This document shows positions 1 through 64,000 of a stretch of DNA of 64,000 nucleotides, in pieces. Both the position numbers and the translations under genes were made by a program. The stretch comes from Mesonia oceanica (GTDB taxonomy: Bacteria; Bacteroidota; Bacteroidia; Flavobacteriales; Flavobacteriaceae): NCBI RefSeq assembly GCF_902499555.1, contig NZ_CABVMM010000007.1:62001-126000 (forward strand), in the 5' to 3' direction. The notes under the pieces are model-generated. The model was not told the DNA's origin and made no database searches. It was given only the letters and a program-made list of their open reading frames with translations. The stretch's first letter is position 1. Each line of letters opens with the position of its first letter.

Positions 1-796
1 GTGATTTTTTAGTTGAGGGATGGGTAAACGCAAGCGAATGAGCCGCCAATAAAATCCCTTTTGCGTTTTCTGAAGAACCGTAAACTTCATCACCCACAAT
101 GGGGTTTCCATTTTTACTTAAATGAATTCTAATTTGATGTGTTCTTCCGGTGATAGGAAATAGTTCAACTAGCGAATAGGTTTTATCGTTCTTTTGGAAT
201 GTTTTCTTTAACTGAAATTTGGTTGCTGCTGTTTTTCCTTCAATAGGAGAATTGAATGTTCCTGTGGAAGGAATTTCTCCTGAAACAATTGCCAAATATG
301 ATTTTCGAATGTTTTTCTCCTCAAAGTCCTGATTCAATTTCACCTGCACATTTTTAGTTTTGGCAACTAGTAAAAGTCCGCTGGTTGGGTTGTCTAGGCG
401 ATGCACAGGAGTGGGATAGGGGAGTGCATCTTTTTCTGTTGAATTTTCTAAATTGTACGGAAGTGCATTTTCAATGGTTTTAAAATAGTTTCCGTTGGTG
501 GGATAACCCGAAGGTTTTTGAATGACAGCTAAAAAGTTATCATTAAAAATGATTTTTAATTGGAGTCTAAATATCTTTTTCTGCGGAAGTTCTTCTGCTA
601 ATAATTCTAATAACTGACCTTCTTTGATCCAATCTCCGGTATTGGCCGGTTTTCTATTAAGAAGAATAAGTTGCTTTTTTATAGCTTTTTTAATTCCGCT
701 ACGAGTGGTAATCGTTTTAAAAATAGAAGAGGCATATTCTTGCAATCGAATTGGGTTTTGAATTTGCGGAACGATATGTTTTTCTACTACTTTCAA
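1..796 (-). CDS. RluA-family pseudouridine synthase, 3' end cut by window edge
   Basis: Isomerises uridine to pseudouridine in rRNA or tRNA. The visible ~265 residues hold an N-terminal S4-like RNA-binding segment (about residues 15-65), the catalytic motif HRLDNPTSG (Asp is the nucleophile), and the late motif GRTHQIRIHLS followed by GDEVYG. The stop codon lies beyond position 1. No ATG exists in frame upstream of the S4 region: the frame opens after a stop at 863-865 and the only reasonable start is TTG at 796, giving MKVVEKHIVPQIQ. The exact target (RluA, RluC or RluD class) cannot be told from sequence alone. Family call is firm, start is uncertain. Confidence 0.88.
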   Translation of the reverse strand, partial: MKVVEKHIVPQIQNPIRLQEYASSIFKTITTRSGIKKAIKKQLILLNRKPANTGDWIKEGQLLELLAEELPQKKIFRLQLKIIFNDNFLAVIQKPSGYPTNGNYFKTIENALPYNLENSTEKDALPYPTPVHRLDNPTSGLLLVAKTKNVQVKLNQDFEEKNIRKSYLAIVSGEIPSTGTFNSPIEGKTAATKFQLKKTFQKNDKTYSLVELFPITGRTHQIRIHLSKNGNPIVGDEVYGSSENAKGILLAAHSLAFTHPSTKKS

Positions 797-847
797 ATTT
801 ATGATATGTTTTTGGGAAACAATTCCTGAAAATAAGCTGTATTTATT

Positions 848-967
848 ATACCCGCAAGGTCTTTAATAACTCAAATTTTAAAATTGGATTTCTTGCCAGG
901 TTTTTAAAACCTTTTAGGTATTGTTTTTTCTATTATAGTAAGCATAAAAAAACCTGTGAGGTCTAAC
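848..967. repeat. Cluster of short degenerate palindromes (CCTG..AGGT type)
   Basis: Three related pieces lie within 120 bases: cccgcaaggtcttta (851-865), aggtttttaaaacct (898-912, almost a perfect palindrome) and acctgtgaggt (952-962). They look like decayed copies of a small palindromic intergenic repeat. The last copy, preceded on the plus strand by a run of seven A, can also act as the terminator of asnS. Confidence 0.4.
945..962 (-). terminator. Possible intrinsic terminator of asnS
   Basis: Read on the minus strand, a short stem ACCT-cac-AGGT is followed at once by seven T. The stem is only 4 bp, so strength is doubtful, but it lies just behind the asnS stop. Confidence 0.4.
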
Positions 968-988
968 TTTTTTAGCAATTATAATATT

Positions 989-2431
989 TTAAAATTCAGC
1001 GTTTTTTGGTGTTCTAGGGAAAGGGATTACGTCTCTGATATTTCCCATCCCGGTAGCAAAAAGAACCAAACGCTCAAATCCTAAACCAAAACCACTGTGT
1101 ACACAAGTACCAAATCTACGCGTATCTAAATACCACCATAATTCTTTTTCATCTACGCCCAATTCTTGCATTTTACTTTGTAAAACATCTAAACGTTCTT
1201 CACGCTGTGAACCTCCAACAATTTCTCCAATTCCCGGGAAAAGAATGTCCATAGCTCGAACGGTTTTTCCATCTTCGTTTAAACGCATGTAAAAAGCCTT
1301 AATGTTTGCCGGATAATCAAATAAAATTACCGGACATTTAAAGTGTTTTTCTACCAAATAACGTTCGTGTTCACTCTGTAAATCTGCACCCCATTCTTCA
1401 ATTACATAATTGAATTTTTTCTTCTTGTTAGGTTTAGAGTTCTTTAAAATATCGATGGCCTCGGTATAACTTACTCGCTTAAAGTTATTCTCTACAATAA
1501 AACGAAGCTTTTCGCGTAAAGCCATTGGTGCACGTTCGGCTTGTGGTTTAGATTTGTCTTCCTGGATTACTCTATTTTCAAGAAAGGCTAAATCGTCGTC
1601 ACAATTATCTAAAACGTGGTTGATCACATGCTTGATGAAATCTTCCGCCAAATCCATATTTCCGTCTAAATCACAAAAAGCGACTTCAGGTTCAATCATC
1701 CAAAATTCGGCTAAGTGACGAGACGTGTTAGAGTTTTCAGCTCTAAAGGTGGGCCCGAAGGTATAAATTTGTCCTAATCCTAAGGCGTAAGTTTCACCTT
1801 CTAGTTGCCCGCTTACGGTAAGATTGGCTTCTTTTCCAAAGAAATCTTCCTTATAGTTAATGGAACCGTCTTCATTTTTAGGCGGATTGTTTAAATCAAA
1901 ATTTGTGACTTTAAACATTTCTCCAGCACCTTCCGCATCACTACCGGTAATAATTGGCGTATTTACGTAATTAAAACCGTTTTGGTTAAAGTATTGGTGT
2001 ACAGCAAACGATAATTGTGAGCGTACACGCATAACGGCACTAAAAGTATTGGTGCGTACTCGCAAATGAGCTTGTTCTCTTAATTTTTCTAGGGTGTGAC
2101 GTTTTGGGGAAAGAATAGTTTTCTTTACCTCTTCCGGATTTGCGGTTCCAAGAATTTTAATTTCTTTGGCTTCAATTTCTACCCGCTGTCCTTTTCCTTC
2201 GCTTTCCTTGAGCATTCCTCTTACCTCAATCGCAGCACCAACATTTATTTCTTCAAGGACTTCCTCTGGTGTATTTTCAAAATCTACCACACATTGCAAA
2301 TTATTGATGGTTGAACCGTCGTTTAATGCAATAAAACGATTACTTCTAAAGGCGCGTACCCAACCTTTAGCGGTAAAGTCTTGTAAAAAGTGGTCGCTTT
2401 CTAATAATTCAGCAATTTTTGTGTGTTTCAT
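989..2431 (-). CDS. asnS: Asparagine-tRNA ligase
   Basis: Charges tRNA-Asn with asparagine in the cytosol. At 480 residues it is normal for the family. An N-terminal OB-fold anticodon-binding domain (about residues 15-110) is followed by a class II synthetase core. Motif 2 is seen as [15 protein letters not shown], and motif 3 as [12 protein letters not shown] near the C-terminus. The insertion with [13 protein letters not shown] around residue 180 is commonly seen in Bacteroidota AsnRS. It stands alone: the neighbour downstream is separated by a palindrome cluster, the one upstream by about 130 bases holding a -7 element at 2505-2512. Confidence 0.97.
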
Positions 2432-2504
2432 CAGTTCAGTTTTAATTAGAAATTAAGTAATCAAAAAGTTTAGGCTTATTCAATTTTTCTTAATAATTAA
2501 GAAG

Positions 2505-2512
2505 CAAAGATA
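2505..2512 (-). promoter_or_regulatory. -7 element upstream of asnS
   Basis: On the minus strand this reads TATCTTTG, matching the Bacteroidota -7 consensus TAnnTTTG. I see no good TTG at the -33 position. It would give asnS a leader of about 70 bases. Confidence 0.45.
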
Positions 2513-2559
2513 AATTTTTCGGGAAAGCTTAAAAAGGAAGAGCTAAGGAAATTAAAGTT

Positions 2560-4977
2560 TTAGTTTTCTTTGTCCTCTTTCTCTTCTTCCTCCATTTCTT
2601 CCCCATCGGTTAAAATTTGTAAATGAGGCTTTTTAAGCGTTTTCTTATTGGCAATATTCCTTTCTAAGGAAAGTAATAGAGATGGTAATAACAACAAGTT
2701 AGAGAGCATTGCAAAAAGTAAAGTGGCAGAAACCAATCCTCCTAAAGCTTTGGTGCCTCCAAAACTACTAATCATAAATACCGAAAAACCAAAGAACAAC
2801 ACAATAGAGGTATAAAACATACTCACCGTGGTTTCCCGAAGAGCAGGATAAACCGACTTTTTGATCTTCCAATTATGAGCTTTTAGTTCTTGGCGATATT
2901 TCGCTAAAAAGTGAATGGTATCATCTACTGAAATTCCAAAGGCAATACTAAATACCAAAATAGTAGAAGGTTTGATGGGAATACCCAAAAAGCCCATCAT
3001 TCCGGCAGTAATTAATAGCGGAAGCAAATTTGGTACGAGTGAAATAATAATCATTCTGAAGGAACGGAACATCCAAGCCATAAAAATAGCGATTAGTACA
3101 ATGGCTAAAGCCAGAGACATGACTAGGTTTTTGACTAAATAAGTAGTTCCTTTTTGAAAAACCAATGCACGTCCCGTCATGGTGATTTCGTAACGGTCTT
3201 TCGGAAAAATTTTATAGATTTTAGGCCAAAGGTTTTCTTCGATCTTTTCCATTTCCTCGGTTCCTACGTCCTTCATAAAAACCGTCATCCTCGCATATTG
3301 TCCGGTAGAATCTACATAGGCATCCAGTTGATTGCTGTTTCCATTGGAAAGCGATTTGATGTAAGGGAAAATAAAATTTTGTTCTTGCGAAGTGGGCAGC
3401 TGGTAGTATTTGGGGTTTCCGTTATAGTAAGCCTGTTTAGAATATTTTACTAAATCTACCACAGAAACCGGTTGTGAAAGTTCAGGGATATCTAAGAGTA
3501 ACTCCTCTAATCGTTGCATTCTCTTTAAGGTAGAAAGCTTTAAAACCCCTTTTTTCTTTTTAGTGTTAATTAAAATTTCAAGCGGTAAAATTCCATCAAA
3601 TTCTTTTTCGAAAAATTGAATGTCCTGAAAGAAGCCTGTGTCTTTTGGCATATCTTCCAATAAGCTTCCCGAGACTTTAATTTGGTATATTCCAATAATA
3701 CTGGCCACTAAAAATAGAATGGAACAGATGTAGATGGTAATCCTTCTGTGTCTTACTGTACGCTGAATCCAGTCCACAAAGCCTTCAATCCACGTTTTTC
3801 CTAAGTGTTTCAAATGCTTTTCCTTAGGACGGGGCATATAGCTGTAAATAATAGGAATTATAAGCAGGCTTAAAACGAAAATAGCCAAAATGTTTACCGA
3901 AGCGACAATACCAAATTCTTTTAGCAGCGTACTTTCGGTAATGATAAAGGTGGCAAATCCGGCAGCGGTAGTTACATTGGTCATTAAGGTAGCATTCCCT
4001 ACTTTGGTGATTACCCGTTGTAATGATTTAGCCTTATTACCGTGGTTCTTAATTTCTTGTTGGTACTTGTTAATCAAGAAAATACAGTTAGGGATCCCAA
4101 TGACAATGATTAACGGTGGGATTATAGCAGTAAGAACGGTAATTTCGTAGTGCATTAAGCCTAAGAAACCAAAGGACCACATTACTCCAATAATTACGGT
4201 AAACATGGAAATGAAAGTGGCTCTAAATGACCTGAAAAAGAAAAAGAAAATTAAGGAGGTTACCAATAAAGCTCCCCCGACAAAGAGTCCGATTTCGTCA
4301 ATAATACTTTGGGAATTCAGGGTTCTGATGTAAGGCATTCCAGAAACATGAACTTCGATGTTTTGCTCTTTTTCGAAGTTTTTAATAAGCGGAACAATTT
4401 CATCTAAAATAAAAATTTTCCGCCGTTTGGAATTTACAATGTCTTTTTTGATGTAAACCGCGGTTTGTACCGTATTGGTGTTTTTACTGTATACCAAACC
4501 TTCGTAAAATGGAAGGCTATCAAAAAGTTCTTTTTTATAATTAGAGGCTTGTTTTTGATTAACTTGGTCTTCTTTTACTAAAGGGACCAACTCAAATCGT
4601 GGAGGATTACTGAACTTTTGAAGTTTTTTAAGTTCGCCAATCCCAATGGTATATTCAACCTCAGGAAAAGAATCTAACTTTTCTGCAAGTTTGTTCCAAG
4701 CATTGAATTTTTCACGTGTAAATAAAGTGGGATCGTTGGTGGCGATAAGCAATACATTTCCTTCTTCGCCAAATTGATCTAGAAATTTTTGGTATTCCTG
4801 ATTAATTTCATGATGGTCTGGAAGTAAATTCGCTTCGGTATAAGAGAAGCGCATGTTTTTCCATTGCATTGCTAAAAAAATGGTGATAGCGCCAATAATC
4901 ACCAAGATTACAGTACGATTACGCAAAATTACGCCTGCAATGGTATTCCAAAACCCGAAACTAAAAATCTTAGACAT
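2560..4977 (-). CDS. MMPL/RND superfamily transporter (sterol-sensing-like domains)
   Basis: Inner-membrane exporter of the RND superfamily, 805 residues, in the MMPL or 'predicted exporter' branch. The layout is two repeats, each one membrane helix, a large extracytoplasmic loop, then a block of five or six helices. The helix blocks lie at about 230-385 and 625-775. The second contains FGISVDDTIHFLAKY, the conserved acidic helix-4 motif used for proton coupling. The C-terminus is a short tail rich in Glu and Lys. Substrate is unknown; relatives move lipids or hopanoids. No membrane-fusion or TolC partner is adjacent, so it is not a classic tripartite drug pump. Confidence 0.85.
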   Translation of the reverse strand: MSKIFSFGFWNTIAGVILRNRTVILVIIGAITIFLAMQWKNMRFSYTEANLLPDHHEINQEYQKFLDQFGEEGNVLLIATNDPTLFTREKFNAWNKLAEKLDSFPEVEYTIGIGELKKLQKFSNPPRFELVPLVKEDQVNQKQASNYKKELFDSLPFYEGLVYSKNTNTVQTAVYIKKDIVNSKRRKIFILDEIVPLIKNFEKEQNIEVHVSGMPYIRTLNSQSIIDEIGLFVGGALLVTSLIFFFFFRSFRATFISMFTVIIGVMWSFGFLGLMHYEITVLTAIIPPLIIVIGIPNCIFLINKYQQEIKNHGNKAKSLQRVITKVGNATLMTNVTTAAGFATFIITESTLLKEFGIVASVNILAIFVLSLLIIPIIYSYMPRPKEKHLKHLGKTWIEGFVDWIQRTVRHRRITIYICSILFLVASIIGIYQIKVSGSLLEDMPKDTGFFQDIQFFEKEFDGILPLEILINTKKKKGVLKLSTLKRMQRLEELLLDIPELSQPVSVVDLVKYSKQAYYNGNPKYYQLPTSQEQNFIFPYIKSLSNGNSNQLDAYVDSTGQYARMTVFMKDVGTEEMEKIEENLWPKIYKIFPKDRYEITMTGRALVFQKGTTYLVKNLVMSLALAIVLIAIFMAWMFRSFRMIIISLVPNLLPLLITAGMMGFLGIPIKPSTILVFSIAFGISVDDTIHFLAKYRQELKAHNWKIKKSVYPALRETTVSMFYTSIVLFFGFSVFMISSFGGTKALGGLVSATLLFAMLSNLLLLPSLLLSLERNIANKKTLKKPHLQILTDGEEMEEEEKEDKEN

Positions 4978-5037
4978 ATCTAAAAATTACGGGCGCAAAG
5001 GTATAAAATGCTAGTTAATAACCTATTGAAAATTGTA

Positions 5038-7488
5038 TTAAAGCTTGAAATAAAACGTAAATTTAAAAGAGATGTTATCGGTAATTTCAGGAAGGTGATA
5101 ATAGCCATAACGATAAGCGAAATTGAGACCAAATCCGGCGAAAATATTATTCACTTCAAAACCTGATTCGTTATACCACCGATCAAGTTTTTCAAAGTTG
5201 ATCCCTAAATGTTTGATTTTGTCTTTCATGCCACCAATAGCGTGCCGGGTGATTAACACTAATTGCGGTTTTGAGCGTTTACCTAATTCCAAAGGTCTAA
5301 AAAAGTGTTTTACTTGAAGATTGACCAATTTATCAATAAAAAACTCACTGTAATACATGGTTTCAAAAGTTCTTCTTCCTGCTACCGAGAAACGCTGAAA
5401 AACACTTCCTTTATTGGGATTGTTGGGATAAGCATGAAAAGTGTGGGTAAGAGGCAAATCACCAACCGCATAATTCCCTTCTAGAATAAATTGAGTGGCG
5501 GTTTGGTTAAGGCGTTTGTAGGTGTAGTTAATTTTTGTGGCAAATTTGGTAAAGGCAAAATCACTACCTAAAATATTGTTGAGTGCTTGTTCTGCTTGAA
5601 AAGAAAAAATGGGATAGCCTTCTTTGATTTCGATGCTTCTGTCGTCAGCTTGTAAATAATCACTAAATGGAGTCCATCTAAAAGAGGCGGTCAAAATAGT
5701 GAGTTTATAGCTGCTGAAGAGTTGATTGTTGTGGTTGTAGATATAGCCTCGGGTTTGTTCAATACTGTTGCGGGAAATTTGAAATTCACTTAGCAATTCC
5801 GGTAAAAAACGGTGCTGTAAGCTTATTTGTGATTTTCGGTATTTATAATAGTAATTAATATTTACTAAGCGTGGCTCAAACAGAGAATAGACACGGGCGT
5901 CAGTAAGGTAAAAGAAACTTCCTACTTCTGCAATATCATCGGTATAAATGGCATTAAGCCAAGTTTGTTTTTTCTTATTTAATAAAACGCCACCTCCAAA
6001 ACTATACTTGGCTTCTCGGTCTTTAAACCCATATACGCCATATCCTTGAAGCCTAAACTTTTCTGAAAGATTATCGTTGGTTACTCCGCCTAAGCCTAAA
6101 CGGAATCCTTCATAGCGGTTGTATTTGATAATTCTTCTTAAATCGAAATCGAAAAAGCCTAGCGGAAAATAACCATTGTTAAAATGCTGTATGAGTTCAA
6201 TTTTACGATCTATATTTTCAGCTTTAATAACACTGTCCACTCGTTGGAAAGTCTTTTGATCCCTACTGGTAAACGGAATGGTTCTTAGCTTTTGCCATGT
6301 GCTATCACTGGTTTTTATGGCTTCACTGCTAAGTTGTACTTTGGCTTGCTTGCTCTTGAGGTTGAGAGGAATATTAAATTCAACGTCTTGATAAGTGGTA
6401 ACCGATTTTAAATAGAGTTTTTCATTATTGTCGCTCTTTTCAGGAAGCCTACCCAAATCAATATTCCCTCCAAAGATGGAAATTCCTTTTCCTTGATTTC
6501 CAGGTTTGATGGTAACGGTATTTTGCTTTGGAAACCAAATGTTTTCTTTTGGGTAGTAACTAAATTCTTGTACTGCTTCCAGATTGGCTTTTCCTTTTAG
6601 TTGCGCAATGGCTTTTTGCAAGCCATAATTTTCGGTATCTATATAAAGCACACCTTCTAAGTGGGCTACATTTTTATTTTTCTTAGGCTGAAATAAAATT
6701 ACATAAGCCGGTCGCTGCGTTGAAGTTGTATCTAAGATTTTGAAATTATAATTTTTAAAAGCCTTGTTGGAAAGGGGAGAAGCGTATTCTGAACCGAAAA
6801 TCACATAATCTTTTTCGTACCAACTATTCGATTGTACTTTGGTGGTTAAAAGCTCATAAACAGGTTCTTTAAAACCTGCGGTACGGGTAGCTTCTATGGT
6901 TTCTTTCTCTCCTTTTTTTTGTTCAAATTGAATTAAACTGCTTTTTTCAGCTAAGTAATTTCTTCCATCTTCAATAACTTTTTTAATACCTGCATTGGAA
7001 GAATCTGCAGAAATATTTAATTCTTCTTTTTGGTTGTCGATGATAAATTTATTGTAGCTGGAATATTGATAGGTTGAAAATTTTTGCTTGGGGTTATTTT
7101 GTGGTTTTCTGTCAATTGCTTCTAGGATAATAGCGTTGGCTTTATTGTCTTCGGAAGAAATGAAAATCTTATTTAATTCTTCTGGATTGCGTTGAAGCTG
7201 AATTTCATAAAAATCGGCATCATTGATTCGAATCAATTTAGAATTATAGCCAATATAGCTGATCGAAAATTGAGTAATACTGTCTGAGATTTGAAACTGA
7301 AAAGTGCCATCAGTATTTGTTAAATAACTCTCTTTGCTCGGAAGCAGTTGAAGGCTAGCGTATGGTAAAGCTTGTTGGGTTTCTTGGTCTTTCACTACCC
7401 CTTCAATAATTTGTTGCGCGTTGACCGGTGAAATCGCTAAAGCAAAGCAAAAAATAATAAAAGCTTGTAGGGGTTTGTTCATAAACAC
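5038..7488 (-). CDS. DUF5686 family outer-membrane protein with carboxypeptidase-regulatory-like domain
   Basis: An 816-residue exported protein with a signal peptide ending at NAQ (about residue 25). Next comes a carboxypeptidase D regulatory-like beta-sandwich (about 27-105, IIEGVVKDQETQQALPYAS). A long DUF5686 region follows and ends in aromatic, alternating strands typical of an outer-membrane barrel, closing with FKFTFYFKL. The family is specific to Bacteroidota and its function is not established. Start may be the third codon (MNKPLQAF) rather than the first Met. A terminator separates it from frr upstream, so it is probably transcribed alone. Confidence 0.8.
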   Translation of the reverse strand: MFMNKPLQAFIIFCFALAISPVNAQQIIEGVVKDQETQQALPYASLQLLPSKESYLTNTDGTFQFQISDSITQFSISYIGYNSKLIRINDADFYEIQLQRNPEELNKIFISSEDNKANAIILEAIDRKPQNNPKQKFSTYQYSSYNKFIIDNQKEELNISADSSNAGIKKVIEDGRNYLAEKSSLIQFEQKKGEKETIEATRTAGFKEPVYELLTTKVQSNSWYEKDYVIFGSEYASPLSNKAFKNYNFKILDTTSTQRPAYVILFQPKKNKNVAHLEGVLYIDTENYGLQKAIAQLKGKANLEAVQEFSYYPKENIWFPKQNTVTIKPGNQGKGISIFGGNIDLGRLPEKSDNNEKLYLKSVTTYQDVEFNIPLNLKSKQAKVQLSSEAIKTSDSTWQKLRTIPFTSRDQKTFQRVDSVIKAENIDRKIELIQHFNNGYFPLGFFDFDLRRIIKYNRYEGFRLGLGGVTNDNLSEKFRLQGYGVYGFKDREAKYSFGGGVLLNKKKQTWLNAIYTDDIAEVGSFFYLTDARVYSLFEPRLVNINYYYKYRKSQISLQHRFLPELLSEFQISRNSIEQTRGYIYNHNNQLFSSYKLTILTASFRWTPFSDYLQADDRSIEIKEGYPIFSFQAEQALNNILGSDFAFTKFATKINYTYKRLNQTATQFILEGNYAVGDLPLTHTFHAYPNNPNKGSVFQRFSVAGRRTFETMYYSEFFIDKLVNLQVKHFFRPLELGKRSKPQLVLITRHAIGGMKDKIKHLGINFEKLDRWYNESGFEVNNIFAGFGLNFAYRYGYYHLPEITDNISFKFTFYFKL

Positions 7489-7518
7489 AACAATTGATCA
7501 GGAGGCTAATAAAATGAA

Positions 7519-7543
7519 AAAAAGCGACAAAAACTGTCGCTTT
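7519..7543 (-). terminator. Intrinsic terminator behind frr
   Basis: A 9-bp stem AAAGCGACA / TGTCGCTTT at 7521-7543 with a 5-base loop. On the minus strand it is followed by a T-rich run. It closes the pyrH-frr unit. Confidence 0.75.
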
Positions 7544-7571
7544 AATTAAAATTTAGTAATTATAGCCTTAT

Positions 7572-8126
7572 TTATACGGTCATAATTTCTTTTTCTTTAT
7601 GCGTTAAGACGGTATCTATTTTAGCAATGTACTTATCGGTAAGTGCTTGTACATCTACTTCTGCATTTTTCTTTAAATCATCAGAAGCATCTTCTAGTTT
7701 TTTAATTTCGTTCATAGCAGATTTACGATCGTTCCTTACTCCAACCTTAGCTTCTTCTGCTACTGCTTTAGCTTGTTTTGCCAATTCCTTACGACGTTCT
7801 TCAGTTAATGGTGGTACGCTAATAATTACGCTTTCTCCATTATTCATAGGATTAAAACCTAGGTTAGCTTTTTGAATGCCTTTTTCTATTTCAGGAATTA
7901 ATGATTTTTCAAAAGGTTGAATAGAAATAGTTCTAGCATCAGGAGTGTTTATATTCCCAACCTGATTTAAAGGTGTTTTAGAGCCATAATACTCTACCAG
8001 TACACTACTTACCATATTAGGGTTGGCTTTTCCGGCCCTGATTTTTATCAATTCCTTCTCTAGGTGAGTTATTGCTTTTTGCATCGACTCTTCCGTAGAA
8101 TCGATAATAAAATTAATTTCATCCAT
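7572..8126 (-). CDS. frr: Ribosome recycling factor
   Basis: Splits the post-termination ribosome together with EF-G. The 184-residue length is typical. Family signs are IRAGKANPNMVSSVLVEYYG near residue 30 and PPLTEERRKELAKQAK near residue 107, followed by the long basic helices of domain I. It lies 31 bases behind pyrH on the same strand, the usual bacterial pairing, and is closed by an intrinsic terminator. Confidence 0.98.
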   Translation of the reverse strand: MDEINFIIDSTEESMQKAITHLEKELIKIRAGKANPNMVSSVLVEYYGSKTPLNQVGNINTPDARTISIQPFEKSLIPEIEKGIQKANLGFNPMNNGESVIISVPPLTEERRKELAKQAKAVAEEAKVGVRNDRKSAMNEIKKLEDASDDLKKNAEVDVQALTDKYIAKIDTVLTHKEKEIMTV

Positions 8127-8157
8127 AACTTAATTTTTAAACCTGTTTTAGTTCAAC

Positions 8158-8865
8158 TTAGAGGTTAACTTTTGTACCAATATTTTCACCGGAAACTACT
8201 TTTGTTAAGTTTCCTTCTTTATTCATATCAAAAACAATAATGGGCAATTCATTTTCTTGACTAAGCGTAAATGCTGTGGTGTCCATTACTTTTAATCCTT
8301 TGTTAATCACATCTTCAAACGAAATAAAGTCAAATTTAGTCGCTTGGCGGTCTTTTTCAGGGTCTGAAGTGTAAATGCCATCTACCCTTGTTCCTTTTAA
8401 AATAACATCTGCCTGAATTTCGATGGCTCTCAACACCGCTGCTGAATCTGTGGTGAAGTAAGGGTTTCCTGTACCTCCGCCAAAAATAACCACACGCCCT
8501 TTTTCTAGGTGCCTTAAGGCTTTTCTTCTAATAAAAGGTTCTGCTACCTCATTGATTTTTACAGCAGATTGTAACCGGGTTTCTATACCTGCATCTTCAC
8601 AAGCGCTTTGTAAAGCTAAACCGTTAATGACGGTAGCGAGCATTCCCATATGGTCTCCTTGAACGCGGTCCATCCCTTTGCTTGCTCCCGCTACTCCTCT
8701 AAAAATGTTTCCGCCACCTATGACGATTGCTACTTGTACGCCTTGATCTACTACAGATTTTATTTCTTTTGCGTAATCTGCTAATCGTTCTGGGTCTATT
8801 CCATATTGGCGTTGACCCATTAGTGCTTCACCGGAAAGTTTTAGAAGAATTCTTTTGTATTGCAT
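8158..8865 (-). CDS. pyrH: UMP kinase
   Basis: Phosphorylates UMP to UDP in pyrimidine nucleotide synthesis. It belongs to the amino-acid kinase fold: [14 protein letters not shown] at the N-terminus, GGGNIFRG near residue 45, and [15 protein letters not shown] in the nucleotide site. The start is taken at MQYKRILLK (235 residues), eight codons inside the longest frame, because this fits the family N-terminus and leaves room for the -7 element at 8887-8894. First gene of a pyrH-frr operon. Confidence 0.97.
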
Positions 8866-8886
8866 AGTTTTTCTTGTAGAGTTGTG

Positions 8887-8894
8887 CAAATATA
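8887..8894 (-). promoter_or_regulatory. -7 element of the pyrH-frr promoter
   Basis: Reads TATATTTG on the minus strand, a full match to TAnnTTTG. It lies about 21 bases before the chosen pyrH start, which supports the short start. The -33 box is not clear. Confidence 0.55.
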
Positions 8895-8924
8895 GTGATT
8901 ATCTTAATTTGAAAAAGTCTTGTA

Positions 8925-8959
8925 TAAAAAAACCACTTTCAAAATAAATGAAAGTGGTT
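8925..8959 (-). terminator. Intrinsic terminator behind tsf
   Basis: A perfect 10-bp stem AACCACTTTC / GAAAGTGGTT (8931-8940 with 8950-8959) around a 9-base AT loop. On the minus strand it is followed by seven T. It ends the rplM-rpsI-rpsB-tsf operon. Confidence 0.85.
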
Positions 8960-8986
8960 TTTATAAAAATTTATGTTTTCAGGAAA

Positions 8987-9814
8987 TTATCCTAAAGCTA
9001 CTCTTTCGAAAGCGGTAACTTCTACGTCTTTTCCTAAATTATCTGTAACATATTGTGCAACAGATTTTTTGTTATCCTTAATGAATGCTTGGTGAACCAA
9101 GGTGTTGTCTTTAAAGAAACGTTTGATTTTACCTTTAGCGATATTGTCTAACATTTCTTCTGGCTTACCTTCTTGACGTAATTGATCTTTAGCAATTTCA
9201 ATTTCTTTGTCAATAGTTTCTTGGTCTACTCCTTCTTCGTTTAACGCAACAGGATTCATAGCAGCAGCTTGCATAGCCACGTCTTTAGCTACTTCTTCTG
9301 CATTGTCACCGCCTTTAGATAAACCTGTTAAAACCGCAATTTTGTTACCTGCGTGAATATAAGAACCTACGAATGGAGCTTCTAAGGTTTTAAAAGCACC
9401 TATTTCGATTTTTTCACCTATAACACCGGTTTGTTCAGTAAGTTTTTCTTCAACAGTAATTCCTTTGTAATCTGCAGCTAATAATTCTTCTTTAGAATTT
9501 AATCCTAAAGCTAATTCTGCGAAATCGTTAGCAAGAGCTACGAAATCATCATTTTTAGCTACGAAATCTGTTTCACAGTTTAAAGAAATGATTACTCCTT
9601 TGTTGGTATCTGCATTTACTTTTGCAATTGCAGCTCCTTCAGAAGAATCTCTGTCGGCTCTTTTAGCCGCAACTTTTTGACCTTTTTTACGTAATACTTC
9701 GATAGCGCTGTCAAAATCTCCTTCAGCTTCCACTAAAGCTTTTTTACAGTCCATCATTCCGGCTCCAGTAGCCTTTCTTAATTTATTTACTTCAGCAGCA
9801 GATATTTTTGCCAT
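8987..9814 (-). CDS. tsf: Translation elongation factor Ts
   Basis: Guanine-nucleotide exchange factor for EF-Tu. 275 residues. The N-terminal UBA-like domain carries VNKLRKATGAGMMDCKKAL, the classic EF-Ts signature. A second signature is SLNCETDFVAKNDDF (about residues 77-91), which contacts EF-Tu. It is the last gene of the rplM-rpsI-rpsB-tsf operon. It is separated from rpsB by 99 bases that contain a long terminator-like hairpin. Confidence 0.98.
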   Translation of the reverse strand: MAKISAAEVNKLRKATGAGMMDCKKALVEAEGDFDSAIEVLRKKGQKVAAKRADRDSSEGAAIAKVNADTNKGVIISLNCETDFVAKNDDFVALANDFAELALGLNSKEELLAADYKGITVEEKLTEQTGVIGEKIEIGAFKTLEAPFVGSYIHAGNKIAVLTGLSKGGDNAEEVAKDVAMQAAAMNPVALNEEGVDQETIDKEIEIAKDQLRQEGKPEEMLDNIAKGKIKRFFKDNTLVHQAFIKDNKKSVAQYVTDNLGKDVEVTAFERVALG

Positions 9815-9833
9815 GTTGTTTGTTTTTATCGTT

Positions 9834-9889
9834 GAAAAAATAAGTCGTTTAGCTTACGATTTTAAGAATAAAAGAGCTAAACGACTTAT
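9834..9889 (-). promoter_or_regulatory. Terminator-like hairpin between rpsB and tsf
   Basis: A perfect 15-bp inverted repeat, ATAAGTCGTTTAGCT (9840-9854) with AGCTAAACGACTTAT (9875-9889), around a 20-base loop. On the minus strand it ends in a run of six or seven T, so it has the form of an intrinsic terminator inside the operon. It may reduce tsf transcription relative to rpsB or stabilise the upstream mRNA. Confidence 0.7.
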
Positions 9890-9913
9890 CATTAAATTTA
9901 TAAAATTGTTATC

Positions 9914-10807
9914 TTATTTGTCTTCTTTAGAATCAGCTTTTTCTAAAGTTTCGCTTTTAGACTCTAATTTAACGTCTTTTTTAGCTTCTTTCATTGCCTT
10001 CTTGTCTTCATCGTCTTTAGAAGGAACTTCACCTGTTGCTGGTTTAGGAGCTTCAACTTTTTCAGTTTGCTCTTTTTTAGCAGTAGCTTTTTGTTCTTTC
10101 TTCGCTTCTTTGTCGGCTTTTCTTTCTGTTAAACCATCCACGATAGAATCTGCCACATAAGACATTACTTTCTGGATTGATTTAGAGGCATCGTCGTTGG
10201 CAGGGATTACGTAGTCTACTTCACGAGGATCTGAGTTGGTATCTACCATTGCAAAGATGGGAATGTTTAATTTTTGTGCTTCTTTAATTGCAATGTGCTC
10301 ACGTGTAATATCTACTACGAATAATGCTCCGGGTAAACGGGTCATATCTGCGATAGAACCTAAGTTTTTCTCTAACTTAGCTCTCATACGATCTACTTGA
10401 AGACGCTCTTTTTTAGAAAGAGAGTTAAAAGTTCCGTCTTTTTTCATACGGTCTACAGAGGCCATTTTCTTAACTGCTTTACGAATGGTAACGAAATTGG
10501 TTAACATTCCACCAGGCCAACGCTCGGTGATGTAAGGCATGTTTGCTTTTTTGGCTTCTTCTGCAACAATTTCTTTTGCTTGTTTTTTGGTAGCTACAAA
10601 TAATATCTTTCTACCGCTTGCTGCGATTTTGCTAAGCGCCTCAGCGGCTTCTTGCATTTTTGCAGCACTCTTATACAAGTTGATGATATGGATGCCATTA
10701 CGCTCCATATAAATGTAAGGAGCCATGTTTGGGTTCCATCTTCTGGTTAAGTGACCAAAATGTACACCCGCATCAAGTAATTCTTTAACTTCTACTTTGT
10801 TTGCCAT
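9914..10807 (-). CDS. rpsB: 30S ribosomal protein S2
   Basis: Structural protein of the small subunit, late in assembly. The core (about residues 1-225) shows LLDAGVHFGHLTRRWNP at the start, ERWPGGMLTNFVTIRK near residue 94 and VDTNSDPREVDYVIPANDDA near residue 188. The last ~65 residues form a Lys/Glu/Ala-rich low-complexity tail, making the protein 297 residues against about 240-250 in many bacteria. Such tails are known in Flavobacteriaceae. It lies 155 bases behind rpsI, a gap that holds a possible leader. Confidence 0.98.
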   Translation of the reverse strand: MANKVEVKELLDAGVHFGHLTRRWNPNMAPYIYMERNGIHIINLYKSAAKMQEAAEALSKIAASGRKILFVATKKQAKEIVAEEAKKANMPYITERWPGGMLTNFVTIRKAVKKMASVDRMKKDGTFNSLSKKERLQVDRMRAKLEKNLGSIADMTRLPGALFVVDITREHIAIKEAQKLNIPIFAMVDTNSDPREVDYVIPANDDASKSIQKVMSYVADSIVDGLTERKADKEAKKEQKATAKKEQTEKVEAPKPATGEVPSKDDEDKKAMKEAKKDVKLESKSETLEKADSKEDK

Positions 10808-10892
10808 TTTTGTAATAGTTTACGTTCTGTTGAGATAGCAATAAACAAGTGGCGATGATCTTCGGCCTTGCTTATTTAGATGCTAAACTAAT

Positions 10893-10910
10893 CTCTGCCG
10901 GCTGACAGAG
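10893..10910 (-). promoter_or_regulatory. Small hairpin in the rpsI-rpsB gap, possible S2 leader
   Basis: CTCTG and CAGAG pair around an 8-base loop, about 85 bases before the rpsB start. The 155-base gap is long for this operon, and S2 is known to bind its own leader in other bacteria. The stem is short, so this is only a candidate. Confidence 0.3.
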
Positions 10911-10962
10911 TAACAACAAATACTTTTTAAATATTTTAATTTTTTGAAAAAATAATTTCCAA

Positions 10963-11349
10963 TTAACGTTTTGAGAATTGGAACTTCTTACGAGCTTTCT
11001 TCTGTCCAAATTTCTTACGTTCAACCATTCTAGGGTCTCTTGTAAGTAATCCTTCTGGTTTAAGGGCTGCTCTGTTTTCTGCGTCTAATTCGCACATTGC
11101 TCTAGCAATTGCTAAACGTACAGCTTCTGCTTGTCCTGTAATACCACCACCGTTAACGCTTACGCTAAGATCAAAATTACCTTCGTTACCAGTTAACATT
11201 AAAGGTTGGTTTACTTTATACTGTAAAGTTCCGGTAGTAAAGTAATTGTTAAGCTCTTTTTTGTTGATGGTAATATTTCCTTTACCTTCAGAAAGATAAA
11301 CACGAGCTACGGCAGTCTTTCTACGACCAATTTTGTGAATTGTCTCCAT
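10963..11349 (-). CDS. rpsI: 30S ribosomal protein S9
   Basis: Small-subunit protein whose C-terminal tail reaches the P-site tRNA. 128 residues. Typical features are IGRRKTAVARVYL at the N-terminus, GGGITGQAEAVRLAIARAM in the middle, and the basic end KKARKKFQFSKR with terminal Lys-Arg. Its ATG starts directly after the rplM stop codon with no gap, so it is translationally tied to rplM. Confidence 0.98.
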   Translation of the reverse strand: METIHKIGRRKTAVARVYLSEGKGNITINKKELNNYFTTGTLQYKVNQPLMLTGNEGNFDLSVSVNGGGITGQAEAVRLAIARAMCELDAENRAALKPEGLLTRDPRMVERKKFGQKKARKKFQFSKR

Positions 11350-11805
11350 TTACACAAGTTCGTTTACGTTAATAGATTTAGGCTTTTGAGCTTCGTGATC
11401 ATGTTCAGAACCTACATAAACCTTTAAATTTTTGAAAAGAGCCGCTCCTAATTTGTTTTTAGGTAACATCCCTTTTACTGATTTTTCGATAAGTCTCGTA
11501 GGATCTTTCTCGAATAACTCACTAGCTTTTAAGCTTCTTTGCCCACCTGGGTAATTGGTATAACGAAGGTATTCTTTCGCGTCCCATTTTTTACCGGTCA
11601 AGTTGATTTTTTCTGCATTGATAACAATTACGTTATCACCGCAATCAACGTGTGGGGTGTAATTTGGCTTGTACTTTCCTCTAATAAACTTTGCAGCAAT
11701 AGAAGCAAGACGGCCAAGCGATTGTCCTTCAGCATCCAACACGACCCATTCTTTATTTACGGTCTTCTTGTTGGCAGATACTGTTTTGTAACTTAATGTG
11801 TCCAC
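11350..11805 (-). CDS. rplM: 50S ribosomal protein L13
   Basis: Early-assembling large-subunit protein and first gene of the rplM-rpsI-rpsB-tsf operon. 151 residues. Family signs are EWVVLDAEGQSLGRLAS and GDNVIVINAEKINLTGKKW. The start codon is GTG at 11805 (GTG GAC ACA TTA). There is no in-frame ATG nearby, and the N-terminus MDTLSYKTVSANK fits other Bacteroidota L13 proteins. A strong promoter and a leader hairpin lie upstream. Confidence 0.98.
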   Translation of the reverse strand: MDTLSYKTVSANKKTVNKEWVVLDAEGQSLGRLASIAAKFIRGKYKPNYTPHVDCGDNVIVINAEKINLTGKKWDAKEYLRYTNYPGGQRSLKASELFEKDPTRLIEKSVKGMLPKNKLGAALFKNLKVYVGSEHDHEAQKPKSINVNELV

Positions 11806-11840
11806 ACTAACTATTTTTAAAAATTAAACATTCCATTCCC

Positions 11841-11856
11841 TTCCCAATTCTGGGAA
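11841..11856 (-). promoter_or_regulatory. Leader hairpin of the rplM operon
   Basis: TTCCCA-gaat-TGGGAA is a perfect 6-bp stem with a 4-base loop. It lies a few bases after the predicted transcription start and about 36 bases before the GTG start. Its place in the leader suggests autoregulation by a ribosomal protein, which the sequence alone cannot prove. Confidence 0.5.
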
Positions 11857-11864
11857 ACGGGGTG

Positions 11865-11894
11865 CAAATGTACAATTATAAATTTATTTAGCAA
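11865..11894 (-). promoter_or_regulatory. Promoter of rplM-rpsI-rpsB-tsf
   Basis: On the minus strand TTG (11892-11894) is followed after exactly 19 bases by TACATTTG (11865-11872). This is a textbook Bacteroidota promoter (-33 TTTG, -7 TAnnTTTG). Confidence 0.7.
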
Positions 11895-11978
11895 GGGGTG
11901 TGGGTAGATAATTTTTGAGTAAGACTTCTAATAACCAAATATTTAATAGGTGATTGTTGTCTAAATCAAACAAATGAG

Positions 11979-12016
11979 TTTACAATATGTTAATAAATAG
12001 GTAAACTTATTGTAAA
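11979..12016. promoter_or_regulatory. Inverted repeat upstream of the T9SS protein gene
   Basis: TTTACAATA (11979-11987) and TATTGTAAA (12008-12016) form a perfect 9-bp inverted repeat with a 20-base spacer. It sits just before the candidate -7 element of the plus-strand gene, so it could be an operator. Confidence 0.35.
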
Positions 12017-12037
12017 TGGTTTTGATGGAAATATATT

Positions 12038-12045
12038 TATTTTTG
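12038..12045 (+). promoter_or_regulatory. -7 element of the T9SS protein gene
   Basis: TATTTTTG matches TAnnTTTG and lies 15 bases before the chosen ATG at 12061. No TTG at the right spacing is clear. Confidence 0.4.
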
Positions 12046-12060
12046 ACAAAAATTAATATC

Positions 12061-15000
12061 ATGATAAAAAAAATACTTTTAAAATTACCTTTATTGGCGA
12101 TATTGGTTAGTGTTAGCCTATTTGGGCAAACCACTCCAGTTACAGAAAGCTTTAGTAATATAGGAAATAGTGGTAGTTATGGCACAAGTACTTGGACAGG
12201 TGATGATGGGGGTACTTGGACAGCTACAGATGCTAGAGAAGATGAATCTATTAATGGTAAAGCCATAACCATAAGAGATGGAAAGTTAACTTCTCCAAGT
12301 ATTACTGGAGGTGCGGGTACGATTACCTTAACGACACAGCGTAAATTTGGTGATAGTGGTAGTGGAGATTTGACTGTCTATGTTAATGATGTATTGGTAG
12401 GCGTTGCTCCTTATGATGCTTCTGTTCAAACTTCAACTATTACAGCGAATGTTTCCGGAAGCTTTGTTTTGACTGTAGAGACGCCATCTAATGGTAATCG
12501 AATTGCTATTGATGATTTGAGTATTACAGCCTTTTCTTCTTCTGATAATGTAGAAATTATTTATGAAGATTTTCAAGATTGTGATAATATATCTTTTACA
12601 GCATTTAGTGTAAGCTCAACTGCTAATTGGGAGTGTTCAAATTCAAATGGATATGAACAGATTAATGCATACAATGCAGATGAAGCCGCTGACGATTATT
12701 TAATATCTGAAGAATTAAACCTTGATACTTATAGCAATGAAGTGTTAACTTTTGAGAGTTATAATCAATATTCAGATGATAATATTGATGGTGCAGAGGT
12801 AGAGTTGTTATATACTACTGCTTATACCGGAGATCCCTCCACTACTACTTGGCAATCTATAGACGCTACATTTGCTTCTGCAGATTCAGAAACCTGGACG
12901 CCTTCTGGCGATGTAAATCTTTCTGCTATTTCTGGTAATGCGGTTAGAATTGCATTTCATTATACCTCATCGGGGACAGGTCCGGGAAGCTCCTCTTTAT
13001 GGAGAATTGATGATGTGGAACTTTCAGGTGTTTTAGGTAATGTAGGTCCGGCTATTAACAATATCTCTCAAAGTCCTGCTACAGGCGTTACTCCAAGTGA
13101 TGCTGTTACCGTTTCAGCAGATGTGACTGATAGTGATGGTATTGCATCCGTAGTTTTAAATTGGGGGACAGAAAGCGGGAATCTCCCTAATGAGATCACG
13201 ATGAACCTATCGAGTGGTGATACGTATGTTGCCGATACCGATATCCCTGCTCAAGCAGATGGTACTACCGTGTATTATGAAATTGTAGCCACAGATGCCA
13301 ATACTTCTCCTGAAACGAGTACTAGTACAACACAAAATTATACTTCTTTAGAACTTTTGAGCTTGATAATATCTGAAGTAGCAGATCCCGGAAATACTCC
13401 AAACGCTAAATTTGTTGAAGTTTATAACAATGGTTCTTCAACGATAGATTTTTCTTCTCAAATAGTTTATTTAGCAAGATATTCTAATGGTAACACTACC
13501 ACTAATAATTCTAGCGTAGAGTTGACCGGTACATTAGCCCCAGGAGACTATTATGTAATAGCTTATAGTTCAAGTGCTTTTCCTTCAGCATATGGTTTTG
13601 AAGCAGATTTGTATAGTGGGTTTGTTTCTGGTAATGGAGACGATGTGTATGCACTATATCAAAATGGTGATGAAAATAGTGGGACTTTATTGGATATTTA
13701 TGGAGAAATCGGTGTAGATGGTACTGGTGAAGCTTGGGAATACAAAGATTCACGAGCGGTAAGAAATAGCTTGTCTTATGAACCTTCTGCTACTTGGATT
13801 GCCTCTCAGTGGGATATCACTGCTGCTAATACGGAAGATATGACTCCTAATAGTGGAGAAGCTGTAGCCTATACCTATTCAGAGGGTACTTGGTCTCCGG
13901 CAAATCCTGAAGGCAACGTTACTTCTTCAGATAATATAGTGATAGAAAATGGACAAGTGAACTTTTCTTCAGACATTGAGGTCAATGATCTCATCATCAA
14001 CTCAGATGGAGCCTTAACAGTAGAAGCTGTACTTGGTGTGAATGGGGATATTACCAATAATGGTTCCCTTACCTTTATAAGCAATAATACAAGTGTAGGT
14101 CAGTTAGGTGAATTTAATGGAAGTATCACTGGTAACGATATTAACGTACAAAGGTACATTCCCGGAGGCAATAGAGCATTTAGGTTCTTAACCAGTACGG
14201 TAACTACTTCAACAAGCATTCATGCCAATTGGCAAGAAAATGATGTTTCTAGTGAAGGTTATGGCATACATATTACAGGTTCTACCGACGGAAGTAATGG
14301 TTTTGATGCAACGCCTAGTGGAAATCCTTCTCTTTTTGGTTTTGATAATGCAAATGAAGCTTGGTTTAGTATTGATAATACAGATGTAAATACCCTTGTT
14401 GCCGGAGAACCTTATAGGGTTTTCGTAAGAGGGGATAGGACGATAGATGTTTCTCAAAATAGTTCTACTGCCACCGCTACGACCCTGAGAGCTACAGGGA
14501 CTTTAGCGACTGGGGATCAAACAACCAACTTAGCAAATACTCAAGATAATTTTAATTTTATAGGAAACCCTTATCAGGCAATTGTAGATATGAACTTGGT
14601 GTTAGATAATTCTACCAATTTAAACACCAACCAGTATTATGTTTGGGATCCTAATATGAATACACAGGGAGCTTATGTTACGGTAGATTTATCTACTGGA
14701 GCACCAACCCCTTCTGGTTCGGCTGCCAATCAATTTATACAACCCGGGCAAGCCGCATTTGTAACTACCTTAACCAATGCTGATGCTTCTATTTTGTTTG
14801 AAGAAAGTGATAAGGCTACCGGAGAAAGCATGACTGGTGTGTTTAGAAATTCAGATCAATTCAATACTTCAACAATCAATATTGACCTACAGAGCCAACT
14901 GGCTTATGCCAATAATGGAAGTATGGCTGATGGAGCTTTATTGAAATTTGTAGCGAATGCTTCTAATGGTATTGAAGCAAATGATGCCGCAAAGCTTGGT

Positions 15001-15573
15001 AATATAGACGAAACGCTTTCTATTGTTAATGGAGGTCATTACCTAAGTATAGAAACTAGGGATTTACCTCAAATAGGTGAAGTGATTCCTTTTTACCTAA
15101 GTAATTACCGTCAAGAAGATTACGTATTCAGAATTAATTTGAATAACATTAATGGAGTAACCGCTTATTTAGTAGATGAATATTTAGGAACCCAAACTCC
15201 ATTGGTAAATAATGAAGAGAATGTAATTAGTTTTAATGTAAATGAAGCTGATGAAGAAAGTGTTTCTCCAACTCGTTTCTCGATCACTTTTGCAGATAGT
15301 AATTTGGCAAATACAACTATAGATAAAAATAGTTTCGCACTATATCCTAACCCTACCAATACCGGTGAATTTACTATTCAATTGGCAGGTTCAAGTGCAG
15401 ATCGTTTAGAGGTAAAAGTATTTGATATGCTAGGGAAACAAGTGTATGGTAAGCAGTTTGAAACTTTTGAAAATCAAATAAAAGTAACTGAGGTTGCTTT
15501 GCAAACAGGGATTTATTTGGTTCAATTAAATCAAAAAGGAAAAACTTACACTCAAAAATTAATAGTGAAGTAG
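12061..15573 (+). CDS. Secreted protein with lamin-tail domain and type A T9SS sorting signal
   Basis: Extracellular or cell-surface protein of 1170 residues exported by Sec and then the type IX secretion system. The signal peptide starts at MIKKILLKLPLLAILVSV and ends near FGQ. This start is preferred over one 15 codons upstream because it gives a clean signal peptide. A jelly-roll region like 'choice-of-anchor' domains covers about 170-325 (ending WRIDDVELSG). A lamin-tail domain follows at about 430-540 (LIISEVADPGNTPNAKFVEV). The last ~80 residues are the sorting domain (FALYPNPTNTGEF ... YTQKLIVK). The middle holds a repetitive beta-rich region. Enzyme activity is not evident; adhesion or binding is plausible. 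A strong terminator follows. Confidence 0.9.
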   Translation: MIKKILLKLPLLAILVSVSLFGQTTPVTESFSNIGNSGSYGTSTWTGDDGGTWTATDAREDESINGKAITIRDGKLTSPSITGGAGTITLTTQRKFGDSGSGDLTVYVNDVLVGVAPYDASVQTSTITANVSGSFVLTVETPSNGNRIAIDDLSITAFSSSDNVEIIYEDFQDCDNISFTAFSVSSTANWECSNSNGYEQINAYNADEAADDYLISEELNLDTYSNEVLTFESYNQYSDDNIDGAEVELLYTTAYTGDPSTTTWQSIDATFASADSETWTPSGDVNLSAISGNAVRIAFHYTSSGTGPGSSSLWRIDDVELSGVLGNVGPAINNISQSPATGVTPSDAVTVSADVTDSDGIASVVLNWGTESGNLPNEITMNLSSGDTYVADTDIPAQADGTTVYYEIVATDANTSPETSTSTTQNYTSLELLSLIISEVADPGNTPNAKFVEVYNNGSSTIDFSSQIVYLARYSNGNTTTNNSSVELTGTLAPGDYYVIAYSSSAFPSAYGFEADLYSGFVSGNGDDVYALYQNGDENSGTLLDIYGEIGVDGTGEAWEYKDSRAVRNSLSYEPSATWIASQWDITAANTEDMTPNSGEAVAYTYSEGTWSPANPEGNVTSSDNIVIENGQVNFSSDIEVNDLIINSDGALTVEAVLGVNGDITNNGSLTFISNNTSVGQLGEFNGSITGNDINVQRYIPGGNRAFRFLTSTVTTSTSIHANWQENDVSSEGYGIHITGSTDGSNGFDATPSGNPSLFGFDNANEAWFSIDNTDVNTLVAGEPYRVFVRGDRTIDVSQNSSTATATTLRATGTLATGDQTTNLANTQDNFNFIGNPYQAIVDMNLVLDNSTNLNTNQYYVWDPNMNTQGAYVTVDLSTGAPTPSGSAANQFIQPGQAAFVTTLTNADASILFEESDKATGESMTGVFRNSDQFNTSTINIDLQSQLAYANNGSMADGALLKFVANASNGIEANDAAKLGNIDETLSIVNGGHYLSIETRDLPQIGEVIPFYLSNYRQEDYVFRINLNNINGVTAYLVDEYLGTQTPLVNNEENVISFNVNEADEESVSPTRFSITFADSNLANTTIDKNSFALYPNPTNTGEFTIQLAGSSADRLEVKVFDMLGKQVYGKQFETFENQIKVTEVALQTGIYLVQLNQKGKTYTQKLIVK

Positions 15574-15598
15574 TAAGTCTCATATGGACATATTTACT

Positions 15599-15628
15599 AA
15601 AGCCATCCCATTCCGGGATGGCTTTTTT
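15599..15628 (+). terminator. Intrinsic terminator of the T9SS protein gene
   Basis: AGCCATCCC / GGGATGGCT stem (15601-15609 with 15615-15623) with a 5-base loop, followed by a T run. A mutated copy of the same terminator occurs at 17393-17424. Confidence 0.9.
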
Positions 15629-15890
15629 ATACCAGTGTAGCAAGTGAAAAATTCTTCAGATTAAAATAGATATAGATTTTTTGTCTTTTGATAAGTTGGA
15701 TTTCTTAAACTCGGTGAGTCTAACAACGAACATAACAACAAGGTGAAAAGCGTAATAGGTAATCAATTAAACGTGCTATAGCAAAATGTAAAAACATTTT
15801 AGTAGTGAAGCACATTAGAAAAAAGACCTGCAACTGAACTAAAATTGTTAAGTCTCTATAGTTGATAATAAAACTTAACAAATTGCCTAG
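15629..15890. other. Non-coding stretch before a pseudogene
   Basis: AT-rich DNA with stops in all frames. I see no recognisable gene, RNA or repeat. It may be the eroded promoter region of the DUF3575-like pseudogene that follows. Confidence 0.4.
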
Positions 15891-16440
15891 ATAAGAAATA
15901 ACTATCTACTAATCTTCATGCTATTTTCGTTTGTTGTTCTCAAAGCACAAAATCAGACAGATAACCAGCTAAATTCTTACGAGAAAAAAATGAATTAAAG
16001 CTAAATGTCCCATTACTTGTTTTGGGAACTTTTGAAGCTACTTATGAAAGAATCTTAAACGAAAAATCATCGTTAGGGATTTCTACTTTGTATGTGTTTA
16101 ACAATGAAAACTCAAACGAAGATGTAAATTTTATGCTATCGCCATATTATAGAAGGTACTTCGGTAAAAAAACTGCATCAGGTTTTTTTGTTGAAGGATT
16201 TGGAATGTTAAGTTCTATTGACGGAAAAAAAATATATGATAAAGAAGATGATTCTACTTTTACAAAAGTGCAGACGTTATAGATTTTTCTCTTGGTTTAG
16301 GATTAGGTACAAAATGGGTTACTAAAGGCGGATTTATCATTGAAATAAATGCTGGTTATGGTAAACTATTATTTAATGCAGATAAGACTGACCATACAAT
16401 TGTTGCAAGGTTTGGGGCTCATTTAGGGTATCGGTTTTAA
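15891..16440 (+). pseudogene. DUF3575-like outer-membrane protein, broken by start loss and two frameshifts
   Basis: Reading across frames gives one ~180-residue protein. A signal peptide IRNNYLLIFMLFSFVVLKAQ comes first, where the expected ATG is ATA (15891). The next segment, NELKLNVPLLVLGTFEATYE, leads to the end of the first frame at about 16282. The C-terminus from about 16268 begins with ADVIDFSLGLGLGTKW and ends in GAHLGYRF. The frame changes at the seven-A run near 15984-15990 and again near 16262-16270. Family resemblance is to DUF3575 small beta-barrel proteins. Three separate lesions point to a true pseudogene rather than sequencing error. Confidence 0.75.
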
Positions 16441-16703
16441 TCAACCAACATAAGATTTACAACAGCATCTAAAAATAGCCTAAGTCGTTACAGGACGAAG
16501 GCTTAGGCAATTCTGGGAAGTCTCAGACCATAGTAGTATATGCAGATAACCATAACCGGTCCTTGGGAAGCAAGTGGTGCTTTGACTAGTTTTAGAATAA
16601 AAGCACTTTGAGTTAAACCCTCCTAGCAATTACTTCGAAAATTCAGGACTTGTAAGATACTTAAGGGGTTTAGCTTATCAAATCTAAAATTAGCTTATTC
16701 TTA
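16441..16703. other. Non-coding stretch with an imperfect palindrome
   Basis: No intact frame. GCCTAAG (16478-16484) pairs with CTTAGGC (16502-16508) and the inner bases CGT/ACG pair too, giving an interrupted hairpin. The remainder (16509-16680) is less AT-rich than its surroundings but I cannot assign it. It may be the remnant of an older element. Confidence 0.3.
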
Positions 16704-17111
16704 TTAAGATTCTTCTTCCTTTGGTAGCTCTCCAGATAAATATTGGGTTTTTCCAAAGCCAAAACTCCAGTCGACGTCGGTATTGGACATAATCGAAACC
16801 AGCAGGTCTTTAGGGTCTAAATTGCAATTCGCCTGTAAATTTTGAGACAATAATTTGTAGAATTTATTTTTGTTAATCGTGGCTCTGGGACTTGTAAATA
16901 CTTGGATTACGATGGCTTTTTCGCTACGCTCGAAGCCTAAGCCTGTATCGAGCAAAATCATTCTTCCAGGTTTATGTTCCGTAACTATTTGATAGCGATC
17001 ACGTACAGGTACTTTAAAAGCTTCCACAGAACAGTCCTGGACCGTGTCCATTATATCCTTAATTTCTTTTTCTGATCTTCCTTCTGTAAGATCTATTCTA
17101 ATAAGTGGCAT
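16704..17111 (-). CDS. Tautomerase family protein
   Basis: 135 residues. Begins M-P-L-I-R-I-D-L: after Met removal Pro1 would be the catalytic base, as in 4-oxalocrotonate tautomerase-like enzymes. The size and the later segment LLVSIMSNTDVDWSFGFGK fit the longer Tautomerase_2 group, in which the C-terminal part repeats the beta-alpha-beta unit. Substrate unknown. It stands alone between the DUF3575 pseudogene and the T9SS relic. Confidence 0.8.
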   Translation of the reverse strand: MPLIRIDLTEGRSEKEIKDIMDTVQDCSVEAFKVPVRDRYQIVTEHKPGRMILLDTGLGFERSEKAIVIQVFTSPRATINKNKFYKLLSQNLQANCNLDPKDLLVSIMSNTDVDWSFGFGKTQYLSGELPKEEES

Positions 17112-17228
17112 TTTTAATATGTTTAAGTTAAATGGTGAATTTCTATAAATATCCTTTAAAAATTTAATAATAAAACCGAAAAACTTTGTTAAAATATAGT
17201 TTTTTAATAAATTAATATTTAAAAGGGT

Positions 17229-17442
17229 AATGAAAACAAGTATATAATAAGCAGTTTGAAACTCTTAAAAATCAGATAAAAGTGATAGATGTTAACAAAC
17301 AGGAACTTATTTGGTTCGATTAAATCAAGAAGGAAAAACTTCAACTCAAAATAAATAGTGAAGTAGGAAGAGTCAAATTCAAAATCTTTACGAAAGCCAT
17401 CCCGTTTTGAGATGGCTTTTTTTATGCCGGTGTAGCCAGTAA
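17229..17442 (+). pseudogene. Relic of a T9SS C-terminal sorting domain and its terminator
   Basis: This stretch matches 15436-15650, the end of the T9SS gene, base for base in long runs. Shared runs include taagcagtttgaaact, ttatttggttc.attaaatca, aaggaaaaact and aatagtgaagta. The terminator (17393-17424) and the sequence behind it are also shared. Frameshifts and stops destroy the reading frame, though fragments such as YLVRLNQEGKT can be read. It is a decayed duplicate, with any upstream gene body lost. Confidence 0.8.
17393..17424 (+). terminator. Mutated copy of the T9SS gene terminator
   Basis: AAAGCCATC / GATGGCTTT stem followed by T. The inner part of the stem has lost pairing compared with the copy at 15599-15628. 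It could still end transcription on the plus strand. Confidence 0.6.
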
Positions 17443-17579
17443 AATAAAATTAGCTAAAATCTTTATATTTGGGTAAGCTATAAATAGCTAAATAAACGCA
17501 ATAGCATTTATCTGCATGTTGGCAACAATTTAACCAATGAACTTTCCTGAAATAGTATTCATGATTTATTTGAAAAAAA

Positions 17580-18446
17580 TTAATCGTTCATTTTGAAAGT
17601 AATTATAGGTAGGCTCAAATGATTTATCAATTCTTCGCTTATATTCTCGTTAAATAAATGCGCCAATCCTTTTCTGCCGTGCGTAGCGATACCTAATAAT
17701 TCTATGTTGTTTTTAGTAATAGCATTGTGTAGGCCGTTTTCAACATCGTCATCGTTATGTACCAATAATGGCGCATCTGCAGAGTTTATGCCAGCAGCTT
17801 CCAATAATTCATGGTATTGTTCCTTCATTTTTTCAGAAGCGACCGCAGAATCATTATAATCGTTAATATGTATGATACTGAAGTTGGTGTTAAATTGTTG
17901 TGCAACTTCCTTTGCTTGCTTTAAAGCTGAAGCACCTTCGGTGTTTAAATCTGAAGCAAAAGCAAACGATGTAGGGTTAAATTTTTCCATTCTTTTTTTG
18001 ATGACCATTACAGGTATTTCTGAATGTCTCACTACCTTCTCTGTGTTAGAGCCCACAAAAAACTCTTTAATCCCAGTTGCTCCGTGAGAACCCATTACGA
18101 TGAGGTCTGCATTGTGCTTTTGTGCTGTGATGCCTATTTCTTTGAAATTCAAGTGATTTTGTACGGCTTCTTCAAAAGCAACGCCTTGCATAAAATCGAG
18201 ATTTCTTGTTTTTTCAAAGTTTTTTTGAGCCAATTTCATGTAAAAAAGAGCAGCGGGAGGATTGTTGGGGGTAGTTAGATTTGCAACATCGTTTGTGCTG
18301 TACTTATCATCTATAACGTGGTCTGGTATTTCAAGTAAATGCAATACGATTAATTTACTGTCGTATTTTTTTGAAAGCTGTACGGCAACTTCCAGTGCAT
18401 AGTTTGCAGTTTCAGAAAAATCGGTAGGTACTATGATTGTTTTCAT
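17580..18446 (-). CDS. Universal stress protein, two tandem Usp domains
   Basis: 288 residues. Domain 1 (about 1-150) starts MKTIIVPTDFSETANYALE and carries the ATP-binding signature GSHGATGIKEFFVGS. Domain 2 (about 150-288) has the weaker form GIATHGRKGLAHLF, so probably only the first binds ATP. Cytosolic stress or energy-state protein; target unknown. It is the last gene of the minus-strand cluster Crp, secreted protein, lipoprotein, Usp, 42 bases behind the lipoprotein gene. A paralogue with the same architecture lies at 41825-42661. Confidence 0.9.
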   Translation of the reverse strand: MKTIIVPTDFSETANYALEVAVQLSKKYDSKLIVLHLLEIPDHVIDDKYSTNDVANLTTPNNPPAALFYMKLAQKNFEKTRNLDFMQGVAFEEAVQNHLNFKEIGITAQKHNADLIVMGSHGATGIKEFFVGSNTEKVVRHSEIPVMVIKKRMEKFNPTSFAFASDLNTEGASALKQAKEVAQQFNTNFSIIHINDYNDSAVASEKMKEQYHELLEAAGINSADAPLLVHNDDDVENGLHNAITKNNIELLGIATHGRKGLAHLFNENISEELINHLSLPIITFKMND

Positions 18447-18488
18447 TATTATTCTTTTTAAATTTTTAGTTTGTGAGTTTCGGTTATT

Positions 18489-18872
18489 TTAATGGGCTAT
18501 ATTGATTTCAGCATCAGCTATAAATTCCTTTGCCATTTCCGGAGAGATGGAAGTTCCTTTTTTTAGTGCTGCTGAAATTTTCTTTAATTCATCTATTGCC
18601 ATTTCAAGATTCAAATGATAGAGGCCTTTCAAATCTACTCCTTCTTTTTGAAGTGCCACAATACCTTTGTCAATTGCATTTGCAGCTTCTGTTTTTTTAT
18701 CTTCTTTCATTAACGAAAGGGCTTTTTTAAAGATGCTGTCTGATTTATTAGGAGTGCGATTCAGTACATTTTCTTCTATTTGGTTGAGTCCTTTTCGTTC
18801 TTTTGTTTCATTGCAACCTATAAATACAAAAGTGAGTGAGGCTATAAAAAGAATGTTGAGCAAAAATTTCAT
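18489..18872 (-). CDS. Small predicted lipoprotein
   Basis: 127 residues. Signal peptide MKFLLNILFIASLTFVFIGC with the Cys of a lipobox, then a mostly helical domain rich in Lys, Glu and Ala. The start is set at MKFLLN, 11 codons inside the longest frame, because this gives the lipoprotein signal. It also places the start four bases behind the upstream gene's stop. No family recognised. Position between a secreted protein and UspA suggests an envelope stress role. Confidence 0.75.
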   Translation of the reverse strand: MKFLLNILFIASLTFVFIGCNETKERKGLNQIEENVLNRTPNKSDSIFKKALSLMKEDKKTEAANAIDKGIVALQKEGVDLKGLYHLNLEMAIDELKKISAALKKGTSISPEMAKEFIADAEINIAH

Positions 18873-18876
18873 CGTT

Positions 18877-19398
18877 CTAATTTTCAACAAAGTTGCCATC
18901 CTCATCAGAATATAGTGTTATGGTATTGTCGTTTTTATTAAGTACTATAAAATAGGTAATGGTACCTCCGGTAAGGTGGCGATAACTATTTACTATTTTC
19001 CACCCAGGATAATTTTTAGCTATTTTAGCACTCAAGGCAGGCGAGATAGTGTCATTGGGTTTGTTGCTAAGTACACTTAAGAGTTTACCATCAAAATTGA
19101 ATGTGGCAAGTAGTTGCAGTTCATTGTCATCTCCTTCTAGATTAACTGAAAAAGCTTCAAAATTATCTATCAATCCTCCGTTAGATTCTTCAACAAACTC
19201 ATCATCTGTTCTTTCTTGATGTATGCCTGAGTATTGTGTTGCGGTGTAATTTGGGAACTCTTTTTTTACTGCATTTTTGACAGCGGTTGGTATAACCGAT
19301 TGTTCCAGCGGAGTTGTATTTTCTTCTTGCTGAGCAAAAATAGTTGAACTTTTCCCTATCATAAATAAGAATAACAGGATATAGATTTTGTTTTTCAT
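18877..19398 (-). CDS. Secreted protein of unknown function, PepSY-like fold possible
   Basis: 173 residues with a signal peptide ending FAQQ (about residue 24). The mature part has two alpha-beta units: PTAVKNAVKKEFPNYTATQ, and later SAKIAKNYPGWKIVNSYRH with TYFIVLNKNDNTITLYSDED. Helix ending in 'P.W' followed by beta-strands resembles PepSY-like or BLIP-like periplasmic proteins, but I cannot confirm this. First gene behind the palindrome at 19456-19471, four bases before the lipoprotein gene. Confidence 0.75.
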   Translation of the reverse strand: MKNKIYILLFLFMIGKSSTIFAQQEENTTPLEQSVIPTAVKNAVKKEFPNYTATQYSGIHQERTDDEFVEESNGGLIDNFEAFSVNLEGDDNELQLLATFNFDGKLLSVLSNKPNDTISPALSAKIAKNYPGWKIVNSYRHLTGGTITYFIVLNKNDNTITLYSDEDGNFVEN

Positions 19399-19426
19399 CG
19401 TGGTTTAAATTTTAGTTATAATAGAG

Positions 19427-19471
19427 TAAATATACTTACCGGTATTGGGATTGAATGCTACTTAAGTAGCA
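19427..19471 (-). promoter_or_regulatory. Promoter with perfect palindromic operator
   Basis: The 16-base sequence tgctacttaagtagca (19456-19471) is its own reverse complement. On the minus strand TATATTTA (19427-19434), one base off the -7 consensus, lies 21 bases downstream. The palindrome centre would fall near -41, the position used by Crp/Fnr activators. The Crp/Fnr gene is directly upstream. Confidence 0.55.
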
Positions 19472-19521
19472 AAAGTAAAATATTTGAATAGCGTTCATCT
19501 TGAATAAATTAAAGTTATAAC

Positions 19522-20226
19522 TTAAAAACGATTCTCAATTTTTTTTATGAGGGCTTCAATGTCTTTAACTACAGTGTGTCTCCGTTGCATTTCAATAATC
19601 CCTTCTTTTTTAAGTCTTTGCAAATGTCTGTTTACAACTGCACGGGTAGAACCTATCAAACTGGCTATTTCATCATTGGTCAAATTATGGATAAGCTGTA
19701 ATTCATTAGAAGATTTATCGATATTTTGCAAAATCAATTTAGCCAAACGTGTGGGAATGTCTGACAAAACATTATTGGTAAGGTTGGTTTCTAGTGATCG
19801 CATGCGGCTAGCAAGGTATGGCATTAAGGTCTTGTTAATTTCCGGATGTATCTGTATCCATTTTCTTGCCATTTCCATAGGAACATTTAGAACTGTAACA
19901 GTATCTAAAGTCTTAAACAGTTTTGTGTGTTTGTGTCCATCTAGCAAAGTAATTACATCAAAAACATCATTTTCTGCTAAAATGTATAGGGTGAATTCTC
20001 GGGTGGTGGTAGGATCAATCTGATAAACCTTAACCCTTCCTTTTAAAATGATATGAAATCTTCTAAGCGTATCGTTAATACTATAAAACTCTTGACCCTT
20101 TTCCCAGCTCTTTAGGGTCATTGCTTTAAGTAGTGTATTTAATATGTTTTCATCAATATTTTTGAAAAAGGGGTGTTCTCTTAACCCATTGAAAGCAATC
20201 TCATATTCTTCTGTACTTTTTTCCAT
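19522..20226 (-). CDS. Crp/Fnr family transcriptional regulator
   Basis: 234 residues. The cyclic-nucleotide-binding-like beta-barrel covers about 20-130, followed by the dimer helix and a winged helix-turn-helix (about 165-230). The recognition region is LTNDEIASLIGSTRAVVNRHL. The protein has no cysteine at all, so it cannot carry an Fnr-type iron-sulfur cluster; the ligand is unknown. It likely controls the genes directly downstream (secreted protein, lipoprotein, UspA), which start after a perfect palindrome. An AraC-type gene diverges upstream. Confidence 0.92.
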   Translation of the reverse strand: MEKSTEEYEIAFNGLREHPFFKNIDENILNTLLKAMTLKSWEKGQEFYSINDTLRRFHIILKGRVKVYQIDPTTTREFTLYILAENDVFDVITLLDGHKHTKLFKTLDTVTVLNVPMEMARKWIQIHPEINKTLMPYLASRMRSLETNLTNNVLSDIPTRLAKLILQNIDKSSNELQLIHNLTNDEIASLIGSTRAVVNRHLQRLKKEGIIEMQRRHTVVKDIEALIKKIENRF

Positions 20227-20442
20227 CTTTTTTACTATTGGTTAGTAGGAGGAAGACACTTTATCCATAAGTATTTTAATATCGGTGACACCTATTATAC
20301 TTTCAAAAGACCGGTATCCTTAAAAGTTTATAGAGATTTTTGAAAAGCCTTATGTAGCTCTTTTTTACACTGTGCTAATTGATTTAGAAAAGAAATTTAA
20401 TTAAAAAAGTGTAATATAAAAAAATTTATAAAAAAAGCAGTT

Positions 20443-21177
20443 TTGTTAAGCTTTAGGGAAGCATTCGATTTATCAATTGAATCTTGGCAGGAAGGCCTTA
20501 CGGTAAAAGACAATAGGAAGGGAAAGACAAAGACAAAGGTAAGCCATATGGCCAATAAAGACATCAAGAGCCTTTTGGACCAATGTACCAAAACGGCACT
20601 GCAGCACAACCCGGAAATGAAGCAATACGAGTATTTTGAGTATTCGGCAAATGAAGCATTAATGCTTTCAGAGCAAGAAGAAAAAACGATTGTTGGAATT
20701 ATGGAAAACATTCAGCAAGAGTATCACGCAAACATTGATAATTTTAGCCAGGACATCATCATAGCCCATTTAGAAACGCTATTGAATTATGCCAACCGTT
20801 TTTATCATCGTCAATTCCTCACACAAAAGAAAGTCAATCATCAAATTCTTGACAAGTTTGAAAAATTATTGTTGGATTACTTCAAGAATGCTACGCTAAC
20901 TCAAAAAGGCTTGCCAACTGTTCAGTATGTTTCTGAGGAACTGAATGTTTCTGTAAGTTATCTAAGCCGTTTGCTTAAAACCCTTACAGGACAAAGCACT
21001 CAACAGCACATTCACGACAAGTTAATTGAAAAAGCCAAAGAAAGATTAGCAACAACAGAATTAACGGTAGGCGAAATCGCCTATGAACTAGGCTTTGAAC
21101 ATTCACAATCGTTCAGTAAATTATTTAAGATCAAAACCAATCAATCACCTTTAGAATTTAGGCAATCCTTTAATTAA
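20443..21177 (+). CDS. AraC-type regulator lacking its sensor domain (chimeric N-terminus)
   Basis: 244 residues. From about residue 60 (KQYEYFEYSANEALMLSEQE) it reads as the C-terminal part of a ~300-residue AraC regulator, ending in an AraC DNA-binding domain (about 150-243, LTVGEIAYELGFEHSQSFSKLF). The cupin sensor half is missing. The first ~55 residues, including SIESWQEGLTVKDNRKGKTK, do not look like this family and seem to come from foreign or non-coding DNA joined in frame. Probably a truncated gene. Whether it is expressed is unknown. Confidence 0.65.
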   Translation: MLSFREAFDLSIESWQEGLTVKDNRKGKTKTKVSHMANKDIKSLLDQCTKTALQHNPEMKQYEYFEYSANEALMLSEQEEKTIVGIMENIQQEYHANIDNFSQDIIIAHLETLLNYANRFYHRQFLTQKKVNHQILDKFEKLLLDYFKNATLTQKGLPTVQYVSEELNVSVSYLSRLLKTLTGQSTQQHIHDKLIEKAKERLATTELTVGEIAYELGFEHSQSFSKLFKIKTNQSPLEFRQSFN

Positions 21178-21304
21178 ATTCTTTATTTTTTCAGTATACT
21201 CACAAGTCAGCAACGCCTGACAGCAAGAAAAGGAAAAATGCCAGTCACTGTATAAAAACAATTACTAGATCAGTGCTTATCAGAAAGTCCTATGGACATT
21301 CCTA

Positions 21305-21934
21305 ATGTTGTTTTCTTTTTTTATCTTACAGGCCGTTAGCACGCAACAGTTCTTAAACCATTCGTTAACCAAAGTTTTAAAAAATCGAGATTTGATTGAA
21401 AAGTTTAAAGATATAGAATATTTAAAATTTGGAAGCGAAAGACAAAAACTCGCTTTTCATGAAATTAAACAGCATAGAATTTTAGAGATTCTCGAAAAGT
21501 ATAACCCAATATTGACCGGAACTATTCCCATCGGAATTGATTTACCCGAAAGTGATTTAGACATTATTTGTCAATGCGAAAACCATACTGAATTTAAAAG
21601 GTATTTATCAAGTCAGTTTTCGGAGAAAAAAGGTTTCAAAATATATGGTTTAAAAACGCAAAATGGGGTCGAATCTACTATTGCTGAGTTTAAAACAGAT
21701 AATTTTTTGATTGAAATCTTTGGACAACATATTCCCACTGAAAAGCAAAACGCTTATCGACATATGCTTGTTGAAGACAGAATTTTAAACGAAAAAGGAG
21801 TAGACTTTAAACAGAAAATAAAACAGCTAAAATCTAACGGACTAAAAACAGAACCAGCTTTTGCTCAACTATTAGGCTTGAAAGGAAATCCATATGCCGA
21901 ATTACTAAAGTTGGAAATAAACACGTTAGAATAG
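21305..21934 (+). CDS. DUF4269 protein, nucleotidyltransferase-like
   Basis: DUF4269 signs are clear: ILTGTIPIGIDLPESDLDIIC, with the metal-binding-like D.D pair of a nucleotidyltransferase fold, then EIFGQHIPTEKQNAYRHM and LKTEPAFAQLLGLKGNPY. The family is ~180 residues and begins close to DIEYLKFGSERQ. The ATG at 21305 gives 209 residues with an odd, hydrophobic N-terminus, so the TTG at 21392 (181 residues) may be the real start. Only nine bases separate it from the beta-lactamase gene. Confidence 0.8.
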   Translation: MLFSFFILQAVSTQQFLNHSLTKVLKNRDLIEKFKDIEYLKFGSERQKLAFHEIKQHRILEILEKYNPILTGTIPIGIDLPESDLDIICQCENHTEFKRYLSSQFSEKKGFKIYGLKTQNGVESTIAEFKTDNFLIEIFGQHIPTEKQNAYRHMLVEDRILNEKGVDFKQKIKQLKSNGLKTEPAFAQLLGLKGNPYAELLKLEINTLE

Positions 21935-21943
21935 AATAAACGC

Positions 21944-22783
21944 ATGAAAAAAATCTATTTTTTATGGGTGTTAATTCTAATGTTTTCTTGCAAACATAAA
22001 AAGACGGAAGCTCACAAAAACCGAAGTACGCATACAGAACGGGAAATTATTATTCCGGAATTTCAAACAATTATCGACTCGGCAAAGCTTAAAGGTTCCC
22101 TTTTAATTTACGATTTAAAAGAGGATACCTATTATTCCAATAATTTTCAATGGGCGAAAAAGGGATATTTGCCGGCTTCAACATTTAAAATAGCAAATTC
22201 AATAATAGCTTTAGAAACCAAAGTAGTTGAAAATGACAGCACGCTTTTTAAATGGAATGGAGAAGAAGGGAGGTTAACAATTTGGGAGCAAGATCTAATA
22301 CTCAAAGAAGCTTTTCATTACTCCTGTGTGCCTTGTTATCAGGAAATAGCAAGAAATATTGGTGCTAAACGAATGCTCGAATATTTGAATAAGTTAGAAT
22401 ATGGAGATATAAAAGTTGATTCCAGCACTATTGATATGTTTTGGCTAGCAGGAGAATCTAAAATTAATCAATTTCAACAAATAGATTTTCTAAAAAGATT
22501 GTACGAATCTAAGTTGCCAATTTCTCATCGTACCGAAGCTATTATGAAAAGAATGATGCTCATAGAAAATCAAGAGGCGTATAAGCTTAGTGGTAAAACA
22601 GGCTGGTCCATAAGAAACGGAAATAATAATGGTTGGTTTGTAGGGTTTGTAGAAACCCAAGACAAAACCTATTTTTTCGCCACAAATGTAGAACCTCAAC
22701 AAGAATTTGATATGGAGATGTTCCCTATGATGAGAAAGGAAATAACGTTTCAAGCATTAAAACAACTCAAAATCATCAAATAA
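21944..22783 (+). CDS. Class D (OXA-type) beta-lactamase, lipoprotein
   Basis: 279 residues. Lipobox signal MKKIYFLWVLILMFSC, so probably membrane-anchored in the periplasm. Serine beta-lactamase motifs appear in order: PASTFKIANS (active-site STFK), HYSCVPCYQEIA (S-x-V motif), EYGDIK (YGN replaced by YGD) and LSGKTGWS (KTG box). The Trp and Gly pattern GWFVGFVET after the KTG box also fits class D. It should open beta-lactams; spectrum cannot be predicted. Found in an accessory stretch, nine bases after a DUF4269 gene. Confidence 0.9.
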   Translation: MKKIYFLWVLILMFSCKHKKTEAHKNRSTHTEREIIIPEFQTIIDSAKLKGSLLIYDLKEDTYYSNNFQWAKKGYLPASTFKIANSIIALETKVVENDSTLFKWNGEEGRLTIWEQDLILKEAFHYSCVPCYQEIARNIGAKRMLEYLNKLEYGDIKVDSSTIDMFWLAGESKINQFQQIDFLKRLYESKLPISHRTEAIMKRMMLIENQEAYKLSGKTGWSIRNGNNNGWFVGFVETQDKTYFFATNVEPQQEFDMEMFPMMRKEITFQALKQLKIIK

Positions 22784-22869
22784 AGATACTATACTGTATG
22801 AGAATTATAGGGCTATCTATTAACAGGCTTACTTCCCATCACAAGCATTTCAAGATATACAGCAAAAAC

Positions 22870-23442
22870 ATGAGTAAAATTCCTCTTTTTTTATGCTTTG
22901 TAGTAATTGGATTCACTTCCTGTAAAAATCCAGACAAAGAAATTGACCGATTGGAAATTGCTAAAAAATATTATGAGGTTCTTGAACAATCCAATGTTTC
23001 TGAAGTTGAAAATTTACTCACCGATAGCCTTTTAACAAAGGAAACCCAATACGATTATGAACAAATCTTTACGAAAAAGGAATACGTAGATTGGTTAACT
23101 TGGGATGCTGTATTTGAGCCAACTTACAAAATACTTGAAATTGAACAGGAAAACGGAACTGTAAAAGCTAAAGTTTCTAAAATGGATAAAAGGATTTCCT
23201 TCCTTCATCAAGAGCCAATTATTACGGAACAAGTTATCCATTTCGAAAACAATAAGATAAGCCGTATTGAAACCGTCAATTATGTCGTTTTTAAAGATGC
23301 TATCTTTGTTAAAAACAGAGATGAACTCGTAAATTGGATTGAAAATAACCACCCTGAATTATCAGGATTTATTCACGATCAAACCAAAACCGGAGGAGTA
23401 AAATATTTAAAAGCTATTGAACTTTATAAAAATGAAAAATAA
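22870..23442 (+). CDS. Predicted lipoprotein, NTF2-like fold possible
   Basis: 190 residues from MSKIPLFLCFVVIGFTSC. The lipobox at this internal Met makes it the likely start rather than the longer frame from 22798. The mature part starts EIAKKYYEVLEQSNVSEVENLL, a helix pattern common in SnoaL/NTF2-like domains, followed by alternating strands. No firm family. Follows the beta-lactamase by 86 bases on the same strand. Confidence 0.7.
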   Translation: MSKIPLFLCFVVIGFTSCKNPDKEIDRLEIAKKYYEVLEQSNVSEVENLLTDSLLTKETQYDYEQIFTKKEYVDWLTWDAVFEPTYKILEIEQENGTVKAKVSKMDKRISFLHQEPIITEQVIHFENNKISRIETVNYVVFKDAIFVKNRDELVNWIENNHPELSGFIHDQTKTGGVKYLKAIELYKNEK

Positions 23443-23631
23443 TAAGCAATACATAGGCAAGAAAGCTTAAGTTTTTAGAGCTGTTCTTATAAATTGCCAT
23501 CAACGTCAAATCTTTAATTTTAAATTTTAGCAATATTAAGCTTCCTCAATTTTAAAATTTACTATACGGTATATGGACTATTTTGGTTCTTTAGAGAGTT
23601 TACAAATATTGACATAAACTGAATTAAAAAA

Positions 23632-24537
23632 ATGAATGAATTAGCACAACTAGGAAAGAAAAGAACCATATTAATCTCAATAAGTGTTTTATTAGTATCC
23701 ATTCACACCATATATTTTTATCATTCTGTAAGACCTGAAATTGATTTAAAAAAGCTTATCCAACAGGTAATACGGTTTTTATTAACTGTTGGACTTCTAA
23801 TAATGGTTTATAAAGGAAAGAATTGGGCGAAAATTCTTGCTGTGATTTTATTTTCTTTAGGCCTTATAGGAGCAATAATCGGGGTTGGAAGTTTAGATTC
23901 ACTTTTCATAAACAAAACTCCTTTGTTGGTTATGATTTTTGTCTATGCAATGGCTATTTATCATTTTGGTTTCTCTAAAAGTTTTAAGGCGTTTTTTAAA
24001 TTCCAAAATTCTCCAACAGAATCAGTACAAGATTCTAAACAAATCATGGAGGAGGAGAACTTTTGGAAGATTATTGAAACTACAAAATCTAAAAGTTCAG
24101 GAAATTATAACAAACAACAATGTGAACTTGAAAAAGAACTGCAAAAACTCACAGCCATAGAAGTCTTAGAATTCGATAATAAGTTTAGAACATTAAGGGG
24201 AGAAGTTTATAGATGGGATTTTTGGGCTGCTGCTTATATAATAAATGGAGGGTGTTCTGATGATTGTTTTTCTGATTTTCGGGCTTGGCTAATTGGACAA
24301 GGAAAATTGGTTTTTGAAAATGCTGTACAGGATATAGAAACTTTAGTAATGCTTGATGATACAAATGAGGGAGATTGGGAAGGATTAAGTTATATTCCTA
24401 CTGAAGTTTATGAACAAAAAACAGGAGCTCCAATTCCTCAAGGAATACAAGAAAATTTAGAAATCTTTGGGAAAGAATGGGAAGAAAGTGAATTACCAAA
24501 TAGATATCCAAAGTTATGGGGGAAATTTGGAACATAA
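23632..24537 (+). CDS. Membrane protein fused to a DUF4240 domain
   Basis: 301 residues. Four hydrophobic helices lie in the first ~125 residues. The C-terminal half (about 138-300) is a DUF4240 domain: MEEENFWKIIETTKSK, then FRTLRGEVYRWDFWAAAYI and FSDFRAWLIGQGK. DUF4240 proteins are usually short and soluble, so the membrane part is an added module. The gene's stop overlaps the next start (TAATG). Function unknown; DUF4240 occurs in polymorphic-toxin immunity contexts, which is only a hint. Confidence 0.75.
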   Translation: MNELAQLGKKRTILISISVLLVSIHTIYFYHSVRPEIDLKKLIQQVIRFLLTVGLLIMVYKGKNWAKILAVILFSLGLIGAIIGVGSLDSLFINKTPLLVMIFVYAMAIYHFGFSKSFKAFFKFQNSPTESVQDSKQIMEEENFWKIIETTKSKSSGNYNKQQCELEKELQKLTAIEVLEFDNKFRTLRGEVYRWDFWAAAYIINGGCSDDCFSDFRAWLIGQGKLVFENAVQDIETLVMLDDTNEGDWEGLSYIPTEVYEQKTGAPIPQGIQENLEIFGKEWEESELPNRYPKLWGKFGT

Positions 24538-25171
24538 TGAAAAAAAATCCTTGGGCATTCGGAGTTTTGTTTTTTTTCTTAGCTGTTGCTTTTATGGTCA
24601 ATAACTTTGAAATCCCTTTTTTTATTCATTTAAAGAAACTAGAAAAGCCGATGCATTAATCGTCAATTCAAAAATTGTAGTAGGCAAACTAACCCATACT
24701 AAAAACCTAAATGTTGATATTTTATTTAAAACTCAAGATTCTCTATACTTTACAAAGTTAACTTTAAATAATAAATATACCGACCTGAGTATAGGCGACT
24801 CTATAGCAATCGAATATCAAACCGATAATCCCTTAAAATGTAAAATTGAAAGAGCATATGGAAATGTGAAAAATAAATTTCCCTTTCAAAAAGAGCATCA
24901 ACTATTCACTTATATTAAATCAAACGGATTTAAAGAATTAGAATTAAGAGAACAGGTTTTTAAGTTCACTGATTATGGTGAATACAAGAAAATCTTAACT
25001 AAGTATATTGGTCATTATGAGATTAAAAATGACACTATAAAGTTAAAACCATTAGTGGAGTTTAAAAATAACAGTTATGAAGCTGTCTCTAAAAAAGTGA
25101 AGTTAAGTGAGTTTTTAATCACTTACGACCAGAAGGTTTGGGAAATATACACCGAGCAAAAATATGATTAA
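24537..25171 (+). pseudogene. Small membrane-anchored protein gene with a frameshift
   Basis: The ATG at 24537 overlaps the upstream stop (TAATG). The first frame gives MKKNPWAFGVLFFFLAVAFM (one membrane helix) and stops at 24659. The next frame, joined near the seven-T run at about 24616-24622, continues FKETRKADALIVNSKIVVGK to a stop at 25171 and completes a ~210-residue protein. One extra T would restore it. Either a recent pseudogene or a homopolymer sequencing error. No family recognised. Confidence 0.65.
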
Positions 25172-25344
25172 ACGAAGAAAAATTACCTACTCAAATCGCT
25201 CATCAAGCTATATTAAGATGAGGGTAGCAAGAGGAATTTCTATTCATCTGTATTCATTTTACATTCTTAGAGTCTATAACTTTGGCTGTCTTGCTTTTAG
25301 CCTAAATTGTATTTTTTTGTGAATTCGTAATAAAGATTGTGTAA
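25172..25344. other. Non-coding stretch
   Basis: AT-rich, no frame or repeat recognised. Confidence 0.4.
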
Positions 25345-25563
25345 ATGGACATCCACACTACAAAATTTGAGTTACTGAAGGCTATTATAGAAAATGAGAA
25401 TTCTGAATTCATTCAAAAAGTGGCTCACTTCGTGAAAAGGGAAAAAGCAGATTTTTGGAATGAGTTAGGCTCTGCGGAACAAAAAGAAATTAAAAAAGGT
25501 ATTCGGTAATTAAAAAACGGCAAGAGAGTTTGTTATGAATCTTTTCTAAAGAAAATCTCTTGA
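25345..25563 (+). pseudogene. Antitoxin-like gene cut by a stop codon
   Basis: MDIHTTKFELLKAIIENENS begins a 72-residue antitoxin-like protein of the small alpha-helical type that accompanies RelE/ParE toxins in Bacteroidota. A TAA at 25507-25509 interrupts it. In the same frame the normal C-terminus follows (LKNGKRVCYESFLKKIS, stop at 25561-25563). A single CAA to TAA change explains the break. The original stop overlaps the toxin ATG by one base. Confidence 0.65.
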
Positions 25564-25688
25564 TGAAGGTGTTTTTGTTAGAACTAGCTGAATCAAAACC
25601 CACCCAGCTCTTAGCTTATTTACTAGAAGAATCTAGCGAAATTGAAATTATCACTCTATTTGATACGAGACAAAACCCCATCAATTAA
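25563..25688 (+). pseudogene. RelE/ParE-type toxin remnant with internal deletion
   Basis: 41 codons remain: MKVFLLELAESKPTQLLAYL at the start and IEIITLFDTRQNPIN at the end. Beginning and end fit a ~95-residue ParE/RelE toxin, and the middle ~50 residues are missing in frame. It starts on the last base of the original antitoxin stop, the usual coupling in such pairs. Not expected to be active. Confidence 0.6.
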
Positions 25689-25776
25689 ATAAAGACATTA
25701 AATAGAAAAGTACAAGAAGTAGTAACCCCGAAAAAAAAATTGAAAGCCCTCTGAAGAGTTTTCAAATAGATTAAAA

Positions 25777-26406
25777 TCACTTTAAAAACCCTTGAGCTTT
25801 TAAATCTTTGTGGTATTGGGCAATATCTTCAGGAATTTGATTTTGGATGAGCCAGTTTACGTCGAGACCGTTTTGGATAGCCATATGCATTAATGTAGGC
25901 AGCTCCGCAATCAATTCTCCTAATTCAGCTAAACCCTCTTCAAATTCCATATGTAAATCTTCGTGCATTTTGGAAATATGAATCAGAATTCGGTAAGTTC
26001 TTACAATCACATACAAATTGAATTTTTGCGCTTGTCTCGCATTTGATTGCTTATAAAGTTTTTTTGATTGTTGTAATAAGTTGTTGAGCATTAAAATATT
26101 TAAAGAAACTTCCCCAAACCTATCTTTGGTAATCCTTACGTGCTCACTAATTTCTCCGCTAAGATAGCGCGTGAGCATTTTTAGATGATTCAGCGATTTA
26201 GCATATCCGGTAATTTCTTTAGCTCTTTCAGCGACGCGGGTTTCCAGTTTTAAGCGATGATCGTCTACCGTTTGGTCGTCTATCAACTCGAAATAAAGTC
26301 GGTTAACCAAGTTTTCATCTTTCTTTAATAATCGAATGAGAAGCTTATCTTTTTCGCTTTCAGATAAATGCAGCACTGCTTCCTTAAATTCTTGACTGAA
26401 TTTCAT
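25777..26406 (-). CDS. Conserved hypothetical protein, helical
   Basis: 209 residues, soluble and mostly helical, no signal or membrane segment. The start MKFSQEFKEAVLHLSESEKD and the body RLLKKDENLVNRLYFELIDD suggest a bundle of amphipathic helices. I do not recognise a family. It lies 85 bases behind polA on the same strand, separated by a repetitive CCTA-rich spacer. Confidence 0.75.
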   Translation of the reverse strand: MKFSQEFKEAVLHLSESEKDKLLIRLLKKDENLVNRLYFELIDDQTVDDHRLKLETRVAERAKEITGYAKSLNHLKMLTRYLSGEISEHVRITKDRFGEVSLNILMLNNLLQQSKKLYKQSNARQAQKFNLYVIVRTYRILIHISKMHEDLHMEFEEGLAELGELIAELPTLMHMAIQNGLDVNWLIQNQIPEDIAQYHKDLKAQGFLK

Positions 26407-26431
26407 AGTTTTTTACTTCTAATACCTATAA

Positions 26432-26484
26432 CCTATTCCCTACAACCTACGGCCTAATACCTACAGCCTATTCCCTACAACCTA
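26432..26484. repeat. 18-base direct repeat in a CCTA-rich spacer
   Basis: cctattccctacaaccta occurs at 26432-26449 and again at 26467-26484, 35 bases apart. The whole 26415-26490 stretch is made of imperfect CCTA-containing units. It lies between polA and the hypothetical gene and has no coding potential. Confidence 0.6.
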
Positions 26485-26491
26485 ATATGGT

Positions 26492-29335
26492 TTAGTGCGC
26501 TTCCAGCCAATTTTGTCCAACACCTAATTCTACATCTAAAGGAACTTCCAGTTGAAAGGCATTTTCCATTTCTGATTGAATCATTGGTTTTAGTTCTTCC
26601 AATTCATCTTTATGCACATCAAAAACCAATTCATCGTGTACCTGCAATAACATTTTAGATTTGTAATTGCCTGCCTTTAATTTCTCTTGGATGTTAATCA
26701 TCGCCACTTTAATAATATCAGCTGCGCTACCTTGAATAGGAGCGTTTACCGCATTACGTTCCGCCCCGCTTCTCACCACGTGATTTTTCGCATTGATATC
26801 TTTTAAATACCGACGTCTTCCCATTACCGTAGAAACATAACCGTGTTCACGGGCAAATTCCACCTGCTCATCCATATAATCCCGAAGTTTCGGATAAGTC
26901 TTGTAATAAGTGTCGATTAATTCTTTCGATTCAGCTCGGCTTAAATCGGTTTGGTTGCTGAGGCCAAAAGCCGAAACCCCATAAATGATTCCGAAGTTTA
27001 CCGTTTTAGCGTTGCTTCGTTGCTCGCGGGTTACTTCTTCCATCGGGACATTAAATACCTTTGCTGCAGTAGAAGCGTGAATATCTTCCCCGTCCTGAAA
27101 AGCCTTCATCATATTTTCTTCTTTGCTCAACGCAGCGATAATCCTTAATTCAATCTGCGAATAATCGGCAGCTAGCAACACATAATTTTCATCCCTCGGG
27201 ATAAATGCTTTTCTTACTTCACGACCACGCTCTGTTCTAATCGGGATGTTTTGCAAGTTCGGGTTGTTAGAACTTAACCTTCCCGTCGCTGCTACCGTTT
27301 GCATATAATCAGTATGGATTCTTCCCGTTTTTTCTTCAATCTGTTCCGGGAGTGCATCCACATAGGTATTTTTCAGTTTTACCAGTCCGCGCCATTCAAG
27401 CACATCGGCTACAATTTGATGATCGTTAGCTAGGTAAGAAAGTACATCTTCTGCCGTAGAATATTGTCCCGTTCTGGTTTTTTTAGGTTTATCGACCAAT
27501 TTTAATTTTCCAAAGAGAATATCACCCAACTGCTTAGGAGAACCAATATTGAATTCTTCCCCAGCTTCTTCATAAATGGTTTTTTCCAATTGAAGAATAT
27601 CTTTCTCTAAAGCATCCGATAATTTTTTTAGAAAATCTTTATCCAGTCGAATTCCTTCCATTTCCATGGCAGCCAACACTCGAAGTAAAGGGATTTCAAT
27701 TTCGTTAAATAGCTTTTCGTTATTGGCCTCTTTTAATTCTTCCGCAAAAAAACGTTTTAACTGAAGCGTAATATCAGCATCTTCCACCGCATATTCCGTT
27801 TGCTCCTTTACAGGAACTTCACGCATTGTTTTTTGGTTCTTTCCTTTCTTTCCAATAAGGCTTTCAATAGAAACCGGTTGATAGTTTAAATAAGTTTCTG
27901 ATAGCACATCCATGTTATGGCGCATATCGGGATTAATAATGTAATGTGCCAACATGGTATCGAACAAAGGCCCTTTTACCTCAATATCATAATTAGCCAT
28001 CACCTTGATATCGTATTTCAGGTTTTGACCTATTTTCTCTATTTCTTCAGCCTCAAAAAATGGGCGCAGTAAATTTACGGTATGTTGTGCTTTATCATCC
28101 TCTTTAGGAATAGGCAAATAATAGCCCTTTCCTTTTTCCCAACTAAAAGCAATTCCTACCAATTTCGCTTGATGCGTATTTAAGTCGGTAGTTTCCGTAT
28201 CAAAACACACCGATTTTTGTTCCATTAACTTTCCGATAAAAATATCAGTAGCAAAACCTTCTTCAACCGTTTGGTAAAAGTGGGAGGTCTTTTCAATAGT
28301 TAAATAGCCCTGAATGTTTTCTGCAGAAATATTTTCTGAATCGCTGTCGTTTCCAAAAAGTGAAAATTGTCCTGCGCCAGCCGTTGGGCTTTTTTTCTTT
28401 TCAGAAGGAGATTGCGGAGTGGTTAAACCTTTGGTAGAAACTTCACCTTCCTGATTGTACATTTTTACAAACTGCTCGGTAAGTCTTCTAAACTCTAATT
28501 CTTTAAAAATCTCAATAACCTTTTCGGCATTGGGTTGGGAGAGTTCGTAATCATCTGCATCGAATTGCACATCACATTCGGTGAAAATGGTCGCCAGTTT
28601 TTTAGAAAGCAATCCTAATTCAGAATTTTCGATAACTTTCTCTTTCATCTTCCCTTTTAACTGATCGGTATTTTCCAACAAACCTTCCATGCTGCCAAAC
28701 TGCGCTATAAATTTTTTAGCCGTTTTATCACCAACGCCGGGAAGTCCCGGAATGTTATCAGAGGCATCGCCCATCATTCCTAAATAATCAATCACTTGCT
28801 CGGGACGTTCTACTCCAAAACGTTTTTGTATTTCAGGAATTCCCCAAATTTCTATACCATTGCCCATTCTTGCCGGGCGGTACATAAAAATATTTTCAGA
28901 AACCAATTGTCCAAAATCTTTATCGGGTGTCACCATAAACACTTGGTAGTTTTCTTTTTCGGCTTGTTTGGCCAAAGTCCCAATAATATCATCAGCTTCC
29001 AGTCCCGAAAGTTCTATACAAGGAATGTGCATGGCTTTTAAAATATCCTGAATAATGGGCACCGAATCTTTGATAACCGTAGGCGTTTCATCCCGATTGG
29101 CTTTGTAATCTTCGTAAAGCTCCTTACGCTCGGCGCTTCCATCTTTATCAAAACATACCGCTAAATGATCTGGGTTTTCCCTTTTAATCACATCAAAAAG
29201 AGAATTCATAAATCCCATAATAGCTGAGGTGTCTTGACCTTTGGAGTTGATTCTCGGGTTTTTGATTAAAGCATAATATCCTCTAAATATAAGTGCATAA
29301 GCATCGAGAAGGAAAAGTCTTTTTTGTTCAGCCAT
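26492..29335 (-). CDS. polA: DNA polymerase I
   Basis: 947 residues, full length with three domains. The 5'-3' nuclease covers about 1-290 (GLEADDIIGTLA, MGDASDNIPGLPGVGDKTA). The 3'-5' exonuclease covers about 340-530 and keeps the motif CFDTETTDL, so proofreading is likely intact. In the polymerase domain motif A is DYSQIELR, motif B RSNAKTVNFGIIYG and motif C QVHDELVFDV. Works in Okazaki fragment processing and repair. The linker near residues 305-330 is low-complexity. Confidence 0.98.
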   Translation of the reverse strand: MAEQKRLFLLDAYALIFRGYYALIKNPRINSKGQDTSAIMGFMNSLFDVIKRENPDHLAVCFDKDGSAERKELYEDYKANRDETPTVIKDSVPIIQDILKAMHIPCIELSGLEADDIIGTLAKQAEKENYQVFMVTPDKDFGQLVSENIFMYRPARMGNGIEIWGIPEIQKRFGVERPEQVIDYLGMMGDASDNIPGLPGVGDKTAKKFIAQFGSMEGLLENTDQLKGKMKEKVIENSELGLLSKKLATIFTECDVQFDADDYELSQPNAEKVIEIFKELEFRRLTEQFVKMYNQEGEVSTKGLTTPQSPSEKKKSPTAGAGQFSLFGNDSDSENISAENIQGYLTIEKTSHFYQTVEEGFATDIFIGKLMEQKSVCFDTETTDLNTHQAKLVGIAFSWEKGKGYYLPIPKEDDKAQHTVNLLRPFFEAEEIEKIGQNLKYDIKVMANYDIEVKGPLFDTMLAHYIINPDMRHNMDVLSETYLNYQPVSIESLIGKKGKNQKTMREVPVKEQTEYAVEDADITLQLKRFFAEELKEANNEKLFNEIEIPLLRVLAAMEMEGIRLDKDFLKKLSDALEKDILQLEKTIYEEAGEEFNIGSPKQLGDILFGKLKLVDKPKKTRTGQYSTAEDVLSYLANDHQIVADVLEWRGLVKLKNTYVDALPEQIEEKTGRIHTDYMQTVAATGRLSSNNPNLQNIPIRTERGREVRKAFIPRDENYVLLAADYSQIELRIIAALSKEENMMKAFQDGEDIHASTAAKVFNVPMEEVTREQRSNAKTVNFGIIYGVSAFGLSNQTDLSRAESKELIDTYYKTYPKLRDYMDEQVEFAREHGYVSTVMGRRRYLKDINAKNHVVRSGAERNAVNAPIQGSAADIIKVAMINIQEKLKAGNYKSKMLLQVHDELVFDVHKDELEELKPMIQSEMENAFQLEVPLDVELGVGQNWLEAH

Positions 29336-29432
29336 TAGGAAGTAGGTTTAGCGTTTAATATTCAAAATTACATTTAAAATTAGAAAAAGCAGGGGAAATC
29401 TTTTTTTGAATGAAGGGAAATTTGGTAGTGTT

Positions 29433-29822
29433 TTACTCTTTAGGTGATATTTTTCTATACTTTCTTTCAAAAACAGTCAATACTTTTTGATCTTTAGATA
29501 ACTTGATTTCCCTTTGCTTACCTTCTATCTTAAAATGTAGACTTCCATCTCTAAGGGAAGCTTTGTAGGGTTCTACTTTTTCATCTGTGTTATGATTGTG
29601 ATCGTGATCATGGCCTTCGTGTTGTAAAGGTTCGTGGCTATGATAAACTAAATAATCTTTACCGTCTTTTTTAATCTCCAATTTTAAGGTTCCGTAGTGA
29701 CCCGTATTTTCCCAAGTCCCCACAAAAGGATCTTTTTCTTGAGAACAAGCGGCAATAAACAGGGTGGATAAAACGAAAAGACTAAGTAAAGTAAGCTGAA
29801 GTTTTTTTCTATTGGTGTTCAT
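29433..29822 (-). CDS. Small lipoprotein with a His-rich loop
   Basis: 129 residues. Signal with lipobox STLFIAAC, then a small beta-rich domain (FVGTWENTGHYGTLKLEIKK, typical of lipocalin-like or META-type barrels). A loop contains HEGHDHDHNHN near residues 68-78, a possible metal-binding site. No close family recognised. It stands alone between polA and a divergent metallophosphoesterase. Confidence 0.75.
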   Translation of the reverse strand: MNTNRKKLQLTLLSLFVLSTLFIAACSQEKDPFVGTWENTGHYGTLKLEIKKDGKDYLVYHSHEPLQHEGHDHDHNHNTDEKVEPYKASLRDGSLHFKIEGKQREIKLSKDQKVLTVFERKYRKISPKE

Positions 29823-29942
29823 GATTTTAGGTGTATTATATTTTTGGAATAGTATATGTTGATGCAGAAGCTAGTCAATTATTTTAGTTAAAATCTGTTG
29901 CTTGCAATTTAAAAATAAAAAGCAGATTATCTTCGCAAAAAA

Positions 29943-31169
29943 ATGGAGTATATGCGTTGGGCAATTTTTATAGTGATTTATGTGGTGTTAGATATTTATG
30001 CGTTTCAGGCCATAAAAACCATCACTAAATCGAGTTGGGTTCATTATTTTTATTTGGCCATTTCTTTATTGGTATTGGGTAACTTTCTTTATCAGTTTCT
30101 ACAACCCGGACAAGGTCGGGTACTTTCAATTGCCAAAAGTTATGCGTTTGGGTTTTTGTTGTCTTTGCTTTCTGCTAAATTAATTCTAGTGCTGTTTATG
30201 TTCGGGGAAGATTTGGTACGCTTAGTGATTGGTGGAATTCGTAAAGTTTCCGGTAGCCAAGCAGAAAAAATGATTCCTTCAAGACGGGGCTTTTTAAGTA
30301 AAATTGCTTTGGGTATTGCAGCCATTCCTTTTGCTTCTTTATTGTACGGAATGTATAAAGGAAAGTACAATTACCGCGTATTAAAATATGAATTGACCTT
30401 TGATGACTTACCGGAGGCGTTTGATGGCTACCAAATCACACAGATTAGTGATATACACAGCGGGAGTTTTGATAATCATAAAGAAATCGAATATGCCGTG
30501 AATTTGGCTAATGAACAACAAAGTGATGTGATTTTTTTTACGGGAGATTTAGTCAACAATTTAGCTTCTGAAATGAAAGATTGGAAATCGCTGTTTTCAA
30601 CCTTAAAAGCAAAAGATGGGGTGTTTTCCATTTTAGGAAATCATGATTATGGTGATTATGTAGATTGGAGCAGTGCTAAAGCAAAAGCGGAAAACCTTCA
30701 ACGTTTAAAGAATCTTCAACAAGAAATGGGCTGGGAGCTGTTGCTGAATGAACATCGAATTTTAAAAAGAGGAGAAGATCAGTTAGCCATTGTAGGGGTT
30801 GAAAACTGGGGAGCCGGTGGTTTTGTAAAACACGGTGATGCCGATAAAGCTTCTGAAGGACTTTTAGCAGAAGATTTTAAAATTATGTTGAGCCACGATC
30901 CCTCGTATTGGCAAGAGAAATTGAAAAATGATCCTAAGAAATATCAACTTACCTTAAGTGGTCACACCCACGGTATGCAGTTTGGAATTGAAATTCCGGG
31001 ATGGATTAAATGGAGTCCGGTGAAATACAGGTATAAAAACTGGGCCGGGATTTACGAAGAATTTGGAAATTATATCAATGTAAATAGAGGTTTTGGTTAT
31101 ATAGGCTATCCTGGGAGAGTAGGCATTTGGCCGGAGATTTCTGTGATTAAGTTAAGAAAAAGAGCTTAA
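29943..31169 (+). CDS. Membrane-anchored metallophosphoesterase
   Basis: 408 residues. Three or four hydrophobic helices at the N-terminus (about 1-130), then a calcineurin-like phosphoesterase domain (about 150-400). All metal-site motifs are present: QISDIHSGS, FFTGDLVNN, LGNHDYG and LSGHTHGMQFG. This resembles the YkuE/YaeI group, some of which cut lipid-linked UDP sugars, but the substrate is not shown by sequence. Start may be the fourth codon (MRWAIFIV). Confidence 0.9.
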   Translation: MEYMRWAIFIVIYVVLDIYAFQAIKTITKSSWVHYFYLAISLLVLGNFLYQFLQPGQGRVLSIAKSYAFGFLLSLLSAKLILVLFMFGEDLVRLVIGGIRKVSGSQAEKMIPSRRGFLSKIALGIAAIPFASLLYGMYKGKYNYRVLKYELTFDDLPEAFDGYQITQISDIHSGSFDNHKEIEYAVNLANEQQSDVIFFTGDLVNNLASEMKDWKSLFSTLKAKDGVFSILGNHDYGDYVDWSSAKAKAENLQRLKNLQQEMGWELLLNEHRILKRGEDQLAIVGVENWGAGGFVKHGDADKASEGLLAEDFKIMLSHDPSYWQEKLKNDPKKYQLTLSGHTHGMQFGIEIPGWIKWSPVKYRYKNWAGIYEEFGNYINVNRGFGYIGYPGRVGIWPEISVIKLRKRA

Positions 31170-31240
31170 TTTTTAGAAATATTTATAATTTTAGTTATTA
31201 TTTTAACGGATTTATAATACCGTTCGTCGAAGTTGTTTTT

Positions 31241-31248
31241 TATTTTTG
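31241..31248 (+). promoter_or_regulatory. -7 element of the 31264 gene
   Basis: TATTTTTG matches TAnnTTTG and lies 15 bases before the ATG. No -33 box at the right spacing. Confidence 0.4.
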
Positions 31249-31263
31249 AGTAAATGAAAGAAA

Positions 31264-32787
31264 ATGAAAACAAAATTACGCTCCCTCTCGACTTTTATAC
31301 TTTTAAGTTTATTGACCTTGAATGTAAGTGCCCAAGTGGGTATAAATACTACTTCACCAAATGAATCTGCGGCTTTAGATATTCAAAGTACAGAAGCTGG
31401 ATTATTAATTCCTAGAATGACTACCGCAGAAAGAAATGCTATAATAGATCCTGAAACTTCCCTATTAATTTATGATACTGATTTAGGGGGGTATTATTTT
31501 AATGGAGGAACCACTGCTGACCCAGACTGGGTTTTATTGTTAACTTCTAACAATGAACGTAAAAATTTTAAATTGGTCAATGCTACCAGTGATCTAGCAG
31601 ACGAACTAACAGCGGGCGGAGGATCTACTTATGAACTTGAAGAGAATACCCTTTATGAGATTAACGGGACTGTTGTTATTGATAATCCTATTAATTTAAA
31701 TGGAGCATACGTGGTTGGTTTAGACACTAGTGAAGATGTATTGGTGAATGGTACTGGTGGTAGTCTCTTTGAGAGTACAAGCTCTGGTGGAAGCTTACGA
31801 AACTTGACTTTAAACGGAAATGACGCTCAACTTTTTAGTATTAGTGGTGACGGCTCTCAGAGTTTTATTATGAATAATTGTGTGATTGCAGGTGCTAATA
31901 GTGTAGGGTCTTTTTCTAATATGAATGTCGTATTTTTTAGTATTGTACAATTTGTAAACAATAGAGGTGGGCTTACCTCTTCAGATATTAATTCTTATTT
32001 TTTTAATTTAGCGTATTGGAATGAATCTAATTCGGGTACTTTTCAAAACTTGTCTGGTAGTTTTACCGATATTCAGTTTGCGAGTGGAAGAATTATTACA
32101 GAAACAGGAGAAACCGGTTTAGATGTAAGCTCAAACCCTACTATTAATCGATCTGCCGTGATAACCGATGTAACTTTTGATGGCGCTGGTACAAGGGTGA
32201 ATCCTTATACAGGTGCGGGTACCTACTCAGGGTATAATTTCACCAATGATTGGGAAGTTAATTGTCCTGGTATTCCAAGAGAATCTGATAATAATGCTTC
32301 TGGTAATATTTATATTCAACGAAACTCTACCACCAATAATCCTTCATTTAGTATTGCTTCCGCAACTCCTATTGATGCAAGTATAGCTGAAGGGGAATTA
32401 TTCAGGTTTTCTACCGATAATGTGAATGTTACCAACAATAATATTTTGGTTTATGAAGGTAAAGAAACACGTACATTTAGTGTAAATGGTAATTTAGCTT
32501 TTGAGCCTACCTCGCAAGGAGGAGTTACTTTATATGCGTTTTATATTAGGAGATTTGATAATGCCGGAAATTCAATTGATATTCCATTAGGAACAGAAGT
32601 ATATGAGGAAGTGGGAAGCGCTTCCAACGCGACAAGTGGAGATTATTTAGTGAGGGCGATACCTTTAAGTGGAAAAGTAACCTTGGCTCCGGGAGATTAT
32701 GTAAGGCTATATGGACAGTTAATTTCCAATTCAGGAACTGCAAGAAATAACATTAGGGTCTATTCGGTAAGTTTAACCTTAGATTGA
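31264..32787 (+). CDS. Secreted surface protein, first of two tandem paralogues
   Basis: 507 residues. Signal peptide ends at VSAQ, directly followed by VGINTTSPNESAALDI. This 'VGINT..P..sA.LdI' head is common in Bacteroidota surface or adhesin-like proteins. The middle (about 150-330) has regular strand and turn repeats such as GGSLRNLTLNGNDAQLF that suggest a right-handed beta-helix. The C-terminus is a beta-sandwich without a T9SS sorting domain. The next gene is a paralogue, so this is a local duplication. Function unknown. Confidence 0.8.
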   Translation: MKTKLRSLSTFILLSLLTLNVSAQVGINTTSPNESAALDIQSTEAGLLIPRMTTAERNAIIDPETSLLIYDTDLGGYYFNGGTTADPDWVLLLTSNNERKNFKLVNATSDLADELTAGGGSTYELEENTLYEINGTVVIDNPINLNGAYVVGLDTSEDVLVNGTGGSLFESTSSGGSLRNLTLNGNDAQLFSISGDGSQSFIMNNCVIAGANSVGSFSNMNVVFFSIVQFVNNRGGLTSSDINSYFFNLAYWNESNSGTFQNLSGSFTDIQFASGRIITETGETGLDVSSNPTINRSAVITDVTFDGAGTRVNPYTGAGTYSGYNFTNDWEVNCPGIPRESDNNASGNIYIQRNSTTNNPSFSIASATPIDASIAEGELFRFSTDNVNVTNNNILVYEGKETRTFSVNGNLAFEPTSQGGVTLYAFYIRRFDNAGNSIDIPLGTEVYEEVGSASNATSGDYLVRAIPLSGKVTLAPGDYVRLYGQLISNSGTARNNIRVYSVSLTLD

Positions 32788-32816
32788 TTATTTAAAATAC
32801 TTTATTAAGATTATCT

Positions 32817-32870
32817 GCTGTTTTTTACGCTTAAAATCAACAATCTGTTTATCAGGTAAAAACAGCTTTT
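32817..32870 (+). terminator. Possible terminator between the tandem paralogues
   Basis: GCTGTTTTTTAC (32817-32828) pairs with GTAAAAACAGC (32856-32866) with one unpaired base and is followed by four T. The loop is long (27 bases). Confidence 0.4.
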
Positions 32871-32996
32871 AGTCTTCTTATATTATTGAATAATCGAAAA
32901 AAATAAAATACACTCATAATTATATAAATATTTACTATAAAAACCAATTATTCTTCAAGTGTGATTTGGAAGAATTGGTTGTAAATAGCTATAATT

Positions 32997-34451
32997 ATGA
33001 AAAAGATATATTTTTTAATCTTGTTGATTTTTAATATCACTGTATGTAAATCACAAGTTGGTATTAATACGGCTACGCCAGATGCTTCTTCTGCCTTGGA
33101 TATTGAAAGTACCGACGGCGGAATATTAATTCCTAGAATGACAACTTCCCAAAAAACAGCAATAGTAGATCCTGCAAATTCTTTAATGCTGTATGATACC
33201 GATTTAAAACAGTATCAATATAACGAAGGAACTACTTCTACCCCTAATTGGAGAGCCATTTTGAGTGATGCAGTAAAAAGAGATAATTATAAAGTAATAA
33301 AATCTACCGCCGATCTTCAGGATGAACTAGTAGCTGGGGGAGGTAGTTCTTACCTGCTTAGCTCTAATTTTTTTTATGAGGTTAGTGGAACGATAACCAT
33401 TGATTATCCTATTGATATTAATGATGCTTACTTAGCAGGATTAGATGTTGGCGAAGATGTATTGGTGAATGCTACGGGCGGTACGCTTTTTCAAAGTACT
33501 TCCTCGGGGGGCAGCCTAAGAAACTTAACTTTAAACGGTAATAACAATCAGCTGTTTAACGTTAGTGGAGATGGTTCTCAGCAGTTTACTTTTCATACCT
33601 GTATTATGGCAGGGGCGAGTAGTGTTGGTTCATTTTCTAATTTAGGGTTAGTTTTTTTTGACCTCATAGATTTTGTAAATAATACCGATGGGATTCAAGC
33701 TTCAAATATAGGTGCCTACTTTTTTGAATTGGGGTATTGGGAGCAATCTAATGCTGGTACGTTTCAAGAACTTTCCGGTACGTTTAACGATATTCAGTTT
33801 GATAATGGTCGGATTATCGTAGATACAGGAGAAGTAGGCTTTGATTTAAGCGCGAATCCTACCGTTAACAGAGCAGCGGCTATAATGGATTTTGTTTTTG
33901 ATGGAGCTGGAACAAGGATAAATCCTTACACTGCGGGAACTTATGCAGGCTTTAGTTTTACCAAAGAGTGGGCTGTAAATTGTGCCGGTATACCTTTAGA
34001 GTCTGATATCAATGCTACAGGAAATATCTATTATGATGGTGATTTAACCACTGGTTATGCAATAAGCGTTAGTGATAATAATGCATTTAGCATTGCTACC
34101 AATGGTTCTACAGCGGCACCAAATCTATTTCGGTTTTCTTCCCCGCAAACGGGAAGGTTGACTTATGAAGGAGAAAAAACCAGAAATTTTCAGGTGAATG
34201 CTTCAGTCTCTGAAAGGGTAATCAATGCATCGGGAAATTTTTATGCTTTTTTAATCGCTAAAAATGGTGTTGAGTTAGTAGAAAGTAATTCGGTACAAAG
34301 AATCATTAATGATAGTGATATCCAGTCCGTTTCAATAACAACAACGGTGAAATTGGATCCCGGAGATTATATTGAGATTTATGCTGAACGATTAAGTGGG
34401 GGTGGGACAGATACTTTAGTGATCTTCTCTACCAACCTTACCATTCATTAA
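32997..34451 (+). CDS. Secreted surface protein, second tandem paralogue
   Basis: 484 residues. Signal peptide ends at CKSQ, then VGINTATPDASSALDIESTD. It follows the same plan as the previous gene: GGSLRNLTLNGNNNQLFNVS in the beta-helix part and FDGAGTRINPYTAG later. The proteins align along almost their whole length, with the C-terminal third more diverged. No T9SS domain. The stop codon directly abuts the stop of the convergent deacetylase gene. Confidence 0.8.
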   Translation: MKKIYFLILLIFNITVCKSQVGINTATPDASSALDIESTDGGILIPRMTTSQKTAIVDPANSLMLYDTDLKQYQYNEGTTSTPNWRAILSDAVKRDNYKVIKSTADLQDELVAGGGSSYLLSSNFFYEVSGTITIDYPIDINDAYLAGLDVGEDVLVNATGGTLFQSTSSGGSLRNLTLNGNNNQLFNVSGDGSQQFTFHTCIMAGASSVGSFSNLGLVFFDLIDFVNNTDGIQASNIGAYFFELGYWEQSNAGTFQELSGTFNDIQFDNGRIIVDTGEVGFDLSANPTVNRAAAIMDFVFDGAGTRINPYTAGTYAGFSFTKEWAVNCAGIPLESDINATGNIYYDGDLTTGYAISVSDNNAFSIATNGSTAAPNLFRFSSPQTGRLTYEGEKTRNFQVNASVSERVINASGNFYAFLIAKNGVELVESNSVQRIINDSDIQSVSITTTVKLDPGDYIEIYAERLSGGGTDTLVIFSTNLTIH

Positions 34452-35075
34452 TCAAGGTAGCTTTTTAAAAACATACCCCAAATTCGAATAGTGTTTTAAA
34501 ACCTTTGGTAAGATTTCCCGAAGGTTTTTTTCTGCCTTTAAACTATCGTGAAAAATAATAATGCTTCCGTTTTTAGCTTGGGATAAAACTGTTCGTAAGC
34601 AATGTTCAGGGGATAGGTTTTTATTGTAGTCTTCACTAATTATATCCCACATCACAATTTTGTAACCTTTTTTAAGTATTGCCTTTGCTTGAGCAGAAGT
34701 GCATTTACCATAAGGAGGCCGAAAATACGCTGTGGAGTGCCCTAACTTTTCAAATTGGGTCACATCTTGTAAATATTCATCTGTATTAACTTTCCAGCCA
34801 TTGAGGTGGTCAAAAGTATGATTGCCTATTTGGTGTGCACCCTCTCTTATTTGTTGAAGAATACCTGGGTGTTTTTCAATATTCTTCCCCAAGCAAAAAA
34901 AAGTAGCCTGAGCCCTGTATTTTTTTAGCTGTTGAAGTACCCATGGCGTTACTTCTGGAATGGGGCCATCGTCAAAAGTAAGGTAAAATACCTTTTCTTT
35001 TTTTGAAGGCAAGCGCCATAGTCTTTTAGGGTAAACAGTTTTTAAAAAAGGAACAAGTGTATTGAACCACTTCAC
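34452..35075 (-). CDS. Polysaccharide deacetylase (NodB domain)
   Basis: 207 residues, a single NodB homology domain. Motif 1 is LTFDDGP, motif 2 HTFDH and motif 3 RPPYG, so the metal triad Asp-His-His is complete. Removes acetyl groups from a glycan, possibly peptidoglycan or an exported polysaccharide. No signal peptide. Lies two bases behind the DUF2723 gene, so the pair is an operon and may act on the same glycan. Confidence 0.92.
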   Translation of the reverse strand: MKWFNTLVPFLKTVYPKRLWRLPSKKEKVFYLTFDDGPIPEVTPWVLQQLKKYRAQATFFCLGKNIEKHPGILQQIREGAHQIGNHTFDHLNGWKVNTDEYLQDVTQFEKLGHSTAYFRPPYGKCTSAQAKAILKKGYKIVMWDIISEDYNKNLSPEHCLRTVLSQAKNGSIIIFHDSLKAEKNLREILPKVLKHYSNLGYVFKKLP

Positions 35076-35077
35076 AA

Positions 35078-38000
35078 CTAAGAGTTAGGTTTTAGTTGTG
35101 AAGTAGTATCAACATCTAATGTTCTGGGCTGCATAAGCTCATTTTCCAATCCGTCGATTTCTGAATTTTCGGTAGGCTCAGAATCTTCTTCGAAACCTTC
35201 ATTTTCATCGTAGAAGTGCTTAAACTTCTTTAAATAATTATTGAATTCTTCAGCCTTTGTACGCATTAGCTTTTCGTCTTGTTGAAGTATCAAAATATCT
35301 ACCAAGCTTCTGTAACGTTCTATATTAGTGATAATTTCATCACCTAATTGGTATTGGTCTTGTAATGGCAGCTGACTGAAATACGTTAGTTTTTCTTGAT
35401 ATTTTTCAGCTACTTTTTGCCAAAGTTCCCGAGCTTTTTCAGTTTCACCTATTTCATAATAACCTTGAATAAAGGGCTCTAATAGGGTGTAATACCCAAA
35501 CTTGTCTACCGGCATTTTTTCCATTCCTAAGTCAAGTACTTTCTTGGCTTTAAGGGTGTCTTTTTCTGCTAAAAGATTTTCTACTAATCTTGCTAAGTTT
35601 CCACGATAGGTAATCGAATTTTTACGGGTTTCTGGGTCGTGGTAAATATCATCACTTCCAGAGTTGCCCCATTCCCAGTTCATCACAATATCGTACATTT
35701 TATCAGTATCGATCCTACCCATATCATACGGAGTCTTAGGATCTATTGGAGTTTTAATGGGGACTAGCTTATAGCAAACCCCTTCTAATTGTAAATAATC
35801 TTTCATCCATAAGTAATCGGAGTCGTTAAAACTTCCTCCTGTAAAATAAATAGGACGTTTCCAATCGGTATTCGCAACTACATCAAACATTAAAAGCCTG
35901 TTCTTGTAAATAGCGTTGCTTTTAATGTTAATGTCGATATAAGGCACAATTTTATCCCTGTCTTTTGCTTTCACAATCCCGCTTTCAATAGCATTAGTGG
36001 CATTTACCGGTAGTCTAATATGCTTCGTTGGGAAGGTATTGATCATTTGTCCGTTTTGCATTTCAGCTTTTGTACTTGGATTTTCACTTTTAATGTATTT
36101 AATCCAATTCTCAATTAACATCGTATCACGAACCCTAGGGTCTTTGTAATACCTGACATAATCATTGGTTCCATAGCTATAATCGCTATGCTCTAAAGTA
36201 GTTTTTACCGCTTTGCTTTTATAGGCGGCACGCTTCATTTGATCGATGTACCAATCAGTAGCAAATAAAGAAGTATTGATAACGCGTACATCGGTTCGAT
36301 AACCTTCAATTTCTTGAGCATACCAAAGGGCAAACGTATCATTGTCCCCAATGGTAAAGAGGATCCCATTTTCATCGACCGAGTCGAGGTACATTTTGGC
36401 CATAGAGGTAGCGGTGTATTTACCGGAACGGTCATGATCGTCCCAGTTATTAGCCACTAAAATGCCGGGAACTGCCAATAAGCAAACAATTGTAATTGCC
36501 GGAGCCAGAATTTTTGGGGTGACGTATTTTTTGAGCGAATCGAAAAGCGCATAAACCCCAAAACCAATCCAAATAGCAAAAACGTAAAAAGAACCTACAA
36601 GTGCATAATCCCTTTCCCGGGGTTCAAAAGGGCGTTCGTTGAGGTAAATTTTTAAGGCAATTCCTGTAAAAAGGAAAAATACCAATAGTACCCAGAAACT
36701 TTTGTTGTCTTTATTTAAATGAAAGAAAAAGCCTATTAATCCTAAGATAAGAGGTAAGAAATAATAGGTGTTCCTAGCTTTATTGTTTTCTACATCACTC
36801 GGTAAATTATCTTGCGAACCAATGTGCCATTCATCTATAAAATCGATTCCGCTTAACCAATTGCCGTGTAATCTTCCGTATTGCCCTTGTTGATCATCTT
36901 GACGCCCAACAAAATTCCACATAAAATAGCGCCAATACATATAGCCTATTTGGTATTCAAATAAATACCTGAAGTTAGAAGAAGCAGAAGGTTTTTCAAC
37001 TTTGATATAAGGGGCAAATTGCTGAAGGAAACTTGCGTAATCATCATTGGAGATTTTTCCCATATTGTAAGCCCTTCTAAATTCATTTACCGTTTGTACA
37101 AGTTGTTGTTCACTTTGGTATTCAGGTAAAATAGTAAAATTGATGGGGCCGGTAAATCGCATGTAATTAGCCACATGATCGGTACTCCACATTCTAGGCA
37201 AAAACGTTTTATGCTCTGCGCTCGAATTCTGCTTCGCATTTTTCCATTCGTTTACGATAACATATTTACCGGTTTTTTCATCTTCCTCATATTTTGGCTT
37301 ATCGTCAATATAAGGTTCGTCAGGGTCTAAACCTCCATAGATATCGGTGAACTGTGGGCCGTAGAATAATTTTGTTTCCGGGTACTGTTCACGATTATAA
37401 TAGGCTAATAATTCCCTTGCGTTATTGGGACTGTTTTCATTGATGGTGGTTCCTGCATTGGCACGTATGGGAAGCATAATCCAACTGGAGAAGCCTACAA
37501 AAATAAAAAGCACGCATAATAATAGGGTGTTTGCGTGAATGTAATTTTTCTTTCGCGTATAATTTAAACCAAAATAGAAAAGCGCGATTAAAGCTAAAGC
37601 AGCAATAATGGTCCCAGAATTAAATGGTAATCCTATAGAGTTGACAAAGAAAACTTCTGCCACCGCAAAGAAGCTTAAGCTATAGGGTAAAAGTAATTTA
37701 AAAATAAACATTAATATGGCCACTACAATAATATTGGCGATAATGAAATTTTTAACCGTAACCTTTTCTGTGTTTTTAAAGAAGTATAAGAACCCAATGG
37801 CGGGTATGGTAAGTAACGCCATGAAATGTACCCCAAATGAAAGCCCTATAATAAAGGAAATTAAAATAAGCCAACGGTTTCCGCGTGGTTTAAACATATC
37901 TCTTTCCCATAGTAAACCGGCGTAGAACAATACCGCCATTAAGAAACTTGCCATAGCGTAAACTTCAGCTTCTACTGCACTAAACCAAAAACTATCGGTA

Positions 38001-38401
38001 AATGCAAAAGCTAAAGAACCTACTAAAGCACTTCCTAGCACTGCAATTTTAGAAGACGTAGAAAGTGTTTCTTCTGGTCCGGCTATTTTTCTAACTAATA
38101 AAGTAATGGACCAAAACATGAATAGAATGGTGAACGCACTACTGAAAGCAGAAACCAAATTTACCATAAGCGCTACTTGATCTGCATCTGATGCGAAAGT
38201 AGAAAAGAAAGCTCCCATCATCTGGAAGAGTGGTGCTCCTGGGGGATGCCCTACTTGTAATTTAGAAGAAGTTGAAATATATTCTCCCGCATCCCAAAAA
38301 CTTGCTGTAGGTTCTACGGTACACATATAAGTGATGAGGGCAATAGCAAATACCAACCATCCTAATATTTTGTTCCACTTTCGAAAGTCAAAATTTGTCA
38401 T
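35078..38401 (-). CDS. DUF2723 membrane protein (glycosyltransferase-like, GT117 type)
   Basis: 1107 residues. About twelve hydrophobic helices fill residues 10-330 and 545-690. Before them is a conserved head with EPTASFWDAGEYISTSSKLQ and the HPPGAP motif; the acidic residue in WDAGE is likely catalytic, as in GT-C transferases. The C-terminal ~400 residues are extracytoplasmic and partly TPR-like. Family is annotated as protein O-mannosyltransferase-like; the acceptor is unknown. Upstream partner of the deacetylase gene, two bases apart. Confidence 0.88.
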   Translation of the reverse strand: MTNFDFRKWNKILGWLVFAIALITYMCTVEPTASFWDAGEYISTSSKLQVGHPPGAPLFQMMGAFFSTFASDADQVALMVNLVSAFSSAFTILFMFWSITLLVRKIAGPEETLSTSSKIAVLGSALVGSLAFAFTDSFWFSAVEAEVYAMASFLMAVLFYAGLLWERDMFKPRGNRWLILISFIIGLSFGVHFMALLTIPAIGFLYFFKNTEKVTVKNFIIANIIVVAILMFIFKLLLPYSLSFFAVAEVFFVNSIGLPFNSGTIIAALALIALFYFGLNYTRKKNYIHANTLLLCVLFIFVGFSSWIMLPIRANAGTTINENSPNNARELLAYYNREQYPETKLFYGPQFTDIYGGLDPDEPYIDDKPKYEEDEKTGKYVIVNEWKNAKQNSSAEHKTFLPRMWSTDHVANYMRFTGPINFTILPEYQSEQQLVQTVNEFRRAYNMGKISNDDYASFLQQFAPYIKVEKPSASSNFRYLFEYQIGYMYWRYFMWNFVGRQDDQQGQYGRLHGNWLSGIDFIDEWHIGSQDNLPSDVENNKARNTYYFLPLILGLIGFFFHLNKDNKSFWVLLVFFLFTGIALKIYLNERPFEPRERDYALVGSFYVFAIWIGFGVYALFDSLKKYVTPKILAPAITIVCLLAVPGILVANNWDDHDRSGKYTATSMAKMYLDSVDENGILFTIGDNDTFALWYAQEIEGYRTDVRVINTSLFATDWYIDQMKRAAYKSKAVKTTLEHSDYSYGTNDYVRYYKDPRVRDTMLIENWIKYIKSENPSTKAEMQNGQMINTFPTKHIRLPVNATNAIESGIVKAKDRDKIVPYIDINIKSNAIYKNRLLMFDVVANTDWKRPIYFTGGSFNDSDYLWMKDYLQLEGVCYKLVPIKTPIDPKTPYDMGRIDTDKMYDIVMNWEWGNSGSDDIYHDPETRKNSITYRGNLARLVENLLAEKDTLKAKKVLDLGMEKMPVDKFGYYTLLEPFIQGYYEIGETEKARELWQKVAEKYQEKLTYFSQLPLQDQYQLGDEIITNIERYRSLVDILILQQDEKLMRTKAEEFNNYLKKFKHFYDENEGFEEDSEPTENSEIDGLENELMQPRTLDVDTTSQLKPNS

Positions 38402-38510
38402 AAAGCGTCATTAAGGTCTTAATAATCTTGGGCGAATTTAAGAATAAATGCTGAATGTAGTAGAAACGTTTCTTGGCTAAAAATATTTTAAAAAATAAAT
38501 TTAAAAATTA

Positions 38511-38541
38511 TTTGGAAGATTGTAAGAATGTATTAAATTTG
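38511..38541 (+). promoter_or_regulatory. Promoter of tRNA-Gln
   Basis: TTTG (38511-38514), then exactly 19 bases, then TAAATTTG (38534-38541). A complete Bacteroidota promoter 18 bases before the tRNA. Confidence 0.75.
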
Positions 38542-38558
38542 CATCCGCATTACGCAAT

Positions 38559-38631
38559 TGGCCTATGGTGTAACTGGCAACACGTCTGGTTTTGGTCCAG
38601 AAGAGTCTAGGTTCGAGCCCTAGTAGGCCAA
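38559..38631 (+). tRNA. tRNA-Gln (anticodon TTG)
   Basis: 73 bases. Acceptor stem TGGCCTA / TAGGCCA pairs fully, discriminator A at 38631. The anticodon arm TCTGG-TTTTGGT-CCAGA puts TTG at the anticodon. The T arm contains GTTCGAG. CCA is not encoded. Followed by an intrinsic terminator. Confidence 0.97.
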
Positions 38632-38640
38632 CAAGAATGA

Positions 38641-38672
38641 AAACCCAACCTTTTTAAGGTTGGGTTTTTTTA
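38641..38672 (+). terminator. Terminator of tRNA-Gln
   Basis: AACCCAACCTT / AAGGTTGGGTT stem with a 3-base loop followed by seven T. Confidence 0.9.
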
Positions 38673-38689
38673 TTTTGAAAAGCACAAAG

Positions 38690-38786
38690 GGTTTTAGAGC
38701 GAAAAGTTCATGTGGGGAGACTAGTAGAGGTAAGCCCTGTAGGCGAGCAAAAAATAAACCCCAATCTTTTTAGGTTGGGGTTTTTT
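38690..38786 (+). pseudogene. Possible tRNA relic with a second terminator
   Basis: The sequence agactag...gccctgtaggcg (38718-38746) followed by gcaaaaaataaacc resembles the 3' half of tRNA-Gln and its tail. The terminator at 38757-38786 (AACCCCAA / TTGGGGTT, then T run) resembles the first one. This suggests an eroded second copy of the tRNA unit. No cloverleaf can be drawn. Confidence 0.4.
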
Positions 38787-38838
38787 CTAAAATGAATTAG
38801 AAATTTATAGTTAGATATTTGTTGTTTTTATGAATGTT

Positions 38839-39165
38839 TTACGCCACGTCTACACTGGTATTGTAAAAAGTAAGCATGTTTTGGTAAAAACTTAAATTTC
38901 CAAGGTCGTCTTCTAAGCAAGATTTTAAAAACTCTTCAAAGTTATTGTATTGAACTACTACATGAGTATATTGGCCTTCTTTAACCATTAACTTTAAATG
39001 AACTTCTTTTTTTAGTAAATCATTAGTTGCTTGAAGGGCTCCGAAATGTTTTTTGATTAATGCTTGTTGAAACTTTTCGAACTTAGGATTTACTTGTTGG
39101 CAGCTAGAAGAAATAAGTTTGTTCATTTCTTGTAAGATAGCGTTGTTTTCATAAGTAGTTTTCAT
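38839..39165 (-). CDS. Hypothetical protein
   Basis: 108 residues, soluble, no signal. Helical N-terminus (EMNKLISSSCQQVNPKFEKF) then a mixed part with VVVQYNNFEEFLKSCLEDD. No family recognised. Stands alone between tRNA-Gln and a phosphoesterase gene, with intact frame and plausible codon use. Confidence 0.6.
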   Translation of the reverse strand: MKTTYENNAILQEMNKLISSSCQQVNPKFEKFQQALIKKHFGALQATNDLLKKEVHLKLMVKEGQYTHVVVQYNNFEEFLKSCLEDDLGNLSFYQNMLTFYNTSVDVA

Positions 39166-39270
39166 ATCATGATTTTTTTACTACCATAAACTTAAAAGAT
39201 ATCTTCTTAAAAAAGTTTTAAGGAAATGTTGATTAGCATATAATTAACTATTATTTTAGAAATGTTTGGC

Positions 39271-39903
39271 TTAATCGGGAATTTCTACCTGTATGGGTAA
39301 ATTGGTTAATTTCAGGTGATTGTAAAAGGAAGTGGCGTTGATGTAAGTAATGTCTTTCCGCATTACTTTTCCGTAATTGTCGTGAAGATGCCCAAAAATA
39401 TGGATAGTTGGTTTCTTCTTACTTATTTCTTTTTTTAGTGCAGGGCAACCTACTTCTACTTCGTAATTGGTAATGTCTAAAATTCCTTTAGGAGGTGTAT
39501 GGGTGATTAAAATATCAGTATCCTCAGGTATTTTTTTCCAATGCTCTTCAATTTCGATGGGTGATTTAGTGAAAGCCCAGTTTTGTTGAAAAGGAATATA
39601 AGGCGATCCCCAAAATTTGTATCCGTTGATGGAAATGCCAGAATCATTTAAATAGGTGACGTTAGCGGGAATCAATTTTTTTATTGCTTTTTCTGAAATG
39701 TTTTCCAAGAAAAAGTCGTGATTTCCTGCGATGCATATTTTATGTGTAAAGGGGAGTTGAGCGAACCATTTAAAAAAATCACGTAATTCCCGTTGTGTAC
39801 CTCCTTCTGTAATGTCTCCTGCATGAACAATTACATCTCCTTGTTCGGGGATAATAAGTTTGTCATGGAGGTTGTGGGTATCAGAGATACATGTAATTTG
39901 CAT
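39271..39903 (-). CDS. Calcineurin-like metallophosphoesterase, soluble
   Basis: 210 residues covering only the catalytic domain. Motifs in order are CISDTHN, VHAGDI, IAGNHDFF, THTPP and FGHLHDN, giving the full binuclear metal site. No signal peptide, so cytosolic. This small type resembles UPF0046-like cyclic nucleotide or phosphodiester phosphatases. Substrate cannot be told. Confidence 0.9.
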   Translation of the reverse strand: MQITCISDTHNLHDKLIIPEQGDVIVHAGDITEGGTQRELRDFFKWFAQLPFTHKICIAGNHDFFLENISEKAIKKLIPANVTYLNDSGISINGYKFWGSPYIPFQQNWAFTKSPIEIEEHWKKIPEDTDILITHTPPKGILDITNYEVEVGCPALKKEISKKKPTIHIFGHLHDNYGKVMRKDITYINATSFYNHLKLTNLPIQVEIPD

Positions 39904-39939
39904 GGGTTGGATTTTAAACAGAAAACGAAAGTACGTAAA

Positions 39940-40152
39940 CTATTCTGTCTTTCTTTTAAGATTCTTTTCCCTTCTATCGTCGTCTGGAAGTAAATGGTTG
40001 GAAAGTTTCATCACCAAAGCACAAACAATTATGGCAGAAAGCAAGAAAAATAAAAATTTAGCCATTAAACTTTCGCTCATCGCAAGACTGTATATTCCCA
40101 AAGCAATTTCGGCAATAATGAAAAATAATAAGAAGGCGAATTTTGCAAACAT
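39940..40152 (-). CDS. Small membrane protein
   Basis: 70 residues from MFAKFAFLLFFIIAEIALG. Two membrane helices, then a charged tail DDDRREKNLKRKTE. The longer frame starting at 40176 is rejected because that ATG lies inside the candidate -7 element at 40174-40181. No family recognised. Confidence 0.6.
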   Translation of the reverse strand: MFAKFAFLLFFIIAEIALGIYSLAMSESLMAKFLFFLLSAIIVCALVMKLSNHLLPDDDRREKNLKRKTE

Positions 40153-40173
40153 TAGTTGATTATTGGTTTGTTG

Positions 40174-40181
40174 CAAATATA
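40174..40181 (-). promoter_or_regulatory. -7 element of the small membrane protein gene
   Basis: Reads TATATTTG on the minus strand, full match to TAnnTTTG, 21 bases before the ATG at 40152. Confidence 0.45.
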
Positions 40182-40332
40182 GTAGTTAGATGCCTTGAAA
40201 TGTAGGAGTTGTAATTATTTAGCGCAAATTTAACTTGAACCGCATACTTACTAAATGTTTTTAAGTTAAAAACTCTTAAATAGAATTTTAGAATAAAAAA
40301 GAATGATAAATTAGGTAGCAAAATGATACTTA

Positions 40333-41838
40333 GTGAAGAAATTTTTAATTATTCTAACCTCTATAATAGCCATTATTGTCTTGGCATATTTTATACTTCA
40401 AAGCCTTGCTGAAAGTAAAATTGAAAGTTTTCTGCAGAAAGAAATAGAATTCAAAGAAGTAGATGTAAATTTATGGAAGGGAAGTGTAAAGGTTTTTCAG
40501 CCTAAATTCAATAGAGATGGAAAAAACATTCAAACTGAAAAAATTAGTGCTTCCGGTTTTAGTTACTACGATTATTTAGTGGATAAAAAGATAGTGGTAG
40601 ATGAACTTATTATTCATCAACCCGTTATCGAAATTGTGTCTTCAAATTCATCAAAAGATTCTACTTCAACAAAAAAATCTAAATCATCAAAATTTAAGAA
40701 AGACGTAGTTGTAAAGAATGTGAAGTTAGAAGATGGAAAATTATCTTTTCAGCAGGACACTTTAAGAAAATTAAAAGTCGAAAATTTCTCTGTACAAATA
40801 GATTCTTTAGGTCTTAATGAAAACACCTTGAAGCAAAAAGTACCTTTTCAATATAAAAACTTTTTAGTGAGTCTTTCTCGGTTAGATTATACAGTTAATG
40901 AATTACAGGATATTGCAGTAGAACATTTGGAGTTGACTCCCTCTCAAGTTGAATTCACTCAAATTGATTTAAAACCCCGTTTTTCTAGACAAGATTATGT
41001 GGAAGTAATTCCATATGAAAAAGACCTGATGAATTTAAAGCTGAAGAAATTAAATATAGAAGATTACGATTTCGTACTCAACGATTCCGGAAACGAATTT
41101 GATGCAAAGAAAGTGGTTTTAGATTCTATATATTTTACTATTTATCGCGATAAAACTGTAAAAGATGATACCCGGAAAAAGAATCTCTACAGCAAAATGC
41201 TCCGGAATTTAAAATTGAAATTGTCTATTGATAGCGTAAAAATTAAACGCGCTTATATTGAGTATGAAGAATTAATTCAAAAATCAAGACCGCCAGGAAA
41301 GTTGTTCTTTGAAGATTTAAATGTAGATATAGCCCATGTCACTAATAAAAATCTAGGTAGAGAGGATTTTCCTGAAACCAAAATTTCAATTCAGTCTCAA
41401 TTTATGGGTAAGTCTCCTATTCAAGTAGATTGGGGGTTTAAAGTGAATAACCCCAACGATGTTTTCACCATAAGCGGAAGTAGTCATAACATTCCGCAAG
41501 AATCTATTAATTCCTTTTTTGTGCCTGCTATGTCCATAAAAACACAGGGAGAAGTAAATGATCTCTATTTTAATTTTAGAGGGAACTCTGTACAGGCAAG
41601 TGGAGATTTAGGTATAGATTATGAAAATTTTAAAATAGAGGTGTTAAAGAAAGGGAGTTCAGAAAAAAAAGGTTTCATGAGTTTTCTTGCCAACCTCGCT
41701 GTAAAGAAAAATTCCAAAAAGAATGGCAGTACAGAAAAGCATGTAGATGCTGTTGAACGTGATCCTACCAAATCTTTTTGGAATTATTTCTGGGTATGCA
41801 TCGAAGCTGGGCTTCGCAAATCGATTATTGTATTTTAA
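40333..41838 (+). CDS. AsmA/DUF748-like membrane-anchored protein
   Basis: 501 residues. One N-terminal membrane helix (FLIILTSIIAIIVLAYFILQ), then a long periplasmic beta-rich region. Segments such as VDVNLWKGSVKVFQPKF and DIAHVTNKNLGREDFPETKI are typical of DUF748/AsmA-like proteins that bridge inner and outer membranes. Start codon is GTG (40333). The C-terminal end runs 14 bases into the convergent Usp gene. Role in lipid or envelope homeostasis is likely from family knowledge, not proven here. Confidence 0.75.
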   Translation: MKKFLIILTSIIAIIVLAYFILQSLAESKIESFLQKEIEFKEVDVNLWKGSVKVFQPKFNRDGKNIQTEKISASGFSYYDYLVDKKIVVDELIIHQPVIEIVSSNSSKDSTSTKKSKSSKFKKDVVVKNVKLEDGKLSFQQDTLRKLKVENFSVQIDSLGLNENTLKQKVPFQYKNFLVSLSRLDYTVNELQDIAVEHLELTPSQVEFTQIDLKPRFSRQDYVEVIPYEKDLMNLKLKKLNIEDYDFVLNDSGNEFDAKKVVLDSIYFTIYRDKTVKDDTRKKNLYSKMLRNLKLKLSIDSVKIKRAYIEYEELIQKSRPPGKLFFEDLNVDIAHVTNKNLGREDFPETKISIQSQFMGKSPIQVDWGFKVNNPNDVFTISGSSHNIPQESINSFFVPAMSIKTQGEVNDLYFNFRGNSVQASGDLGIDYENFKIEVLKKGSSEKKGFMSFLANLAVKKNSKKNGSTEKHVDAVERDPTKSFWNYFWVCIEAGLRKSIIVF

Positions 41839-42661
41839 AAGTAATCACTGGGGTTTTAGCGTGATTAACCAAATCTTCGCTAATGCTTCCATTTAAAAAA
41901 TGAGCCAAGCCTTTTCTTCCGTGAGTGCTAATTCCTATTAAATCAGCATTCATTTTAGCGCTGAATTTTAAAATTCCTTTTTCAATAGATTCGGCGTTAT
42001 ACACATTTAAGGTGTAATTTTTAAAATCGACACCTTCTAAAAACTTGTTCATTTTTTTCTCAAGCTGTTCGGTCGTTTTAAATTTATTGGCAGTATTAAT
42101 GTAAACCAAATGTATTTTAGCGCCTATTTTTTCAGCAAATTTGGTAGCCTCTACAAAAGAGTTTTTAACGTTAGGAACAAAATCGCTCGCAAATACTAAG
42201 TCATTTGTATTTAAAATATCGGTTTTCTCTTTAATCACCAATACTGGGATATCAGAATTTCTTACCACCTTTTCAGTATTAGAGCCAATAAAAACTTCTT
42301 TCAGTCCACTTGCTCCGTGAGACCCCATTACAATTAAATCGCAATCATTTTTTTTGCCGACTTCTAGAATCCCGTTAAAAGTTTCTTTAAAAATAACGGT
42401 CTCGTATACCGGAATACCATTTAAGATTTCCTTTTGTTTTACCTTTTCAAACTTTTCATGAGCTTTTCTCATAAAAAATATGGCTTCAGGAACTTGGTTG
42501 CTCCCGGTAGAAGTTGGGTTTAAGTCTATGAGTTGTTCTGGAAGCTCCAGTAAATGTAAAAGGTAAATCTCGCTGTCATATTTTCGAGCTAACTGTGATG
42601 CGGCCTCTAACGCATAATCTGCTTGCTCAGAAAAATCTGTTGGGACAAGAATTTTTTTCAT
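41825..42661 (-). CDS. Universal stress protein, two tandem Usp domains
   Basis: 278 residues, paralogue of the protein at 17580-18446 with the same two-domain plan. Starts MKKILVPTDFSEQADYALE. Domain 1 has the ATP signature GSHGASGLKEVFIGS, domain 2 the weaker GISTHGRKGLAHFLNGS. Its 3' end overlaps the convergent AsmA-like gene by 14 bases. No partner genes on the same strand, unlike the first copy. Confidence 0.9.
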   Translation of the reverse strand: MKKILVPTDFSEQADYALEAASQLARKYDSEIYLLHLLELPEQLIDLNPTSTGSNQVPEAIFFMRKAHEKFEKVKQKEILNGIPVYETVIFKETFNGILEVGKKNDCDLIVMGSHGASGLKEVFIGSNTEKVVRNSDIPVLVIKEKTDILNTNDLVFASDFVPNVKNSFVEATKFAEKIGAKIHLVYINTANKFKTTEQLEKKMNKFLEGVDFKNYTLNVYNAESIEKGILKFSAKMNADLIGISTHGRKGLAHFLNGSISEDLVNHAKTPVITFKIQ

Positions 42662-42754
42662 AATTAGATTAAAGTTTTTAGGATAATTATTTCTTAATAG
42701 TAAAGTTACTAATAAATTAGTTGGTAATCAGGTTTATTAAGTCAAAATTTTTAC

Positions 42755-42762
42755 TATATTTG
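42755..42762 (+). promoter_or_regulatory. -7 element of the rimP-nusA-infB promoter
   Basis: TATATTTG matches TAnnTTTG. TTT at 42733-42735 lies 19 bases upstream, a weak -33 box. It lies 25 bases before a terminator-like leader hairpin. Confidence 0.6.
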
Positions 42763-42787
42763 CAAGCGGAAGTTAAAAATGAATATT

Positions 42788-42814
42788 GAGGGGACAATCT
42801 AGTCCCCTCTTTTT
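42788..42814 (+). promoter_or_regulatory. Terminator-like hairpin in the rimP leader (attenuator candidate)
   Basis: A perfect 8-bp GC-rich stem GAGGGGAC / GTCCCCTC with a 6-base loop, then five T. It has every feature of an intrinsic terminator but lies between the promoter and rimP, 13 bases before its ATG. Since nusA is in the operon, NusA-dependent attenuation is a natural idea. Confidence 0.75.
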
Positions 42815-42827
42815 ATAAAAGTTTTTC

Positions 42828-43289
42828 ATGCGGGAAGAAGTAGTAAAAAGACTCATTGAGGAAGCGCTGGAAGAAAACCCATCACTGTTTTTAATTGAAT
42901 TTGAAATCAAGGGTGATAATCAAATTTTAGTTGTTATAGATGGCGATCAAGGCGTTTCAGTGAACGATTGTATAGCGGTTAGCAGAAAAATTGAACATAA
43001 TTTAGATAGGGAAGAAGAAGATTTTTCCCTAGAAGTAACTTCAGCAGGGGCTACTTCCCCTTTACAGCTTGCGCGTCAATACCAAAAGAACTTGGGGAGA
43101 AAGCTGGAAGTGAAAACCGAAGAACAACAATTTGAAGGAAATTTAGAAGCTGTTACTGAAGAGGGGATTACCCTTACTTGGAAAGCAAGAGAGCCTAAAC
43201 CGGTAGGGAAGGGCAAAGTGACTGTTAAGAAAGAAGCTGTGTTAACATACGCAGACATTGTAGAAGCAAAAGTGAAGATAACATTTTAA
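42828..43289 (+). CDS. rimP: Ribosome maturation factor RimP
   Basis: Needed for late 30S assembly. 153 residues. The N-terminal domain shows the segment DQGVSVNDCIAVSRKIEHNL, and the second half begins LEVTSAGATSPL, both usual for RimP. First gene of the conserved rimP-nusA-infB operon, 12 bases before nusA. Confidence 0.96.
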   Translation: MREEVVKRLIEEALEENPSLFLIEFEIKGDNQILVVIDGDQGVSVNDCIAVSRKIEHNLDREEEDFSLEVTSAGATSPLQLARQYQKNLGRKLEVKTEEQQFEGNLEAVTEEGITLTWKAREPKPVGKGKVTVKKEAVLTYADIVEAKVKITF

Positions 43290-43301
43290 TCTGTTTTTGA
43301 T

Positions 43302-44537
43302 ATGGAGAATATCGAGCTAATTAGTTCTTTTTCAGAATTTAAAGATGATAAGTTGATAGATCGTGTAACCTTAATGGCGATCTTAGAAGATGTGTTTAGA
43401 AATGCCTTGAAAAAGAAATTTGGAGAAGATGATAATTTTGATATAATTATAAACCCTGATAAAGGGGATTTAGAAATTTGGAGAAATAGGGTCGTAGTGG
43501 CAGATGGTGAAGTTGAAGACGATAACCAAGAAATATCACTCTCCGCAGCAAGAAAAATTGAACCTGACTTTGAGGTAGGGGAAGATGTTTCTGAGGAAGT
43601 AAAATTAATAGATTTAGGGAGAAGGGCAATTTTAGCGTTAAGACAAAACTTAATCTCTAAAATTCATGAACACGATAATACCAATATCTACAAACAGTTT
43701 AAGGATTTAGAAGGAGAGATTTACAGTGCTGAGGTTCACCATATTCGTCATCGTGCCATCATTTTACTAGATGATGAAGGTAACGAATTGGTCATGCCAA
43801 AAGACCGACAAATTCCTTCAGATTTCTTTAGAAAAGGAGAGAATGTAAGAGGTGTAATAGAAAGTGTAGAGTTAAAAGGTAACAAACCGGTAATTATCCT
43901 TTCTAGAACAGCGCCTGTGTTCTTGGAAAAATTATTTGAACAAGAAATCCCAGAAGTTTTTGATGGGTTGATTACGGTTAAGAAAGTAGTAAGGATACCA
44001 GGTGAAAAAGCAAAAGTAGCTGTAGATTCTTACGATGATAGAATTGATCCTGTAGGAGCTTGTGTGGGAATGAAAGGTTCTCGAATTCACGGAATTGTTC
44101 GTGAGTTAGGGAATGAAAATATTGACGTTATTAATTATACCACCAATAGTCAATTGTTAATAACTAGGGCTTTAAGTCCTGCGAAAGTAATGTCTGTGAA
44201 AATTGACGACGAAACTAAAAGGGCAGAAGTTATGTTGAAGCCTGAAGAGGTTTCAAAAGCAATTGGTCGTGGAGGTCACAATATTAGGTTGGCAGGTCTT
44301 CTTACCGGCTATGAAATTGATGTTTATAGAGACGGTGAAGCGGAAGAAGATGTAGAACTTAGGGAATTTAGTGACGAGATTGAAGATTGGGTAATTAAAG
44401 AATTTTCACGTGTAGGTTTAGATACCGCAAAAAGCATCATTGAAAAAGATGTAAGTGACTTGGTGAAAATGACAGATTTGGAAGAAGAAACTATTCAAAA
44501 TGTAATCCAAATCTTAAAAGAAGAATTTGAAGACTAA
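43302..44537 (+). CDS. nusA: Transcription termination/antitermination protein NusA
   Basis: Binds RNA polymerase and controls pausing, termination and antitermination. 411 residues: N-terminal polymerase-binding domain (1-130), S1 domain (about 135-200), then two KH domains (CVGMKGSRIHGIVREL and AIGRGGHNIRLAG). The C-terminal acidic repeats of E. coli NusA are absent, as usual in Bacteroidota. Middle gene of the operon and possible regulator of its own leader hairpin. Confidence 0.97.
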   Translation: MENIELISSFSEFKDDKLIDRVTLMAILEDVFRNALKKKFGEDDNFDIIINPDKGDLEIWRNRVVVADGEVEDDNQEISLSAARKIEPDFEVGEDVSEEVKLIDLGRRAILALRQNLISKIHEHDNTNIYKQFKDLEGEIYSAEVHHIRHRAIILLDDEGNELVMPKDRQIPSDFFRKGENVRGVIESVELKGNKPVIILSRTAPVFLEKLFEQEIPEVFDGLITVKKVVRIPGEKAKVAVDSYDDRIDPVGACVGMKGSRIHGIVRELGNENIDVINYTTNSQLLITRALSPAKVMSVKIDDETKRAEVMLKPEEVSKAIGRGGHNIRLAGLLTGYEIDVYRDGEAEEDVELREFSDEIEDWVIKEFSRVGLDTAKSIIEKDVSDLVKMTDLEEETIQNVIQILKEEFED

Positions 44538-44609
44538 GGTTAATTATTTATTAAGTTGAACCATTAGTCAATTATATTAAGAATAAAGAGGTTAATTTAG
44601 AGGCAATTT

Positions 44610-47327
44610 ATGGCTGAAGCAAAAAATGTGCGATTAAATAAGGTATTACGTGAATTCAATATTTCATTGGACCGCGCTGTGGAGTATCTCTCTTCACAGG
44701 GGTACGATATTGATGCGCGTCCTACCACTAAAATTTCAGGTGAAGTTTATCAGGTTCTCTTTGAAAAATTTCAAACAGATAAAAGTAAGAAAGTAGCTTC
44801 TAAAGAAGTGAGTGAAGAGCGCAAGAAAGAGAAAGAAGAACTTCGTCTAGCTCGTGAAAAAGAGCAGCAGGAAAAATTACGCAAATTAGAAGAGGAGCGT
44901 AAAAAGAAAGAAGAGGAAGAGAAGGAGAAGGAGAAAGAAAGGCAGAAAGAGAAAGAGCGTATAGTTAAGGCTACAAGTAAATTGGATGGCCCTAAACAAG
45001 TAGGGAAAATAGATCTTGATAAAGGTAGAAAGCCTAAAAAGCAAGAGCCTAAAAAAGAGAATAAGCCTCAGCCTCAAAAGCAAGAAAAACCTGAGCCGGA
45101 AACTAAAAAACCGGTGGCTTCTTCAGTTAAAAAAGATACCGAAAGCACACCTAGTGCGCCTAAAGAAGATCGAGTGGAAACCAAGTACCAAAAACTCGAT
45201 GGTCCTAACTTTACAGGTCAGAAGATAGACTTAAGTCAATTTAAAAAGCCTGCGAAGAAGAAAGACGATAAGAAAAACGAAAAAGCTTCAGATAATAAGA
45301 AGAAGCGTAGAAGAAGAATTAGTAAAGATTCTGGTAGCGGTAATAATAAAAAAGGAAACTTCAACAAAGGCAACAATAGAGGACCGGCACGCGGAAGAAA
45401 GAAAGTTGCTAAGGAAGAGCCTACAGAAGAAGAAGTACAAAAGCAAATTAGAGAGACCCTAGAAAAACTTCAAGGGAAATCATCTAAAGGTAAGGGTGCT
45501 AAATATAGAAGAGATAAGAGAGATCAGCACCGTCAAAAAACCGAAGAAGAACAAGCGCAATTAGAGCAAGAAAGTAAAACACTTAAAGTAACAGAGTTTG
45601 TTACGGTAAGTGAAGTGGCTACGATGATGGATGTACCGGTAACAAAGGTAATTTCTGCTTGTATGTCACTGGGAATGATGGTGACGATGAATCAGCGTTT
45701 AGATGCTGAAACCTTAACTATTGTTGCTGAAGAATTTGGTTATGAAGTAGAATTTGTTACGGCAGATCTTGAAGAAACCGTTGATGTGGAAGAAGATGCG
45801 CCGGAAGATTTATCCCCTCGTGCTCCAATTGTAACCGTAATGGGTCACGTAGATCACGGTAAAACCTCTTTACTGGATTATATTCGTAAAGCTAATGTAA
45901 TTGCAGGAGAGAGTGGTGGTATTACCCAGCATATCGGAGCCTATGGAGTAGAGTTGGATAGCGGTCAAAAAATAGCATTTTTAGATACACCGGGTCACGA
46001 AGCTTTTACGGCGATGAGGGCTCGTGGAGCACAAGTTACCGATATTGCGGTGATTGTAATTGCAGCAGACGATGATGTGATGCCGCAAACCAAAGAAGCT
46101 ATTTCTCACGCTCAGGCAGCAGGAGTTCCTATTATTTTTGCGATAAATAAAGTGGATTTACCAACCTCTAATCCAGAAAAGATTAAAGAGAAACTTGCTT
46201 CTATGAATTTATTGGTAGAAGACTGGGGAGGTAAAGTTCAGTCGCAAGATATTTCAGCAAAACAAGGAACCGGGGTTAATGAATTACTTGAAAAAGTTCT
46301 TTTAGAAGCAGAAATTTTAGAGCTACAAGCCAATCCAGATAAATTAGCTTCTGGAGCAGTGGTAGAGGCTTATTTAGATAAAGGTAGAGGTTATGTTTCT
46401 ACCATTCTTGTTCAGGCAGGAACCCTTAAAATTGGTGATTATGTGTTAGCCGGTACTACTAGTGGTAAGATCAAAGCGATGCAGGATGAGCGAGGTAATA
46501 ATGTAAAAGAGGCAGGTCCTTCAACGCCGGTATCTATTTTAGGGCTTGATGGTGCGCCACAAGCAGGAGATAAGTTTTCGGTGATGCAGGATGAGCGTGA
46601 GGCGAAAGAAATTGCTGCTAAACGTACACAGTTGCAGCGAGAGCAAAGTGTAAGAACACAGCGTCATATTACCTTGGATGAAATTGGTAGACGTATTGCA
46701 CTTGGTGATTTCCAAGAGCTGAATATTATCTTGAAAGGTGATGTGGATGGTTCTGTGGAAGCCTTAACAGATAGTTTCCAGAAATTATCTACAGAAGAAA
46801 TACAAGTAAATATTATCCATAAAGGAGTTGGGGCTATTACAGAAAGTGATGTGTTGTTAGCTTCTGCTTCAGATGCGATTATTATCGGATTTAACGTAAG
46901 ACCGGCAGGAAATGCTAGTCAGGTTGCGGACCGTGAAGAAATAGATATTAGAACATATTCTATCATCTACGATGCAATCAACGACTTAAAAGATGCGATG
47001 GAAGGTATGCTTTCACCAGAATTGAAAGAGGAAGTTACCGGTACCGCAGAGATTAGGGAAACCTTTAAAATTTCTAAAATCGGAACCATTGCAGGTTGTA
47101 TGGTGACCAGTGGAAAAATTTACAGAAATAGTGGTATAAGACTAATTAGAGAAGGTGTGGTTGTCTATACCGGAGAATTAGCTTCCTTAAAACGTTTTAA
47201 AGACGATGTAAAAGAAGTTTCAAAAGGTTACGATTGTGGTATGCAGGTGAAGAATTACAATGATATTAGAGAAGGAGATGTAATTGAAGCTTACCGAGAA
47301 GTAGAGGTGAAGAAAACGCTTAAATAA
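44610..47327 (+). CDS. infB: Translation initiation factor IF-2
   Basis: GTPase that brings initiator tRNA to the 30S subunit. 905 residues. An N-terminal domain ([20 protein letters not shown]) is followed by a long Lys/Glu-rich linker (about 60-310), common in this phylum. The G domain has [17 protein letters not shown] and NKVD. Domains II to IV follow. Ends the rimP-nusA-infB operon with a strong terminator behind it. Confidence 0.98.
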
Positions 47328-47347
47328 AGCTAAGTTTTATATTCAAT

Positions 47348-47383
47348 AAAAAAAGCGACTTGATCATCAAGTCGCTTTTTTGT
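47348..47383. terminator. Bidirectional terminator behind infB and the SPOR gene
   Basis: GCGACTTGAT / ATCAAGTCGC, a perfect 10-bp stem, flanked by A on the left and T on the right, between two convergent genes. It can serve both strands. Confidence 0.85.
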
Positions 47384-47401
47384 TTTCATTTCTTATGAGT
47401 T

Positions 47402-47788
47402 TTAAGGCTTGAAAATAATAGCGCTCTTAAATTCATTATGAAGCCTTGCAAATGCTCTTTCAGCTTCTAGTTTGTTCCTGAAATTGCCTACCCAAACTTT
47501 GTAGTTAGGGGTTTCAAAAACAATATCTGATTTCCATTCGCTAAAGAGTTTTTCGTATTTATCTTTTACCTTGTTTGCTTCATTTAAATTAGATCCATAA
47601 AACAACTGGATTTTGTAGCGTTCATTTAATTGATTGTTTTCAGTCATTTTTGCCTTTAGTACCAATAATTCTTGTATTAAGGGATCGGCTTCAATTGAAT
47701 TTTGAGCATTTGATTTGCTGGCAGTAAAAAAACAAGTTGCTGCAAATAAGCTAGCTATAAGGATTGATTTCATTTTCATTTTAAACAA
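47402..47788 (-). CDS. SPOR domain protein
   Basis: 128 residues. Signal peptide ends at SNAQ (about residue 29). The C-terminal ~70 residues form a SPOR domain (YKIQLFYGSNLNEANKVKD ... YKVWVGNFRNKLEAERAF), which binds denuded glycan strands of peptidoglycan at division sites or sacculus openings. Possible start at the fourth or sixth codon (MKMKSIL, MKSIL). Convergent with infB. Confidence 0.88.
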   Translation of the reverse strand: MFKMKMKSILIASLFAATCFFTASKSNAQNSIEADPLIQELLVLKAKMTENNQLNERYKIQLFYGSNLNEANKVKDKYEKLFSEWKSDIVFETPNYKVWVGNFRNKLEAERAFARLHNEFKSAIIFKP

Positions 47789-47901
47789 TTTTATACAAAA
47801 ATAGAACTTATTCTGTATTTCTAATCAAGCTTCTTTATTTAGAAATATTATAAATTAGACATTAACAATACGCTAACATTCCTAAAATCATCTTTAAGTA
47901 T

Positions 47902-47909
47902 TACTTTTG
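47902..47909 (+). promoter_or_regulatory. -7 element upstream of the act operon
   Basis: TACTTTTG matches TAnnTTTG, giving a leader of about 85-90 bases before actA. No clear -33 TTG. Confidence 0.4.
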
Positions 47910-48001
47910 TCGGGGAATTTTACGGTCTGTTTTGAAGGTTAACGAGCTAACTTATTCATTATAAAAACCGTACCAAACTAAGATGTTAATTCAGCTGTAA
48001 T

Positions 48002-49381
48002 ATGGAAAAGGTGAACATCCGCCATTCAATTTCAAAAACGCTACTTTTCTTATTAGTAGTCTTATTTTCATTTTCACAATCATTTGGTCAGGAGAAATCC
48101 GCTAGCGGTCAAGATAACGGGGAGGCTATTCAGGCTGCTCAAGAAGAGACTGCCGGAGCTTCAGATACTGCGGAATCTGCTGCAGATGGGCTAGGTGATC
48201 CTGCTAAAGGCAAGGAGTTATTTAATTCTTTGTGTGCTTCTTGTCATAAACGTTACAAGCGATCTACCGGTCCTGCGTTGAACGGTGTGACCAGTAGACA
48301 TAGTATGGATTGGTTGTATAGCTGGATTAAAAATAGTCAAGCTATGATTGCGTCAGGTGATGCTGAGGCAGTAGCTATCTATGAGGAGTTTAATCAAACG
48401 GCAATGACGCCATTCCCTCAACTTTCTAATGAGGATATCGATAATATTTTAGCTTATGTAGAGCAGCCAAAACCTGAACCTACTGCAGTAGTAGATGGAG
48501 GTGCTGGTGGTGCTTCCGGTTCAGGAAGTGGTAGTGGTGTTTCTACAGATATTATTTTAGGGGTGCTGGCATTTGTATTGTTGTTGTTAGTAGTGGTTTT
48601 GGTTTTAGTAAACAAAACCCTGAACAATTTTGCAGCAGCAAGCGGCGTAGAGCTTTCTAAAAAAGAAACTAGTGGTAAGCCGATTTGGAGAGCTTTTGCG
48701 GAAAACCAATTCTTGGTAATTGTAACTTCTATTTTCTTCTTGTTGGCAGCGGCTTATTTTGCTTATGGTTATTTGATGCAGGTAGGTGTAGATCAAACTT
48801 ACCAGCCTGTGCAGCCTATTCATTTCTCACATAGAATTCATGCGGGAGATAATGGTGTGGATTGTAAGTATTGTCACTCTTCAGCTAGAGTTAGTAAAAC
48901 TTCCGGTGTGCCTTCCTTGAATGTTTGTATGAACTGTCATAAGGTGATTAGTGAAGTTGCTCCTGAAACGGCTACGGAAGATTTTTCTAAAGAATTTTAC
49001 GATAAAGAAATCGCTAAGTTGTATAATGCAGTTGGTTGGGATGCAACTACGCAATCTTATACTGGTGAAGAACAACCTGTGAAATGGGTGAGAGTTCATA
49101 ACTTGCCAGATTTTGCATACTATAATCACTCGCAGCACGTAACTGTCGCTGGAATCGAGTGTCAGCAGTGTCATGGTCCTGTTCAGGAAATGGAAGTGCT
49201 TTATCAGTTTGCTCCATTAACGATGGGCTGGTGTATTAACTGTCACAGAGAAACGAATGTGAATTTAGAAGGTAGTGGTTACTACGATAAAATTCACGAA
49301 CAATTATCAAAAAAATACGGTGTAGAGACATTGACAGCGGCACAGATGGGTGCTACAGAATGTGGAAAATGTCATTACTAA
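48002..49381 (+). CDS. actA: Alternative complex III subunit ActA, multiheme cytochrome c
   Basis: Periplasmic multiheme subunit of the menaquinol:cytochrome c oxidoreductase. 459 residues. A signal peptide is followed by a class I cytochrome domain with CASCH (about residue 79), a membrane helix (about 183-203), then a second helix. The classic ActA part has five CxxCH sites: CKYCH, CMNCH, CQQCH, CINCH and CGKCH. That makes six hemes, one more than the five of the core ActA. First gene of actABCDEF-coxBA. Confidence 0.9.
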   Translation: MEKVNIRHSISKTLLFLLVVLFSFSQSFGQEKSASGQDNGEAIQAAQEETAGASDTAESAADGLGDPAKGKELFNSLCASCHKRYKRSTGPALNGVTSRHSMDWLYSWIKNSQAMIASGDAEAVAIYEEFNQTAMTPFPQLSNEDIDNILAYVEQPKPEPTAVVDGGAGGASGSGSGSGVSTDIILGVLAFVLLLLVVVLVLVNKTLNNFAAASGVELSKKETSGKPIWRAFAENQFLVIVTSIFFLLAAAYFAYGYLMQVGVDQTYQPVQPIHFSHRIHAGDNGVDCKYCHSSARVSKTSGVPSLNVCMNCHKVISEVAPETATEDFSKEFYDKEIAKLYNAVGWDATTQSYTGEEQPVKWVRVHNLPDFAYYNHSQHVTVAGIECQQCHGPVQEMEVLYQFAPLTMGWCINCHRETNVNLEGSGYYDKIHEQLSKKYGVETLTAAQMGATECGKCHY

Positions 49382-49410
49382 TTTAATAAGAAGCTAATTC
49401 TATATATAAT

Positions 49411-52400
49411 ATGTCATCAAACAAGAAATACTGGAGAGGTGTTGAGGAGCTAAACGAAACTAGCCCTGTTGTTGAGAAGCTTCGACAAAACGAATTTGTA
49501 GAAGAAATTCCTACAGATGAGTTTTTGGGTGATAAAGAATCTTTAGAAAGTTCAGCAACTTCAAGAAGGGATTTTTTAAAGTTCGTTGGTTTCAGTACAG
49601 CGGCTGCGTCTTTAGCGGCGTGTGAAGGTCCTGTTACTAAAACCATTCCTTACGTTGTACAGCCAGATAGAATTGTTCCTGGAGTAGCGAATTACTATGC
49701 TACCACTATGGCGGATGGATTCGATTTTGCTAGTGTTTTAGTAAAAACAAGAGAAGGAAGGCCTATTAAGATTGAAAGTAATAAAATGGCTAAAGCTTCC
49801 CTTGGTGCTAATGCTAGGGTTCATGCTTCCGTTTTATCTTTATATGATAATCAAAGAATAAAGCGTCCACAGATTGATGGTGAGGATGTTTCTTGGGAAG
49901 AGTTTGATCGTCAAGTGGGTAATGCTTTGCAAAATGTTGGTGGGCAAAAAGTGTTGTTGACTTCAACAATGGCAAGTCCTTCAACTTCTAATTTGATCAA
50001 AGAATTTTCAGCTAAATATGGTAATGTAAAGCATGTGGTTTATGATGCGGTTTCTGAAGATGCGGCGTTAGATGCGTATCAGATGAAATACGGAGAGCGT
50101 GCTTTAGGGAATTACGATTTTGAAAAAGCTGAAGTTATAGTTTCTATTGGGGCGGATTTCTTAGGAGATTGGCAAGCCGGTGGAAACGATGTAGGGTATT
50201 CTAAAAGTAGAATCCCTAAAAATGGAAAAATGTCTCGTCATATTCAGTTTGAATCTAATATGACACAAACAGGAGCAAAAGCAGACAAGCGTGTTCCGTT
50301 AAAGCCTTCTCAGCAAAAAGCGGTGTTAGCTGCTATTTATGGTTATGTAGTTGGTGGAGGTTCAAAAAATAAATTGTCGCCAGCGTTGGATGATGTTGTA
50401 GTGAAGGCGGCAAGACAATTAAGAAGTGCCGGTGCCGGTGCGGTTGTGGTTTCTGGTATTCCAGATGTAGATGCGCAATCGTTGGTGTTGGCGATAAATG
50501 AAGCTTTAGGTAGTCGGGTGATGGATAGGAATAATCCTAAACTGATTCGTAAAGGTAATGCTAAGCAAGTGGCTCAATTGGTAAAAGATATGAACTCCGG
50601 TAGTGTTGGAGCACTTTTAACTGTTGGGGTGAATCCTGCTTTTAGTTTGCCGAATGCAGAAGCTTTTAAAGAAGGGATGAAAAAAGTGGAGGTTTCTGTG
50701 GCTTTTTCAATGAAAAAAGACGAAACCGCTAAGCTTTCAAAATATATAGCGGCTACACCTCATTACTTAGAGAGTTGGGGGGATGTGCAGTTAACTAAGA
50801 AGAATTTTAGTTTAATGCAGCCTACAATTAGACCGCTTTTTGATACCCGTCAGTTTCAAGATACTTTATTGAAATGGACAGGTTCTGAAATGAATTATAG
50901 AGATTATATTAAAGAGACTTGGGCTAGTAATCTTTCTGGAAGAGGTTGGAATCAGGCATTGCATGATGGTGTTTTTGAAGCAAATTCACCTGTATCATCA
51001 ATAGCGACTGAGGAAGGTGATGTTGCAGGAATGGGGACGATGAGTGCTCCTAATTATTCTTCAGCAGTCAATAACTTATCTTCGGATGAAGGTTCTGAGT
51101 TTGAATTAAGTCTTTATACTAAAGTTTCTTTAGGAGATGGAGGTCAAGCCAATAACCCTTGGTTGCAAGAGTTTCCAGATCCAATTACTCGTGTTTCTTG
51201 GGATAACTACTTGTTGATTTCTAAACCTGATGCTGATAAATTGGGAGTTAAAAACCCAACAGTATCTAATGGAGCGTTAAACGGAAGTTATGTTAACTTG
51301 AAAGTTGGAGATGCGGTTGTGAAAAACGTACCGGTTATTATTCAGCCAGGTCAAGCAAAAGGAGCAGTTGGTTTAGCTTTAGGTTATGGAAGAAAAGAAG
51401 CTATTCAAAAAGAAATGCAGGTAGGGGTAAATGCTTATCCACTTTATAAGGACTTTAGTGCATTTCAAAATGTGACTATCGAAAAAGCAGATGGTATGCA
51501 CGAATTTGCTTGCGTACAGTTGCAAAGTACGATGGCAGGTCGTGATGATATTGTTAAGGAGACTACTTTAGAGATTTTTAATTCTAAAGATAAGCATTAC
51601 TGGAATCCAGTTCCTGAAGTAGATTACGATCATAATGAAATTTCAGTAAGAGAAGAAAAAGCAAGCTTGTGGAAAGAGTTTGATAGAGAAATTGGACATC
51701 ATTTTAATTTGTCTATTGACTTAAACGCTTGTACCGGTTGTGGTGCTTGTGTGATTGCTTGTCACTCTGAAAATAATGTTCCTGTTGTAGGTAAAGAGGA
51801 GGTAAGGAAGTTTAGAGATATGCACTGGTTGCGTATAGACCGTTACTATTCTTCTGCAGATACCTTCAAGCAAGAACAAGAAGATTTAGAAAACCTTGGA
51901 GCTTTTGAGACTTACGATAAAATAGAGAATGCTTCTTATGATAACCCAGAAGTAGCTTTTCAGCCGGTAATGTGTCAGCACTGTAATCACGCGCCTTGTG
52001 AAACAGTTTGTCCAGTAGCAGCCACTTCTCATGGTCGTCAAGGTCAAAACCATATGGCATATAACAGATGTGTGGGTACAAGATATTGTGCAAACAACTG
52101 TCCATATAAAGTACGTCGTTTTAACTGGTTCTTGTACAGTGAGAATGAAGAGTTTGATTATAATATGAATAACGATTTAGGAAGAATGGTTCTTAATCCT
52201 GATGTGACCGTAAGATCACGAGGGGTTATGGAGAAATGTTCTATGTGTATTCAAATCACTCAAAAAACAATTCTTGATGCTAAGCGTGAAGGAAGAGAAG
52301 TTGGAGATGATGAATTCTTCACTGCTTGTTCTAGAGCTTGTGACCAAGGAGCGATGACTTTTGGTGATATTAATAATAAAGACTCCAAAATTGTTGAGTT

Positions 52401-52497
52401 GAAAGAAGATGATCGTATGTATCATCTGTTAGAAAGTACAGGTACAAAACCTAATGTGATGTATCAAACTTTGGTAAAAAACACAGGAGATTTATAA
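49411..52497 (+). CDS. actB: Alternative complex III subunit ActB, iron-sulfur and molybdopterin-oxidoreductase-like
   Basis: 1028 residues. A twin-arginine signal SRRDFLKFVGFS lies about 50 residues in, the variant position typical of this family, and ends in a lipobox-like AAC. The large middle part resembles molybdopterin oxidoreductases without the cofactor. The C-terminal ferredoxin-like part has CTGCGACVIACHSEN, CQHCNHAPCETVCPVAA, CVGTRYCANNCPYKVRR and CSMCI...C...C, so three 4Fe-4S and one 3Fe-4S clusters are likely. Passes electrons from ActC towards the hemes. Confidence 0.95.
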   Translation: MSSNKKYWRGVEELNETSPVVEKLRQNEFVEEIPTDEFLGDKESLESSATSRRDFLKFVGFSTAAASLAACEGPVTKTIPYVVQPDRIVPGVANYYATTMADGFDFASVLVKTREGRPIKIESNKMAKASLGANARVHASVLSLYDNQRIKRPQIDGEDVSWEEFDRQVGNALQNVGGQKVLLTSTMASPSTSNLIKEFSAKYGNVKHVVYDAVSEDAALDAYQMKYGERALGNYDFEKAEVIVSIGADFLGDWQAGGNDVGYSKSRIPKNGKMSRHIQFESNMTQTGAKADKRVPLKPSQQKAVLAAIYGYVVGGGSKNKLSPALDDVVVKAARQLRSAGAGAVVVSGIPDVDAQSLVLAINEALGSRVMDRNNPKLIRKGNAKQVAQLVKDMNSGSVGALLTVGVNPAFSLPNAEAFKEGMKKVEVSVAFSMKKDETAKLSKYIAATPHYLESWGDVQLTKKNFSLMQPTIRPLFDTRQFQDTLLKWTGSEMNYRDYIKETWASNLSGRGWNQALHDGVFEANSPVSSIATEEGDVAGMGTMSAPNYSSAVNNLSSDEGSEFELSLYTKVSLGDGGQANNPWLQEFPDPITRVSWDNYLLISKPDADKLGVKNPTVSNGALNGSYVNLKVGDAVVKNVPVIIQPGQAKGAVGLALGYGRKEAIQKEMQVGVNAYPLYKDFSAFQNVTIEKADGMHEFACVQLQSTMAGRDDIVKETTLEIFNSKDKHYWNPVPEVDYDHNEISVREEKASLWKEFDREIGHHFNLSIDLNACTGCGACVIACHSENNVPVVGKEEVRKFRDMHWLRIDRYYSSADTFKQEQEDLENLGAFETYDKIENASYDNPEVAFQPVMCQHCNHAPCETVCPVAATSHGRQGQNHMAYNRCVGTRYCANNCPYKVRRFNWFLYSENEEFDYNMNNDLGRMVLNPDVTVRSRGVMEKCSMCIQITQKTILDAKREGREVGDDEFFTACSRACDQGAMTFGDINNKDSKIVELKEDDRMYHLLESTGTKPNVMYQTLVKNTGDL

Positions 52498-52530
52498 AAT
52501 TAGTTAAAGAATCAATTATTAATTAAGAAT

Positions 52531-54348
52531 ATGTCGTCACATTACGAAGCACCTATAAGAGAGCCTTTAGTTACTGGAGAGAAATCGTACCACGATGTTA
52601 CTTTAGATGTTGTGGCACCGGTAGAAGGGAAAGCAAATAAATCTTGGTGGTTAGTTTTCTCTATCGCCTTAGTGGCATTTTTATGGGGATTAGGTTGTAT
52701 AATATATACTGTTTCTACAGGTATCGGATCTTGGGGATTAAACAAAACCATTGGATGGGCTTGGGATATTACCAATTTCGTATGGTGGGTAGGTATTGGT
52801 CACGCAGGAACGTTGATTTCTGCTGTACTATTGCTTTTCCGTCAAAAATGGAGAATGGCGGTAAACCGTTCTGCCGAAGCGATGACAATTTTCGCGGTAG
52901 TGCAGGCGGGTCTTTTTCCAATTATTCACATGGGACGTCCTTGGTTGGCGTATTGGGTGTTACCTATTCCTAACCAATTTGGTTCTTTATGGGTGAACTT
53001 TAACTCACCTTTGCTTTGGGATGTTTTTGCGATTTCAACGTATCTTTCTGTTTCATTAGTGTTTTGGTGGACAGGTTTACTTCCAGATTTTGCGATGATC
53101 CGTGATAGAGCAACAAAACCTTTTCAGAAGAAAATATATAGTATTTTAAGTTTTGGTTGGAGTGGTCGTGCAAAAGACTGGCAACGTTTTGAAGAAGTGT
53201 CTTTAGTACTTGCAGGTTTAGCAACTCCACTTGTACTTTCTGTACACACGATTGTATCTTTTGACTTTGCAACTTCGTTAGTACCGGGATGGCACTCGAC
53301 CATCTTCCCTCCTTATTTCGTTGCAGGGGCGATTTTCTCTGGATTTGCTATGGTACAAACCCTTCTTATTATTATGAGAAAGGTAATCAACCTAGAAAAC
53401 TACATTACTATTCTTCATATTGAATATATGAATAAAGTAATCATTTTAACAGGTGGTATTGTTACCGTTGCTTATGTTACTGAATACTTTATAGGTTGGT
53501 ATTCTGGGATTTCTTACGAAAACTATACCTACTTATCTTTTGGAGCGGCAACAGGACCTTACGCTTGGGCATTCTGGGCATTAATTACCTGTAACTTTAT
53601 TGTGCCATTGACACTTTGGGTAAAAAAATTAAGAAGAAATATTTTCTGGACGTTTATCGTAGCTCTTGTGATTAACATAGGAATGTGGTTTGAGCGTTTC
53701 GATATTATTGTACTTTGTTTGAGTAAAGGTAGAACTCCTTCTTCTTGGGCAATGTTCTCTCCAACATTTATCGATATAGGTACTTTTGTTGGAACTATAG
53801 GGTTCTTCTTTGTATTGTTCTTATTATATGCAAGAACTTTCCCTGTAATCGCACAAGCAGAGGTGAAATCTATCTTAAAATCTTCAGGAGATAAATATAA
53901 GAGATTAAGAGAAGAGCACGGCGATGATCATCATATTGGTGAAATAGAGCAATATCCTGCATCTGGTGGACCTTCTGCAAATATAGAAGGTAATAAATCT
54001 GAAGAAGATTTAGATAGCTTTGGTTCAACTAATAAAAATGATGAAGATGAAATTGAAAATGCTTTATTAGATACTGAAGAGAAGCGTATAGCAGCTGAAA
54101 GATTAATTGATAAAGTTGGAGAATTTGATCCTGAAAAACAATCTGAAGATAATTTAGAAAAGATTAACGGATTAGGACCAATAACTGTTCAACAACTTCA
54201 TGAGTTAGGTATTTTTACTTACCATCAAGTGAGTAAAATGACGATGAAAGAATACAATGATTTAGATTTAATTATAGAAACCTTTAGTGCTTCTGTGGCC
54301 AAAGAAAAAGACTTTGCGGGACAGGCACAAAAACTTAAAAACAACTAG
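52531..54348 (+). CDS. actC: Alternative complex III subunit ActC with C-terminal helix-hairpin-helix extension
   Basis: NrfD/PsrC-like quinol-binding membrane subunit, 605 residues. About ten helices fill residues 35-445 (TNFVWWVGIGHAGTLISAVL, IHMGRPWLAYW). The last ~150 residues are soluble and acidic. They end in a helix-hairpin-helix-like unit, NLEKINGLGPITVQQLHELG (about residues 545-565), not needed for quinol chemistry. Its function is unknown. One base separates its stop from actD. Confidence 0.93.
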   Translation: MSSHYEAPIREPLVTGEKSYHDVTLDVVAPVEGKANKSWWLVFSIALVAFLWGLGCIIYTVSTGIGSWGLNKTIGWAWDITNFVWWVGIGHAGTLISAVLLLFRQKWRMAVNRSAEAMTIFAVVQAGLFPIIHMGRPWLAYWVLPIPNQFGSLWVNFNSPLLWDVFAISTYLSVSLVFWWTGLLPDFAMIRDRATKPFQKKIYSILSFGWSGRAKDWQRFEEVSLVLAGLATPLVLSVHTIVSFDFATSLVPGWHSTIFPPYFVAGAIFSGFAMVQTLLIIMRKVINLENYITILHIEYMNKVIILTGGIVTVAYVTEYFIGWYSGISYENYTYLSFGAATGPYAWAFWALITCNFIVPLTLWVKKLRRNIFWTFIVALVINIGMWFERFDIIVLCLSKGRTPSSWAMFSPTFIDIGTFVGTIGFFFVLFLLYARTFPVIAQAEVKSILKSSGDKYKRLREEHGDDHHIGEIEQYPASGGPSANIEGNKSEEDLDSFGSTNKNDEDEIENALLDTEEKRIAAERLIDKVGEFDPEKQSEDNLEKINGLGPITVQQLHELGIFTYHQVSKMTMKEYNDLDLIIETFSASVAKEKDFAGQAQKLKNN

Positions 54349-54349
54349 T

Positions 54350-54871
54350 ATGGCGGCAAAGGTTTTACATGCTATATATAACGATGATGATTTGGTTTTA
54401 CAGGCCGTAAAACAAATCAGGGACGAGAACTATCATATTTTAGAGGTTTTTTGCCCCTTCCCTGTTCACGGGTTAGATAAGGCAATGGGCTTAGCTCCTA
54501 CTAGGTTGGCAATCACTTCATTTTTATACGGTTTAACTGGATTAACGGTTGCTGTGTTAATGATGAACTTTATGATGATTGATGATTGGCCTCAAAATAT
54601 TGGAGGTAAACCAAGTTTTAGTTTCATAGACAATATGCCAACATTTATTCCAATTATGTTTGAGCTTACTGTGTTTTTTGGTGCTCACTTAATGGTAATT
54701 ACTTTTTATATGAGAAGTAGGATTTGGCCTTTTAAAGAAGCAGAAAATCCAGATGTTCGTACTACCGACGATCATTTCTTAATTGAAGTAGAAGTGGCTA
54801 ATCATAGTGAAGAAGCCTTAGTTAAGTTTCTTAATGATACTGGAGCTTCTGAAGTTAAATTAATAGATTAA
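54350..54871 (+). CDS. actD: Alternative complex III subunit ActD
   Basis: 173 residues from MAAKVLHAIYNDDDLVLQAV. The start is placed here, one base behind the actC stop, because the longer frame from 54287 runs through the end of actC. A soluble N-terminal part (VFCPFPVHGLDKAMGL) is followed by two membrane helices. Structural subunit (DUF3341) of the complex. Confidence 0.93.
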   Translation: MAAKVLHAIYNDDDLVLQAVKQIRDENYHILEVFCPFPVHGLDKAMGLAPTRLAITSFLYGLTGLTVAVLMMNFMMIDDWPQNIGGKPSFSFIDNMPTFIPIMFELTVFFGAHLMVITFYMRSRIWPFKEAENPDVRTTDDHFLIEVEVANHSEEALVKFLNDTGASEVKLID

Positions 54872-54879
54872 ATAAACCC

Positions 54880-55653
54880 ATGAAAAGTTTATTCCGCATA
54901 ATAACATTAATCACAGTTTCATTGTTAGTGGTTTCTTGTTTTGATAATAAACAAGATAGAAACTATCAATACTTTCCCAACATGTACAAGTCTCCTAGCT
55001 ATGAAACTTATGTAGGTTATGATAATAGTATTTTTAAAGATGGTCAAGAAGCAAAGCTTCCTGTAGAAGGAACAATTTCTAGGGGTTGGTTGCCTTACGA
55101 GTATGAAGATACTAATGAGGGGTATGCTCAAGCCAAAGCCAATCTTAAAAATCCAGTCCCTTATACAGAAGCAAACCTTAATAAAGGAAAAGAGCTTTAC
55201 ACTATTTACTGCGCAATTTGTCACGGAGATAAAGGTGATGGTAAAGGAACCTTGGCTGAACGAGAGAAAATATTAGGTATTCCTGCTTATAACGATCCGG
55301 GAAGAGCAATTACTGAAGGAAGCGTTTACCACGTAATGTATTACGGTATTAACAACATGGGATCGTATGCTGCACAGACCAATGAGGTTGAACGTTGGCA
55401 AATAGATCATTATGTAATCGATCTTAAGCGTCAACTTAATGGAGAACCAAAACGTGAGTTTGTAAAAGAAAATACCGATGAGCCTTCATTTATGGCAAAA
55501 GGTATTGCTTTAAGAGATCAGAGCGTTGAGGCAATAGAAGAAGAAGGTCACGATCCTGTTGAAGTAGAAGGTCAGGAAGGTGAAGAGCATTCAGATATGA
55601 ATGCAAATACAGAAAATCATTCAGAAGCAGAGCAAACTTCAGAAGAGAACTAA
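54880..55653 (+). CDS. actE: Alternative complex III subunit ActE, monoheme cytochrome c
   Basis: 257 residues. Lipobox signal LVVSC, so anchored in the membrane on the periplasmic face. One heme site, YCAICHGDKGDGKG (about residue 112), with a Met ligand in the following domain (YGINNMGSYA). Passes electrons to the oxidase. The C-terminal ~45 residues are a Glu-rich tail with several His. Confidence 0.94.
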   Translation: MKSLFRIITLITVSLLVVSCFDNKQDRNYQYFPNMYKSPSYETYVGYDNSIFKDGQEAKLPVEGTISRGWLPYEYEDTNEGYAQAKANLKNPVPYTEANLNKGKELYTIYCAICHGDKGDGKGTLAEREKILGIPAYNDPGRAITEGSVYHVMYYGINNMGSYAAQTNEVERWQIDHYVIDLKRQLNGEPKREFVKENTDEPSFMAKGIALRDQSVEAIEEEGHDPVEVEGQEGEEHSDMNANTENHSEAEQTSEEN

Positions 55654-55685
55654 ATAAAGATTAAACTGCATTATATTTTTTAGAT

Positions 55686-57071
55686 ATGTACAAGCTATCT
55701 GGTAAAGTAAAATTAATTTCTATCATTTTAATCGTAATAGGTGCCTTAGGTATTGGTTATGGTTTTTTAACAGCTCCATCTACTATAGATGAAGCTAAAG
55801 AAATATTAGCTGCGGAACATAGTGGACATGGTGAAGGCCATGAAGCAGAGAGTTCTCATTCGATGGAAGCTGAAGGTCATCATTCAGAAATGAATGCAAC
55901 AGGACATTCTGCTCACGGAGAGGAAGCAGCAAAAGCTCACCACGGTGAAGAGGCTCACGGTGAATCTCACGAGGATCATCATTTAGAGCATGTTCTTCAT
56001 CAATTACAAACAAAACCTTGGGCAGCTACTTTGGTAGCCGGTTTCTTCTTTTTGATGATAGCTTTAGGGGTACTTGCATTTTATGCGATCCAATATGTCG
56101 CGCAAGTGGGTTGGTCTCCTGTGTTGTTTAGGGTAATGGAAGGAATTACTTCCTATGTTTTACCGGGTTCAATTATTGTTTTAGTTATTGTATTATTTGC
56201 AGGAGAACATTTTTATCCTTGGCAAGACCATGAGTTAGTTGCCGAAGATAAAATCTTACAAGGTAAATCAGGATATTTAAACTTTCCGTTCTTTGTTATT
56301 AGAGCGTTTATCTATGTAATTGGATGGAACCTTTACAGATATTTTGCCGTTAAAAATTCTAGAGCTTTAGCAACTGCATCTAATTATGGCCCTTACAAAA
56401 AGAACTATAAATACTCTGTATTTTTCTTATTGTTCTTTATATTAACTGAATCAATGATGGCATGGGACTGGTTTATGTCTATGACGCCACACTGGTATAG
56501 TACTTTATATGCTTGGTATATTTTTGCAACAATGATTGTGTCTGCATTAACTGTTATAGCAATTACAACAATCATTCTTAAAAAATTCGGGTACTTACCA
56601 TTTGTAAATGATAGCCATTTACACGATGTAGCTAAGTTTATGTTTGGTTTTAGTGTATTCTGGACGTATTTATGGTTCGGTCAGTTTATGTTAATTTGGT
56701 ATGCAAATATTCCGGAAGAGGTAACCTATTTCACTATTAGAATACAAGAGTATAACTTGTTATTCTTTGGAATGTTGGTGATTAACTTCGTATTCCCTAT
56801 ATTGATATTAATGAATAGTGATTTTAAACGTATTCCTTGGTTTGTAATTATAGCAGGATGCTTCATTTTGGTAGGTCACTATATAGATGTTTACTTATTA
56901 GTAATGCCTTCTACAGTAGGATTGCATTGGTCTTTTGGTGTAACTGAAATTGCTGCCATCTTATTCTTCTTAGGCTTATTTATACTAGTTGTAGGAAGCG
57001 GTTTAGGAAAAGCACCATTGAAAATCAAGAACAATCCATTCTTGAAGGAAAGTGAAAATTACCATTATTAA
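55686..57071 (+). CDS. actF: Alternative complex III subunit ActF, with His-rich N-terminal loop
   Basis: Second NrfD-like quinol-binding membrane subunit, 461 residues with about ten helices. Between the first helix (10-30) and the second lies a ~65-residue stretch with more than 15 His and many Glu (HSGHGEGHEAESSHS and similar). This may bind metal ions. The rest is standard (LTESMMAWDWFMSMTPHWYS). Confidence 0.93.
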   Translation: MYKLSGKVKLISIILIVIGALGIGYGFLTAPSTIDEAKEILAAEHSGHGEGHEAESSHSMEAEGHHSEMNATGHSAHGEEAAKAHHGEEAHGESHEDHHLEHVLHQLQTKPWAATLVAGFFFLMIALGVLAFYAIQYVAQVGWSPVLFRVMEGITSYVLPGSIIVLVIVLFAGEHFYPWQDHELVAEDKILQGKSGYLNFPFFVIRAFIYVIGWNLYRYFAVKNSRALATASNYGPYKKNYKYSVFFLLFFILTESMMAWDWFMSMTPHWYSTLYAWYIFATMIVSALTVIAITTIILKKFGYLPFVNDSHLHDVAKFMFGFSVFWTYLWFGQFMLIWYANIPEEVTYFTIRIQEYNLLFFGMLVINFVFPILILMNSDFKRIPWFVIIAGCFILVGHYIDVYLLVMPSTVGLHWSFGVTEIAAILFFLGLFILVVGSGLGKAPLKIKNNPFLKESENYHY

Positions 57072-57102
57072 ATAAATTTGTTCTAAAGAAGATATTATCA
57101 CA

Positions 57103-58194
57103 ATGACTGTATTTTTAATCATAGTAGTTGTAGCGCTGTTAGGAGTTACTTTTTGGCAGATGTCAAAAATCCTCAAGTTATCGAAACCGGCGAACCATGA
57201 TTCATCCCAAATAGCTAACGATAAAGATAATAGCACACAAGGCTATTTAATGTTGTGCTTTGTTATATTGCTTTACATTTTTATGTTCTATAGTTTCTGG
57301 AATTGGGGTGACCTTTATCTTCCTGAAGCTGCCTCTGCTCACGGAGTGGATTATGACACTTTAATGTTTATCTCTATTGCACTTATCATGTTCGTGCAAT
57401 TAGTTACTCAATTTTTACTTTATTTCTTTGCTTATAAATATCGTGGAGAAAAAGGTAAAAAAGCATTATTCTATGCAGATAACGATAAATTAGAATTCAT
57501 TTGGACAATTATTCCGGTAATTGTACTAGCAGGATTAATCATTTACGGATTGTTTACTTGGTCTGAGATCATGAATATTGAAGAAGATGATGATGCGATG
57601 GTTGTTGAAATTTATGCTTATCAATTTGGATGGAAAGCTAGATATTCTGGGGAAGATAATACCCTAGGTAAAGCAAATGTTCGTTTTATTGAAGGAGTAA
57701 ATGTACTGGGTATAGATGAAAGTGATAGCTATGCAATGGACGATAAAATCACAACAGAATTACACTTGCCGGTAGATAAGCCTGTGCTATTTAAGTTTAG
57801 ATCACAAGATGTTTTACATTCTGCTTATTTCCCATTCTTTAGAGCTCAAATGAACGTAGTCCCCGGTATGATTACTCAATTTAGTTTTACTCCAACAATT
57901 ACTTCAGAAAATATGAGAAATTCTGAATTTATGCTTGATAAAGTTGAAGAGCTTAATAAAATTCGTAAAGAAAAGAGTAAAGAACTTGTAGCTAATGGAG
58001 ATGTAGCTTTAGATCCTTACGAGTTTGATTACTATCTTCTTTGTAACAAGATATGTGGAATTTCTCACTTCAATATGCAAATGAAGATTGTCGTAGAGGA
58101 AGAAGATGCTTTTAAAGAGTGGATTGGTGAACAAGCTACTTTTGGAGAAGGCCTAGAGAAACAAAAAGAACAGCAAGTAACAAGCAATAACTAA
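57103..58194 (+). CDS. coxB: Cytochrome c oxidase subunit II
   Basis: 363 residues. Three hydrophobic segments: one at the N-terminus, then two membrane helices, then a periplasmic cupredoxin domain. The CuA site is complete: the His in DVLHSAYFPFF, then CNKICGISHFNM with Cys-x3-Cys-x3-His-x2-Met. It receives electrons from the alternative complex III through cytochrome c. No fused heme c domain. Placed directly behind actF, 31 bases away. Confidence 0.96.
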   Translation: MTVFLIIVVVALLGVTFWQMSKILKLSKPANHDSSQIANDKDNSTQGYLMLCFVILLYIFMFYSFWNWGDLYLPEAASAHGVDYDTLMFISIALIMFVQLVTQFLLYFFAYKYRGEKGKKALFYADNDKLEFIWTIIPVIVLAGLIIYGLFTWSEIMNIEEDDDAMVVEIYAYQFGWKARYSGEDNTLGKANVRFIEGVNVLGIDESDSYAMDDKITTELHLPVDKPVLFKFRSQDVLHSAYFPFFRAQMNVVPGMITQFSFTPTITSENMRNSEFMLDKVEELNKIRKEKSKELVANGDVALDPYEFDYYLLCNKICGISHFNMQMKIVVEEEDAFKEWIGEQATFGEGLEKQKEQQVTSNN

Positions 58195-58214
58195 AAAAGT
58201 AATAGTAGAAAGAT

Positions 58215-60050
58215 ATGTCAGCAACCGCAACCGCAACAGCAGCTCACGATCATCACGACCACGGTGATCATGGACATCATCACAAAGAAACTTTTATTAC
58301 TAAATATATATTTAGTCAAGATCATAAGATGATTGCCAAGCAGTTCTTAATTACCGGTTTGGTAATGGGAACCATTGGTATCTTAATGTCAATTTTATTT
58401 AGAATCCAATTAGCGTGGCCAGAAGAGTCTTCATGGGTGTTCGATTTATTTTTAGGTAATAAATATTCCACCGATGGCGTGATGAATCCAGATGCTTATT
58501 TAGCTTTAGTGACTATTCATGGTACCATTATGGTATTCTTCGTTTTAACGGCAGGTCTAAGTGGTACTTTTAGTAACTTACTTATTCCGTTGCAAATTGG
58601 AGCACGCGATATGGCTTCAGGATTTATGAATATGCTTTCCTACTGGATTTTCTTTACTTCCAGTGTGATTATGTTAAGCTCTTTATTTGTAGAATCCGGA
58701 CCAGCATCTGCAGGATGGACTATCTATCCTCCATTAAGTGCATTGCCTGAAGCTATTCCCGGTTCTGGTACCGGTATGACTTTATGGTTAGTTTCTATGG
58801 CACTTTTCATTGCTCAGTCATTAATGGGGTCACTTAACTATATTGTTACTGTAATTAACCTTAGAACAGAAGGAATGTCTATGACAAGACTTCCATTAAC
58901 TATTTGGGCTTTATTTGTAACCGCAATTATCGGGGTAGTTTCTTTCCCGGTACTTTTATCGGCAGCGTTAATGCTTATTATGGATAGAAGTTTTGGTACT
59001 TCTTTCTTCTTAAGTGATATTTATATAAAAGGAGAAGTGTTAGCTCATCAAGGAGGATCTCCGGTATTGTTCGAGCACTTGTTCTGGTTCTTAGGTCACC
59101 CTGAAGTTTACATTGTATTACTTCCGGCTTTAGGAATCACTTCAGAAGTAATCGCTACCAACTCCCGTAAACCAATTTTCGGTTACCGTGCGATGGTTGC
59201 TTCTATTTTAGCAATTGCATTTTTATCAACAATTGTTTGGGGTCACCACATGTTCGTTTCAGGGATGAATCCTTTCTTAGGTTCAGTATTTACTTTTACC
59301 ACCCTATTAATCGCGATTCCTTCAGCAGTAAAAGCGTTTAACTATATCACTACACTATGGAAGGGTAACTTGCAAATGAATCCGGGAATGTTATTTTCTA
59401 TAGGATTGGTTTCAACTTTCATTACTGGTGGTTTAACAGGAATTATCTTAGGAGATAGTACACTAGATATTAACGTTCACGATACTTATTTCGTAATTGC
59501 GCATTTCCATTTGGTAATGGGTATATCTGCACTTTACGGTTTATTTGCCGGAGTTTACCATTGGTTCCCAAAAATGTTTGGAAGAATGATGAACAAAAAC
59601 TTAGGTTATGTTCACTTCTGGATTACCGCGATTGGAGCTTACGGAGTTTTCTTCCCTATGCACTTTATAGGAATGGCAGGTTTACCAAGACGTTATTATA
59701 CAAATACTAACTTCCCTTACTTTGATGATTTAGCCGATGTAAACGTATTGATTACTGTATTTGCTATCATCACAGCATTAGTTCAGTTGGTGTTTATTTA
59801 TAACTTTATCCATTCAATTTTCTATGGAAAAAAGGCAACACAAAACCCTTGGAAATCCAATACCTTAGAATGGACTACTCCTGTAGAGCATATTCATGGT
59901 AACTGGCCTGGTAAAATCCCATCCGTATATCGTTGGTCTTATGATTACAGTAAGTTGAATAAAGATGAAACAGATTACGTGATTGCAGGACAGGATTATA
60001 TACCACAGAACATTCCTCTTCAAAAAAACGAAGAAGAATTGAATCACTAA
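58215..60050 (+). CDS. coxA: Cytochrome c oxidase subunit I
   Basis: 611 residues, twelve helices. Catalytic heme-copper site: HPEVYIVLLPALG (CuB His and cross-linked Tyr), GHHMFVSGMNPFLG, and HDTYFVIAHFHLVMG with the heme ligands. The N-terminal tail HDHHDHGDHGHHH is His-rich. Reduces oxygen to water and pumps protons. Last gene of the actABCDEF-coxBA run; subunit III is not in this window. Confidence 0.97.
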   Translation: MSATATATAAHDHHDHGDHGHHHKETFITKYIFSQDHKMIAKQFLITGLVMGTIGILMSILFRIQLAWPEESSWVFDLFLGNKYSTDGVMNPDAYLALVTIHGTIMVFFVLTAGLSGTFSNLLIPLQIGARDMASGFMNMLSYWIFFTSSVIMLSSLFVESGPASAGWTIYPPLSALPEAIPGSGTGMTLWLVSMALFIAQSLMGSLNYIVTVINLRTEGMSMTRLPLTIWALFVTAIIGVVSFPVLLSAALMLIMDRSFGTSFFLSDIYIKGEVLAHQGGSPVLFEHLFWFLGHPEVYIVLLPALGITSEVIATNSRKPIFGYRAMVASILAIAFLSTIVWGHHMFVSGMNPFLGSVFTFTTLLIAIPSAVKAFNYITTLWKGNLQMNPGMLFSIGLVSTFITGGLTGIILGDSTLDINVHDTYFVIAHFHLVMGISALYGLFAGVYHWFPKMFGRMMNKNLGYVHFWITAIGAYGVFFPMHFIGMAGLPRRYYTNTNFPYFDDLADVNVLITVFAIITALVQLVFIYNFIHSIFYGKKATQNPWKSNTLEWTTPVEHIHGNWPGKIPSVYRWSYDYSKLNKDETDYVIAGQDYIPQNIPLQKNEEELNH

Positions 60051-60074
60051 AAAGAATAACATACATTCATATCA

Positions 60075-60112
60075 AAAGCCTTTTCTCTCAGTAGAAAAGG
60101 CTTTTTCTTTAT
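60075..60112 (+). terminator. Terminator behind coxA
   Basis: AAAGCCTTTTCT / AGAAAAGGCTTT, a perfect 12-bp stem with a 6-base loop, followed by a T-rich run. Confidence 0.9.
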
Positions 60113-60119
60113 ATTTGTA
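60112..60119 (+). promoter_or_regulatory. -7 element directly before ruvB
   Basis: TATATTTG matches TAnnTTTG and ends only two bases before the ruvB ATG at 60122. Transcription would begin at or next to the start codon, so the mRNA may be leaderless. Confidence 0.5.
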
Positions 60120-60121
60120 AT

Positions 60122-61144
60122 ATGAACGAAAACCTAGATGCTACCGGAGAAAGTTTCTCTCCAGAAGAATTTGATATAGAAAGAGCCTTGCGCCCGTTAA
60201 GCTTTGACGACTTTGCAGGCCAAGACCAAGTCTTAGATAATCTTCAGGTATTCGTTAAAGCGGCTAACTTACGGGATGAAGCTTTAGACCATACTTTATT
60301 TCACGGACCTCCGGGACTTGGTAAAACTACCTTGGCCCATATATTGGCTAATGAATTAAATGCAGGAATCAAAGTGACTTCAGGCCCCGTATTGGATAAA
60401 CCTGGAGACCTGGCCGGGTTGTTAACCAATTTAGAAGAGCGGGATGTGCTTTTTATAGATGAAATACATCGGTTGAGTCCGGTAATTGAAGAATATTTAT
60501 ATTCTGCTATGGAAGACTTTAAAATTGATATTATGATTGAATCCGGGCCTAATGCACGTTCAGTTCAAATCAATTTAAATCCATTTACGTTGGTAGGTGC
60601 CACTACGCGTTCAGGACTACTAACTGCACCTATGCGAGCACGATTTGGAATCTCAAGCCGATTACAATATTATACTACCGAATTACTCTCAGATATTTTA
60701 CAACGAAGTGCAGAAATTTTAAAAGTCCCAATAACGATGGAAGCGGCCATTGAAATTGCTGGAAGAAGTAGAGGGACACCACGTATAGCGAACGCTTTAT
60801 TGCGTCGTGTTCGTGATTTTGCACAAATCAAGGGTAATGGGAAAATAGATATTGAAATCTCGAAATATAGCCTTAAAGCCCTTAATGTAGATGCCAATGG
60901 TTTAGATGAAATGGATAATAAAATCCTTTCTACCATTATAGAAAAATTTAAAGGTGGCCCTGTTGGGATCACTACACTTTCGACAGCTGTAAGTGAAAGT
61001 GCAGAAACTATTGAGGAAGTATACGAGCCATTTCTAATTCAGCAAGGATTTATTGTTAGAACACCTCGTGGTCGGGAAGTAACCGAAGCGGCTTATCGGC
61101 ATTTAGGGAAGACAAAACATCATTCTCAAGGAGGATTATTTTGA
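60122..61144 (+). CDS. ruvB: Holliday junction branch-migration helicase RuvB
   Basis: 340 residues, AAA+ motor of RuvAB. Walker [10 protein letters not shown], Walker B LFIDEIH, sensor region GATTRSGLL, and the C-terminal winged helix ([20 protein letters not shown]). Its stop overlaps the start of the P450 gene by three bases (TTGA). Confidence 0.98.
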
Positions 61145-62478
61145 AAAACTCCAATCAAATACCTGAAGTTTCAGCGTTCAAATTTTTAAGACACGCTGCT
61201 CAAATTATTGAAAATCCGCTTCCGTTTCATCAGGAGAATTTTCAGAAGTTAGGAGATATTTTTAGGTTAAGGTTAGGATTGGGGATAAGTAAGTCGGTTA
61301 TCTTTTCTAGAAACCCTAAAATAGCTCAGCACATTCTTCAAAAAAATCAGAAGAATTATCATAAGTCCCCCATTCAAACCGAAGATTTGGCGAAGTATGT
61401 GGGCCACGGACTTTTAACAGCAAACGGTGAACATTGGCAAAAACAGCGAAAACTTATTCAACCGGCATTTCACAAAAAACAATTAGAAAAGTTAATGGAT
61501 ACGGTGAATTCGGCTATACAAGCCGAAGTCAAAAGAATTGAAACCAATAAAGAATTCGATATTTTCCCTGTATTTAATGATTTGGCTTTTCAAACTGTAG
61601 TGAAATCATTGTTTAGCAGTGCCGTGGGTGAAAAAGAAATTAATAGACTACAATACATTACCGAGGCCGATCAAAAAATGCTGGTAAAAGAGTTGCGGCA
61701 ACCTTTTAAAAACTGGTGGTTTCGGTTAAGTGGCAAAATCCAGAAACATATCAATCTTACGCAAGAAGCTCGACAAATACTAAAAGAGATTGTTGAAGAG
61801 CGTAAAAAGTCTTCCATTAGACAAGATGACTTGCTAGATATGTTGCTTGATGCTCGTTATGATGATGGTACCGAGATGGATGAAGAACAGCTCATAGATG
61901 AGATTCTAATTCTTTTTACCGCAGGTCACGAAACAACGTCAAATTCATTAACGTTTACTTGCGAATTGCTGGCTAGGCATCCAGAGATTCAAGAAAAATT
62001 ATATGCCGATGTAATTCAGGCAAAAGAGAATTCTTCAAATTTAATGGAATTTATTCAGCGTTCAACTTATGCGAATTTGGTAATAGACGAGTCTATGCGT
62101 TTGTATCCGCCCGCTTATTTTATTGACCGCATCAGTCTAGCCGAAGATGAATTTGAAGGAGTCGGGATTGGTGGTAACGAAAGTTTATTACTTTCCATTT
62201 ACGAGATTCACCGTCACAATGATTATTGGCAACAGCCCGAAAAATTTATTCCTGAACGTTTTGCCGATGGTAAGCAACGAAAAAATATTGCTTACTATCC
62301 TTTTGGTGCCGGTCCGAGAAAATGCATAGGTAATAATTTTGCGATGTACGAAATGATTTTGGCCATTTCAGAAGTCATTGCCAAGTTCAAAATTGAAGAG
62401 AAAAAAGCTCCTATACAAATTACGCCGCTAATCACCTTGAAGCCTAAGAATGCTTTCTTGAATTTTACTCCGCGATAA
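61141..62478 (+). CDS. Cytochrome P450
   Basis: 445 residues. Heme loop [15 protein letters not shown] (Cys is the axial ligand), ExxR as ESMRLYPP, oxygen-activating I-helix [10 protein letters not shown]. No signal, no fused reductase. Start codon TTG at 61141 overlaps the ruvB stop, so it is translationally coupled. Monooxygenase with unknown substrate; the overall plan resembles the bacterial CYP102/CYP4-like group. No redox partner gene is adjacent. Confidence 0.93.
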
Positions 62479-62479
62479 T

Positions 62480-63403
62480 ATGCTCAACCAATCAGAAAAA
62501 TATACAAAGCTTATTAAAGAAGAAGCTTTGCAGTTAGGCTTTATGTCCTGCGGGATAAGCAGAGCAGAGTTTCTGGAAGAGGAAGCACCTAGATTGGAGC
62601 AATGGCTCAATGAAAACCGAAACGGTGAAATGAGCTATATGGAAAATCATTTTGATAAGCGCTTAAACCCAAGCCTACTTGTTCCCGGTGCAAAAAGTGT
62701 GGTTTCTTTACTGTTGAATTATTATCCGAATGAATTCCAGCGAGAAGATTCCTACAAAGTGAGCAAATACGCTTACGGAAGGGATTATCATTTCGTTATA
62801 AAAGATAAGTTGAAAAGTCTCCTTCATTTCATTAATGAAGAAATAGGAGAAGTTCATGGGCGTGCTTTTGTCGATTCAGCACCCGTGTTAGATAAAGCTT
62901 GGGCAGCAAAAAGTGGTTTAGGTTGGGTTGGTAAAAACTCCAACTTGCTTTCCAAAAAAGTAGGATCGTTCTTTTTTATTGCTGAATTAATTATCGATTT
63001 AGAACTAGAATACGATACACCGGTGACCGATCACTGCGGAAGTTGCACCGCGTGCATTGATGCTTGCCCAACAGATGCGATTTACGAGCCTTACAAAGTA
63101 GATGGAAGTAAATGTATTTCGTATTATACTATTGAATTAAAAGACAGTATTCCTGAATCTGAAAAGGGAAAGTTTGAAGACTGGATGTTTGGCTGTGATA
63201 TCTGCCAAGATGTTTGTCCATGGAATCGTTTCTCAAAACCGCATAGCGAACCCTTGTTTGATCCCCATCCCGATCTTTTGCAAATGACCAAGCAGGATTG
63301 GGAAGAGATAACGCGGGAAACCTTCAGTGAAATCTTCCGGAAATCGGCCGTAAAAAGAACAAAATATCAAGGACTTAAAAGAAATATCAACTTTTTAGAT
63401 TAG
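62480..63403 (+). CDS. queG: Epoxyqueuosine reductase
   Basis: Last step of queuosine synthesis in tRNA: reduces epoxyqueuosine with a cobalamin and two 4Fe-4S clusters. 307 residues. The clusters are bound by [16 protein letters not shown] and [13 protein letters not shown]. The cobalamin-binding N-terminal part has [14 protein letters not shown] and [16 protein letters not shown]. Starts two bases after the P450 gene's last codon, so the three genes ruvB, P450 and queG form one run. Confidence 0.96.
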
Positions 63404-63429
63404 TTGTTTTTCTATTTTAAATGGTTAAC

Positions 63430-63437
63430 TACCTTTG
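63430..63437 (+). promoter_or_regulatory. -7 element of the malic enzyme gene
   Basis: TACCTTTG matches TAnnTTTG; TTG at 63404-63406 is 23 bases upstream, at the long end of the allowed spacing. ATG follows 22 bases later. Confidence 0.45.
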
Positions 63438-63459
63438 TTATTCATCTAAACCTAAAACG

Positions 63460-64000
63460 ATGAGTAACGAACGTAAGAGAAGAGAAGCATTAGTTTATCA
63501 TGCTAAGCCAAAGCCTGGTAAAATAGAGGTAAGACCTACTAAAAAATATAGTACACAACGCGATTTGTCGCTAGCATATTCTCCAGGAGTGGCAGAACCG
63601 TGTCTAGAAATTGCAAAAAATAAAGAAAACGTTTACAAATACACTACTAAGGGAAATTTAGTAGCTGTTATTTCTAATGGAACAGCCGTTTTGGGCTTAG
63701 GAGATATTGGTCCCGAAGCTTCAAAGCCGGTGATGGAAGGAAAAGGTTTATTATTCAAAATCTTCGCCGATATCGATGTTTTTGATATTGAAGTTGATAC
63801 CAAGAATATAGATGAATTTATAAATACTGTAAAAAATATAGCCCCAACTTTTGGCGGAATTAACTTAGAAGATATTAAAGCTCCAGAAGCTTTTGAAATT
63901 GAAAGAAGACTTAAAGAAGAGCTTGATATTCCTGTAATGCATGACGATCAGCACGGGACGGCAATTATTTCTTCCGCAGCCTTATTGAATGCCTTAGAAG
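63460..64000 (+). CDS. maeB: NADP-dependent malic enzyme, 3' end cut by window edge
   Basis: The first 180 residues are visible. The frame begins at ATG 63460 ([20 protein letters not shown]). Malic-enzyme signs: [35 protein letters not shown], and [11 protein letters not shown] at the metal site. The start resembles the long fusion form with a C-terminal phosphotransacetylase-like domain, but the window ends before that part. Decarboxylates malate to pyruvate and makes NADPH. Confidence 0.93.

Follow-up and report, generated by a model that had tools for sequence, protein, structure and literature searches.

NusA and IF2 belong to the core set of factors for transcription and translation, and leaders preceding their operon have been described in several settings. 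The rimP-leader, a terminator hairpin followed by a T-stretch before rimP-nusA-infB, was reported with a role for NusA proposed, in the part of that paper available to us (Naville and Gautheret 2010, PMC2965389). In B. subtilis, termination in the leader lets NusA regulate its own synthesis (available sections of the review PMC12288461), and by RNA-seq in S. agalactiae transcription ends 31 nt past its start, at a predicted intrinsic terminator preceding rimP-nusA-infB (PMC4448216, in its accessible part). Closest in taxonomy is Flavobacterium psychrophilum, whose rimP has a structured 5′ element reported also from other genera and without Rfam matches; the accessible part of that paper gives neither sequence, mechanism nor wider distribution (PMC9723704). 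The word Bacteroid does not occur in the main text of PMC2965389, and the main text of a B. thetaiotaomicron map names no rimP, nusA or infB (PMC7366714).

We analysed a 64,000-nucleotide stretch of the Mesonia oceanica genome (the window), which contains this operon with the following features.

42755-42762, plus strand: putative promoter box TATATTTG of the TAnnTTTG type, read from the sequence
42766-42769, plus strand: probable transcript start, placed a few nucleotides past the box by the usual spacing
42788-42795, plus strand: hairpin 5′ arm GAGGGGAC, from sequence and family comparison
42796-42801, plus strand: hairpin loop AATCTA, letters not conserved
42802-42809, plus strand: hairpin 3′ arm GTCCCCTC, from sequence and family comparison
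42810-42817, plus strand: U-tract TTTTTATA, broken after five T
42828-43289, plus strand: rimP (Pfam RimP_N and RimP C-terminal domain)
43302-44537, plus strand: nusA (Pfam NusA_N and KH_5)
44610-47327, plus strand: infB, encoding IF2 (Pfam IF-2, IF2_N and GTP_EFTU)
47349-47381, plus strand: terminator-like hairpin closing the operon, from a terminator scan, used as a control; its letters differ among relatives

TAnnTTTG is the promoter motif of Bacteroidota, and we assign the box to this type. A minus-strand gene at 41825-42661, presumably universal-stress-protein-like, stands back to back with rimP, and the 166-nt intergenic region holds, in order, the box at 42755-42762, 25 nt, the hairpin, TTTTTATA, 10 nt and the rimP ATG. 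The initial annotation had placed a perfect 8-bp GC stem with five T between promoter and first gene. The placement is right, the hairpin at 42788-42809 lying between the box and rimP at 42828; the eight pairs and the T-run of five are likewise there, but the stem is not all GC, having six G-C and two A-T pairs. Because the neighbouring gene lies on the opposite strand, the hairpin is not its 3′ terminator. Hairpin and rimP are only 18 nt apart, too close for a second promoter to fit between them, so that transcripts from the visible promoter must cross the hairpin; further promoters could lie within rimP or nusA. The closest other rimP has 95% identity (on a contig titled Salegentibacter sp. 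R32), followed by Mesonia sequences at 82-83%.

This leader resembles the rimP-leader of PMC2965389, in the available part of its description, in having a short hairpin with a T-stretch in the 5′ UTR of rimP-nusA-infB, a G-rich 5′ arm and a C-rich 3′ arm, and in its general form, which includes no larger conserved element or antiterminator; the gene distance of 4-130 nt given there we count as a further likeness. It differs at the loop side, where the rimP-leader has GGGc/gCCC and the window instead has GAGGGGAC/GTCCCCTC, ending in GGGGAC/GTCCCC, although some relatives do carry GGGC/GCCC (for example L303 and L308-L310). The gammaproteobacterial rimP leader, Rfam RF01770, precedes the same operon and its second hairpin, GGGC..GCCC followed by U, follows the same plan, but it has an additional upstream hairpin that the window leader lacks. 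RF01770 has no match in the window leader (E up to 10) or in seven Bacteroidota sources (E up to 1), whereas the E. coli leader (L252), searched as a control, matches at 102 bits. More generally, Rfam families gave no credible match for the leader. The initial statement that E. coli uses different sequences is accordingly half right, as the second E. coli hairpin, GGGC-UUUAG-GCCC with seven U, shares its general layout. In B. subtilis the leader is longer (the accessible text of PMC2965389 cites 180 nt), and its NusA-stimulated intrinsic termination is known from experiment, in contrast to M. oceanica, where it would be an inference. That of S. agalactiae is likewise very short but belongs to another phylum and was seen in RNA-seq (PMC4448216, available part). 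The F. psychrophilum element, before the same gene and in the same family, is very likely the same element. What we describe is thus known as a kind and has probably been seen before in the family; what we add is a Bacteroidota-wide description and the evidence from rimP loss given below.

On its own sequence the hairpin is mildly unusual. A simple scan of 12 kb found eight terminator-like sites where shuffles predict 7.4, so that a single-sequence scan alone is no proof; the fold of the 60-nt leader has an energy of -17.5 kcal/mol (z -2.87), equalled by 3 of 200 shuffles. It is comparison across genomes, not the single sequence, that makes the case for the putative element.

The exact stem, GAGGGGAC and GTCCCCTC separated by 3-10 nt, is present in 109 of 149 Flavobacteriaceae genomes, at a single site in each, while the same pattern written backwards was found in one of the 149; the stem reads the same on both strands, and the pattern therefore matches each of them. 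It is unique in the window's own genome, where a covariance model, run to look for other genes with this leader, scored 39.8 bits at rimP and 29.6 at the next site. Upstream of rimP, the exact stem is present at 123 of 156 family loci, a set made up of the best matches of several searches plus 20 loci picked because they lack the exact pattern, and in which at least three contigs appear twice (L005/L060, L009/L073 and L011/L080). In the other 33 a hairpin-like variant can be made out by eye, though several are imperfect; three more family genomes without the pattern (L265-L267) were read by eye only. The hairpin score exceeded the 99th percentile of shuffles at 149/156 family, 24/25 class and 27/35 phylum loci, and at one of three loci of family f2. 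Among order-level leaders an algorithm found the hairpin in 17 of 20 and not in L314-L316, all of family f2, and some phylum members, too, lacked a clear stem by algorithm. This finder missed stems visible by eye in L149, L289, L314-L316 and, in part, L138-L140, and its best pick was a hairpin other than the leader in L201, L207, L315 and L316. Conservation of the stem, which the initial annotation had made a check on its proposal, is seen as exact letters at most family loci and as a hairpin through the class and at most phylum loci.

Around the fixed stem, other parts vary. The 123 exact stems enclose 44 different loops of 4-7 nt and are followed by the U-tract TTTTTATA in 90 cases and TTTTATTA in 21. 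At 122 of these loci the stem begins 22-30 nt past the end of the last TAnnTTTG box (15 nt in the remaining one), and the rimP match starts 11 to 118 nt past the stem. A near-fixed spacing to the box combined with a variable spacing to the gene indicates an element tied to the transcript start rather than to the start codon. One group of the family (L006, L015, L020, L021, L115, L204, L206 and L209) keeps the 5′ arm GAGGGGAC with the 3′ arm GTCCTCTT, which converts two pairs to G.U and is accompanied by a longer T-run.

Where stem letters change, they change in pairs. Paired variants in the family are GAGCGGAC/GTCCGCTC, GAGAGGAC/GTCCTCTC, AAGGGGGC/GCCCCTC and GAGGCACG/CGTGCCTC, and at class level GAGGGAAC/GTTCCCTC and GAAGGGAACG/CGTTCCCTTC. 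An alignment of 30 chosen rows showed changes on both sides in seven of eight stem pairs, a number reached by none of 500 shuffles, and pairing in 92.5% of cells, against 82.9% when shuffled and 42.5-73.3% when the partner was slid; because the rows were chosen to include variants, these figures speak for pairing being kept when letters change, and not for how often they change. Covariation counts from alignment A2, which contains both strands of this near-palindrome, were left out for that reason. The 5′ arm is G-rich in all 24 class hairpins above threshold, whereas the 27 phylum hairpins above threshold divide into 13 with a G-rich 5′ arm, 13 with a C-rich one and one tie. Two phylum families, f16 and f34 (L172-L176, L197 and L198), have an inverted stem, TCGCCC..GGGCGA, with the C-rich arm first and the same T-tract after it.

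Which gene the leader serves cannot be read from conservation alone, because rimP and nusA are neighbours in every genome compared: their matches lie on one contig and one strand, at most 333 nt apart, in all 59 class- and phylum-level genomes for which the two could be placed (the 60th, G249, has no listed rimP row). Lineages without rimP, however, are natural deletions for asking this question. Pfam RimP_N had no match in 66 of 393 genomes of the order; among the 20 of these that were listed, 14 are f57 genomes of 0.3-0.6 Mb. Twenty-three genomes without a rimP match were examined for nusA, and all but G402 had one. From the count of rimP loss we left out the set L293-L298; L284 (contig edge); L277, L278 and L281, in all three of which the contig starts with nusA at base one; and L285, L288, L290 and L292, which do have rimP upstream (by Pfam RimP_N in three and by NCBIfam RimP only in L285). 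In L285 (G465), whose sequence contains undetermined bases, the Pfam search alone had missed rimP; L288 and L290 served as rimP-bearing rows of the tree described below.

Nine genomes (1.4-4.6 Mb) lack rimP ahead of nusA and have no match above the Pfam cut-off anywhere else, the three weak sub-threshold matches in f32 being far from nusA; in all nine, sequence resembling the IF2 N-terminus follows nusA, by eye. Eight of them (L274, L275, L276, L279, L280, L283, L287 and L291) carry, by algorithm, a hairpin and T-tract immediately ahead of nusA, at 26-146 nt from its match, a distance too short to hold rimP, and between 0 and 4 of 300 shuffles equalled it. In L289, the ninth, a 4-bp GGGC..GCCC followed by six T is seen by eye only. 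As a control, such a hairpin was found within 200 nt before nusA in one of 30 rimP-bearing genomes. Candidate frames upstream in L276, L287, L289 and L291 gave no RimP match. The covariance model recognized only L275 clearly (E 1.4e-5); L283, L274, L276, L280, L279, L291 and L289 scored E 0.03 to 4.2, and L287 was not among the listed matches, so that for most rimP-less leaders the case is one of position and fold, not of letters in common. The reduced f57 genomes readable upstream (L282 and L286, 0.3-0.6 Mb) have lost rimP, and no GC hairpin is visible ahead of their nusA.

Traced along a NusA tree with 60 rows, presence or absence of rimP switches seven times, and well-supported branches force five of these switches. 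The rimP-less groups are G004 (family f1), G433, f47, f51, f53, the reduced f57 and, outside the class, f32; G433 stands beside three f56 relatives that have rimP, and the branches of f51 and f53 are long and unsettled. Completeness is 88% for G403, 92% for G408 and G433 (the latter 7% contaminated) and 93% for G004, while G410, in one contig, reaches 99% and the f32 genomes 100%; given the incomplete genomes, our claim of rimP loss concerns only what adjoins nusA. A hairpin is kept in six of seven rimP-less lineages, f57 being without it as far as readable. We found no paper on retention of the hairpin after rimP loss in the open-licence literature, in a search only partly aimed at this point; cases without rimP do not figure in the available part of PMC2965389.

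Retention before nusA in six of the seven lineages disfavours RimP as target or sensor, as judged from these sequences, and leaves NusA or IF2, which this comparison does not separate because infB follows nusA. From other systems NusA is known to favour the folding of hairpins, and pausing, at the RNA exit channel. The reading that we favour, and hold to be probable, is that the element is a promoter-proximal intrinsic terminator whose readthrough sets the output of the operon, most likely under negative feedback by NusA. The terminator would begin about 20 nt after the transcript start; RNA polymerase would either stop at about +48, releasing a leader RNA of about 50 nt, or read through into the operon. 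More NusA would give more termination and hence less NusA, IF2 and, where present, RimP, so that NusA level and polymerase speed could set readthrough with no antiterminator structure required. An attenuator-type leader, as the initial annotation had suggested, is well supported by the comparative evidence, namely its promoter-tied position, its presence across the phylum, the compensatory changes and the lack of room for a second promoter in the 18-nt gap. That it terminates transcription we infer from its build and from the precedents. NusA is the likely sensor, an assignment strengthened by retention of the hairpin before nusA after rimP loss; IF2 may fill that role instead, however, and the two reduced genomes without a hairpin before nusA, the three of 20 order leaders and the phylum members without a clear stem, and the weak covariance matches outside L275 also count against NusA feedback.

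The terminator after infB provided a comparison, a rough one, since some algorithm picks are doubtful (at least two, L229 and L236, look like the wrong hairpin). It was found by algorithm in 22 of 30 same-family stretches, most of the 30 showing one by eye. The 22 have 20 different arms, and ten have an unbroken T-run of seven; the leader U-run is five in 95 and four in 27 of the 123 exact-stem loci. The median U-tract score is 4.06 for the leader against 5.09 after infB, and the median hairpin energy -15.1 against -11.8 kcal/mol. NusA-dependent terminators of B. subtilis, as characterized in the accessible part of PMC8060035, have distal U-tract interruptions and weak hairpins. The leader has such an interruption, and its U-tract is shorter than that after infB, which speaks for NusA feedback; its stem is stronger than those of the infB terminators, which speaks against it.

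Several other readings have to be weighed against feedback by NusA. The same anatomy would serve a terminator that cuts operon output by a constant factor, tuned through stem and U-tract and sensing nothing, the sensor of the favoured reading being a putative one, and the G.U-weakened 3′ arms (L006, L015, L020, L021 and L115) look like such tuning. We nevertheless consider this unlikely: the element is kept through the class, in most sampled phylum families and before nusA after rimP loss, which exceeds the apparent need of a constant factor, for which a weaker promoter would suffice, and the precedent leaders are regulatory. The near-fixed stem letters of the family are also more than a plain terminator would need, and raise the question of a protein that recognizes the letters of the hairpin and governs termination or readthrough, be it IF2, an RNA-binding protein yet to be named or, once a candidate, RimP. 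For this speak the 16 stem letters, exact at 123 of 156 family loci where 22 infB terminators show 20 arms, and the available text of PMC2965389 makes the same argument from the fixed letters of the rimP-leader. Above the family level, though, stem letters vary freely and the 5′ arm is C-rich in 13 of 27 phylum hairpins, and RimP in particular is disfavoured by the six rimP-less lineages that keep the hairpin; we judge the whole proposal improbable.

A role after transcription, in which the hairpin guards the mRNA 5′ end or controls translation of the first gene, would suit its place near the 5′ end and the many loci where it lies only 11-31 nt before the rimP match. Such a role seems very improbable, given that the T-tract is kept with the stem, that the distance to the gene reaches 118 nt and that the first gene can switch from rimP to nusA. 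Leader-peptide attenuation could be imagined from a seven-codon frame at 42779-42802 (ATG AAT ATT GAG GGG ACA ATC TAG, in the window and its close relative L031), whose stop lies in the loop and whose translation would open the terminator; but an ATG frame stopping inside the hairpin occurs in only 3 of 123 exact-stem leaders (L001, L031 and L095) and any spacer ATG in 17, and this lack of conservation leaves the model nearly refuted. An antiterminator in the spacer also found no support, the 5′ arm having no spacer partner of more than two G-C pairs at any of the 123 loci. Between the downstream 54 nt and the 3′ arm, pairing reaches at most three G-C in 117 loci and four to five in six.

Were NusA feedback to hold, NusA self-control would extend to the Bacteroidota, and the so-called rimP-leader would seem to be a nusA leader in truth; it would also be a very small termination switch, whose letters could be tested singly. 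Going further, one may speculate, with considerable doubt, that this is an ancient, phylum-wide autoregulatory terminator of nusA-infB acting just after promoter escape, belonging to nusA and not to rimP, with the stem letters in Flavobacteriaceae held by a protein that reads them, perhaps through the KH domains of NusA; the intrinsic terminator would then contain an RNA recognition element specific to this lineage.

Two minor observations concern tRNA genes. Within the window, a strong hairpin at 38639-38669, flanked by A- and T-runs on both sides, directly follows a tRNA gene at 38559-38631; it appears on either strand in the scan, but its minus-strand tail is poor in T. Elsewhere, a tRNA gene of closely similar sequence lies shortly upstream of the leader in L274 (1263-1335), L275, L279, L280, L207, L213 and L216, lineages with and without rimP, as seen by eye, and in L264 an Rfam tRNA match falls at the same upstream place.
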